DNA of 44,141 nucleotides, taken from NCBI GenBank assembly GCA_023267535.1, contig JAHFNC010000002.1:183426-227566 (forward strand). Reading direction: 5' to 3'. Within the stretch, counting starts at the first letter, position 1; every line of letters begins with the position of its first letter. The position numbers and the translations under genes were made by a program. The DNA comes from a bacterium. Lineage in GTDB: Bacteria; Patescibacteriota; Minisyncoccia; Phycocordibacterales; UBA5272. The notes beneath the pieces are model-generated. The model searched no databases and was not told the origin of the DNA. It saw only the letters and a program-made list of their open reading frames with translations. Positions 1-44,141 of the stretch are shown piece by piece.

Positions 1-1
1 A

Positions 2-484
2 ATTTCTAGTCATTTTGAAACAGAATGGCCTAAAGATAAAAAAGTAATTAAGGGTTACATTTCAATTGTGCCAATTTGTCCAAGATTTTTGGACGATTAT
101 TCATTCTCTATTAGTTATTTGGGAAACATAAACAGAAGAGTCACTGTTGCTCACGAGACTTTACATTTCCTTTGGTTTAAGAAATGGAAGGAAGTTTTTC
201 CGAAAACAAGGAAACAAGAGTTTGAAAGTCCTCATTTGGTGTGGAAATTAAGCGAAATAATTGACCCAATTATTCTTCAATGTAATCCTCGTCTAAAAAA
301 ACTTATCAATCCTAAATCTTGGGGTTATGATGAATTTAAGAACATTAAAATAGATGAAGTCTCTCTTTCGAAACATTTTGCAAAAATTTATAAAGATAGC
401 ATGAAAAATAAAGACAGCTTTGGTGTTACTATGAACAAATTATTTGCTGAGGCAAAAAAATATGAAAGTTTGCTAAAATTTTAA
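2..484 (+). CDS. Hypothetical protein with HExxH motif (metallopeptidase-like), 5' truncated by window edge
   Basis: Frame is open to the left edge; the listed GTG at 68 is probably internal. VAHETLHFLW contains HExxH. Confidence 0.55.
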   Translation: MSSHFETEWPKDKKVIKGYISIVPICPRFLDDYSFSISYLGNINRRVTVAHETLHFLWFKKWKEVFPKTRKQEFESPHLVWKLSEIIDPIILQCNPRLKKLINPKSWGYDEFKNIKIDEVSLSKHFAKIYKDSMKNKDSFGVTMNKLFAEAKKYESLLKF

Positions 485-485
485 T

Positions 486-1361
486 ATGGAAAATGACATA
501 AACAAAGAAATAGAAACTCTTGAATTGCAAATGAATGACGCGAATTTTTGGAATGATAAAGATAAAGCCCAAGAAGTTATAAAAAAAATAAAAGAATTAA
601 AAGATAAACGTGACGGGGTTTCTATTCTTGATAAAGGTGGAGCAATTATGACAATACTAGCAGGAGCTGGTGGGGACGATAGCGAAGATTTCGCTTACAT
701 GCTTTTCCAAATGTATGATGCTTTTTTTAAACGAAAAGGATTTTCTTATATGACTTTGCACGAAAATAAAAATGAACACGGAGGATTTAGAAATTTAACA
801 ATTGAAATAGATGGAAAAAATGTTTACGGAACATTAAAGAATGAGTCAGGGGTTCACAGGCTTGTTCGCATCTCTCCCTTTAATGCTAACGCCAAGAGAC
901 ATACTTCATTTGCTATGGTTGAAGTTTTACCAATCATCCCACAAACTGAACATAAACCAATCTCTCCTGATGAAATTCGTATTGAGACTTCACGAGCTGG
1001 TGGCCCCGGTGGACAAAATGTTAACAAGAGAGAAACGGCTGTTCGTATTGTTCATATCCCGACAAATATTTCCGTTCATATTGCTACCGAAAGAAATCAA
1101 GAACAAAATAAACAAAAAGCGCTGGATATTTTACAAGCTAAATTATTTAAGATTGAAGAAGAAAAAAGAAAAGCGGATATTGAAGGTAGGCAAATTAGTA
1201 AAACCACAGAAATAGAATGGGGCAATCAAATCAGGTCTTATGTTTTACATCCTTACAAAATGGTAAAAGATCACAGAACAGATTTTGAAACAAGTAGTGT
1301 TGAGGCAGTTTTGGAAAAGGGAGAGCTAGATGGTTTTATTGAAGCTGAACAAAAGCTATAA
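486..1361 (+). CDS. prfB: Peptide chain release factor 2, short N-terminal domain
   Basis: SPF codon-recognition motif (RISPFNA) and GGQ motif (AGGPGGQNVNKRETAVR); 291 aa. Confidence 0.93.
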   Translation: MENDINKEIETLELQMNDANFWNDKDKAQEVIKKIKELKDKRDGVSILDKGGAIMTILAGAGGDDSEDFAYMLFQMYDAFFKRKGFSYMTLHENKNEHGGFRNLTIEIDGKNVYGTLKNESGVHRLVRISPFNANAKRHTSFAMVEVLPIIPQTEHKPISPDEIRIETSRAGGPGGQNVNKRETAVRIVHIPTNISVHIATERNQEQNKQKALDILQAKLFKIEEEKRKADIEGRQISKTTEIEWGNQIRSYVLHPYKMVKDHRTDFETSSVEAVLEKGELDGFIEAEQKL

Positions 1362-1494
1362 ATTACTCCACCTACTTTGCCTGCCTGTCGGCAGACAGGT
1401 CGCTACAGAATTTTTCTCAGTCGTCGTACTAGTTGTACGCCTTTTTCCAAAAATTCCTAGGCTCCTCGTATTTGGAATAATTTATAGCTTTTGT
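1349..1494. repeat. Foldback element at the 3' end of prfB
   Basis: Terminal inverted repeat acaaaagctataaattactcca (1349-1370) / tggaataatttatagcttttgt (1473-1494), 22 bp with one mismatch; internal hairpin CCTGTC-GGCA-GACAGG (1384-1399). Confidence 0.75.
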
Positions 1495-1573
1495 AATAAT
1501 AATTAACACTCAATTTGCACTTTTTTATCAGAAAAGATAGTATCAAATACAGATTTGTTCTTGGGGAAAAAAT

Positions 1574-2083
1574 ATGGATATTTTGTCTTCTGCGGTGGAT
1601 AAAATGGCAAGCTTCTTTGGTCTTAAGGAACCAAAAATCAAAATGTCTTGGGATGGCGATATTTCTTTGAAAATTGGTTCAGATATTGCAGTTGTTGTTT
1701 TTATCGCAAACTATCTCATACCAAATCATCCCGACTTAGACTTTAGTGTCTCGCTTAATCGATTTACAAGGAGAGAGCTTAGTACCGAAACTATAATTGA
1801 AAAAACTGGAATGGTTGGATATCAAATAATTGCCAAGAAAAAAGACAAGGAAGATGAATTCGTTTTTTGTTTTCTACTTATGGGGAAAAAAGATAGAGAA
1901 GGATGGTTGAGAGAAAATCTTGGGCTTGAAAAACCAAAAGAAGAAAATCAGTCAAAATCCTGTGTTCTTGATTTTGTTCCTATTGCTATGTCGGAAATGT
2001 TTATCCCAGAAGACAAAAGATTGAAATCAACTCCATTTAAGGAAGGGGGTTTTCCATTTAGCACTCTTTCTATCGTGTTGTAA
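1574..2083 (+). CDS. Hypothetical protein
   Basis: 169 aa ORF followed by a terminator-like hairpin. Confidence 0.7.
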   Translation: MDILSSAVDKMASFFGLKEPKIKMSWDGDISLKIGSDIAVVVFIANYLIPNHPDLDFSVSLNRFTRRELSTETIIEKTGMVGYQIIAKKKDKEDEFVFCFLLMGKKDREGWLRENLGLEKPKEENQSKSCVLDFVPIAMSEMFIPEDKRLKSTPFKEGGFPFSTLSIVL

Positions 2084-2099
2084 AATACGAAAGAAAAGC

Positions 2100-2128
2100 A
2101 AAGCGTTACAATTATGTGGCGCTTTTTT
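2100..2128 (+). terminator. Intrinsic terminator
   Basis: GCGTTAC-AATTAT-GTGGCGC stem (G-U pairs) followed by T6. Confidence 0.6.
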
Positions 2129-2235
2129 GTTTAATAGACTTTCAAATTGAAATACTGTAGATTTAAAAATGGTTAGTTCTTTTAGCCCCAATATACCGCG
2201 ATGGATATTGGTAATCCTGCAATAGGAGATTTATT

Positions 2236-2673
2236 ATGAGCCCAGAAGACCAAGGTGAAGTATCCTTTTCTTGTCTAGATGGAACCGAACTTTCTTTTTT
2301 AGAAGGAAAAGAGATTCGTTGGTTAAAATACACTGAGTATCATAAAAGAGAAGTTTTTCTTTTAAGATATTTTTTCAGTTTATTTGATTCCACCGATATT
2401 CCTTTTCCCGATGATTTTCAGATTTTCGCAGGCCATTTTCCATTACAAGTCGAGAAGGTCTTATTTCCTTACAAAATCGAGTGGCGTAGCCATATCGGTT
2501 CCCCAAGAGAAAGATTCTTGTGGGTGATTCTTGGTTTAAGGAATTTCAATGAACTTTTTGTCATTGCTAGAACTGAGTTAAGTTGGGACCTTTGGAGGTT
2601 ACCTGGATACGGTGCATTAACCTCATCTAATAAACACAATATAAAGTGGGTGAACGATTCTTTTCATAAATAA
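2236..2673 (+). CDS. Hypothetical protein
   Basis: 145 aa ORF; AATAGGAGA Shine-Dalgarno just upstream; terminator downstream. Confidence 0.7.
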   Translation: MSPEDQGEVSFSCLDGTELSFLEGKEIRWLKYTEYHKREVFLLRYFFSLFDSTDIPFPDDFQIFAGHFPLQVEKVLFPYKIEWRSHIGSPRERFLWVILGLRNFNELFVIARTELSWDLWRLPGYGALTSSNKHNIKWVNDSFHK

Positions 2674-2688
2674 AACCAAACAAGATGA

Positions 2689-2714
2689 AGCGCGACTCCC
2701 AATCGCGCTTTTTT
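2689..2714 (+). terminator. Intrinsic terminator
   Basis: AGCGCGA-CTCCCAA-TCGCGCT followed by T-run. Confidence 0.8.
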
Positions 2715-2774
2715 CCTTTCTTATCCACTTTATTTTCTCTATTTTCTACTTTCCAAAAATGTTATAATCAGAAA

Positions 2775-3455
2775 ATGATTTACTTTGATAAAGTGACGAA
2801 AGAATACGATAATGGAGTGAAAGTTCTAGAAGACGTTTCTCTAACTGTAAACAAAGGGGAATTGGTCTCAATCGTTGGTCATTCTGGCGCCGGCAAGACG
2901 ACGTTAATTAAACTTCTTTTAGCCGAAGAAGATCCAACTGAAGGAACTGTTTCTTTTCATTCCGACAATATAAGCACATTAAGAGGAAAAGATATGACTA
3001 ACTATCGTCGCAAAGTTGGAGTTGTCTTTCAAGATTTTCGTTTGATTCCAAACAAGACAGCTTATGAAAATGTAGCTTTTGCTATGGAGGCAGCAGGTAG
3101 ACATGACGACGAAATAAAAGAAGACGTACCACATGTTCTTGATTTGGTTGATTTGAAAAGCAAGTTTAATCATTTTCCACATCAATTGTCCGGTGGTGAG
3201 CAACAAAGAGTAGCGATTGCTCGCGCTATTATCAATCGTCCTGAAATAATTATCGCTGATGAGCCAACTGGAAATCTTGACCCACTAAATACTTACGACA
3301 TTGTTCAAATCTTAAAAAAGATAAATGATTTAGGGACAACTGTTATTTTAACCACTCACAACAAAGGTATAGTGGATAATCTTGGTCGTCGAGTTATCAC
3401 TATGGAAAATGGAAAAATTATAAGAGACCAAAAGACTGGTAAATTTTCAATGTAA
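2775..3455 (+). CDS. ftsE: Cell division ATP-binding protein FtsE
   Basis: Walker [10 protein letters not shown], signature [15 protein letters not shown], Walker B; directly upstream of ftsX. Start taken as ATG 2775 rather than 2685. Confidence 0.9.
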
Positions 3456-3460
3456 CAATT

Positions 3461-4387
3461 ATGAAATCAACACTTGCAAGAAGAATAGTAGCAGCTGGAT
3501 TCAAGGGGTTCTACAGAAACCGTACAGTTTCTCTTTCTTCTATTTTTATTTTAACGGTCACACTTTCAATCATTACCTCTTTTTATTTTTTTAGAGCGGT
3601 TTTTGATTATACTCTAGATCAAGTTCGTCAAAAAGTTGATGTCAAAATTTATTTTACAACTGACGCTACCGATGATCAGATTTCTGATATTCAATCAAAG
3701 CTTTTAGGTTTACCACAAGTAAAATCAGTTGTTTATACCACCAAAGAACAAGCACTGGCTGATTTTAAAGATCGTCATGGTGGAGATCAATTAACAATTC
3801 AAGCACTTGATGAACTTGGGAACAATCCTTTCGGTGCGTCACTTTCAGTTTTAGCTAAAGATCCATCGCAATACGAAGCTATTGCTCAACAAGTTTCTTC
3901 AGATTCAGGGCTTCTGAAAGAATCGCAATCAGCGATTGATAAAATTAATTATTATCAATTAAAAGATAGTATTGATAAATTAAATAGTATTATTGGCTGG
4001 ACTAACACCGTAGGCTTTTGGCTTTCTGTAATATTTATTTTGATGAGCTGTATGATTGTTTATAACACCATACGTCTAGCTATCTTTGTGTATCGCGATG
4101 AAATTGCCGTAATGAAATTGGTCGGCGCCTCTAATTGGTATATTAGAGGTCCGTTTCTAGTGGAGGCGATGTTGTATGGCTTGGTTGCTACGATTCTGAC
4201 TTTGATTATGTTTTATCCAGCTACAATGTGGCTTACCAAGAAGACGGTTTTCTTTTTTGAAGGTATGAACATACACACATATTACACAGAACATTTCTTC
4301 GCACTATTCGGACTACTTTTATTGTCAGGGGTTCTGCTCGCTGTTATTTCTTCTCTATTTGCTGTTCGTAAATATCTAAAGATTTAA
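3461..4387 (+). CDS. ftsX: Cell division permease FtsX
   Basis: FtsX-like TM arrangement, VDVKIYF...LPQVKSVVYTTKEQAL, follows ftsE. Confidence 0.9.
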   Translation: MKSTLARRIVAAGFKGFYRNRTVSLSSIFILTVTLSIITSFYFFRAVFDYTLDQVRQKVDVKIYFTTDATDDQISDIQSKLLGLPQVKSVVYTTKEQALADFKDRHGGDQLTIQALDELGNNPFGASLSVLAKDPSQYEAIAQQVSSDSGLLKESQSAIDKINYYQLKDSIDKLNSIIGWTNTVGFWLSVIFILMSCMIVYNTIRLAIFVYRDEIAVMKLVGASNWYIRGPFLVEAMLYGLVATILTLIMFYPATMWLTKKTVFFFEGMNIHTYYTEHFFALFGLLLLSGVLLAVISSLFAVRKYLKI

Positions 4388-4394
4388 ATCTCAA

Positions 4395-4429
4395 GAAAGC
4401 ACGGATTAGCTTCGCTAACCCGTGCTTTC
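4395..4429 (+). terminator. Intrinsic terminator hairpin
   Basis: gaaagcacggattagc-ttc-gctaacccgtgctttc near-perfect stem. Confidence 0.75.
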
Positions 4430-4465
4430 TATTTCTAACTAAAAACTATAAACTGTATCTAACTT

Positions 4466-6124
4466 ATGTTACAAAAAGAGGCGCTTTCAATTCTCAAACT
4501 TGGACACACTACATTTTTAACTGGCGCAGCAGGCTCTGGTAAGAGTTTTGTTTTGAGAGAGTATGTAGATTATCTTCGTCGACACGGAATAAAATATGCA
4601 GTCACTGCGTCCACCGGTATTGCTTCCACTTACATAAACGGTTCAACTATTCACTCGTGGAGTGGAATTGGTATTAAAGATAAATTAAATAAATTTGATT
4701 TAGAAAATATTGAAGAGAAGAAAAATTATTATAAGAGATGGACCGAGACTCAAGTTTTGATAATTGATGAAGTTTCTATGCTTCACAAAAATATTGTTGA
4801 TTCGTTAGACAGAGTCGCCAAACACATGAGACGAAATGATTTACCTTTCGGTGGGATGCAGATTGTTTTCTCTGGAGATTTTTTTCAGCTTCCACCTGTG
4901 GTTCGTGATTTTTCAAATAGTGTAGACCGCGAAGGGGTTTATGCTTTCCTTTCAGATTCATGGAAGGAAGCTAAGCCGGTAATTTGTTATTTAACAGAAC
5001 AGTTTAGACAAGATGATAATGATTTATCAAATTTATTAAACGCTATTCGTGCAGGGGATATTGATGAAGAACATTGGGAGATATTAAAGAAAACTTACAA
5101 AGAGGGGAGTAATGATAGTCATATAAAATTATATACTCACAATGTTAATGTTGATGAAATAAATAATCAAAACTTTGAAAATTTAAAAGGTGAAGTTTAT
5201 GAATACGAAATGATAACCAAAGGAAAGGGGACTTTGGTTGAATCTCTAAAAAATAATTGTCTGGCCGAGGAAATGCTCCGACTAAAAATTGGCGCTAAAG
5301 TCATTTGTATAAAAAATGACCCAGAAAGAAAGTTTATGAATGGCTCTATGGGAATTATTTCCCATTTTGAAGATGATGATATGCCCGTTGTTAAATTAAA
5401 TGATGGCAAAACGGTGAAGATGAAATCGGACGTCTGGAAGATTGAAGAAGACGGAAAAGTAAAGGCTGAAATTACCCAAATTCCACTAAAACACGCTTGG
5501 GCTATAACAATCCACAAGTCCCAAGGAATGACCCTAGATAACGCCGAAATTGACCTCTCACGTGCCTTTGGCTCAGGTATGGGATACGTTGCCTTGTCTC
5601 GTTTGCGTAGTATCAAAGGTCTTAATCTAAAGGGTATACATAATCAAGCTTTGGAAATATCTCAAACAGTAAAAGACGCTGATGTGGAGTTTAAGAAAAA
5701 ATCAGAACAGGCAGTTATTGCTATTAAAAAATATTCCGAAAAAGAGTTACAAAAAATGTATAACGATTTTATTTTAGAAAGCGAGGGGAGTATAAAAGAG
5801 TTAGAAGTTACCGAAGAGGAAGATTTGCAACCGAAAAAGCCATCATATATTTTAACCAAAGAATTATTAGATGAAGAAAAGAGTGTGAGTGAAATTGCAA
5901 AGATAAGAGCAATTACGAAAAATACAGTCCTAGATCATATAGAAAAATTAGTTGAAGAGAAAATGGAAATAAAATTAAAGCACTTAATGCCAAAAGAAAA
6001 AGATAAAAAAGTAATTTTAGCCTCATTTAAAAAATTAAAAACAACAAAGTTAACCCCAGTATACGAAGCCTTAAATGGAAAATACGATTACGACACGATT
6101 CGGGTTGTTAGGCTTACAAATTAA
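4466..6124 (+). CDS. PIF1-like/RecD-type ATP-dependent helicase with C-terminal helix-turn-helix (HTH_40-like) region
   Basis: TGAAGSGKSFVLREY Walker A, IIDEVSMLH Walker B, TIHKSQGMTLDNAEIDL and YVALSRLRS motifs; C-terminal TKELLDEEKSVSEIAKIRAITKNTVLDHIEKL. Confidence 0.88.
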   Translation: MLQKEALSILKLGHTTFLTGAAGSGKSFVLREYVDYLRRHGIKYAVTASTGIASTYINGSTIHSWSGIGIKDKLNKFDLENIEEKKNYYKRWTETQVLIIDEVSMLHKNIVDSLDRVAKHMRRNDLPFGGMQIVFSGDFFQLPPVVRDFSNSVDREGVYAFLSDSWKEAKPVICYLTEQFRQDDNDLSNLLNAIRAGDIDEEHWEILKKTYKEGSNDSHIKLYTHNVNVDEINNQNFENLKGEVYEYEMITKGKGTLVESLKNNCLAEEMLRLKIGAKVICIKNDPERKFMNGSMGIISHFEDDDMPVVKLNDGKTVKMKSDVWKIEEDGKVKAEITQIPLKHAWAITIHKSQGMTLDNAEIDLSRAFGSGMGYVALSRLRSIKGLNLKGIHNQALEISQTVKDADVEFKKKSEQAVIAIKKYSEKELQKMYNDFILESEGSIKELEVTEEEDLQPKKPSYILTKELLDEEKSVSEIAKIRAITKNTVLDHIEKLVEEKMEIKLKHLMPKEKDKKVILASFKKLKTTKLTPVYEALNGKYDYDTIRVVRLTN

Positions 6125-6152
6125 AATAGAGACCATAACAGTCTCTATTTTT
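6123..6152. terminator. Bidirectional intrinsic terminator between convergent genes
   Basis: AAAATAGAGAC-CATAACA-GTCTCTATTTTT. Confidence 0.8.
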
Positions 6153-6158
6153 ACTTTT

Positions 6159-6740
6159 TTATTTTAAATCTCTATCAGAAAATATTACCAATCTTTTGGA
6201 ATAACTTTTTTCAAATTGATTCCAAACCCCATCACAGGTTATTAGGTTAAGGTGTGATTTATTGTCTTTTGAACTAAATATATCAACTGCATCGTCTTTA
6301 GGGTTATACTCTTTAATTTCTTGTACTGTAAAAGAGATGATTACACCTTTATCATTTTCAATGTATAGCTTATCTCCTTTTTGTAATTTGTATAAATTAT
6401 CAAAAGCTGATGCTTTACTACTTTTCCATCCATAATGTCCAGCAATAACAGCACTACCAATTTCTCCAGGACGAACACCAAGTTCAAACCACGCAACATC
6501 CATTAAAATTTTAGGCGTATTCATTGCTCCGTCGGAAGTCAGACCTACATTTTCTATTGCGGAATCAACATTAATCTTCGGAATTTTAAGATGCAACGGT
6601 AATCCAGAATCAACTGCAGACCTTGAATTAATATCCAGATTCTTTCTAGTATTAAAATAAAAGAAAGATGTTGAGAATAGAACAAAAACTACTAAGGATA
6701 TTACTAATGATTTTTTAATTGGTGAGATTTTAAGTTGCAT
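6159..6740 (-). CDS. Sortase (class unresolved)
   Basis: N-terminal TM; VIAGHYGW histidine region; LNLITCDG (TLxTC-like catalytic Cys); C-terminal KRLVIFSD Arg. Confidence 0.85.
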   Translation of the reverse strand: MQLKISPIKKSLVISLVVFVLFSTSFFYFNTRKNLDINSRSAVDSGLPLHLKIPKINVDSAIENVGLTSDGAMNTPKILMDVAWFELGVRPGEIGSAVIAGHYGWKSSKASAFDNLYKLQKGDKLYIENDKGVIISFTVQEIKEYNPKDDAVDIFSSKDNKSHLNLITCDGVWNQFEKSYSKRLVIFSDRDLK

Positions 6741-6800
6741 ATTTCAAACAGCTAATAATCCTAAGAATTAAGTGATAGGATAACCTATTTCAATGTCTAA

Positions 6801-8066
6801 TTATTTAATTAATTCTTTTCTTTTACTTATAATGAGTAGTGTAGATATTGTAAATACACACATAAGTGCAATAAGATTCCACGGCACATTATTTTCATTA
6901 GGAGCAATTCCTGTATTTGGTAATGCTGGAAATGTTACAACGGTTGTTGTTGATACACCAAGTACTTGTTGTACAGTTGTTGTTGCTATTACTAATGGCA
7001 CGCTAACAGTGACAGTAGCGTCAGCCATGCTATTTGCAGTAAAACCATTTGCTTGTCCCGACACGGTAACAGTGTTTGTTGTGGTTTGTGAGATTATCGA
7101 AGTACAGCGATACTTCCATGTCTCGTTAATATCAAGTTTTGAATCACCGTTACTATCGCCTGAAATAAAAACTACAGGAGAACATTTATTGTCAGTAATT
7201 GTAATGTTAGTCATTGCAACTGGTCCAGTATTTAGAACTGTATAGTCGTAAGTAACTAATCCATTTCCAGCGGGCAAGTTAAGTGGTGTTGGAACTTTCA
7301 AAACCTTAATTAAAGGTATGTTAGGCGTGCTTGAACTTGTTGGATTTACTACAGTGACAATAGGTGGCAAACATGAGGGCGTAGTTATGATATCCGTGTC
7401 TGTTGTCACTGTTCCACCAAAGGCAAGAGCAATTCCGCTCCATGTTGTATTGGCACCAACAGTAATACCAGCGTCATCAACAACTATTCCTGCGAATGTT
7501 GTATTAGCTCCAAGAGTTGTAGCTTGTGTAGGTGTCCAAAAAACATTACAAGCTGATGTTCCGGTTAATGTAATAATTGAACCAGCAGTTGTTGTAAGAG
7601 CTCCAGCTGGTCTGAATATGTATGTTCCGTCACCACTAAGATTAAGTGGGCCTCCTACGCTCATTGCACCAGTACTACAATATACTCCTGGGGTATATGT
7701 ACCTAAAGCGCCATGAGTTATGTCAGTAGAAAGATCAATTGGACCAGGTAAGAAAGTGAAAGTACAAGATTGAGAACTTAAAGTGGACAAAATATTCCCT
7801 TGGTCTGTGCCTGCTATAGAATATTGAGCACCGGGACCGTAATTTATATGTGTTCCTGTTGGAGCAACTGCAGGACCTGTGGTAAATCCGACATCACCAT
7901 TTATTGTGGTTGGTGTTGTATTAGTGTAAGTGCTACCAAGGACACCGTAAGTAGCTGTTGATCCAAGAGGTGGTGCCACCGCAAGTGCTATAGCTGGCAA
8001 TGCAATGCTAAACATAAAAGAAAGGCTAAGCAGTCCTATTATTGAATTTTTATTAATTGTTTTCAT
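6801..8066 (-). CDS. Secreted ice-binding-like (DUF3494) protein with LPNTG cell-wall sorting signal
   Basis: Signal peptide; LGSTATYGVLGSTYTNT...INGDVGFTTGPAV and GTYIFRPAGALTT...ACNVFWTPTQATTLGANTTFAGIVV; DUF11-like segment; C-terminal LPNTG-TM-SKRKELIK. Confidence 0.82.
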   Translation of the reverse strand: MKTINKNSIIGLLSLSFMFSIALPAIALAVAPPLGSTATYGVLGSTYTNTTPTTINGDVGFTTGPAVAPTGTHINYGPGAQYSIAGTDQGNILSTLSSQSCTFTFLPGPIDLSTDITHGALGTYTPGVYCSTGAMSVGGPLNLSGDGTYIFRPAGALTTTAGSIITLTGTSACNVFWTPTQATTLGANTTFAGIVVDDAGITVGANTTWSGIALAFGGTVTTDTDIITTPSCLPPIVTVVNPTSSSTPNIPLIKVLKVPTPLNLPAGNGLVTYDYTVLNTGPVAMTNITITDNKCSPVVFISGDSNGDSKLDINETWKYRCTSIISQTTTNTVTVSGQANGFTANSMADATVTVSVPLVIATTTVQQVLGVSTTTVVTFPALPNTGIAPNENNVPWNLIALMCVFTISTLLIISKRKELIK

Positions 8067-8111
8067 GATTGAGATTTTTTAGTTTGATAAAAGGAGCACA
8101 AAGTAAATTTT

Positions 8112-8154
8112 AATCAAAAAATCTTTCCTAAGACTTAGGAAAGATTTTTTGATT
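8112..8154. terminator. Long perfect hairpin, terminator-like
   Basis: aatcaaaaaatctttcctaag/cttaggaaagattttttgatt. Confidence 0.75.
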
Positions 8155-8224
8155 TTCTGTAAAACAAGAATTATTTTATATAATTTGTGTTTACAAAAGT
8201 ATAGTTTGTTTCCTATATTTTTTA

Positions 8225-8944
8225 TTATTGAGCGCTTGTACGGAATGTATTATTAGGACCAATAACGCTTACGTTACCACCAAGATCTGTTGCTACGATA
8301 GTGTAGTAATAAGTTGTATTTGGTTGTAGTCCTGATATGTATGATGATTGAGATGAACGTGCTATTCCATCATAACTTCCGATTTGACCGCTTGTTACAG
8401 CAAAACCATTTGAATTGATATCTCCTTCATTCATTTGTAGTGGAGATGTACTGTAATATAGACGTCCGTAAGCGGCTCCATTTGTAGTCATCCAATTAAA
8501 TGTTGCTGTTGTTGATGTAATCTGTGGGAAATATTGCATAAAAATAGCTGGACCTGATGTATTTGCGACACCAGAATTATTGTTGATTAGACCGTTTATT
8601 TTAGCCATTGTCATTGGTCCAACACGTCCATATCCAGTTGTAGAAGGACTTCCTGAACTTACAATGTCATATTTTACTTGAAATTTTTCTACTGCCTCTT
8701 CTGTAAGAGCGCCATAGTAGCCAGTAATTAATCCTCTTGGATAAAGATCTGGAGAAGCAGCTAAGAACTCCTGAAGACTGGTAACATCGCCACCTGTTTT
8801 ACCAAAATAAAGTTGAGAATTAATTTGATTAAATGCATATGCGTGTGAACTAAATCCAAAAGCAGCAAGAGCGCCTAAGACAGTAAGCATACCGACACGA
8901 GTACCGATAGAACGAGAACTTTGTATAAGTTTAAATGTTTTCAT
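8225..8944 (-). CDS. Secreted peptidoglycan-binding-like plus fibronectin type III-like protein
   Basis: Signal peptide; GKTGGDVTSLQEFLAA...GLITGYYGALTEEAVEKFQVKY; SSYISGLQPNTTYYYTIVATD. Confidence 0.8.
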   Translation of the reverse strand: MKTFKLIQSSRSIGTRVGMLTVLGALAAFGFSSHAYAFNQINSQLYFGKTGGDVTSLQEFLAASPDLYPRGLITGYYGALTEEAVEKFQVKYDIVSSGSPSTTGYGRVGPMTMAKINGLINNNSGVANTSGPAIFMQYFPQITSTTATFNWMTTNGAAYGRLYYSTSPLQMNEGDINSNGFAVTSGQIGSYDGIARSSQSSYISGLQPNTTYYYTIVATDLGGNVSVIGPNNTFRTSAQ

Positions 8945-9094
8945 ATTAATATTATTAAGATTGTTAAAAGAAACTAAAGTGGACTCAAATAGGAATGTCT
9001 ACCACTATGATTAGACAGATTTTCTTGTTGCAATAATTTGTGATTTAGTATTTTTTCTATTTTTTCGTTATCAACGGTTATCAAAATTATGGAA

Positions 9095-10045
9095 TTATTG
9101 TTGTGGCACAAACACTGGAACAACTGAAGAAGTAGGGACCTTCATAATAGATGCGGGCGTTCCGACATTTTCATGAAGCTCTATAAGATAATCCTTCGCT
9201 TGTTCAGAATCAATATTTAATGACACAGCGTGTTGATTATTATCTTTATTACTATTTGTATTATCTTCTTGAGAAGACGATATATTCGCAACAGCTTTTT
9301 TAGTAGCTATAATTGTTGGAATAACGTCTGTTAATACTTTGTATTCAAGATAATTAATTGTGCGTGGGTCAGAAGTATTATCTGGTAGCTTATCTGTCAC
9401 TAGAGAGGAGGAAAGAATTTTGCTATCAACAGACATATCTTTAAGGACTGCGACATGTACCGCTATTCTTGTCTGAAAGAACACTCCAACTTTTTCCACA
9501 GCACTATAATCCGCCTTATCTCCAAGTTCTGCAATATATGTTTCAAGTTTACGAACATGGGTATCAAAAGCTTCACCCGTTTGATTAGCGATGACTGGAT
9601 TAAGTTTTCCATTTAACGCCAACTTTTCCGCTTCTTCAATTCGTTTTGTTGCAAGAGTGGCTTCGAGAAGAGCTTTTTTTTGTGGAGTAAGTGCCATGGC
9701 GACTTGTATTTTTTCATTCACGTCTGTTTTAACAGCGTAAAAAAAGTCTCCAGGTAATGCTCCTTGTGCAAAAGCTGATATGCCACCAGATACAATTAAC
9801 AACGAACTTACTACAGCAAAAGCATATTTCTTCTTTTTAAAAAAAACATTCTGATAACTGACAATTGGTTGCAACACCCTACTATAGAGACGTGAAGGAA
9901 TTAATTTTCTGACAGGGGCCTCAATTATAGGCTGAGAAGATTCAAAAGTTCGCGTCAAAACACCGCCCCAAGCTATTTCTTTTTCTTCCGGCGTCATACT
10001 GATTTCTTTGTATTGTGTGAATAATGAAATTATATTTTTTTTCAT
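9095..10045 (-). CDS. DUF5667-domain membrane protein, putative anti-sigma partner
   Basis: Central TM then GALPGDFFYAVKTDVNEKIQVAMALTPQKKALLEATLATKRIEEAEKLALNGKL; ATGA overlap with the upstream sigma gene. Confidence 0.75.
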   Translation of the reverse strand: MKKNIISLFTQYKEISMTPEEKEIAWGGVLTRTFESSQPIIEAPVRKLIPSRLYSRVLQPIVSYQNVFFKKKKYAFAVVSSLLIVSGGISAFAQGALPGDFFYAVKTDVNEKIQVAMALTPQKKALLEATLATKRIEEAEKLALNGKLNPVIANQTGEAFDTHVRKLETYIAELGDKADYSAVEKVGVFFQTRIAVHVAVLKDMSVDSKILSSSLVTDKLPDNTSDPRTINYLEYKVLTDVIPTIIATKKAVANISSSQEDNTNSNKDNNQHAVSLNIDSEQAKDYLIELHENVGTPASIMKVPTSSVVPVFVPQQ

Positions 10046-10536
10046 AATAAAATAAGTTTCCTCAACTTACTCAAACCTCTGTATATTCTAACTGATATAA
10101 CATTTTCTGATTCGCTGAGAATCTGCGCTATATCCTTTATTGATAAATCATTAACGTAGCGCATAATAATTATTGAGCTATAGTTGTCAGGAAGTTGTCT
10201 GACACATTCCATAACACGCTCAATATCAAGAGAGCTATATAAAGACTCTTCAATTTCTAAATGTGGTTCTACTCCTTTATCTATAAGTTCGTCTAAAGAA
10301 TATATTTTTCTTTTACGATATTCGTCAATAACTATATGACGAGCGGTAGTATACAAAAACGTCTTCATATTCTCAATTTCATTTCCTGAGATAATATACT
10401 GCCAAGTGCGAGCAAATGTCTCCTGAACAAAATCAAGGGCTTTCTCTCTATCTGAAATTTTGAAAAAACAATATCTAAATATGGCATCTGAATACTCGTT
10501 ATAAGCTTCAGTGAGTATTTGTTTATGTTTTTCCAT
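10042..10536 (-). CDS. ECF-type RNA polymerase sigma factor (copy 1)
   Basis: YSDAIFRYCFFKISDREKALDFVQETFARTWQY (region 2), LPDNYSSIIIMRYVNDLSIKDIAQIL (region 4). ORF opens at 10590; start at 10536 is more plausible. Confidence 0.88.
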   Translation of the reverse strand: MEKHKQILTEAYNEYSDAIFRYCFFKISDREKALDFVQETFARTWQYIISGNEIENMKTFLYTTARHIVIDEYRKRKIYSLDELIDKGVEPHLEIEESLYSSLDIERVMECVRQLPDNYSSIIIMRYVNDLSIKDIAQILSESENVISVRIYRGLSKLRKLILL

Positions 10537-10851
10537 ATATAGAGACGCAAGAGGCTTGACTTTTCTTACATATTTTCCCCATAATACCACAAAAATACTA
10601 CAATATCAATATTTCCTTTTTTAGACTTACTTTAAATATTCTAAATATGGCAGTATTTAAAGGCAAATTTAGTGTATTTCTTGACAAACATATTATTTTG
10701 ATATATATTTGTACCAATAACTTATCTCATCGGTTTTCGTTAGTTCGCTCAAACGGGCATTATTTAAAAACCTCCGAGACATTCTGGTCACGATTTTATT
10801 ATAAAGTACTAGGGGTTATAGAGGAGCTTTTGCTTCTTTCTTAAATAAAAA

Positions 10852-12075
10852 ATGAATAAAAAATATTATAATGAGGCAAAGCCTCGTAGTTCTTCTTCTC
10901 GTAGTAAACCAGCTAGTTCACGTGGTGGTTTCCGTACGCGTTCCTCTCCTCGTGGGAAGTCTCGTAGAGATGAAGACATCAATGTGTCAAAATTTATCAA
11001 CAAAGCTGTAGCTAATAAAGTTGAGGAAAAGTTCGTGCCAGTTCACGCTTTTGCTCAGTTTGCGATAGATGAAACTTTAAAGAAAGCAATTGAAGTTAAG
11101 GGTTATACAACTCCTACTCCAATTCAAGACGAAACTATTCCTCATGCACTAAAGGGTCGTGATATCTTAGGTATTGCAAACACCGGAACAGGTAAGACTG
11201 GTGCTTTTCTAATTCCTTTAATTGAAAAAGTTATAAAGAATAGAAAAGAACAAGTTTTAATTATTGTTCCTACTCGTGAGCTTGCTATTCAAGTTGATCA
11301 AGAGTTAAAAGAATTTACAGCTGGAATGAAAATATATTCTGTTTGCGTAGTTGGTGGTATGAGTATTTCTAGACAAATTTCTGAACTTCGTTATGAATAC
11401 AATTTCGTAATTGGAACACCAGGAAGATTAAAGGATTTAATCGAGAGAAAGAAAATTTTCCTTTCTGAATTCTCAACTGTGGTTTTGGATGAAGCTGACA
11501 GGATGCTTGATATGGGATTTATCAATGATATGCGTTTCGTTATGGAAGGAATGCCAAGAGAAAGACAAACTCTTTTCTTTTCAGCAACACTTTCACCAAC
11601 TATTCAAAAATTGATTAGTGAATTCTTAAACAATCCAATTAGTATTTCTGTTAAGACTAGCTCGACTGCAAAAAATGTTGATCAAGATGTCGTCAGGTTA
11701 AGAAATGGAGAAAGTAAGATTGATGTTTTACACAATCTTTTAAAGCAAAAAGACTTTAACAAGGTTTTGGTTTTCGGAAGCACCAAACATGGTGTAGAAA
11801 AACTTTACAGCACTCTTAGTGAAAGGGGAATTAAGGTTGATTCAATTCACGGAAATAAAAATCACTCCGAAAGACAAAGAGCTTTGGGGAAATTTAAAGA
11901 TAATATTACTCAAGTGTTAGTGGCAACAGATGTCGCTGCTCGCGGTATTGATATCTCTGACGTTAGTCATGTTATCAACTATGACTTACCAAAGACTTAT
12001 GATGACTATGTTCACCGTATTGGTCGTACTGGCCGTGCTGGTAAATATGGAAAGGCTTTAACTTTCGTTGATTAA
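10852..12075 (+). CDS. DEAD-box ATP-dependent RNA helicase with basic Ser/Arg-rich N-terminus
   Basis: ANTGTGKT, PTRELA, VLDEADRML, SAT, VATDVAARGIDI, HRIGRTGRAG. Confidence 0.95.
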   Translation: MNKKYYNEAKPRSSSSRSKPASSRGGFRTRSSPRGKSRRDEDINVSKFINKAVANKVEEKFVPVHAFAQFAIDETLKKAIEVKGYTTPTPIQDETIPHALKGRDILGIANTGTGKTGAFLIPLIEKVIKNRKEQVLIIVPTRELAIQVDQELKEFTAGMKIYSVCVVGGMSISRQISELRYEYNFVIGTPGRLKDLIERKKIFLSEFSTVVLDEADRMLDMGFINDMRFVMEGMPRERQTLFFSATLSPTIQKLISEFLNNPISISVKTSSTAKNVDQDVVRLRNGESKIDVLHNLLKQKDFNKVLVFGSTKHGVEKLYSTLSERGIKVDSIHGNKNHSERQRALGKFKDNITQVLVATDVAARGIDISDVSHVINYDLPKTYDDYVHRIGRTGRAGKYGKALTFVD

Positions 12076-12084
12076 AAACAAAAG

Positions 12085-12119
12085 CAAAAAGCGATGAGCC
12101 TAAGGCTCATCGCTTTTTG
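12085..12119 (+). terminator. Intrinsic terminator
   Basis: caaaaagcgatgagcc..ggctcatcgctttttg. Confidence 0.88.
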
Positions 12120-12160
12120 TTTTATTGCCAAAGCATTTCTTAATTGTCCAAATAAATAAT

Positions 12161-12493
12161 TTAGGATTGTTGTCTTAGTCCAACGACATTGCCATCAACA
12201 TCTTTTACTTGAGCTATTAGTAAACCGTTCGCAACATCTCTAATATCCTTTACAATTTGAGCACCCACACTAGTCATTTCTTTAAGGCTAACTTTAATAT
12301 CTTTAACATCTATATAACTGATAGGCCCGACTGTTGAATTTGGGTCTAAGCCAACTTCTTGGTCTCCGACAATATAACCCACATAATACGGACTCTCAGC
12401 GTATGGTTCCACTCCTAAAAACTTACTATAAAACACTTTAGCTTTTTCTATATCCTTAACTGGATAAACAATTAGTTTAATTTTTTTAGTCAT
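12161..12493 (-). CDS. VOC family (glyoxalase/bleomycin-resistance-like) protein
   Basis: VYPVKDIEKAKVFYSKFLGVEPYAESPYYVGYIVGDQEVGL...VKDVDGNVVGLRQ. Confidence 0.8.
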   Translation of the reverse strand: MTKKIKLIVYPVKDIEKAKVFYSKFLGVEPYAESPYYVGYIVGDQEVGLDPNSTVGPISYIDVKDIKVSLKEMTSVGAQIVKDIRDVANGLLIAQVKDVDGNVVGLRQQS

Positions 12494-12627
12494 TGTGATT
12501 TATTATAAAGTTAATTAAATACCACAATAGTTGAGACGAATAAAAATTAATTTTCTTGCATATTTTATACTTCGTTTGGAATTCTCTTAGAATTAAGTTT
12601 TTTGCTATAATACAATAACTTTAATAT

Positions 12628-12701
12628 TGGGGTGTCGTCTAATGGTAGGACAGCAGTTTCTGGAACTGTTAATCGAGGTTCGATCCCTTGCACCCCAGCC
12701 A
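12628..12701 (+). tRNA. tRNA-Gln (anticodon CTG), CCA encoded
   Basis: 7-bp acceptor TGGGGTG/CACCCCA, anticodon arm GCAGT-TTCTGGA-ACTGT, T-arm CGAGG-TTCGATC-CCTTG, G discriminator then CCA. Confidence 0.92.
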
Positions 12702-12874
12702 AGAAAAAACAAAGTTTTTTCGCTGGGATGCAGAAAGACAACTGCTTGTCTTTCGTAAGGGATCGAAAGTCCGGAGTATGTTTTGCTAGCAAGCAAAACA
12801 ACGAGGAGCGGTCGGCGAGATTTGTGAGCGACGGCGAACAAATACTTGTCGAAGACACCCCTTGCACCCCAGCC
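12702..12874 (+). repeat. tRNA-linked composite element (Gln locus)
   Basis: A/T hairpin; inverted acceptor copy GCTGGGATGC (12722-12731); 25-nt hairpin insert (12732-12756); inverted T-arm AAGGGATCGAA (12757-12767); hairpin GTTTTGCT-AGCA-AGCAAAAC (12780-12799); ACGAGGAGC (12801-12809); direct 16-nt copy of the tRNA 3' end (12859-12874). Confidence 0.8.
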
Positions 12875-13034
12875 TTTTGACAACAAATAATTGCTATTGT
12901 AATATGAAAAATGGGAGTACCGATAGCTCTTCTTTGAACATAAGAATAATAACAATTCACAAGGACAATAAGGGCTTTTGTTAACCAGTAAGTGTTGATT
13001 CCATGTGCTTTTTCACCTAATCAAGGAGAGTATC

Positions 13035-13496
13035 ATGCTACTAGCACCCAATAGGTTGACTGCCCTTTTGTTGGCAACAACCATCTCGTTATATGCCTTT
13101 TCTGCCGTGGCAGGTTCAAGTTCGAAAAATACCACGACAACAAAGGTAGCGTCTGTGGCCACCGTAAACTCTGTAAGTTCCAAGGCGGCAACAACGTCCA
13201 GAGCCGGAGGTTCTTTTTACACCAGCAACACCAAAAATGTTGCGGTGAACGGCGACAGGAATCTCTATTCCGGCAAGGTTGGTGATGTTGTTCACGACCA
13301 CGCTGTAATAGATTCCAAAGGTATCCCGCAGTATATCCGTCAAAACGGTAAAGTGCTCGTCGAGGATACCAGAGTCGTTGGACGTGCCATAGTGAACGGA
13401 GCAGAAGTTGCCGTAAGAAAAGCTGCTCCTATTGTCAAGAATGGGGCAAAAACAGGCGCTGTTCTGGCCGAGGAAGTGCTCTATATGATGCTTTAA
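13035..13496 (+). CDS. Secreted hypothetical protein
   Basis: Signal peptide (LLLATTISLYAFSAVAG); SD AAGGAGAG before ATG 13035. Confidence 0.75.
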   Translation: MLLAPNRLTALLLATTISLYAFSAVAGSSSKNTTTTKVASVATVNSVSSKAATTSRAGGSFYTSNTKNVAVNGDRNLYSGKVGDVVHDHAVIDSKGIPQYIRQNGKVLVEDTRVVGRAIVNGAEVAVRKAAPIVKNGAKTGAVLAEEVLYMML

Positions 13497-13513
13497 TTCC
13501 TCGGAGGTGCCCA

Positions 13514-14044
13514 ATGAAACAAGCAACATTAATTTTCCTTTTGTGCTTGTCACTTGCTGGGTGTAGCACACTGCAAGGTGCAGGTGCACTAGGCTCCGTT
13601 GCTATGGGGGTAGTCGCAGTAATTAGCCACCTTGAAGGAAAAGAAGACAGAGAGAAAGCTTTGAAGGTTAGGGACTCTCAAATGGAAAGTCTTTGCGTCT
13701 CTCAGCTTCAGGGGTCGGTAGATAAGTGGCCGACAATCTGTCCTGCTAGTCTTTCAAAGATGGATGCTTGCAGTCGCATAGACTTTAAGTCACCGTTGTG
13801 TGACAGCTATTATAAGGCCTATGAGGCTAGATTCCAAAGCAAGCAAACACCCCCGCAAGAAATTGCCCGAAGCGCTCCAAAAAAGGCCGAGAAAAAGGTG
13901 GTGGCAAAAGCACCAACAGCGAAGAAACAGTTAGTTAAAGCTGTTGCGGAAAAGCCTAAAGCACCACAACTTATCAAGGCCGTCGCAAAGAAACAAAAGA
14001 AGTCAGAACCTAGAATCATTAAGGTCAAGCTGGTTTCTTCTTAG
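13514..14044 (+). CDS. Putative lipoprotein with Lys/Ala-rich C-terminus
   Basis: Lipobox LSLAGC after a short signal peptide; strong SD CGGAGG; follows 13035 CDS by 17 nt. Confidence 0.75.
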   Translation: MKQATLIFLLCLSLAGCSTLQGAGALGSVAMGVVAVISHLEGKEDREKALKVRDSQMESLCVSQLQGSVDKWPTICPASLSKMDACSRIDFKSPLCDSYYKAYEARFQSKQTPPQEIARSAPKKAEKKVVAKAPTAKKQLVKAVAEKPKAPQLIKAVAKKQKKSEPRIIKVKLVSS

Positions 14045-14059
14045 AGTAATCTTACTCTA

Positions 14060-14087
14060 GAACCGTCTCGTTTGACGGTTCTTTTTT
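14060..14087 (+). terminator. Intrinsic terminator
   Basis: GAACCGTC-TCGTTT-GACGGTTC-TTTTTT. Confidence 0.88.
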
Positions 14088-14104
14088 ATATAAATAACTT
14101 GTCT

Positions 14105-14809
14105 TTATTTCACCTCAACAGTTTTCAATTTAATTCCGTCTATATTAACAGATTTCTTTTCTATTATTTTTTCTTCTTTTGGCGCTGTCCCTTTTACTAA
14201 ATGAAGTAAATCCATAAAATAACTAGTTTTTTGTTTCCCGCGCAAAAATACCACTACCTGATTTTTTCCTTTTTCTTTAGCTTCATACATGGCTTGGTCT
14301 GCCTTTTCAATCATCTGATGAATGTTGTCTTCGTCATAATGCGAAACTATCCCCACGCTCATTGTTACTTTCTTCCTTTCGTTTCCTATGTGAACTTCGG
14401 TATCGGCACATCTGTTACAAATCTTTTCAGCTACCTTAACGGACGTATTTTTATCAGCGCCATATAGTGCTACTACAAATTCTTCTCCACCCCATCTAGC
14501 GAAAATATCATTTTTTCTTAATGACTCACCAAGTATTTTTGCGGTATGTTTCAAAACTTTATCACCCTCGTCATGCCCATAAGTGTCGTTTACTTTTTTA
14601 AAGTTATCAATATCAATAAAAATAATAGAAAAGGGGATTTGATATCTCTTCTCTTTTCTTTTTCCAAAAAAAGCATTGGTTTGGAAGACTCTTTCAGCTT
14701 CTTCTTTAAATCCTCTTCTATTTAATATTCCAGTTAATTCATCATAGTAAACGAGCTTCTGCAATCTTTTTATTTCCTTTTCTAGTTTTTTAATTTCTTC
14801 TTCTTCCAT
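14105..14809 (-). CDS. GGDEF-domain diguanylate cyclase
   Basis: YDELTGILNRRGF, IDIDNFKKVNDTYGHDEGD, RWGGEEFVVAL. Confidence 0.93.
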   Translation of the reverse strand: MEEEEIKKLEKEIKRLQKLVYYDELTGILNRRGFKEEAERVFQTNAFFGKRKEKRYQIPFSIIFIDIDNFKKVNDTYGHDEGDKVLKHTAKILGESLRKNDIFARWGGEEFVVALYGADKNTSVKVAEKICNRCADTEVHIGNERKKVTMSVGIVSHYDEDNIHQMIEKADQAMYEAKEKGKNQVVVFLRGKQKTSYFMDLLHLVKGTAPKEEKIIEKKSVNIDGIKLKTVEVK

Positions 14810-14852
14810 AGATTTAATTATAGATTAGATTTTAGCATAGTATAATTAGAAT

Positions 14853-15476
14853 ATGAACAATTCATTTGGATTTTCTCAAAAAGAACTTACCATATTTAAA
14901 AAATTAAATACGCCAATTAAAATACAAGATTTTTTGGACTCAATTCCTTTTAATCACGAAAAGAAGGGTGAGACTTGTATGTCACCCAGAAAGGTTTTGC
15001 GTGAAAAAACAGCACATTGTATGGAGGGGGCGATGCTTGCTTACACAGCGCTAACTTTAAATAAAGAAGAAACTTATATTGTGAGTTTAAAAGTAAATGA
15101 TGACAGAGATTATGACCACATTGTCACTTTGTATAAAAGAAATGGATATTGGGGAGCGATTAGTAAAACCAATCACGCTGTCCTTTCTTTTCGTGATCCG
15201 ATTTATAAAACAATCAGAGAATTGGTTTTGTCATATTTTAATGAATATTTTTTAGTAAGTAACGGCAAGAAAACTTTAGTCGGTTATTCAGATAAAATAA
15301 ATCTTAAAAAATTTGGCACAAAATGGATGACTGAAGAAAAAGATTTGTTTGATATTTCAGGAAAAGTTTTCAAAATGAAACATAAGCCAATAGTTCCAAA
15401 AGATAATAGAAAATTTATTAGACCAGCCACCAAACTGGAATGCCAAGCCGCCAGTATTGAGAGGTGGAAGAAATAA
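14853..15476 (+). CDS. Hypothetical protein, transglutaminase-like Cys/His arrangement
   Basis: REKTAHCMEGAMLAYTAL ... DYDHIVTLYKRNGYWGAISKTNH. Confidence 0.6.
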   Translation: MNNSFGFSQKELTIFKKLNTPIKIQDFLDSIPFNHEKKGETCMSPRKVLREKTAHCMEGAMLAYTALTLNKEETYIVSLKVNDDRDYDHIVTLYKRNGYWGAISKTNHAVLSFRDPIYKTIRELVLSYFNEYFLVSNGKKTLVGYSDKINLKKFGTKWMTEEKDLFDISGKVFKMKHKPIVPKDNRKFIRPATKLECQAASIERWKK

Positions 15477-15510
15477 TGTCATACAGAAATTTTTTGCTAT
15501 AATTCCAAAT

Positions 15511-16095
15511 ATGCAAGATATTGAAATTGAAATTCAAACTAGAATTCAGAAAAGCGAAACACTCAAAAAGTTTTTAGAAGAGAAGGCTACTTTCATTTCG
15601 GAAAATCAACAAATTGATGAATATTTTACTCCGGCACACAAGGATTTTGTTTCAATAAAACCTATTGAGGAATGGTTTCGTATTCGTGAAGAAAAAGGAC
15701 TGTATACCATCAATTACAAAAAGTGGCATTATGAAAATGGTATCGGAACATATGCTGATGAATACGAGACTGAAATTGGAGACAAGGATACAGCAAGAAA
15801 AATATTTATTGCTTTAGATTTAAAGTTACTTATTACCGTTAATAAAACAAGAAAGAAGTTTATGTATAAAGATTACGAAATTGCTTTTGATAACGTTGTT
15901 GGTTTAGGAAATTTTGTTGAGATCGAATATAAAGGTAAAGATTCAGTTGACCCAAAAACTACAACAAACGAAATGGTTGATTTTCTAAAAAGCCAAGATT
16001 GTGGAGATATTGAGTTAAATAATGGAGGTTATCCGATGTTATTACTCTTTCCAGAAGATGCTCATTATATAAAGGTCGCACAGTCGTCGTGTTAA
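15511..16095 (+). CDS. CYTH-domain protein (CyaB/thiamine-triphosphatase-like)
   Basis: MQDIEIEIQTRI opening, alternating charged strands, DNVVGLGNFVEIEYKG. Confidence 0.72.
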   Translation: MQDIEIEIQTRIQKSETLKKFLEEKATFISENQQIDEYFTPAHKDFVSIKPIEEWFRIREEKGLYTINYKKWHYENGIGTYADEYETEIGDKDTARKIFIALDLKLLITVNKTRKKFMYKDYEIAFDNVVGLGNFVEIEYKGKDSVDPKTTTNEMVDFLKSQDCGDIELNNGGYPMLLLFPEDAHYIKVAQSSC

Positions 16096-16107
16096 ACTAA
16101 AATAATT

Positions 16108-17757
16108 ATGTCCACAGAAAATATTGTAGCTGAATTACAAAAAATATTAAAAGGTGATGTTTCCGTAAGTGATGTTGATAGAGAGACTTACGCCAGAGAT
16201 ACGAGTTTGTTTTATGTTAAGCCAGAGATTGTTGTCTTTCCAAAAGATAAAGAAGATTTACAAGAACTAGTCAAATTCGTTTCTAAAAAGAAAGATGAGG
16301 GAAAAAATATTTCCATAACCGCAAGATCAGCTGGTTCTGATATGACTGGTGGCCCGCTTACTCAATCAATCGTGGTTGTATTTACAAAGTATATGAATCA
16401 TATGCTTGAGATAAATAAAGACTTCGCTACCGCTGAGCCTGGGATGTATTATCGTGATTTTGAGAAAGAAACACTAAAATTTGGTTGGATAATGCCGTCG
16501 TACCCAGCATCTCGTGAGATTTGTGCAATAGGTGGAATAGTTTCAAATAATTCAGGGGGCGAAAAAACTCTCTCTTATGGAAAGACTGAAAGATATGTCA
16601 AAGCCCTTGATGTTGTTTTTGCTAATGGCGAAAGAGATACAATCAAAGAATTAAATAAACAAGAACTAGAAGAGAAGATGAAAGAAAATACCGAAAGCGG
16701 AAGAATACACAGAGAAATTTTCAATCTCATTTCAAACAATGAAGAATTAATTAGAAACGCTAAGCCGACAGTTTCAAAAAACTCATCGGGATATTACATT
16801 TGGAATGTTTACGACAAAGAAAAAGGAACATTTGATTTAAATAAAATGATTGTCGGAAGTCAGGGGACACTTTGTATGGTTACTTCTGCAAAGCTTGTTG
16901 GTATGGCTCCAAAGAAATATTCAAAAATGGTTGTCGTCTTTTTAAAAGATTTATCAAGACTTGGAGAAATCATTGTAAAATTTTTGGAACACAAGCCAGA
17001 ATCTTTTGAATCTTACGATGATCACACCTTCAACATCGCTCTAAAGTTTTTGCCTTCAATTATGAAGAAGATGGGAGGAAATTTTTTCACACTCGGATTT
17101 CAATTTATTCCGGAGGTTCTTATGGTGATAAGAGGTGGAGTTCCAAAATTAATTATTATGGCTGAGTTTACTGGAGACAATCAAGAAGAAGTAGACGGTA
17201 ATGCCAAAAAGGCGTTTGAAGATATAAAATCTTTCGGTTATCAAACAGAGTTGTTGAAGGATGAACAAGCGGCCAAGAAGTATTGGACATTTAGACGAGA
17301 GAGTTTTAATTTACTTCGCACTAAATTGAAAGGTTATAGAACCGCACCATCAATTGACGATATTATTGTTCACCCAGCCGATTTACCAAAATTTATTCCT
17401 GATTTGGAAAATATTTTCAAAAAATATGATTTGATTTATTCAGTGGCTGGTCATATTGGAGATGCTAATTTTCACATTGTTCCACTAGTTGATATGAAAA
17501 AGGAAGGAATGGATAAAATTATTCACAATTTGATGGATGAGATTTATGATTTAATCCTTAAATATAAAGGCTCTTTTTCGGCAGAGCACAATGATGGCAT
17601 CACTCGTACCGCTTATTTGCCAAAGATGTTTGGAGAAGAAGTAAACAATATTTTTAAAGATATTAAAAATATTTTTGATCCAAAAGATATCTTTAACCCA
17701 CATAAAAAAGTAAACGGCAATCCTAACGATTTCTTCAAATACATAGATAGGGCTTAA
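16108..17757 (+). CDS. FAD-linked oxidase (GlcD / D-lactate dehydrogenase-like)
   Basis: ARSAGSDMTGGPL FAD-binding motif, GIVSNNSGGEKTLSYGKTERYVKALDVVFANG, C-terminal FDPKDIFNPHKK. Confidence 0.88.
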   Translation: MSTENIVAELQKILKGDVSVSDVDRETYARDTSLFYVKPEIVVFPKDKEDLQELVKFVSKKKDEGKNISITARSAGSDMTGGPLTQSIVVVFTKYMNHMLEINKDFATAEPGMYYRDFEKETLKFGWIMPSYPASREICAIGGIVSNNSGGEKTLSYGKTERYVKALDVVFANGERDTIKELNKQELEEKMKENTESGRIHREIFNLISNNEELIRNAKPTVSKNSSGYYIWNVYDKEKGTFDLNKMIVGSQGTLCMVTSAKLVGMAPKKYSKMVVVFLKDLSRLGEIIVKFLEHKPESFESYDDHTFNIALKFLPSIMKKMGGNFFTLGFQFIPEVLMVIRGGVPKLIIMAEFTGDNQEEVDGNAKKAFEDIKSFGYQTELLKDEQAAKKYWTFRRESFNLLRTKLKGYRTAPSIDDIIVHPADLPKFIPDLENIFKKYDLIYSVAGHIGDANFHIVPLVDMKKEGMDKIIHNLMDEIYDLILKYKGSFSAEHNDGITRTAYLPKMFGEEVNNIFKDIKNIFDPKDIFNPHKKVNGNPNDFFKYIDRA

Positions 17758-17781
17758 TTTTTTTGGTATAATACTGGAATA

Positions 17782-19053
17782 ATGAGTGTATCTAAGATAA
17801 TTAATTTTGACGAAATTGCCAGAAGTAAAGAAAGGGCAGATATGCTTGAAATAGTAGATGCCGGACTTTTATCTATTGATACCAAGAGAACTATAAAAGA
17901 AAAATTATTGTTTGATGGAGACAAAATTGAGATAAATGGAAAAGTTTTTTCTGTAAAAGATTATGAAAAAATTGTGGTCTTTGCTATCGGCAAGGCCTCG
18001 TCATCTGCTGTCCGTATTCTTGAAGAAATTTTTGGTGATTTAATAACATATGGCATTGGTATTGATAAAGTTGATTATAAGGGGAAGAAGATAGAAGTTT
18101 TTAAGGGCGCTCACCCAATTCCAAAACAAGAAAATGTAGAAATATCTGAAAAGATTTTTGAGACGGCAAATAATTTAACAGAAAAAGATTTAGCAATAGT
18201 CGTTGTCTCAGGCGGAGGCTCATCACTTTTATGTTATCCGAAAGAGGAAAGAGACCAAGGAGAGATTTTGTATGAGGCATTTTTACCGACAGGAGGAACT
18301 GTCGTGGAACTAAACACAATTAGAAAACACATTTCAGAAATAAAAGGAGGGGGATTAGCCAAAGCTCTTTATCCAGCGACTGTAATTACTTTGGTTATGT
18401 GTGATGTTCCAGGAAATCATTATGAAATTGTAGCTTCAGGTCCAACTTATAAAGATAATTCAAGCATTGATGATGCTAAAAAAGTTTTGGAAAAATATAA
18501 TTTAAATATTAATTTATCATTTAATGAAACTCCGAAAGAAGATATTTATTTTGAAAAAGTTTTTAACTTTCCAATTATTTCTAACATTATTGCTTTACAG
18601 GATATGAAGAATAAAGCTGAATCTTTGGGTTATAAAACAAAAATATTAGGTAGTGATATTTACGACAATACTGAGATTGTTTTAGATAAAATGTTCGCCA
18701 TTGATGAAAAAAATCTTGTGATATTAGGAGGAGGAGAGCCAGCTATTAACATAACTAAAAAAGGTGGAACAGGTGGAAGAAATGAACTGATGGCGATGTC
18801 AGCTATTGATAGAATTAAAGAGGGAGATGTTTTTGCCTCGGTGGCATCAGACGGTATTGATAATAAGTCTGATTTTGCTGGTGGAATTGTGGATTATTCT
18901 ACAAAAAATTTATTTGCCAATCGACAAGCAGAAATGGAAGAGGCTAAATTAGCCTTTGATGCTGAGAAAATATTATCCGACTCAAAAGATTTAATTAAGA
19001 CTGGTTCTACTGGTTCCAATGTTTCAGATTTATTTTTACTTTTAAGAAAATAA
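17782..19053 (+). CDS. Glycerate 2-kinase (GckA/MOFRL family)
   Basis: FAIGKASSSAVRILEE, VVVSGGGSSLLCYP, LNTIRKHISEIKGGGLAKALYPA, ASDGIDNKSDFAGGIVD. Confidence 0.88.
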   Translation: MSVSKIINFDEIARSKERADMLEIVDAGLLSIDTKRTIKEKLLFDGDKIEINGKVFSVKDYEKIVVFAIGKASSSAVRILEEIFGDLITYGIGIDKVDYKGKKIEVFKGAHPIPKQENVEISEKIFETANNLTEKDLAIVVVSGGGSSLLCYPKEERDQGEILYEAFLPTGGTVVELNTIRKHISEIKGGGLAKALYPATVITLVMCDVPGNHYEIVASGPTYKDNSSIDDAKKVLEKYNLNINLSFNETPKEDIYFEKVFNFPIISNIIALQDMKNKAESLGYKTKILGSDIYDNTEIVLDKMFAIDEKNLVILGGGEPAINITKKGGTGGRNELMAMSAIDRIKEGDVFASVASDGIDNKSDFAGGIVDYSTKNLFANRQAEMEEAKLAFDAEKILSDSKDLIKTGSTGSNVSDLFLLLRK

Positions 19054-19054
19054 T

Positions 19055-20272
19055 ATGGCAAAAGAAATAACAAATGTATACGGCAAAGAAATTCTAGACT
19101 CAAGAGGAAAAAAGGCTCTTGAAGTTTTTGTTTGCTCTTACGAACAAGTTGCATCTTTTCAAGTTCCAAGTGGAGCAAGCACAGGATCTTCTGAGGCGTT
19201 AGAATTAAGAGATGCAGATGGTGGAATGCAAAAAGCAATTTCTATTATTGAAAGTATTATTAAGCCAAGATTACTCGGAATGGATGTCACATCTCAGATA
19301 GAAATAGATAAACTATTATTATTACTTGATAGCACCGAACAAAAAACAAATTTAGGTGGGAACACAATGATTGGAGTAAGTGTTGCTTGTGCCAAATTGG
19401 GTGCAATCTTATCTAATCTGAAAACTTTTGAATATTTGAGAACATTAAAAGATATCAAACCAGATAGAGCACAACCACTTCTCTTTGTTAATTTAATAAA
19501 TGGTGGCAAACACGCTGGTCCAAATTCAAAACTAGCTTTTCAGGAGTATCACATTATTCCTTTTGTTGATTCTGTAAAAGAAGCTTTAGAAATTACTGAA
19601 AAGGTTGCCGATGTTGTGGAGAGATTACTTTCAGAAAAAGGAATGTTACTTGGTAAGGGTGATGAAGGTGGGTTTGTTGTTCCGTTTTCTGATGTGCTTT
19701 TACCTTTTCATATTTTGAAAGAAGCTTGTGATATTGCTGGCGTATCAAATCAAGTTCGTCTTTCGGTGGATGTGGCGGCCAGCTCATTTTATGATTCGGA
19801 AAAGAAAGAATATAAAGTTGGAGAAGAAATGCTTTCAAAAGAACAAATGTTTGATAAGTATGGCGAAATGATAATTAGATTTGATGTTACTTCCATAGAA
19901 GACCCGTTTAATGAGGATGATTTGGTATCATTTGCAGAATTACAAAAGCAGCACAAAGATGTAAATATTGTGGGAGATGATTTGACTGTGACCAATAAAA
20001 ATAAAATCTTAAAAGCGGTAGAAAACGAAAGTATAAAAAGTGTGATTATAAAACCAAATCAAATCGGAACTCTCACTGAAACCTTAGAAGCAATGAAAGT
20101 TGCTAAAGAAAATGGAATTAATTTAATAGTTAGTCACAGGAGTGGAGAGACTATGGATGATTTTATTGCTGATTTGGCAGTAGCTTTTGGAGTTTATGGT
20201 ATGAAGCTTGGCTCTCCAAGAGCTAAAGAAAGAAAAGTTAAATATGATAGACTAGTCAGTATATTATCTTAA
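19055..20272 (+). CDS. eno: Enolase, divergent
   Basis: PSGASTGSSEALELRD, KGDEGGF, SVDVAASSFYD, VGDDLTVTN, KPNQIGTLTETLEA, SHRSGETMDDFIADLAVA. Confidence 0.92.
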   Translation: MAKEITNVYGKEILDSRGKKALEVFVCSYEQVASFQVPSGASTGSSEALELRDADGGMQKAISIIESIIKPRLLGMDVTSQIEIDKLLLLLDSTEQKTNLGGNTMIGVSVACAKLGAILSNLKTFEYLRTLKDIKPDRAQPLLFVNLINGGKHAGPNSKLAFQEYHIIPFVDSVKEALEITEKVADVVERLLSEKGMLLGKGDEGGFVVPFSDVLLPFHILKEACDIAGVSNQVRLSVDVAASSFYDSEKKEYKVGEEMLSKEQMFDKYGEMIIRFDVTSIEDPFNEDDLVSFAELQKQHKDVNIVGDDLTVTNKNKILKAVENESIKSVIIKPNQIGTLTETLEAMKVAKENGINLIVSHRSGETMDDFIADLAVAFGVYGMKLGSPRAKERKVKYDRLVSILS

Positions 20273-20275
20273 TTT

Positions 20276-21049
20276 ATGTCATCAAAAACTATAATCATTG
20301 CCACCTTAGGCCCTTCAAGTCGTAGTGCTGAAACTTTAAAGTCTATGATTGAGTCTGGTATGGATATGGCAAGACTTAATTTTTCTTGGGGAACTTATGA
20401 AGAACATCACAACTTCATAGAAAACATTAGAAGCGTGGCTACATCACTTTTAAAATCAGTTCCTATAATAATTGATTTGTCTGGCCCAAGAGTAAAAGAA
20501 GATGATGGTCATCATATAGATGCAAACAGCATAAAAACAATCACCGAGAAAGATTTGAGTGATATTGATTTTGGTATCAAAGAAAATGTGGAATATTTTG
20601 CAATGTCTTATGTAAAAAGCGCGTCTGATATTTTGGAGTTAAAAAATATAATTAAAGAAAAAGGAGGCAATCAGAAAGTGATAGCTAAAATTGAAACCAA
20701 AGAAGCCGTCAGTTCTCTAGAAGAAATAATAAAAAATTCTGATATGGTTATGGTAGCAAGAGGAGACTTAGGAAATGAATTTCCGCTTGAAGAAATTCCA
20801 TTTGTTGAAAAGAAAATTATAAAGACGGCAAATGATTTAAATGTGCCGGTAATTGTCGCTACTCAGATGCTTTTGTCTATGATTAAAAACAAAGAGCCAA
20901 CAAGAGCCGAAGTCACTGACGAAGTGTTTGCGATTTTAGAAGGGGCGCAAGGTGTGATGCTTTCCGAAGAAACTGCCACCGGAGAAAATCCAGTGGAAGC
21001 GGTTTCCTTTATGGAAAGGATTGCAAATAACACCGAGAAAAATATATAG
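20276..21049 (+). CDS. pyk: Pyruvate kinase, A-domain only
   Basis: ATLGPSSRSAETLKSMIESGMDMARLNFSWG, IAKIETKEAV, VMVARGDLGNEFPLEEIP, VIVATQMLLSM, EGAQGVMLSEETATGENPVEAV; 257 aa. Confidence 0.85.
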   Translation: MSSKTIIIATLGPSSRSAETLKSMIESGMDMARLNFSWGTYEEHHNFIENIRSVATSLLKSVPIIIDLSGPRVKEDDGHHIDANSIKTITEKDLSDIDFGIKENVEYFAMSYVKSASDILELKNIIKEKGGNQKVIAKIETKEAVSSLEEIIKNSDMVMVARGDLGNEFPLEEIPFVEKKIIKTANDLNVPVIVATQMLLSMIKNKEPTRAEVTDEVFAILEGAQGVMLSEETATGENPVEAVSFMERIANNTEKNI

Positions 21050-21064
21050 AAAAATATATAAATT

Positions 21065-22036
21065 ATGAAAAAAAATATTTACATCACAAGAACAATACCA
21101 GAAGTTGGCATTAATCTTTTGAAAGAAAAAGGTTACAAAGTAACTGTTTCTAAAAAAAATAAAGTTCCAACTAAAGAAGAATTGATAAATGCTCTTTCAA
21201 AAAAGAAATACGACGCTGTTGTTTCTTTGCTCACCGATCACATAAATGTTGATGTGCTTAATGTCTGTCCTAATGTAAAAATAATTGCCAATTACGCTGT
21301 TGGTTTTAATAATATTGATGTGGAAGAAGCAGAGAAAAGAGGAATCGTTGTTACTAATACCGCAGGCACTTCATCACAAGCGGTTGCAGAACATACCGTA
21401 GCTTTAATGTTTGCCGTTACCACAAGACTTGTTGAAGGGGATAGATTTGTTAGGAAAGGAAAGTTTAAGGGCTGGGATCCAAACTTATTAATGGGATTAG
21501 ATATTTCAAAAAAGACTATTGGAGTGATTGGACTCGGTGCTATTGGCAAAAAAGTTGGTCACATTCTTAAAAAAGGATTTGATTGTAAAATTATTTATAA
21601 CGACATTAAAAGAGACGACAGTTTTGAAAATGATTGTGGAGGCGAATATATGAGTATTGATGAAGTTTTGAAAAATGCCGACATTGTCACACTTCATGTG
21701 CCACTTCTTCCAAGCACCAAACATTTAATTAACAAAGAAAAAATTTCTTTAATGAAAAGGACGGCGATTATAATAAACACTTCTCGCGGGCCAGTGGTGG
21801 AAGAAGAGGCGATAGTGGAAGCTTTAAAAGAAAAAAGAATTTACGGAGCCGGTCTTGATGTTTTTGAATTTGAACCGCATATTAGTGATGAGTTTAAGAA
21901 ATTAGACAATATTGTGATGACCCCACATATCGCATCTTCAAGAGCAAGCGCAAGAGAAGAAATGGCAACGCTTGTCGCAAAAAATATAATAGATGTATTA
22001 GAAGGAGGAAAGGGAATCACACCTGTTAAGTTATAA
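21065..22036 (+). CDS. 2-hydroxyacid dehydrogenase (glyoxylate/hydroxypyruvate reductase-like)
   Basis: ANYAVGFNNIDVEEAEKRGIVVTNT, GVIGLGAIGKKVG, INTSRGPVVEEEAIVEAL, MTPHIASS. Confidence 0.9.
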   Translation: MKKNIYITRTIPEVGINLLKEKGYKVTVSKKNKVPTKEELINALSKKKYDAVVSLLTDHINVDVLNVCPNVKIIANYAVGFNNIDVEEAEKRGIVVTNTAGTSSQAVAEHTVALMFAVTTRLVEGDRFVRKGKFKGWDPNLLMGLDISKKTIGVIGLGAIGKKVGHILKKGFDCKIIYNDIKRDDSFENDCGGEYMSIDEVLKNADIVTLHVPLLPSTKHLINKEKISLMKRTAIIINTSRGPVVEEEAIVEALKEKRIYGAGLDVFEFEPHISDEFKKLDNIVMTPHIASSRASAREEMATLVAKNIIDVLEGGKGITPVKL

Positions 22037-22040
22037 AAAG

Positions 22041-22070
22041 AAAAACCCGTCTGATTTAGACGGGAATTTT
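22041..22070 (+). terminator. Intrinsic terminator at end of glycerate operon
   Basis: CCCGTCT-GATTT-AGACGGG then aatttt. Confidence 0.65.
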
Positions 22071-22089
22071 GTTGGTGAAGGGTAGGGTA

Positions 22090-22380
22090 TTACATTCTAG
22101 CTTGCTTAATGCCGATATTTGAAGTGAGAATGAACCCCGCCAGCATTTCAACGAGCGGACCATCAGGATATGTTTTGTGTCCGTAGAGCTCTACTGCCGG
22201 CGTGGTTGTAGCCTTGCCAATTGAAGAATTGATAACCACATATTTCCCTTCGTCGTTTGTACCGACAAAGAGTATTCTGCAGCCGTCTATCGCCACGGAA
22301 CGTCTAACAATTTTGTCTCTTTCTTCTTTCGTGTCACATTCAGCACTCCAGATTTGAATCTCGGGATTTTGTGTACTCAT
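22090..22380 (-). CDS. Hypothetical protein
   Basis: 96 aa ORF with GGAGG SD upstream of the ATG. Confidence 0.65.
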   Translation of the reverse strand: MSTQNPEIQIWSAECDTKEERDKIVRRSVAIDGCRILFVGTNDEGKYVVINSSIGKATTTPAVELYGHKTYPDGPLVEMLAGFILTSNIGIKQARM

Positions 22381-22584
22381 AAAACCTCCATGGAATATAA
22401 AAGGAACTGTAAAATATACTACAATGCTAAGTAGTAGTTGTCAATGTTTAAGAAAACACTTAAGATGATGTAGTTTTTAGTGCTGTAGTATATTTATTAT
22501 GAGTGAGATAAGTCCGAGTGAATTACTTGCTAGTTTTTTCTCTGGGGGCATAGTTTAGATTATTATATCAATCTTATTCTTTTA

Positions 22585-22893
22585 TTATATTTGTGGTAAT
22601 TCCAAAAGCTCATTTGACCACTGATTATTTTTTAAACAACGAATATATCTTTGTCCCGTAGGAGAGACCGCACCAAACACAGGTATTTTAGCATTCAGGT
22701 CTGATTCTAATCTTATATAAGCTTGTCCTTTTTTATTTACAATCCAATCAAACAGTATTTCACGCGAGGATATACCTTCTTGGGAAGTCTCTTCATTTGC
22801 CCATTTAAAATTTTTTATAGATAAATGAGCAAAAATTACATCACTTGGTTGTGGTATTATTTTGGGACTGATTTCTATTATTCTGATTGCCAT
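22585..22893 (-). CDS. Hypothetical protein
   Basis: 102 aa ORF with plausible coding composition. Confidence 0.5.
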   Translation of the reverse strand: MAIRIIEISPKIIPQPSDVIFAHLSIKNFKWANEETSQEGISSREILFDWIVNKKGQAYIRLESDLNAKIPVFGAVSPTGQRYIRCLKNNQWSNELLELPQI

Positions 22894-22925
22894 ATGGATT
22901 TAATTTAATTTTAGTTTATCATGAA

Positions 22926-23513
22926 CTATCTTGTATATAAAAAATACCAACTTTTTTTTTCAGAAATAATTCTAAGCTTGTCTGCTGCGGGTGTATTGTA
23001 TATAGATTCTATGTCTTTTGAAATCGCTTCTATTAATTTTTTTGCTGGTTCATTCAATGCGCTAGTATCCATAACCGCCACTTGCGTCCCTCCGATAATG
23101 GAGGGCATGTCTGGCTGAATCCATTCTTGGTTTTTTGAGTTAGATATTGATTTTATAACTTCGTCAAGATAAGAAGCACTTGAAAAGAATTTACTTATTA
23201 AATCAAGTTCTGATTCCGTTAAATCTCTTATGAAAAGATTTATGTTTTTATTCCAGCTATTAGTAGGCAAAATTTTTTCTGTAAAATTATAGCTACTATA
23301 GGTTCTGTAATTTCTTACTTTTTGGTCTGCGTATCTTATTTCTTGAAGTATAAGTTTCGCTGCATCCTTCCGGCTGTCTCTTCTTCCTTGAAAATATATG
23401 AAAACTGCCACAAGTCCAACTAAAATAGTCTGATATCCATATATAAACCCAATAGCTCGATTTAATAAATCCGACATTACTGCAATATTAATTGCTTTTG
23501 TTATAAAAGTCAA
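22926..23513 (-). CDS. Hypothetical protein with N-terminal TM
   Basis: AIGFIYGYQTILVGLVAVFIYFQGRRDSRKDAAKLILQEI. Confidence 0.6.
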   Translation of the reverse strand: MTFITKAINIAVMSDLLNRAIGFIYGYQTILVGLVAVFIYFQGRRDSRKDAAKLILQEIRYADQKVRNYRTYSSYNFTEKILPTNSWNKNINLFIRDLTESELDLISKFFSSASYLDEVIKSISNSKNQEWIQPDMPSIIGGTQVAVMDTSALNEPAKKLIEAISKDIESIYNTPAADKLRIISEKKSWYFLYTR

Positions 23514-23542
23514 AGAAAAGAAACGGATGGTATAATTACATT

Positions 23543-23683
23543 ATGAATAATAATAAGAGATTAAAATGGTGGCAAGGGCTATTAATATTACTTATATTTC
23601 TACTTGTCATGTGGTTACCTTCGATTTTAAAGGAAGGAAGTATTATTTGCTCTGGTGATATTCAGGATTGTTTAAATCCATAA
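23543..23683 (+). CDS. Small single-TM peptide (46 aa), below ORF-track cutoff
   Basis: MNNNKRLKWWQGLLILLIFLLVMWLPSILKEGSIICSGDIQDCLNP; TATAAT 12 nt upstream. Confidence 0.5.
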   Translation: MNNNKRLKWWQGLLILLIFLLVMWLPSILKEGSIICSGDIQDCLNP

Positions 23684-23699
23684 TACTCGCGGGTTACTC

Positions 23700-23924
23700 A
23701 TAGCAGATTCGCCTCACGAGTTACTAATTGCGCTAACCACACTTTGTGTGGGTTGCTCATAAGTACTCGTGAGCTCGCCTCGTCCGTTTTAAAAAAGTCA
23801 GGAAGAAAACTTTTTTAAAACATGACTGTGGCCGTTCGAATCCGACGAAAGTCACGCAGGTGACTTTCTCTAGGGTCCACAAAAATAAAAATCAGCGCTA
23901 TTTAAGCGCCAATTTTTATTTTTG
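23700..23924 (-). repeat. tRNA-linked composite element (Ala locus)
   Basis: In tRNA orientation: perfect 23-bp foldback spanning the tRNA 3' end (23870-23892 / 23912-23934), 25-nt hairpin insert (23845-23869), T-arm copy GTTCGAATCCG (23834-23844), 13-bp hairpin (23786-23798/23809-23821), ACGAGG (complement of 23778-23783), further inverted repeats to about 23700. Confidence 0.8.
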
Positions 23925-23997
23925 TGGACCCTAGCGGATTCGAACCGCTCGCCTCCGGAGTGCAAAACCGGCGCTCTACCAAATGAGCTAAGGGCCC
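23925..23997 (-). tRNA. tRNA-Ala (anticodon TGC), CCA not encoded
   Basis: Acceptor GGGCCCT/AGGGTCC with G3-U70 identity pair, D-arm GCTC..GAGC, T-arm AGCGG-TTCGAAT-CCGCT. Confidence 0.92.
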
Positions 23998-24040
23998 GTA
24001 TATTTTTTACTAAATCAGAGTCTTTACTTAATTTAACATT

Positions 24041-24114
24041 CTGCCGGTTTTGCAAAACCGTCGGCAGTATTTAATCTCAGCTGACGCTTCGTGCCAAATG
24101 AGCTAAGGGCCCGT
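24041..24114 (-). repeat. Interrupted copy of tRNA-Ala 5' part upstream of the tRNA
   Basis: ccaaatgagctaagggcccgt at 23979-23999 recurs at 24094-24114; tgcaaaaccg also recurs (24051-24060); hairpin ctgccggttttgcaaaaccgtcggcag 24041-24067. Confidence 0.75.
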
Positions 24115-24233
24115 GTTTAATTATTTTACCTTTCTGTTTAATTTCAGTTAACGCTGACAATTGTAACATTAATCTCCTTTTTGGGCAATAAAAGTTAATT
24201 AACAAAAGACAGTAATATGATAGAATAATCATT

Positions 24234-25514
24234 ATGTTAGACATAAAATTTATCAGGGAAAATTCTGATCTTATCAAATCCGCTACTGCAAAAAAACATC
24301 TTTCTTTTAATATTGATGAACTTATAAAAGTCGACGACAAAAGATTATCTCTAAGACGAGACGGGGACGATTTGCGAGCAAAGCAAAATGAAGCCAGTCA
24401 AAAAATCGCCGGTCCAAATATCTCTGCCGGCGAAAGACAAATTATTTTAGATGAAATGAAGACCGTAAAAGAGTCTTTGAAAAAGATTGAAGAAGAAGAG
24501 GTGGGTGTGTTAAATGAATGGAGAGCTCTTATGCTCCAAGTGCCAAATATTCCAGATATGTCTGTTCCAGAAGGAGTAACAGAAGAAGATAATGTTGAAG
24601 TTAAAAAATGGGGTGAGATAAGTCCTTTTCCATTTAAGCCGTTGGATCACATTGAAATAATGGAAAAGCAAGATATGGTGGATTTTGAAAGAGGAGCAAA
24701 GACAGCAGGGTTTAGAGGATACTTTTTGAAAAATGACGCAGCATTACTTGAAATGGCGGTTTGGCAATATACGATGAATAAGTGGTCAGCCAAAGGATTT
24801 ACTCCAATGCTTGTGCCATCTCTAGTAAAGCGAGAAACACTGCTTGGTAGCGGTTATTTGCCACAAGGTGAGGATGATTTATACAAGGACGGCAATGATT
24901 ACTTTGCAGGAACAGGCGAAGTGGCGACTATGTTTTATCACTCAGACGAAGTTCTAGATATTAAGAATTTTCCAATAAAATTCATCGCTTGGTCACCATG
25001 TTTTAGAAAGGAAGCCGGAAGTCATGGTAAGGATGTAAAAGGGCTTGTCAGAGTACACGAATTTTATAAATGTGAGCAAGTTGTTTTATGTGAAGCTTCA
25101 CACGAAGATAGTGTTAAATTCCACGATGAGATAACCAGAAACTCAGAAGAACTTCTTGAAGATTTAAATATCCCATATCACACCATAATAAATTGCGGTG
25201 GAGATTTAGGTTTAGGGCAAGTTAAAAAATATGATATTGAAAGTTGGATGCCTTCACAAGAAAAATATAGAGAGACTCACTCAGCTTCATATTTTCACGA
25301 TTTCCAAACTAGAAGATTAAATATTCGTTATCGCGACGGTGAAGGAAAAATGCGTTACGCTCACTCACTAAACAACACCGCTTCTGCCACACCAAGATTA
25401 CTTACTGTAATCATAGAAAATTATCAACAAGCCGACGGGACAATCAAGGTGCCAGAAGTTCTGGTTCCTTATATGAATGGAAAGACAGTAATCGGAAAAC
25501 CATTTAGGGTTTAG
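24234..25514 (+). CDS. serS: Seryl-tRNA synthetase
   Basis: MLDIKFIRENSDLIKSA start, PCFRKEAGSHGKDVKGLVRVHEFYKCEQV, HSLNNTASATPRLLTVIIENYQQADGTIKVPEVL. Confidence 0.96.
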   Translation: MLDIKFIRENSDLIKSATAKKHLSFNIDELIKVDDKRLSLRRDGDDLRAKQNEASQKIAGPNISAGERQIILDEMKTVKESLKKIEEEEVGVLNEWRALMLQVPNIPDMSVPEGVTEEDNVEVKKWGEISPFPFKPLDHIEIMEKQDMVDFERGAKTAGFRGYFLKNDAALLEMAVWQYTMNKWSAKGFTPMLVPSLVKRETLLGSGYLPQGEDDLYKDGNDYFAGTGEVATMFYHSDEVLDIKNFPIKFIAWSPCFRKEAGSHGKDVKGLVRVHEFYKCEQVVLCEASHEDSVKFHDEITRNSEELLEDLNIPYHTIINCGGDLGLGQVKKYDIESWMPSQEKYRETHSASYFHDFQTRRLNIRYRDGEGKMRYAHSLNNTASATPRLLTVIIENYQQADGTIKVPEVLVPYMNGKTVIGKPFRV

Positions 25515-25519
25515 ATAAA

Positions 25520-26362
25520 ATGAAAAAGAGGACGATAATTTTATGGAAGAAAATAATTATTCGTTCTTTTTTTATTTTCCTTTTTTTCTTTGTTATTTAC
25601 GAATTAATTTTTGCACCACTTACAAAGATTAATTATTTCGCATTAGACGGATTTCCCGATGACAAAAAAGAAATAATAACTGAGCAATTAAAGGCAGAAG
25701 AAAACACAAAGTTCTTATTTTTTATCTCAAAAGATAAAATGCTAACATTCTCCAGAAGTAAATTTAAAAAAATAATTACCGATAATCTACCAAACACCAA
25801 ATCAATATCTATATATCCCGTTTCTATTCACACATTAAAAATAAAAATAACTAAATACAATCCAGTATTTGCTATGAACGATGGCTTTGCTATCGATAGC
25901 GACGCTCATATTTATAAAGAAATAAATGATGTCTCAGCGTTGCCATTACTATCTGCCTCATCTACCTTAAATAAAGATGATATTAAAAACCTAACAACTG
26001 TCATTGATAAATTAGATAAAGCGTTTGTAAATATAAATGCTATTAATATTGATGAATACAATGATGTCTATTTATTAAATAGTGAAAATAAAGGAAGAAT
26101 TGTTTTTAGATTAAATAGCGACTATGACAAATTATGGAGAAACTTTTTAAGTGTTATTGATACTGAGCCATTAAAAGGGGATTTAGACACTAAGAAGTCA
26201 GATTTAAGTTATCTTGATTTAAGGTTTGGAAATAAAGTATTTTATAAGTTTACAAAAGTAGATGTTAACAGTATAATCTCATCTGCAACAACAACTGCAA
26301 CCACTACAACAAATTATGAACAAGCATCATCCACTGGGGTTTTGGAAAGACCTCTTAGATAA
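25520..26362 (+). CDS. FtsQ/DivIB-like single-TM protein with POTRA-like region
   Basis: N-terminal TM, INYFALDGFPDDKKEIITEQL, SISIYPVSIHTLKIKITKYNPVFAM. Confidence 0.55.
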   Translation: MKKRTIILWKKIIIRSFFIFLFFFVIYELIFAPLTKINYFALDGFPDDKKEIITEQLKAEENTKFLFFISKDKMLTFSRSKFKKIITDNLPNTKSISIYPVSIHTLKIKITKYNPVFAMNDGFAIDSDAHIYKEINDVSALPLLSASSTLNKDDIKNLTTVIDKLDKAFVNINAINIDEYNDVYLLNSENKGRIVFRLNSDYDKLWRNFLSVIDTEPLKGDLDTKKSDLSYLDLRFGNKVFYKFTKVDVNSIISSATTTATTTTNYEQASSTGVLERPLR

Positions 26363-27350
26363 AAAAATAAAGAAAGGAAAACCGATTTTTGTATTGGCTC
26401 CAATGGCTGATGTTACTGACATCGCTTTTAGAGAGATGATTGCCAAATATTCAAAAATGGGAGAAGTTGGTGGTGGGCCTGATGTAATGTGGACAGAGTT
26501 TGTTTCGGCAAATGGATTATGTAGTATTGGATTTGAAAAGTTAAAAAGACATTTAGAATTTACAAAAAAAGAAAGACCAATTGTCGCCCAACTCTTTTCT
26601 TCATCACCAGATAAAATGCGAGAAGCGGCAAAGCTTTGCAAGAAGCTTGGCTTTGATGGAATTGATATTAATATGGGTTGTCCTGATAAGACTATTGAGA
26701 AACAAGGCGCAGGAGCAATGCTTATGAGAGATTGGAAATTAGCGCAAGAAATTATTTATGCAACAAGAGATGGGGCTGGGGATATTCCAGTTTCTGTAAA
26801 AACTAGAATTGGTTTTAATAAAATTGAATACAAAGAATGGCTTTCTAAAATTTTAGAAACAAATATTCCTGTTCTCACGGTTCATTTGCGAACTAGAAAA
26901 GAATTATCACTTGTTCCGGCGCACTGGGAACTTATGGAAGACATCGCTAAACTTGTCAGAGAAAAGACGGGTGATGTAAAAAATGGAGGAACTATTTTAA
27001 TTGGTAACGGTGATGTTATGTCAGTTACAGATGGAAAAGAAAAAATCAAAGAAACTGGATGCGACGGAGTGATGATTGGGCGCGCGATATTTGGAACTCC
27101 GTGGATTTTTAATGAAAAGGAATTCAAAAAAGGAAAGACAACAAAAGAGAAACTAAAAATATGTTTGGAACACACCAAATTATTTGATAAAAAATTAGGA
27201 GATATAAAAAGTTTTGCGGTTATGAAAAAACATTTTAAGGCCTATATAAATGGTTTTGATGGAGCGAAGGATTTAAGAATACAGTTAATGGAAACAAAAA
27301 ACGCTAAAGAAGTAGAAAAGATAATAAAGGACTATTTAAAAAGTTTATAG
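26316..27350 (+). CDS. tRNA-dihydrouridine synthase
   Basis: LAPMADVTDIAFREMI, GFDGIDINMGCPDKTIEKQGAGAMLMRD, VKTRIG, GCDGVMIGRAIFGTPWIF. Confidence 0.92.
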   Translation: MNKHHPLGFWKDLLDKKIKKGKPIFVLAPMADVTDIAFREMIAKYSKMGEVGGGPDVMWTEFVSANGLCSIGFEKLKRHLEFTKKERPIVAQLFSSSPDKMREAAKLCKKLGFDGIDINMGCPDKTIEKQGAGAMLMRDWKLAQEIIYATRDGAGDIPVSVKTRIGFNKIEYKEWLSKILETNIPVLTVHLRTRKELSLVPAHWELMEDIAKLVREKTGDVKNGGTILIGNGDVMSVTDGKEKIKETGCDGVMIGRAIFGTPWIFNEKEFKKGKTTKEKLKICLEHTKLFDKKLGDIKSFAVMKKHFKAYINGFDGAKDLRIQLMETKNAKEVEKIIKDYLKSL

Positions 27351-28046
27351 ATGTATTTCAAGTGCAAAAGTCGCCCCAGCATTTTCTTTTGATTCAAAGG
27401 ATAAACTCCATTTATTTAGATTAGATATTTTATTTGAAACAAACAAGCTAGTGCCTGTCCCTTCTTTATTTTTATCCTTGGTATTATTTCCACGAAACAT
27501 TTCAGTAAAAATCTTTTTTTGGTCATCTTCTGTTATTCCGACACCATTATCTTTAACTAAAAATACTAAGCTATTGTATTCCTTTGACGGTGGAGTTATT
27601 GAAATATCTATTTCATTATCATTGTTACTATAATTGATAGCATTGGCAATCAAGGCACCAATAATAAACTCCGCTGATTTTTTATCCATATTTACTATAT
27701 ATTTTTCAGGGGACTTTATGTTTAGTCTCAATTTTTTCTTTCCTACAATGTCTTTACTCTTCTCAATTATATTTTTAGTCAAAAGAACAATATCTGCATC
27801 TTCCTTTCCTATTTTATATTTTCCATTATCAACGTGAACAGACTCCAAAAGATTATTTATAAACTGCACCAATCTTTTATCACCAGAATATATTTCGCTT
27901 ACAATCTTTTTCTGTTCGTCTGTTAATTGTCCAGCTACACCATCAAGTAGCATCTCGGCATACCATCTCATAGAAGCGAGTGGTGCTCGTAATTCGTGAG
28001 CAATATAGGAAACAAAATCTACTTGATTATCTTTTTTATCGTCCAT
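27345..28046 (-). CDS. Short sensor histidine kinase (HisKA + HATPase_c, no sensor domain)
   Basis: FVSYIAHELRAPLASMRWYAEML H-box; VKDNGVGITEDDQKKIF; ANAINYSNND. Confidence 0.9.
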   Translation of the reverse strand: MDDKKDNQVDFVSYIAHELRAPLASMRWYAEMLLDGVAGQLTDEQKKIVSEIYSGDKRLVQFINNLLESVHVDNGKYKIGKEDADIVLLTKNIIEKSKDIVGKKKLRLNIKSPEKYIVNMDKKSAEFIIGALIANAINYSNNDNEIDISITPPSKEYNSLVFLVKDNGVGITEDDQKKIFTEMFRGNNTKDKNKEGTGTSLFVSNKISNLNKWSLSFESKENAGATFALEIHL

Positions 28047-28114
28047 AATATTATAAATAATTATAGCAGATACAATTAAGTATCTGCTAGAATTATTGTT
28101 GAAAATGTATTAGC

Positions 28115-28582
28115 TTATCTAGTTGCTGAGATTGTTATACCTTGTTCTGCAAGTGGTGCACAAACAGTAACTCTTCCGGATACATTGTTCTTATAGATTT
28201 GATAACCAGTACCATTTGCTGTTGGCGTTGATTGATCAAAAGGAATACCTGGTAAGTACTTTGCTGTCGCTCCTACTAGGAAAGTGTATAAATCAGTTAA
28301 TCCACTGCAATTTGATCCATCTCTACAAATCTCTTGAGAAGGAACATCACAGGAAGATCCGATGCTTATGGTTGTTGGAAGCTTTCCATTATCAATGCTG
28401 TATTGATAAACAGCGTTTAGAAGTGTGTTTACATCAGCTCTTCTTTGAGCATTTCTAGTGTCTCCTAGTTGTTTGTTTGGATTAACGGCAAAGATGACAA
28501 TACCTGCAAGTATGGCAATAGCTGCGACCACAAGAAGTATTTCAAGAAGTGTGAACCCAGGTTGATTTTTTATTTTTAACAT
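28115..28582 (-). CDS. Type IV prepilin-like protein, probable major pilin
   Basis: GFTLLEILLVVAAIAILAGIVIFAVNP. Confidence 0.88.
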   Translation of the reverse strand: MLKIKNQPGFTLLEILLVVAAIAILAGIVIFAVNPNKQLGDTRNAQRRADVNTLLNAVYQYSIDNGKLPTTISIGSSCDVPSQEICRDGSNCSGLTDLYTFLVGATAKYLPGIPFDQSTPTANGTGYQIYKNNVSGRVTVCAPLAEQGITISATR

Positions 28583-28676
28583 ATTTATAAATTTAGTACT
28601 AAAATTGATTATACATTTACCAATATATAATTATTTAAATTATATCACAAAACGCTTTGTAAATAGGGGGTTGTCC

Positions 28677-29090
28677 CTAGTTTTCTATCCAAGAGGTTAT
28701 ATTGGCTTTATTATTAATAGTTGGATTTGCCAAATCAATAGAAACAGAAATCTTTTTTGTGACATCATTGCTTTGGCCAGTTGATACTATATTAAAACTG
28801 GTTTCTGATTGGGACACACTGGACGAACAATTTGTGTCATTATCATTTATTTGGTTTGCTTGGTTTCCAGTGTTATTTATAACGTCAGTTACTGAAAGCT
28901 CAGCACAAGCCAAAGCCGAGTAACTGGCTTTAGAGGAATCCAATCCACTTTGCGTTATTTGTGTATTTTGAACAGAAAAAGAATACAAAGACAAAATAAT
29001 TATCATACCAACAGCGCCTATCAAAATAACGCTGATAAGAGCTATGTATCCACCTTTTATTTTAGAAGCGAGGAGAAGCTGATACTTCAT
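28677..29090 (-). CDS. PilX-like pilus-associated protein
   Basis: KGGYIALISVILIGAVGMIIILSLYS N-terminal TM within the prepilin cluster. Confidence 0.6.
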   Translation of the reverse strand: MKYQLLLASKIKGGYIALISVILIGAVGMIIILSLYSFSVQNTQITQSGLDSSKASYSALACAELSVTDVINNTGNQANQINDNDTNCSSSVSQSETSFNIVSTGQSNDVTKKISVSIDLANPTINNKANITSWIEN

Positions 29091-29577
29091 ATGTTTTTGT
29101 ATATTTATTATAACCCAAGTCCTCCTTAGTTGAGGAAAGAGTCATTATTATTTCCACCGCACCGGATGTCCCATTTGTTCCAAGATTGGTGATAAGTAAT
29201 GAATCAACTTTTTCGTCAGGGGAAGTGAGCGTTACATTTCCGTTTCCGCCTTCGTTCACAAATAATTCTCCGTTTACAACACCAAAGGAAACAGTGGTGC
29301 TACTATTTTGTAATTTAATTTGCATTGAATCGGAATTACTGTTTGCGCTCGGAGAAATTATTCTTTCAGAATTTTTTATATAGTTAGTCATTAAATATAA
29401 AATATGATTAGCGTCATTATCTATTTTCATCATTTCTTTATTTTTTGAACTACTTTCGTTAACTGTCTGCATTGCTATTCCGCACAAAGTAATTAAAATA
29501 ATAAAAATAGATAAATATAAAATTACCTCTATTAAAGTAAATCCTTTTTTAAATTTATTATTAATATTTATTTTCAT
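29062..29577 (-). CDS. Prepilin-like protein
   Basis: KKGFTLIEVILYLSIFIILITLCGIAM. Confidence 0.82.
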   Translation of the reverse strand: MKININNKFKKGFTLIEVILYLSIFIILITLCGIAMQTVNESSSKNKEMMKIDNDANHILYLMTNYIKNSERIISPSANSNSDSMQIKLQNSSTTVSFGVVNGELFVNEGGNGNVTLTSPDEKVDSLLITNLGTNGTSGAVEIIMTLSSTKEDLGYNKYTKTYEVSASPRF

Positions 29578-29578
29578 A

Positions 29579-30034
29579 TTATGGTGTGGCAGGGTGTATT
29601 TCTCTGTCAGTTAAGTACGTGACCAAGTGAACAGTGTTATTTAATCCAGTGTCTTGTTTCCAAACGACAGTAGATTCAATTTTTTTAGAAGAATTTGGTT
29701 GACTGGTTATTTTTATAGTTCTTGTATAAATTCCATTGGTATCATTACCTGAAATTAAAGACCAATTATTATTTAAAAAAGATAAACCATATTCTCCGTC
29801 GTTTAAATTTGTAAAAGAAACATCACGAAGATTTATCATTGCTTCTATTCCTTCTTCGGCTAATCTATTGGCTGACCTTCTTTCTTCGCCTCTAACATTT
29901 GAATTTTGAGTGTCAATTATGCCGACGATAAATATAGTAATCAAAGTAGAAATTATTGCCAAAGATAAAAGAACTTCTATCAAACTAAAACCTTTTGTGT
30001 TTTTGTATCTTTTAAACATATTAGTTGGTGGCAA
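29579..30034 (-). CDS. Prepilin-like protein (PilV-like)
   Basis: KGFSLIEVLLSLAIISTLITIFIVG. Confidence 0.82.
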   Translation of the reverse strand: MPPTNMFKRYKNTKGFSLIEVLLSLAIISTLITIFIVGIIDTQNSNVRGEERRSANRLAEEGIEAMINLRDVSFTNLNDGEYGLSFLNNNWSLISGNDTNGIYTRTIKITSQPNSSKKIESTVVWKQDTGLNNTVHLVTYLTDREIHPATP

Positions 30035-30494
30035 TTATTCCCTTGGAACTTATGGTTATATTGGCGCTATCACCGTCATCATTACTTAGACTTAAACTTT
30101 TATCATAAGATAGTGTTCCATCTTTTAGAAATACTATGGAGTTATTATCGAAATTTCCTACTATGTTTACATTTGGAAAAGTTATTTGTTCATCAAAGTT
30201 TTGGTCTCTAGTGTCAAAGTTATCTCCTTTAAACAGCGTGGCAATTTTTTGGTCGTTATCAATATGTAATCCCCAAACAGAATTTCCTTTTCCGTTTTCG
30301 GTATAGTCTCTAGCTTTGCCGATAGCAAAAGATATTTGATTCACAGCATCACTAAAATTTGTTTTATTTTGTAATTTTGAATAAAAAGGAAAAGAAAAAA
30401 CAGATATGATAGCAATCACCGCAATAGAGAGTATTATTTCTATTAAAGTGAATCCGTGTATTCTTTTCATAAATTTAGTGCGACATATTACCAA
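30021..30494 (-). CDS. Prepilin-like protein (GspH/FimT-like)
   Basis: HGFTLIEIILSIAVIAIISVFSFPFY. Confidence 0.82.
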   Translation of the reverse strand: MVICRTKFMKRIHGFTLIEIILSIAVIAIISVFSFPFYSKLQNKTNFSDAVNQISFAIGKARDYTENGKGNSVWGLHIDNDQKIATLFKGDNFDTRDQNFDEQITFPNVNIVGNFDNNSIVFLKDGTLSYDKSLSLSNDDGDSANITISSKGIIATN

Positions 30495-31557
30495 TTAAAC
30501 TATAAATTGGAAGTATGACCGCAACCGCAACACCCACAACCAAAAGCCAAATCATAACCAAAAATATTGGCTCCAAAATAATTGTTAAATTTTTTGAAGA
30601 CATATCAGCTTTTTGATTATATTTTTCTCCCAAAATTTTCAAGACTGAAGGAAGTTTACCGGTGTGTTCACCGGAAATAATTAAAGTTTGAACAGGGGCT
30701 TCAAGTAAAAATAAACTAGACGAATATTTATTTAAACTATCTTCAATGGAATTTCCTTCTTTAATAGAATCATTTAAATAGAGATATAATTTTTTATATT
30801 TACAAATTGGAGTAGCCTCGGCGATAACTGAAAGAGCAAAATCAATCGATATTCCGACATTAAGAAGCGAGCTTAATAAATATCCAAATCTGGCAATTTC
30901 TGTTTCTTTCAATAAACTTTTTATTCCAGGCGCGTGAAGTAACATCGCTTGTCCGATAAATTTTGTTCTTTCATAAATGAATACAAAATAAATCAGCAAC
31001 ATAAATGTCACAATAAATGTAGGGGTGGCGATGTAACCATATTTTCCAAAGAATGTTCCTATCCTTAATACAATGATTGTAATGAGTGGCATTTTTACAT
31101 GCATTGAAGAAAAGACGGTGGCTAATTTCGGCAACATAAACGTAGATACGAAAATAATAACTACAAGACCAACTGATAAGACTATGAGGGGATAAAGCAT
31201 GGCACTTTGTAATTTTGATTTGAAATCAGCGGATTTTCCTTGTTCTTCTATAAGAAGTGAAAACACGTCTGGCAGTGTTCCTGTCTTTTCTCCAACATTT
31301 ATCAAGCTGGTTACATAAGAGGGAAATAGTTTTGATTTTTCAAGCGTGAGTGACAATGAAGAGCCAGATTCTATGTCATCTATCATTTGGTCTAAGATTT
31401 TCTTTAAAGCGAAAGACTTAACAGATTTTTTAATTGAAACTAAAGCGTTTAGCGCTGAAATATTTGCTGACAAAAGAAGATTTAGATTTTCAAGAAGAGA
31501 TTTCTTTTCTTCTTTTGGTATAAAAAAGTTTAAAAAATTTATTTTAAAATTATTCAT
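30475..31557 (-). CDS. pilC: Type II secretion/type IV pilus inner membrane protein (GspF/PilC)
   Basis: Two homologous halves, GEKTGTLPDVFSLLIEEQ and SGEHTGKLPSVLKILGEKY, three TM regions. Confidence 0.9.
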   Translation of the reverse strand: MNNFKINFLNFFIPKEEKKSLLENLNLLLSANISALNALVSIKKSVKSFALKKILDQMIDDIESGSSLSLTLEKSKLFPSYVTSLINVGEKTGTLPDVFSLLIEEQGKSADFKSKLQSAMLYPLIVLSVGLVVIIFVSTFMLPKLATVFSSMHVKMPLITIIVLRIGTFFGKYGYIATPTFIVTFMLLIYFVFIYERTKFIGQAMLLHAPGIKSLLKETEIARFGYLLSSLLNVGISIDFALSVIAEATPICKYKKLYLYLNDSIKEGNSIEDSLNKYSSSLFLLEAPVQTLIISGEHTGKLPSVLKILGEKYNQKADMSSKNLTIILEPIFLVMIWLLVVGVAVAVILPIYSLIGNMSH

Positions 31558-31560
31558 AGA

Positions 31561-33168
31561 TTAATTAATCCCAATAACACGAGCGAGTTCCTCAAAAGTT
31601 GTTAGTCCTTGTTTTACTTTTTCTATTCCATCATCAATCATCATTTTCATTCCTTCTTGCTTGGCGACTTTTTCTAAACTTTGTTTATCTGGATTAGTAA
31701 TTATCAAATTTTTTATAGCATCGGTTGTCGGTAAGAATTCAAAAATTCCAATCTGTCCTCGATAACCAGTGTAATTGCAAGCATTGCACCCTCTTCCTTT
31801 GTAAACATTGGAAAGTCCCATTATAGGAGATGATAACTCTGCGCTGTATTTACACGCTGAGCAAATTTTTCTCACTAATCTTTGAGAAATTATTGCTTCC
31901 ATAGTTGATGACAACAAAAATGGCTCAGCTCCCATTTCTATTAATCTAGGAATTGCAGTAATGGCATCGTTGGCGTGAAAGGTTGAGAATAATAGGTGGC
32001 CAGTTAGAGCAGCATTGATTGATATCTCTACAGTTTCTTTATCACGAATTTCACCAACCAAAATAACATCAGGGTCTTGGCGAACAATTGACCTTAATCC
32101 GTTAGCGAAATCAAGACCATTGGCTTCGTTAACTTGAATTTGATTTATATTTTCTATGCGGTATTCTACAGGATCTTCAATGGTGGTGATGTTTAATGTT
32201 GGATTATTAATGTGTTTTAAAAGAGCGTAAAGGGAAGTTGTTTTTCCAGAGCCAGTTGGGCCAGCGATAAGAATCATACCGAAAGGTTTCTTGGAGGCAT
32301 TTTCTAAAAGCTTTTGATTTTTATCTGAAAGACCAAGTTCTGAAAGGGAGAATGTCCCAACATAATATGACAAAATACGAAGGGCGACTTTTTCTCCAAA
32401 GATTGTCGGAAGTATTGAAATACGAATATCAGCAATTTCATCAGCTTTTGTAAATCGCATTGAGCCATCTTGTGCGACAGCATGCTCATCAATTCTAAGA
32501 GACGAGGCTACTTTTATTTTATTTAAAATATTTTCGTAATATTTTTTATCTATGCGAGCAACTTCATTTAATAAGCCGTCTATACGAAGACGAATTAAAA
32601 CATCTTTTTCTTGAGGTTCAAAGTGAATATCCGATGCTTTAAGCAAAAAGGCGTCTTCTATAATCTGATCTAGTATTTCAGGGGCAATGTGTTTACTTTC
32701 TTTGATTATTTTTGCAAATCGTGTATCTAGAGTTTTTTTGTATGATAAAAACAACTCATCAACTTTCTGTTTCAAAGCATAAACAACTTTAATTTTTATT
32801 CCTGGATAAACAGGTGTGGCTTTTTCTACGATTTCATCTTTTTTGTCTACGTTATCAGTGGCAATAACTACTTCTTTAGCAGTGTTATCTAAAGCAACGG
32901 CGACGGCGTGATAGGTTCTAGCAAACGCTTCAGGTAAAGTGCGTATAGCATCTTCTTGTGGTTTATAGGTTATTAAATCGTAATAGGGAAGTTTGTAGTA
33001 TTCAGCTTCAGCTTGAGTTAAAAGAGTTTCAGTTAGGAAATTTTTCTCAATTAAATGAGTGATTACTTTATTTATGTCGTCACCAACCGAAGAAATAGCC
33101 TCCTTGAAATCAGATTCTCTTACATAATTTCCACCGACTAATATTTCTTTCAATGTGCTAGTGTTCAT
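31561..33168 (-). CDS. pilB: Type IV pilus assembly ATPase (PilB/GspE)
   Basis: ILIAGPTGSGKTTSLYALL, TIEDPVEYRIENINQIQVN, RQDPDVILVGEIRDKET, CXXC zinc motif. Confidence 0.94.
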   Translation of the reverse strand: MNTSTLKEILVGGNYVRESDFKEAISSVGDDINKVITHLIEKNFLTETLLTQAEAEYYKLPYYDLITYKPQEDAIRTLPEAFARTYHAVAVALDNTAKEVVIATDNVDKKDEIVEKATPVYPGIKIKVVYALKQKVDELFLSYKKTLDTRFAKIIKESKHIAPEILDQIIEDAFLLKASDIHFEPQEKDVLIRLRIDGLLNEVARIDKKYYENILNKIKVASSLRIDEHAVAQDGSMRFTKADEIADIRISILPTIFGEKVALRILSYYVGTFSLSELGLSDKNQKLLENASKKPFGMILIAGPTGSGKTTSLYALLKHINNPTLNITTIEDPVEYRIENINQIQVNEANGLDFANGLRSIVRQDPDVILVGEIRDKETVEISINAALTGHLLFSTFHANDAITAIPRLIEMGAEPFLLSSTMEAIISQRLVRKICSACKYSAELSSPIMGLSNVYKGRGCNACNYTGYRGQIGIFEFLPTTDAIKNLIITNPDKQSLEKVAKQEGMKMMIDDGIEKVKQGLTTFEELARVIGIN

Positions 33169-33190
33169 AAATCAAAATCAATTTTTTTGG

Positions 33191-33577
33191 TTAACTTCCG
33201 TTAACTTTTTGCAAAGCTCCTTTAACTCTCTCAACAATTTCATAAAGTGGGGTATTTGATTTAACAAAATAAGCAATAGCGCCAAGCTTTTCAGCGCGCG
33301 CCTTGTCTTCGTCTTGTCCTAGATTAGAAATAACAACAACCGGAATAGTGATATTATTTTTTTGCATCTCTTCAAGCACTGTAAAACCATCTTTTTTATC
33401 CATCATCAAATCCATAAGCACTAAACTAAAAGGTTCGGTCTTTATTAAATTAAGCGCTTCGTCACCATCCTTAGCAATCTTTACTTCAAAACCTTCGTGA
33501 GAAAATTTTAGCTCAAGAGCACTAGCAATTGCTGTCTCGTCTTCAGCAATTAATATTTTTTTCTTAGTGGGCTCCAT
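33191..33577 (-). CDS. Single-domain response regulator (CheY-like)
   Basis: KILIAEDETAIASALELKF, LVLMDLMMDKKDGFTVLEEM, K at the end of AIAYFVKS. Confidence 0.92.
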   Translation of the reverse strand: MEPTKKKILIAEDETAIASALELKFSHEGFEVKIAKDGDEALNLIKTEPFSLVLMDLMMDKKDGFTVLEEMQKNNITIPVVVISNLGQDEDKARAEKLGAIAYFVKSNTPLYEIVERVKGALQKVNGS

Positions 33578-33673
33578 ATGTTTTTAGTGTAACAAGTATG
33601 TACTAATAAAGAAAGAGTTTTTTGCACAAAAAAGTTTATAATTACTAATTAAAAAAGATGTTATAAATTTTTT

Positions 33674-33700
33674 TTGACTTAGTTTATTTTGTGGTATAGG
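33674..33700 (+). promoter_or_regulatory. Sigma70-like promoter with extended -10
   Basis: TTGACT ... TGGTATAGG, upstream of CDS 33747. Confidence 0.45.
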
Positions 33701-33746
33701 ATGCGGGATAGTAGCACATAACAGACAAATTGATTGCAAGGAGAAA

Positions 33747-34154
33747 ATGATGACAACTCGTTCTGAAAAGTATAGAGATGCCACAAAGGCTTATGCGGAT
33801 GCGAAAAAACCAGTTTCTTTTGACACAGAGACAGCTGACATTCTTAGTTTTATGCAATGTGCATACTGGAAGCCTGCTTTGTCTCTGCTTAAAGCCAGTG
33901 ACAAAGAGATTCAAATTGGTTTTGCTGAAGGGGCGCACTCAGATGTTGGTTATTTTTTGGGAAATCTTGGTTTTTTCATTTCTTACAAAAAAGATAACGA
34001 AATGGTTTCAGAAACTTTTTATCAAACCAAGGATAAAGCTTTCCCAGCAACCGATTTCGCCAAAGCCTTTCGCAACCAAAACAAAGAAATTTCCTTCACT
34101 GATTTCATTTACGAAAAATTGGACGAAATCGCTGATGCCTGTCCAAAAAAATGA
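33747..34154 (+). CDS. Hypothetical protein
   Basis: 135 aa; AAGGAG SD; terminator downstream. Confidence 0.7.
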   Translation: MMTTRSEKYRDATKAYADAKKPVSFDTETADILSFMQCAYWKPALSLLKASDKEIQIGFAEGAHSDVGYFLGNLGFFISYKKDNEMVSETFYQTKDKAFPATDFAKAFRNQNKEISFTDFIYEKLDEIADACPKK

Positions 34155-34166
34155 GAGTTTCCAGAC

Positions 34167-34193
34167 AAAAGCCGTGCCAACACACGGCTTTTT
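34167..34193 (+). terminator. Intrinsic terminator
   Basis: AAAAGCCGTG-CCAACA-CACGGCTTTTT. Confidence 0.85.
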
Positions 34194-34209
34194 AATTTTC
34201 TGATATAAT

Positions 34210-35253
34210 ATGAAAATGAATAAAGAGAAGCACTTAGCTTTATATAGAAAATACAGACCAGAAAGTTTTGATGAAGTTGTTGGACAAGATTCTATTGTTT
34301 CTCTTCTTAAAACAGTTGTCTCTCAGAAGAAAATTTCTCATGCGTATTTGTTTTGCGGAGGCAGAGGAACTGGAAAGACAACTGTGGCTAGAATTTTAGC
34401 TAAAGAAATAGGCTGTAACAGTGAGGATGTCATAGAAATTGATGCTGCCTCAAACAGAGGAATTGATGAAATCAGAGAATTAAGAGAAGCTGTTAGGACT
34501 GCACCGTTTTCAAGTCCTTATAAAGTTTATATTGTTGATGAAGTTCATATGCTAACTAAAGAGGCGGCAAACGCACTACTTAAAACTTTAGAAGAACCGC
34601 CATCACACGTTGTTTTTATCTTAGCCACCACTGATCCACAGAAACTCCCTCAAACAATTTTATCTCGTTGTCAGATTATTTCTTTTTCTGAACCAGATTT
34701 GGAAACTTTAACCAATCAAATTGTAAAAATTGCAAAAAACGAAGGCAATGATTTAAGTCATAAGAGTGCCGAACTTATCGCTTCCCATGGAAAAGGTTCA
34801 TATCGTGATGCTTATGGAGTTTTGGAACAAATTCTCACACAATCACACAAAAAGGTTGACGATGATTTCGTATTTAGTTATTTAGGGAATACCGACAAAG
34901 CAGTTATCTTTTCTTTCTTGCAGGGATTTTGCAGTAAAGATGCCAAAGAAATTACAAGAATAATAAGTAACGAAGAAACAAGCGGTAAAAAAGCAATTTT
35001 ATTTTATGATAATGTTTTAGAACTTTTGCGAAAGGCATTATTAGTAAGGATTGGAGAAAAATCTTCTATCAAAAATTTTAAAGAAGAAGATATTTTAATA
35101 CTTAAAAAATTAGGGGAAGATTTTCCTTATGTTATAAGCTCAAAAACGATTTATGAATTGTTGTCTAGATATGACACGTTGAAAAATTCCCCACAATCAC
35201 TTTCTTGGATAACTCTAGAAGCTATATTTTTATCAGCGTTTAGTACAAACTAA
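34210..35253 (+). CDS. dnaX: DNA polymerase III subunit gamma-like, short, no zinc module
   Basis: ALYRKYRPESFDEVVGQDSIV, CGGRGTGKTTVARILAKE, DVIEIDAASNRGIDEIRELRE, IVDEVHMLTKEAANALLKTLEEPP. Confidence 0.93.
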   Translation: MKMNKEKHLALYRKYRPESFDEVVGQDSIVSLLKTVVSQKKISHAYLFCGGRGTGKTTVARILAKEIGCNSEDVIEIDAASNRGIDEIRELREAVRTAPFSSPYKVYIVDEVHMLTKEAANALLKTLEEPPSHVVFILATTDPQKLPQTILSRCQIISFSEPDLETLTNQIVKIAKNEGNDLSHKSAELIASHGKGSYRDAYGVLEQILTQSHKKVDDDFVFSYLGNTDKAVIFSFLQGFCSKDAKEITRIISNEETSGKKAILFYDNVLELLRKALLVRIGEKSSIKNFKEEDILILKKLGEDFPYVISSKTIYELLSRYDTLKNSPQSLSWITLEAIFLSAFSTN

Positions 35254-35313
35254 AGTATGATTTTGTAATGTACCGCTTTGAAACATTAGGAAAATGAAAT
35301 AAAATGAATAATA

Positions 35314-36354
35314 ATGAAATTCAAAAACATATTAACTAGTTCTTTCCGTCATTTCAGTACGGTGATTTTCTTTGCTGGTTTTGCTTTTGATTTAATAATG
35401 TTGCCAGACTTTAGCGAAGTTATCGCCAAAGTCATCGGCTTAGGACATATTCTTGTTGTGGCTACATTTATTATCATGAGAGAGTGGGTTGTTTCTAGAA
35501 ATAGAGCCGATGAAACCGAAGCTAGAGTATTTTCTTTTCTGACTTTTTTTATTTCTTTTTCTTCTGGGGCGGCATTATCTTTCGTTTTTGTTTATGCCAT
35601 AAGAAGCGCAGATATTTTATCTAGTTGGCCATTCTTTCTTATTTTGCTTTGTTGTATGTTTGTAAATGAATTTGTTGGAACCCATGATTTTAGACTCATG
35701 CTTGACGTGGGTGTTTTGTTTGTGGCTATTTTATTTTATTCTATTTTTAATGTTCCTTATATTTTAAAAACAGAAAATGATTTTGTTTTTGGAGCTAGTG
35801 TAGTTATCGCTATTGTTGCTTCTTTAATATATCTAAGAATTTTAAGAAAATCGTCAGAAACAGCAAGAAATGAATCAGCTCACGGTCACGCGCTGGCCGT
35901 TGGTATACCAATGTTTGTGGCGATGTTTTATTTTTTAAATTTAATTCCAGCGGTGCCGATATCTCTAAAAGACGTTGGTGTTTATCATTATATAGAAAAA
36001 ACAGATTCCGGTGATTTTACTTTGAAGGGATACAACGACAAAAGTCCACTTTCTTTTTTGAAAGTAGAAAAATATCAAGTTTTACCTGAAGACACTGGTG
36101 TTTATTTTTATAGTGCCATTGATGCGCCAGCAGATATTAAGGCACCAATTTCTCACACATGGGAATTCTATGACACTTATGCGAAAAAGTGGATTTCAAA
36201 CACAAGAATTGATTTCGGTATAATTGGAGGAAGAGATGAAGGATACAGAGCTTACTCTAAAAAAGAAAATATAATGCCAGGGCTTTGGCGGGTGGTGATT
36301 AAGGTTGGTAATAATAGAATTATCGGAATAAAGAAATTTGAAGTTAGTTTTTAA
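35314..36354 (+). CDS. Multi-TM protein with C-terminal DUF2914-like domain
   Basis: Several TM segments, then ISHTWEFYDTYAKKWISNTRIDFGIIGGRDEGYRAYSKKENIMPGLWRVVI. Confidence 0.72.
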   Translation: MKFKNILTSSFRHFSTVIFFAGFAFDLIMLPDFSEVIAKVIGLGHILVVATFIIMREWVVSRNRADETEARVFSFLTFFISFSSGAALSFVFVYAIRSADILSSWPFFLILLCCMFVNEFVGTHDFRLMLDVGVLFVAILFYSIFNVPYILKTENDFVFGASVVIAIVASLIYLRILRKSSETARNESAHGHALAVGIPMFVAMFYFLNLIPAVPISLKDVGVYHYIEKTDSGDFTLKGYNDKSPLSFLKVEKYQVLPEDTGVYFYSAIDAPADIKAPISHTWEFYDTYAKKWISNTRIDFGIIGGRDEGYRAYSKKENIMPGLWRVVIKVGNNRIIGIKKFEVSF

Positions 36355-36405
36355 TGTGATAATATTAATTCTTTAGTTCTTTATAAAAACAGAAAGGGAA
36401 GTCAA

Positions 36406-36831
36406 ATGAATAGTGAAAAAACAGCCAAAACTTCTAGAGTTGATATTTTTAAATACAACATACCGTGTCCAAATTGTGGTCTTAATCCACCGCTTATCAT
36501 GTGGGGCTTTGTTCAAACTTTTCCAGAAGGACACACCAAAGGCGCTTATTGGGAAGGTGAAGAAATAGAAAAATGCTTGATAATGTGTCCAAATCATAAT
36601 TGCAAAGACGGGGAAAAGACGGCCACAAAAGTTGTTGATCTAAAAATACCAGAAAAAGATAGAAATTTTATTTTTAACTTCATAAGTGACGCAACCAAAA
36701 TGGAAGAAGATAAGATTCGTCATTTTTTCATCGGTGGATATTACACAAAATGCGGAAACGAACCTATCGTTTTGATGGGTTTATCTAGAGATTCTTTTGC
36801 AAGAAACAAAACCGCACAGGTTTCCTTTTAG
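36406..36831 (+). CDS. Hypothetical protein with CxxC and CPNHNC clusters
   Basis: PCPNCGLNPP ... IMCPNHNCKDG; terminator downstream. Confidence 0.65.
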   Translation: MNSEKTAKTSRVDIFKYNIPCPNCGLNPPLIMWGFVQTFPEGHTKGAYWEGEEIEKCLIMCPNHNCKDGEKTATKVVDLKIPEKDRNFIFNFISDATKMEEDKIRHFFIGGYYTKCGNEPIVLMGLSRDSFARNKTAQVSF

Positions 36832-36843
36832 AGTTTTTCAAAT

Positions 36844-36877
36844 AAAAACACCCAGAGATTTTCTCGGGTGTTTTTTT
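36844..36877 (+). terminator. Intrinsic terminator
   Basis: AACACCCAGAGA-TTT-TCTCGGGTGTT-TTTTT. Confidence 0.85.
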
Positions 36878-36889
36878 GTTTCTAACAGA

Positions 36890-37411
36890 CTATTTTCTTT
36901 GTTTGAATAATCTTGGTAATACATATCTATCAAGACCATAATATCCAGCAGTTCTCCAAGCAAGAAGAAGGAAGATTTCAATTAGCGTCATAATAGGGTT
37001 AATACTTGCTGTTCCTGCGAAAAGGAAATTGAAATTCATAACCATTCCGAAAAATGATGATACTCCAACCAAAACTCCAAAGATTAAAGCTACTCCAACT
37101 GCCAATTCCCCGTAAGTAACTAAATAAGAAAATAAAACAGTATGATTTAGAGCGAAGTTTTGTATAAAATAAGCGTACCAACCAGAGACATCCGGATGAG
37201 CACCAGTTGTTTTGGCAAGGGATCCTTTTAAAAATCCAGTTAAAGCCACTCCTGTTTGGCTTCCAATCCAAACAGGGCTAAACATTTTTTCACTTGCTGC
37301 TAAAACCCACTCATAACCAATATATATTCTTAATATAAGCCATAGTGGTGCTAACGAATAATTACCGAATAAATAAGTTGCAATTCTTGAATGTTGTATT
37401 TTTGTTTGCAT
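36890..37411 (-). CDS. DoxX-family membrane protein
   Basis: LAPLWLILRIYIGYEWVLAASEKM, TYGELAVGVALIFGVLVGVSSFFGMVMNFNFLFAGT. Confidence 0.82.
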   Translation of the reverse strand: MQTKIQHSRIATYLFGNYSLAPLWLILRIYIGYEWVLAASEKMFSPVWIGSQTGVALTGFLKGSLAKTTGAHPDVSGWYAYFIQNFALNHTVLFSYLVTYGELAVGVALIFGVLVGVSSFFGMVMNFNFLFAGTASINPIMTLIEIFLLLAWRTAGYYGLDRYVLPRLFKQRK

Positions 37412-37465
37412 TATTATAGTTTACTATAATAAAACTTGATTTTTGTAAATAATACACAGGAAGGG

Positions 37466-38488
37466 TTATTTGTAATTATTAGTCACTTCGTCATAAATCA
37501 GAGAAGATATTTTTTGTGCCAAGGACTCAAGGACCTTTATATTGTTAACATTTCCTTTGGTCATAACACATAAAATGTATGGGTTATTCGTATAATAAAC
37601 TATACCGCAATCATGGAATTCATATGTTGATATTTTATTATCACCATACTTGTATTCTCTTTCTCCAAATTTATGAGAAATATTTATATCCGTAGGAAGA
37701 TTACTTCTTAGACCATTTTTAAAATCAGCTTTGGACAACAAGGAGAGTGCCTTTTCTGATAAAACAGGGTCTAAATAGCTTGAATTAAACAACACTCTAA
37801 AAAATAAAGAGTATTGTTTGGTGGAAATAAAATCCTCAGTGGAAGGATCTTCGTTGAAAGAAATTCCTAAATCAGAAAAAACATCGTTAAGCGCTCTTTT
37901 ATCTATATTATTGAAAAGTAAAACAGTTGCATCGTTATCGGAATAAATAATCATTCTTTTTATTAAATCGTCGACAGTGTAAGTGTTTCCGCGCTTTATA
38001 ACTTCGTCCGGTTTGATTATTTCATCCGAGTTGTAATCTTCAGTTAAATTATCATTTGTAATTTCTTTACTTAAAATACTGGGGTCATTTTCGGCCATTT
38101 TATAATAGGCAATCATTATCGGAACTTTAAGTAAACTTCCTGGAGAAAATTTGTCATTTTCATTTACTCCCGTCCAACGACCGTTATTTAAATCTCTAAA
38201 ATAAATAGAAACATCTTGAATGTTGCCAGATTCAGAGTTTTGGTTTATCAAATCTCTTAATTTAGTTTCCATACTTTTATACTCTAAAAATTCTTTTTTA
38301 TCGCCAACTTCAAAAGCAAGAAGAGGCCTAGTAAATACATAAGAATTATTACTTCGAGTTATTTTAGTTATTTTAGGTTCTTGTCCTGCATTTTGTGCAA
38401 TGTTTATCAAATAGCCCGCCACTCCTCCCAAAATAAAAAACACCGCCACAGCTGTGTGAACTTTTCTTTCAGTAATAAGCTTTTTCAT
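37466..38488 (-). CDS. Class A beta-lactamase-like serine hydrolase
   Basis: SPGSLLKVPIMIAYY (SxxK), MIIYSDNDAT (SDN), HKFGE (KTG-like). Start at MKKLITER preferred over 38542. Confidence 0.78.
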   Translation of the reverse strand: MKKLITERKVHTAVAVFFILGGVAGYLINIAQNAGQEPKITKITRSNNSYVFTRPLLAFEVGDKKEFLEYKSMETKLRDLINQNSESGNIQDVSIYFRDLNNGRWTGVNENDKFSPGSLLKVPIMIAYYKMAENDPSILSKEITNDNLTEDYNSDEIIKPDEVIKRGNTYTVDDLIKRMIIYSDNDATVLLFNNIDKRALNDVFSDLGISFNEDPSTEDFISTKQYSLFFRVLFNSSYLDPVLSEKALSLLSKADFKNGLRSNLPTDINISHKFGEREYKYGDNKISTYEFHDCGIVYYTNNPYILCVMTKGNVNNIKVLESLAQKISSLIYDEVTNNYK

Positions 38489-38519
38489 AAAATGATTATA
38501 ACAAATAGATGATATAGGT

Positions 38520-38684
38520 CTATTGACCGTAAGTATAACCAATCCAAATACCTAAAAATCCACCAATAGCAGAAAATATCACAGGAGTAACAGAAAACAG
38601 ACTAGCCCCCCAAAGAGATGGAACAAATTGACCGACGACTGACCCCACAGATAAACCCACCCAAATTGCTGTTTTTCTATCCAT
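38520..38684 (-). CDS. Small Gly-rich membrane protein (54 aa), below ORF-track cutoff
   Basis: MDRKTAIWVGLSVGSVVGQFVPSLWGASLFSVTPVIFSAIGGFLGIWIGYTYGQ. Confidence 0.65.
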   Translation of the reverse strand: MDRKTAIWVGLSVGSVVGQFVPSLWGASLFSVTPVIFSAIGGFLGIWIGYTYGQ

Positions 38685-38700
38685 ATTTTTTAATTATACA

Positions 38701-39198
38701 TCAATGAGCTTTAATATAATTATTTTTCCTATGTCTGTATTCGTGTAAAGTTAACCAAATAATTACAACATCAAAAATTGTAAATAATAATAACCATATT
38801 GAGTGAGTAAAGTAATATCTATATAGCTGATATATGATGAATAAACTAAAAACAATAATAGAGGCTGGATATGCCCACAGCTTCTTTCTGAAAAGGCCAA
38901 TAATCAAAAACAATTTTATAATTCCATGGCTGAGTAAATATAAAGCTATAAAATGTTGTGAGTTTGTTGAAAAGCTATTACTATTATTTATCAAATAATG
39001 GGCAATTAAATCTTTAGGATCTTCACTTAACTCTTCTTGAGTTAAAGAAAGAACGGCGCTTACTATGAATGTTTTATTAATAATAAATATCAAAATTCCA
39101 CCCATTATTTCTAAAATAGAATGAATACCTTTAAGTATTATACTGACCTCAAAAGCGAAGAATATTTTGTCTTCTTTAGAAACAAGTTTCATTTTCAT
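38701..39198 (-). CDS. DUF2127-like membrane protein
   Basis: FEVSIILKGIHSILEIMGGILIF ... HGIIKLFLIIGLFRKKLWAYPASIIVF. Confidence 0.7.
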   Translation of the reverse strand: MKMKLVSKEDKIFFAFEVSIILKGIHSILEIMGGILIFIINKTFIVSAVLSLTQEELSEDPKDLIAHYLINNSNSFSTNSQHFIALYLLSHGIIKLFLIIGLFRKKLWAYPASIIVFSLFIIYQLYRYYFTHSIWLLLFTIFDVVIIWLTLHEYRHRKNNYIKAH

Positions 39199-39272
39199 TA
39201 GTTTATCCTATCATTTAGACAAATAAAAAGTAACTAGAATAACTAAGGTACAACAGTTCTTATCTTTACAGA

Positions 39273-39413
39273 TTATATTCCACGAATAAGTCTAATAAGA
39301 ATCATGATGATGGCAATCACCAAAAGAACATGAATGAAGCTACCGATAGTGTATCCAGTCACAATGCCTAGAAGCCAAAGTATTATAAGTATTATTGCAA
39401 TTGTAGTAAGCAT
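39273..39413 (-). CDS. lmo0937-like small membrane protein (46 aa), copy 1
   Basis: MLTTIAIILIILWLLGIVTGYTIGSFIHVLLVIAIIMILIRLIRGI. Confidence 0.8.
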   Translation of the reverse strand: MLTTIAIILIILWLLGIVTGYTIGSFIHVLLVIAIIMILIRLIRGI

Positions 39414-39472
39414 ATATTTTATTTAATTTAGTCAAACCTTAGTAATCTGTCTTAACAGTCCGTAAGGTTAAT

Positions 39473-39500
39473 GACGTTTAAATACCTATAAATCTTACAA
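39473..39500 (-). promoter_or_regulatory. ECF-like promoter P2 (toward lmo0937-like copy 1)
   Basis: Minus strand TTGTAAG-N17-CGTC. Confidence 0.6.
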
Positions 39501-39510
39501 TAACAGAGTT

Positions 39511-39537
39511 TTGTAAGCTTTTGTAATTTCAAACGTC
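39511..39537 (+). promoter_or_regulatory. ECF-like promoter P1 (toward CDS 39568)
   Basis: TTGTAAG-N16-CGTC. Confidence 0.65.
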
Positions 39538-39567
39538 GTGCATATTAACAGGGAGTAATTCTAGACC

Positions 39568-40029
39568 ATGAAAAAATTAACTACACTAATCAAACAAAAA
39601 AATTTCATTCTGATATCAGGAATGGTTATGCTGACTCCTTTCGCATATGGGAAAAGCCAAAACACTCAGTTTACGGGACAAGAAAAAGCAATTACCAGTC
39701 TTGCGTCAACTACAGATATTGTGACTGAGAGCCCTGCTGTAAGTGTAGAGTTTATGCCAACAGAAAAAGTCAGGATGGGGAAAATAAAAAGTATAGATGA
39801 TAAAAATAATTCATTTGTAATACAAATTGGTAATCGGTCATTGTACGTGGAAAATACTGCAACTACCTCATTTTATTTAGGTGGAGGGGAAAGTTCTAGT
39901 TTAAATGAAATGGCTATTGATATGAAGGTCTATGTTTTTGGGTACATTAAAAGCGATGATTCTGCGATGTTAGCAACAAAGGTTGTGATAGCTAACAAAA
40001 TAATCTATCCTCAAAGAAAGGTAAGATGA
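39568..40029 (+). CDS. Secreted DUF5666-like protein
   Basis: N-terminal signal; RMGKIKSIDDKNNSFVIQIGNRSLYVENTATTSF ... DMKVYVFGYIKSDDSAMLATKVVI. Confidence 0.65.
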   Translation: MKKLTTLIKQKNFILISGMVMLTPFAYGKSQNTQFTGQEKAITSLASTTDIVTESPAVSVEFMPTEKVRMGKIKSIDDKNNSFVIQIGNRSLYVENTATTSFYLGGGESSSLNEMAIDMKVYVFGYIKSDDSAMLATKVVIANKIIYPQRKVR

Positions 40030-40057
40030 CGTCGTGCCGTTTTGAATTAATTTATTA

Positions 40058-41320
40058 TTAATCATTTCTCCCGTCTATGATTCTGTTTTCTTGCCTCCTT
40101 TCTTCATTTCTATTGTTTTCTGTTTTAGGGGTGTTGTTTATTGCAGGAGTTGTTGGATTTATTACATTGTTGTTTTCCGTTTTGGTTTCTACTTTTATTA
40201 CTTTAGTATCTTCTTTGTTTTCTGTTTTAGGGGTGTTGTTTATTGCAGGAGTTGTTGGATTTATTACGTTATTAGGTGTGGTTGTTGCAGATTGAGTATT
40301 TGTATTTGTTGCTGCTTCCGTATTTTTTATTTTTAATCCGTCTTCAATAGATGTCTTAGCTTCTTCTCCTTTACTGTTTGAATTTTTTAAATCTATAAAA
40401 GCTTCTGGATAATTTCCTTCTTGTTTGTGTTTATCAGCTTGATTTAACAATTGTTCAGCCTGTTTTACAGTTGTGCTGGAGTCGTTAATTATTGCTTGGT
40501 GAAATTTATCAGAATCTCCTAAATTTCCTTTTGATTTTTCTATACTATTATGAACATCTTTAATAATTACTTTTACAGCGGAAGCTTGTCCTTCAAACAA
40601 TTTATCAGACTTTTTATTAGAACTAGAATCCGAAACTATATTTTTACTTGTTGTGCTGGTGGACTCAGTTTGTTCGGTAATATTAGGACTTTGTTTAACA
40701 TTTTGGATAATGGTTTGTTTAAAATCGTTAATTTCATTTTTATTTGAAGATGGCGTTTGTCCTTCTATTATGTCCATGATACGCATGTGGGCATTTATTT
40801 TTGCATTAAATTCAAGCTTAAGTTGCTCATTGCCCATAGTTGATGTAGACACTTCATTTATTACTGTTGCAAAAGCTTGTGAGCTCTCTTTAAATTTATT
40901 TTCCAAATCATTTTTTGTGTTGGTGTTTAATTTTCCACTTAAGGCCAAAGTTTCCGCTTCGACTAAACGTCTAGTTGCTTTTATTATTTCAAATTGAGCT
41001 TTTTCTTCTGGAGTGTTATTAAGTAATCCGTATAACGGCTCTATTATATTTATTTTGCTTGCGTAAAGAAGGTCTCCAGGGACAGACTTTTCTGCTCCAT
41101 AAATAAACAGTTTTCCTCCAAGTGAAAGGAAAACCACCGCGCTTAAAGCGTAAAGAATTTTTCTGTTGTGTTGAACTATTTTATGGAAAATAACAAGACC
41201 ATTATATGGCGACGGTATTGGTGTAGCCATAACATTTCTCCTAATAGTCTCTTTTTCATGTTCTGATAGAGCAATATTTTTAAAATCTTCTATTCCTTTG
41301 TTAAATCTTTTTTCTTTCAT
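40058..41320 (-). CDS. DUF5667-domain membrane protein with repetitive C-terminus, putative anti-sigma partner
   Basis: TM, then KSVPGDLLYASKINIIEPLYGLLNNTPEEKAQFEIIKATRRLVEAETLALSGKLNTN; paralogous to 9095-10045. Confidence 0.75.
   Translation of the reverse strand: MKEKRFNKGIEDFKNIALSEHEKETIRRNVMATPIPSPYNGLVIFHKIVQHNRKILYALSAVVFLSLGGKLFIYGAEKSVPGDLLYASKINIIEPLYGLLNNTPEEKAQFEIIKATRRLVEAETLALSGKLNTNTKNDLENKFKESSQAFATVINEVSTSTMGNEQLKLEFNAKINAHMRIMDIIEGQTPSSNKNEINDFKQTIIQNVKQSPNITEQTESTSTTSKNIVSDSSSNKKSDKLFEGQASAVKVIIKDVHNSIEKSKGNLGDSDKFHQAIINDSSTTVKQAEQLLNQADKHKQEGNYPEAFIDLKNSNSKGEEAKTSIEDGLKIKNTEAATNTNTQSATTTPNNVINPTTPAINNTPKTENKEDTKVIKVETKTENNNVINPTTPAINNTPKTENNRNEERRQENRIIDGRND
40113..40165. 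repeat. 53-bp direct repeat, copy A (second copy 40215-40267)
   Basis: ttgttttctgttttaggggtgttgtttattgcaggagttgttggatttattac at both positions, offset 102 bp; encodes NNVINPTTPAINNTPKTEN. Confidence 0.9.
40215..40267. repeat. 53-bp direct repeat, copy B
   Basis: Identical to 40113-40165. Confidence 0.9.
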
Positions 41321-41322
41321 AG

Positions 41323-41862
41323 TTATTTAGATGGTGAGATTACTCCAAGTTTTTTTCTCAACTCATCCATACCTCTTGTTATGCGAACAGAAGCTAGATT
41401 CGGAGTTATTTTTAAAAGTTTGGCAATCTCTTGTGGCAACATATCCTCTATTAGTCGTAAATACAGTATTTCTTGATATTGTGGTTCCATTTCTCCTATC
41501 ACATCAATTACTTCTCTTATTTCGGCAGAAAACTGAATCCTTTTATAGGAAGTAGAATCAACTAGATAAGAAGAGGAATTATCATTGTCGTCGCCATCCC
41601 CAAAAACTGATTCAATCGAAAGTGACTTCTTTTTTCTATACCAATCTATTATTAAATTTCGAGTAATGGTAAATAAAAATGCTTTTGGGTGATTTATTTG
41701 CTTTTGTGTCATAAGAGCTTTCCAAAGTCTAATAAATGTATCTTGAACTATATCTAATGCCTGTTCGCGATTTGAGGTGCGAAGAAAAGCGTAACGGAAG
41801 ATGGAATCTGATTCCCGCTCATAGATTTCTGTGAACATTTTCTCCGCTTCTTTAATCTCCAT
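41323..41862 (-). CDS. ECF-type RNA polymerase sigma factor (copy 2)
   Basis: ESDSIFRYAFLRTSNREQALDIVQDTFIRLWKAL, MEPQYQEILYLRLIEDMLPQEIAKLLKITPNLASVRITRGMDELRKKL. Confidence 0.92.
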   Translation of the reverse strand: MEIKEAEKMFTEIYERESDSIFRYAFLRTSNREQALDIVQDTFIRLWKALMTQKQINHPKAFLFTITRNLIIDWYRKKKSLSIESVFGDGDDNDNSSSYLVDSTSYKRIQFSAEIREVIDVIGEMEPQYQEILYLRLIEDMLPQEIAKLLKITPNLASVRITRGMDELRKKLGVISPSK

Positions 41863-41924
41863 AGGTCATGACGAATTAGTTGGCACATTATTACTTAGAA
41901 CTTTATAAAAGCTGTTTTTCTCTT

Positions 41925-41951
41925 GTGAAAGATTGTATTTTTTGATTCGTC
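41925..41951 (+). promoter_or_regulatory. ECF-like promoter P3 (toward msrA)
   Basis: GTGAAAG-N16-CGTC(TA). Confidence 0.6.
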
Positions 41952-42100
41952 TATCATTAGTAGTGTGATTTCGCGTGTAGATTAGCAATTTTCTGGCGAA
42001 GTCCCGTTACTAATATTATTCCATTTAATAACATTGAGTGACCGTTGTCAATTAAAAATCTTGTTCCGCTTTGACTTTGATTTCAATTAAAACCAAAAAC

Positions 42101-42655
42101 ATGAAAACAAATAATAACGAAATAAAAACAGTTTATTTTGGAGGGGGATGCTTTTGGTGTACAGAGGCTGTCTTTAAAGATGTTAAAGGAGTTATTTCGG
42201 TTACTCCTGGATATGGAGGAGGTGTGACAGAATATCCTTCTTACGACGATGTCAGCGAAGATACTACTGGACACGCAGAAGTCATTCGCATTAGATATGA
42301 CCCAGAGCTTATTTCTTTTCGTACTTTGCTTATATTGTTTTTTGCCACTCACAATCCAACAACTCTCAATAGACAAGGAAGTGATATTGGCACACGATAT
42401 CGTTCAATTATTTTCTACACCAACATACATCAGAAGGAAGAAGCTTACAAATTGATTGACGAAATCAATGATTCGGAGGAATTCGAAGGGCCCGTTGTTA
42501 CGGAGGTGGTTCCCTTTGTGAATTTTTACGAAGCCGAAGGTTATCATAAAAACTACTTTGCTAAAAATCAAAGAAGTATGTATTGCCAAGTAATTATAAA
42601 TCCTAAATTAGATAAAGTTCATAAAGAATTTTCTAGTTTATTTATTACAAATTAA
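42101..42655 (+). CDS. msrA: Peptide-methionine (S)-S-oxide reductase
   Basis: YFGGGCFWCTEAVF, GYGGG, GHAEVIRIRYDP. Start at ATG 42101 preferred over TTG 42071. Confidence 0.95.
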   Translation: MKTNNNEIKTVYFGGGCFWCTEAVFKDVKGVISVTPGYGGGVTEYPSYDDVSEDTTGHAEVIRIRYDPELISFRTLLILFFATHNPTTLNRQGSDIGTRYRSIIFYTNIHQKEEAYKLIDEINDSEEFEGPVVTEVVPFVNFYEAEGYHKNYFAKNQRSMYCQVIINPKLDKVHKEFSSLFITN

Positions 42656-42670
42656 TCTTGTAAAAACAAC

Positions 42671-43144
42671 ATGAAAAACACCCAAATAAAAAATATACAA
42701 TCTACAAAAGAAAATTATGAAGATATTAGTCTAAAATATATTTTGAGTGATGAACAGTTTGCTGTTACTCAATACGGTGCTACGGAAACACCTTTTAACA
42801 ACGCCTTTTGGAACAATAAGGCTGAAGGGATTTACGTTGACGTTATTTCCGGCGAACCCCTTTTTTCTTCTATTGATAAATATGACTCCGGAACTGGTTG
42901 GCCATCTTTTAAAAAGCCAATAGAAGATGGAGCCGTGGTTGAAAAAGAAAACAAAAACTCAATAGGTTTGGGTGTGGAAGTTAGAAGCAGATTTGCTGAT
43001 TCACACCTTGGTCATGTTTTTAAAGATGGGCCAAAGCCGACAGGAAGACGATATTGTATAAATTCAGCTGCACTTTGCTTTATTCCAAAAGACAAACTAA
43101 TTGAAGAGGGATATGAAAAATATCTAAAATTATTTAAGAAATAA
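42671..43144 (+). CDS. msrB: Peptide-methionine (R)-S-oxide reductase
   Basis: YDSGTGWPSFKKPI, EVRSRFADSHLGHVFKDGPKPTGRRYCINSAAL. Confidence 0.95.
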   Translation: MKNTQIKNIQSTKENYEDISLKYILSDEQFAVTQYGATETPFNNAFWNNKAEGIYVDVISGEPLFSSIDKYDSGTGWPSFKKPIEDGAVVEKENKNSIGLGVEVRSRFADSHLGHVFKDGPKPTGRRYCINSAALCFIPKDKLIEEGYEKYLKLFKK

Positions 43145-43154
43145 AAATTTATTG

Positions 43155-43601
43155 TTAATGAACTTTTGATTTGTGATATTTCTTTTCTAGAATTTTCTCC
43201 CAGTCTCTAGGAGAAATAATATTATCAAAAAGCGGATATTGCATTTTAGTTTCTTTTTCGTGGTGGCTCGTTAAGGCACGTCTGAAATGAGTCATCAGTT
43301 GTGTAAGTTGTTTCTCATCTTCCTTTTCTTTAGCAACCTTCACTTTACCTAACAGTTGAGCGATTTTTTCGTGGTCACTACTCATTACAGTGGTCGGACC
43401 TTTGCCTTTTTCTATACCTAAATATTTATTAAAAATAGGAGAAATAATTTCGTCTTCAAGTTTTATGTGAGTAAAAAGGTCATCGCTAAACTTTCTTAAA
43501 ATTCTTTTTGATTTCTTTTTATTTTGTTCAGTCTCCAAATCAGCCCAAAGTTTGTCCAGATGCGCATGTTCCAATTTCATAAATTCTGAAATTTTTTTCA
43601 T
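43155..43601 (-). CDS. Hemerythrin (HHE) domain protein
   Basis: EHAHLDKLWADLE, HIKLEDEIISPIF, SSDHEKIAQLL, HHEKETKMQYPLFD. Start at MKKISEF preferred over 43676. Confidence 0.85.
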   Translation of the reverse strand: MKKISEFMKLEHAHLDKLWADLETEQNKKKSKRILRKFSDDLFTHIKLEDEIISPIFNKYLGIEKGKGPTTVMSSDHEKIAQLLGKVKVAKEKEDEKQLTQLMTHFRRALTSHHEKETKMQYPLFDNIISPRDWEKILEKKYHKSKVH

Positions 43602-43719
43602 GTTTATTTCGTTGTTGTGTTCGAATTTTAATTCTTTCGAACCTTTAGATAACCGAATAGTACTACCATATGACAATATTGTCTAGCACCACAAAAAAAG
43701 CGAGATATCATTTTTCGTT

Positions 43720-43884
43720 TTAATGAAGATTAATTCCACGAATAAGATTTATAAGTATGACAATAAAAGCCAAAAACAAAAGGACATTTATACTCATAAG
43801 ACTACCAAAAACGTGCCCAGTTTCTATTCCGGTTGCTATTCCAAAAAACCAAAAGATGATTAATGCGATTGCAATTGAAAGCAT
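43720..43884 (-). CDS. lmo0937-like small membrane protein (54 aa), copy 2
   Basis: MLSIAIALIIFWFFGIATGIETGHVFGSLMSINVLLFLAFIVILINLIRGINLH, similar to copy 1. Confidence 0.78.
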   Translation of the reverse strand: MLSIAIALIIFWFFGIATGIETGHVFGSLMSINVLLFLAFIVILINLIRGINLH

Positions 43885-43967
43885 ATTTTATTACATTAAA
43901 ATTAAAAGTAGCGCACATAATCTAGATATAACACAAAAGTCTTTCGTGTCGACCGTCAGTGCATGGT

Positions 43968-43993
43968 GACGTATGAAAAGCTAGAGTCTTACA
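43968..43993 (-). promoter_or_regulatory. ECF-like promoter P4 (toward lmo0937-like copy 2)
   Basis: Minus strand TGTAAG-N16-CGTC. Confidence 0.62.
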
Positions 43994-44004
43994 GATTTTT
44001 CCTT

Positions 44005-44031
44005 TTGTAAGCCTATTTAACCTTAATCGTC
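44005..44031 (+). promoter_or_regulatory. ECF-like promoter P5 (toward truncated CDS at 44108)
   Basis: TTGTAAG-N16-CGTC(TA). Confidence 0.62.
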
Positions 44032-44107
44032 TAATACTAGTGTGGTATTAATTATTCAAATTATTTGGATAATTAGGTCGTTTAACAATCTTAAGAAAAT
44101 AATTACA

Positions 44108-44141
44108 ATGAAAAAGAAAATATTAAAAAATAGTTCAAGAA
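44108..44141 (+). CDS. Start of a CDS truncated by the window edge (MKKKILKNSSR...)
   Basis: ATG with lysine-rich start downstream of promoter P5; frame open to the edge. Confidence 0.45.
   Translation, partial: MKKKILKNSSR

What the first reader, a model, noticed from the sequence alone, without database searches (positions are those of the whole stretch)
16108..22036. Compact five-gene operon linking glyoxylate/hydroxypyruvate and glycerate to pyruvate
FAD-linked oxidase, glycerate 2-kinase, enolase, pyruvate kinase and hydroxypyruvate/glyoxylate reductase are consecutive with gaps of 24, 1, 3 and 15 nt, and a terminator follows. Together they could run hydroxypyruvate to D-glycerate to 2-phosphoglycerate to PEP to pyruvate, with the oxidase supplying or consuming a 2-hydroxyacid. 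Because the kinase makes 2-PG directly, phosphoglycerate mutase is bypassed. Net ATP is about zero (one spent, one gained), so redox balancing or carbon salvage seems more likely than energy yield.
Basis: partly seen in the sequence, partly recalled or inferred. Interest (0 to 1): 0.62.

Follow-up and report, generated by a model that had tools for sequence, protein, structure and literature searches.

The report
Lidless pyruvate kinase in glycolysis operon
A tiny uncultured bacterium carries the end of glycolysis as one operon, with a pyruvate kinase stripped to its bare barrel and a glycerate kinase in place of the missing phosphoglycerate mutase, which could explain how such bacteria get past a step they seemed to lack.

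Summary
The five genes, gaps and terminator are real. The genome is 652 kb, in the same genus as a Ca. Nomurabacteria MAG, and holds only one enolase and one pyruvate kinase (PK), both in this operon.

Two things were missed. [quoted passage not shown] It belongs to one clade (100/99 support) found in 36 of 397 genomes of the order. AlphaFold gives a complete barrel (pLDDT 95.6).

Second, glycerate 2-kinase (GK2) and phosphoglycerate mutase (PGM) almost exclude each other. Among 60 enolase-bearing genomes, 17 of 19 with GK2 lack PGM, and all 41 without GK2 have a PGM (one of them a weak PGM-like protein). The 20 genomes without enolase have neither. So GK2 supplies enolase where PGM is missing, a gap earlier authors left open.

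The hydroxypyruvate/glyoxylate reading is weak. The reductase also sits beside PGM-type operons and is sometimes swapped for an LdhA-type enzyme, so pyruvate to D-lactate is more likely. The FAD oxidase is not part of the conserved core.

The glycerate source is unproven; my best guess is dephosphorylated 3-phosphoglycerate. No activity has been tested.

The parts
15457..16095 (+). CYTH-domain protein ending 12 nt upstream of the FAD oxidase; possibly the same transcript, not conserved with the core
   Evidence: Pfam CYTH E=2e-20; ORF
16108..17757 (+). FAD-linked 2-hydroxyacid dehydrogenase/oxidase of the GlcD/YdiJ/LctD kind, 549 aa; accessory, beside the core only in the window's genus
   Evidence: Pfam FAD_binding_4 and FAD-oxidase_C; no NCBIfam equivalog cut-off reached; nearest solved structure LctD 7qh2; neighbourhoods
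17782..19053 (+). Class II (MOFRL) D-glycerate 2-kinase, predicted to make 2-phosphoglycerate; supplies enolase where PGM is missing
   Evidence: DUF4147 8e-57, MOFRL 3e-21; nearest solved 2b8n T. maritima glycerate kinase; K71 and R333 invariant; distribution
19055..20272 (+). Enolase, 405 aa, the only one in the genome
   Evidence: TIGR01060 376.7 bits, cut-off 300; single copy; catalytic residues
20276..21049 (+). Minimal pyruvate kinase, 257 aa: A-domain barrel only, no B-domain lid, no C domain; the only PK in the genome
20489..20521 (+). Codons for residues 72-82: R72 (column of rabbit E117) and the short hairpin with H79 that replaces the B domain; R72 and H79 invariant in 36 sequences
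   Evidence: A3 invariant columns; strands 72-75 and 78-81
21065..22036 (+). NAD-dependent 2-hydroxyacid dehydrogenase of the glyoxylate-reductase subfamily; best read as the pyruvate to D-lactate step that reoxidises NADH
   Evidence: slot shared with LdhA-type enzymes; R241 and H288 invariant
22046..22064 (+). Bidirectional terminator-like hairpin closing the operon

Best explanation
This is the terminal-glycolysis and D-lactate module of a fermentative Patescibacterium. GK2 feeds enolase with 2-phosphoglycerate in place of the missing phosphoglycerate mutase. Enolase makes PEP, a lidless single-domain pyruvate kinase makes pyruvate and ATP, and the 2-hydroxyacid dehydrogenase reduces pyruvate to D-lactate, returning NAD+ to GAPDH. 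SHOWN by sequence: gene content and order, single-copy Eno and PK, absence of known PGMs, loss of the B and C domains, one clade of minimal PKs, and the near-exclusive distribution of GK2 and PGM. INFERRED: that the minimal PK is active, that it is K+-independent (Arg at the position where Lys gives K+ independence), that the hairpin with H79 partly stands in for the lid, and that the dehydrogenase acts on pyruvate. MOST UNCERTAIN: that the glycerate comes from PGK's 3-PG through an unidentified phosphatase (about 0.45); imported or salvaged glycerate is the main alternative.
For: The only PK in the genome is 257 aa with split PF00224 matches around a missing B domain. Contiguous matches at 328-442 bits in 36 of 397 order genomes, next best 254 bits; the same gap in the class, 365-418 against 251 bits or less. 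One clade, 100/99. AF2 pLDDT 95.6, pTM 0.92, hairpin in place of the B domain; TM 0.95 to P. aeruginosa PykA. R33, N35, K138, E140, D164 and T196 invariant in 36 of 36. Operons: GK2-Eno-PK or PGM-PK-Eno with a dehydrogenase. Fusions that tie the steps together: PGM::PK in both orders, GK2::Eno and LdhA::PGM. Among enolase-bearing genomes GK2 against PGM has Fisher p=7.6e-12. All 20 enolase-less genomes lack both GK2 and a clear PGM, including nine that have a PK. LdhA-type enzyme in the dehydrogenase slot at six loci. GAPDH, PGK and TPI present; no match to E. coli PFOR, PDH, PFL, AdhE, Mdh, AckA, Pta or ATP synthase. No aldehyde dehydrogenase. All characterised class II glycerate kinases make 2-PG (PMC2063504).
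Against: No 3-PG phosphatase was identified and this route costs one ATP per triose. GK2-type and PGM-type operons differ in gene order and largely in enolase subtype, so they may be cassettes inherited as blocks, and the exclusion is then not many independent events (the tree-aware pair test had only 2 usable pairs). Two genomes have both GK2 and PGM (G643, G030). The dehydrogenase is closest to Thermococcales glyoxylate reductases, so pyruvate is not its obvious substrate. B-domain closure is described as organising the nucleotide site in known PKs (PMC4374775), so a lidless PK could be slow. Most genomes searched are multi-contig drafts.
Confidence: 0.62

Rival explanations
1. One reading: a salvage operon taking hydroxypyruvate/glyoxylate (reductase) through D-glycerate, GK2, enolase and PK to pyruvate, with the FAD oxidase handling a 2-hydroxyacid.
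For: The reductase is closest to Thermococcales glyoxylate reductases. GK2, Eno and PK are adjacent. Pseudomonas has a glyoxylate cluster with GK2 and PK (PMC12694930).
Against: The same reductase subfamily accompanies PGM-type operons without GK2 and is replaced by LdhA-type enzymes elsewhere, including in GK2 operons G726 and G596. No Gcl, Hyi, GlxR or serine-glyoxylate aminotransferase was recognised (by eye). The oxidase is not conserved.
Confidence: 0.12
2. Stand-alone D-glycerate fermentation: glycerate is imported from the host or environment and turned into D-lactate by GK2, Eno, PK and dehydrogenase; 3-PG from PGK goes elsewhere.
For: GK2 always travels with enolase and usually with a D-2-hydroxyacid dehydrogenase, also where PK is replaced by PpsA.
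Against: PGK is present in all 19 GK2 genomes, and in G000 no consumer of 3-PG was found: no PGM, no SerA besides the reductase, no GlyA. It would not explain why GK2 and PGM exclude each other. No glycerate importer was identified.
Confidence: 0.2
3. The short PK is a decayed or repurposed, inactive paralogue and PEP is handled otherwise.
For: It has lost two of three domains. Several genomes carry a full-length PK as well (for example G365, G643, G705, G766).
Against: Invariant catalytic residues in 36 sequences, a clade with long-lasting conservation, a confident barrel model, fusion to PGM in both orders, and it is the sole PK in G000.
Confidence: 0.06

Closest known systems
Canonical pyruvate kinase (PykF/PykA, PF00224 + PF02887)
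   Same: A-domain barrel with all barrel catalytic residues; 41-44% identity and TM 0.93-0.95 over the barrel in the closest solved structures
   Different: No B-domain lid, no C domain; short hairpin with invariant His79; Arg at the K+-determining position 117; separate clade
Pseudomonas aeruginosa gcl-hyi-glxR-glxK-pykF cluster (PMC12694930)
   Same: MOFRL-type glycerate kinase adjacent to a pyruvate kinase, glycerate to pyruvate logic
   Different: No Gcl, Hyi or GlxR recognised here; enolase and a D-2-hydroxyacid dehydrogenase are in the operon; PK is lidless; it is the only Eno and PK of the genome
Non-phosphorylative Entner-Doudoroff lower branch (Thermoproteus tenax, PMC2063504)
   Same: Class II glycerate kinase making 2-PG, then Eno and PK; nearest NCBIfam model is the Thermoproteota glycerate 2-kinase
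   Different: No aldehyde dehydrogenase in 17 of 19 GK2 genomes and only weak partial matches in the other two; phosphorylating GAPDH and PGK present
Zambryskibacteraceae cluster lactate permease-eno-dPGM-D-LDH-PpsA-GK2 (PMC10469934)
   Same: Same Patescibacterial association of GK2, Eno and D-LDH
   Different: That cluster has both dPGM and GK2, and PpsA instead of the minimal PK; the exclusion pattern and the lidless PK are not in the passages read

Membership tests
Pyruvate kinase (enzyme family) | PK A-domain barrel (PF00224) with catalytic R, N, K, E, D, T | tested here: met
   258 bits, cut-off 30; residues invariant in 36 sequences
Pyruvate kinase (canonical three-domain architecture) | B-domain lid inserted in the barrel | tested here: not met
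   Profile positions of the B domain unmatched; about 80-95 alignment columns missing; hairpin only in the model
Pyruvate kinase (canonical three-domain architecture) | C-terminal allosteric domain (PF02887) | tested here: not met
   No PK_C match; protein ends at residue 257
Pyruvate kinase (enzyme family) | PEP + ADP to pyruvate + ATP | not testable with these tools
   needs an enzyme assay
Class II (MOFRL) glycerate kinase | DUF4147 plus MOFRL domains with the conserved Lys and Arg | tested here: met
   the NCBIfam equivalog cut-offs are not reached (202 against 550 bits)
Class II (MOFRL) glycerate kinase | Product 2-PG rather than 3-PG | not testable with these tools
   true for all characterised class II enzymes (PMC2063504)
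Enolase | TIGR01060 equivalog score and catalytic residues | tested here: met
   376.7 bits against 300; residues
Glyoxylate/hydroxypyruvate reductase (PRK13243) | Equivalog score of NCBIfam NF009714 | tested here: not met
   343.6 bits against a cut-off of 455; nearest solved relatives are nonetheless glyoxylate reductases
Glyoxylate/hydroxypyruvate reductase (PRK13243) | Gene tied to glycerate metabolism | tested here: not met
   same subfamily beside PGM-type operons lacking GK2
Glycolate oxidase GlcD / YdiJ | Equivalog score | tested here: not met
   190 against 568 and 259 against 1350 bits; only the superfamily is certain
Glyoxylate (gcl) utilisation operon | Gcl, Hyi and GlxR present | tested here: inconclusive
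   not recognised when reading all 190-700 aa ORFs by eye; no profile search was made
Non-phosphorylative Entner-Doudoroff lower branch | Glyceraldehyde dehydrogenase (aldehyde dehydrogenase) | tested here: not met
   no PF00171 in G000; ferredoxin-dependent oxidoreductases not tested

The most novel reading that the evidence does not exclude
In PGM-less Patescibacteria the glycerate 2-kinase is itself the functional mutase: ADP/ATP held in the active site takes the phosphoryl group from O3 of 3-PG and returns it to O2 of the same glycerate, converting 3-PG to 2-PG without net ATP cost or a separate phosphatase. It would be a further, kinase-based class of phosphoglycerate mutase working with a lidless pyruvate kinase.
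Probability: 0.07. Interest if true: 0.88.

Novelty: new variant of a known kind. Interest (0 to 1): 0.62.

Why it matters
A survey of about 1000 CPR genomes found PGM missing from several shallow Parcubacteria clades and suggested divergent, undetected forms (PMC7304191). Here every enolase-bearing genome examined has either a PGM or a glycerate 2-kinase, rarely both, which gives a concrete and testable answer. The lidless pyruvate kinase is a natural experiment on what the B domain is for. B-domain movement is described as closing and organising the active site (PMC4374775), yet this clade has kept the barrel's catalytic residues without it.

Tried and rejected
Assembly error or frameshift in the short PK: rejected, since dozens of independent genomes have the same architecture. 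A hidden second PK or enolase: none. A hidden PGM: PF01676 none. PF00300 gives two hits in G000, one inside isoleucyl-tRNA synthetase and one 269-aa phosphatase without PGM motifs. Non-phosphorylative ED source of glycerate: no aldehyde dehydrogenase. Full-length-PK genomes with neither PGM nor GK2 looked like counter-examples until all proved to lack enolase. A phylogenetic sign test on the PK tree was underpowered. A first genome-contig scan with the window PK found nothing and a sub-alignment was too variable to search; a two-sequence alignment named a congener. Paper searches for a B-domain-less pyruvate kinase found none, but the library lacks most subscription journals.
Full report
OBSERVATION. 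Profile searches confirm the families. The window is the end of a 227,566-base contig in a 652 kb, 13-contig genome.

The PK ORF is only 257 aa. Its matches to PF00224 and to solved PKs fall into two stretches around a gap where the B domain (the active-site lid) should be, and the protein ends before the C domain. It is the only PK in the genome. A profile of such proteins separates cleanly from ordinary PKs. In 397 genomes of the order, 36 score 328-442 bits in one contiguous match, and the next best is 254 bits, split at the B domain. The same break appears in the class. In a tree of barrel columns only, the minimal PKs are one clade at 100/99 support. A protein of another class (G285) has lost the B domain but kept the C domain, and groups with full-length PKs, so a second independent loss is likely.

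STRUCTURE. AlphaFold2 from 36 homologues gives a complete barrel (pLDDT 95.6, pTM 0.92) with a short hairpin, strands 72-75 and 78-81, where the B domain would be. Foldseek finds PK barrels at TM 0.93-0.95. The barrel catalytic residues R33, N35, K138, E140, D164 and T196 are invariant in 36 sequences. Two more invariant residues mark the clade: R72, which aligns with rabbit position 117, and H79 in the hairpin. Lys at position 117 gives K+-independence (PMC4374775), so Arg there predicts a K+-independent enzyme; this is inference. H79 as a partial substitute for the lid is also inference, because I had no coordinates to measure.

NEIGHBOURHOODS. Around 37 minimal-PK loci the usual neighbours are enolase, a D-2-hydroxyacid dehydrogenase and a supplier of 2-PG, though not every locus shows all three. 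The supplier is GK2 (G000, G005, G007, G015, G036, G726, G748, G477, G479, G596), or dPGM (for example G537, G473, G584, G639, G698, G539), or iPGM (G663, G490). Several are fused: PGM::PK in G192, and PK::PGM in G424, G697 and G702. In related loci GK2 is fused to enolase (G001, 832 aa) and LdhA is fused to PGM (G006). Where PpsA sits in the cluster instead of PK, the order is GK2-PpsA-Eno-LdhA or GK2-PpsA-LdhA-Eno (G039, G059, G034, G045). GK2-type operons run GK2-Eno-PK, while PGM-type operons run PGM-PK-Eno with mostly a different enolase subtype, so these are not one operon with a simple swapped slot.

EXCLUSION OF GK2 AND PGM. Over 80 genomes I mapped iPGM/archaeal PGM, the histidine-phosphatase superfamily, GK2, PGK, dPGM and enolase. 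Among 60 enolase-bearing genomes, 17 of 19 with GK2 have no PGM (exceptions G643 and G030), and 40 of 41 without GK2 have one, Fisher p=7.6e-12. The remaining genome, G026, has a PGM-like protein with an FTGW motif, though with a weak score, which would make it 41 of 41. The 20 genomes without enolase have neither GK2 nor a clear PGM, and nine of these still have a PK. GK2 was seen only with enolase, 19 of 19. The other histidine phosphatases examined in GK2 genomes score at most about 35 bits against E. coli GpmA, where real long dPGMs score 293-344. G726, rated 100% complete, has no free histidine phosphatase and no PF01676, yet has PGK and LdhA-GK2-Eno-PK; G192 in the same genus has a PGM::PK fusion. 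Within-family contrasts (f1, f15, f39, f43, f46) all go the same way, with f213 (G643) the exception. These are few, and a tree-aware test on the PK tree had too few pairs, so the p-value should not be read as phylogenetically corrected.

THE DEHYDROGENASE. If the reductase made glycerate from hydroxypyruvate it should follow GK2. Instead, the same subfamily sits in dPGM- and iPGM-type operons, and at six loci an LdhA-type enzyme takes its place (LdhA 180-194 bits against 130-163 for the G000 type), including GK2 operons G726 and G596. Phmmer with E. coli enzymes found no other lactate dehydrogenase, PFOR, PDH, PFL, AdhE, malate dehydrogenase, acetate kinase, Pta or F-type ATP synthase subunits in G000. 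GAPDH, PGK, TPI and a split transketolase are present. The simplest role is pyruvate to D-lactate, closing the NADH loop. The sequence is nonetheless nearest to Thermococcales glyoxylate reductases, so substrate preference needs an assay.

WHERE THE GLYCERATE COMES FROM. All characterised class II glycerate kinases make 2-PG (PMC2063504). PGK is present in every GK2 genome and I found no other consumer of 3-PG in G000, so a phosphatase plus GK2 bypass of PGM is my first choice; it would net about one ATP per triose. The phosphatase is not identified. Aldehyde dehydrogenase is absent from G000 and from 17 of 19 GK2 genomes, which speaks against the archaeal non-phosphorylative route. Imported glycerate remains possible.

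RELATION TO KNOWN WORK. Jaffe et al. 2020 (PMC7304191) noted patchy PGM, enolase and PK in CPR and PGM missing from shallow Parcubacteria clades, perhaps as undetected divergent forms. A Zambryskibacteraceae cluster with GK2, dPGM, Eno, D-LDH and PpsA has been mentioned (PMC10469934). P. aeruginosa has a glyoxylate cluster with a TM1585-type glycerate kinase and PykF (PMC12694930). I found no description of a B-domain-less PK in the papers that could be searched.

VERDICT. The most interesting parts are the lidless PK clade and the near-exclusive GK2/PGM pattern. No biochemical activity has been shown.

Noticed in passing
L047:7094-10525 (G000:C6:27091-30525, - strand): Isoleucyl-tRNA synthetase (TIGR00392, 842 bits) has a histidine-phosphatase domain (PF00300) inserted in the catalytic domain at residues 506-654. 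A PF00300 match inside an ORF of about 1150-1250 aa recurs in most of the 80 Patescibacteria searched. Its role is unknown to me.
   Followed up: partly
L088:846-2096 (G285): A pyruvate kinase of another class lacks the B domain but keeps the C domain and groups with full-length PKs: apparently a second, independent loss of the lid.
   Followed up: partly
L074, L075, L076 (G001, G006, G027): PKs of about 340 aa that keep the B domain but lack the C domain, next to full-length and fully minimal forms in the same order.
   Followed up: no
G000:C10:26020-27967 (in L049): A divergently placed pair of a DUF2090 aldolase-like protein (PF09863) and a PfkB-type sugar kinase (by eye), beside split transketolase, ribulose-phosphate epimerase, RpiB and GAPDH genes: a possible sugar entry route in a genome where E. 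coli-type Pfk, FbaA and Pgi were not found.
   Followed up: partly
G000:C6:41657+ (in L048): A second FAD_binding_4-like oxidase of 528 aa, recognised by eye only.
   Followed up: no
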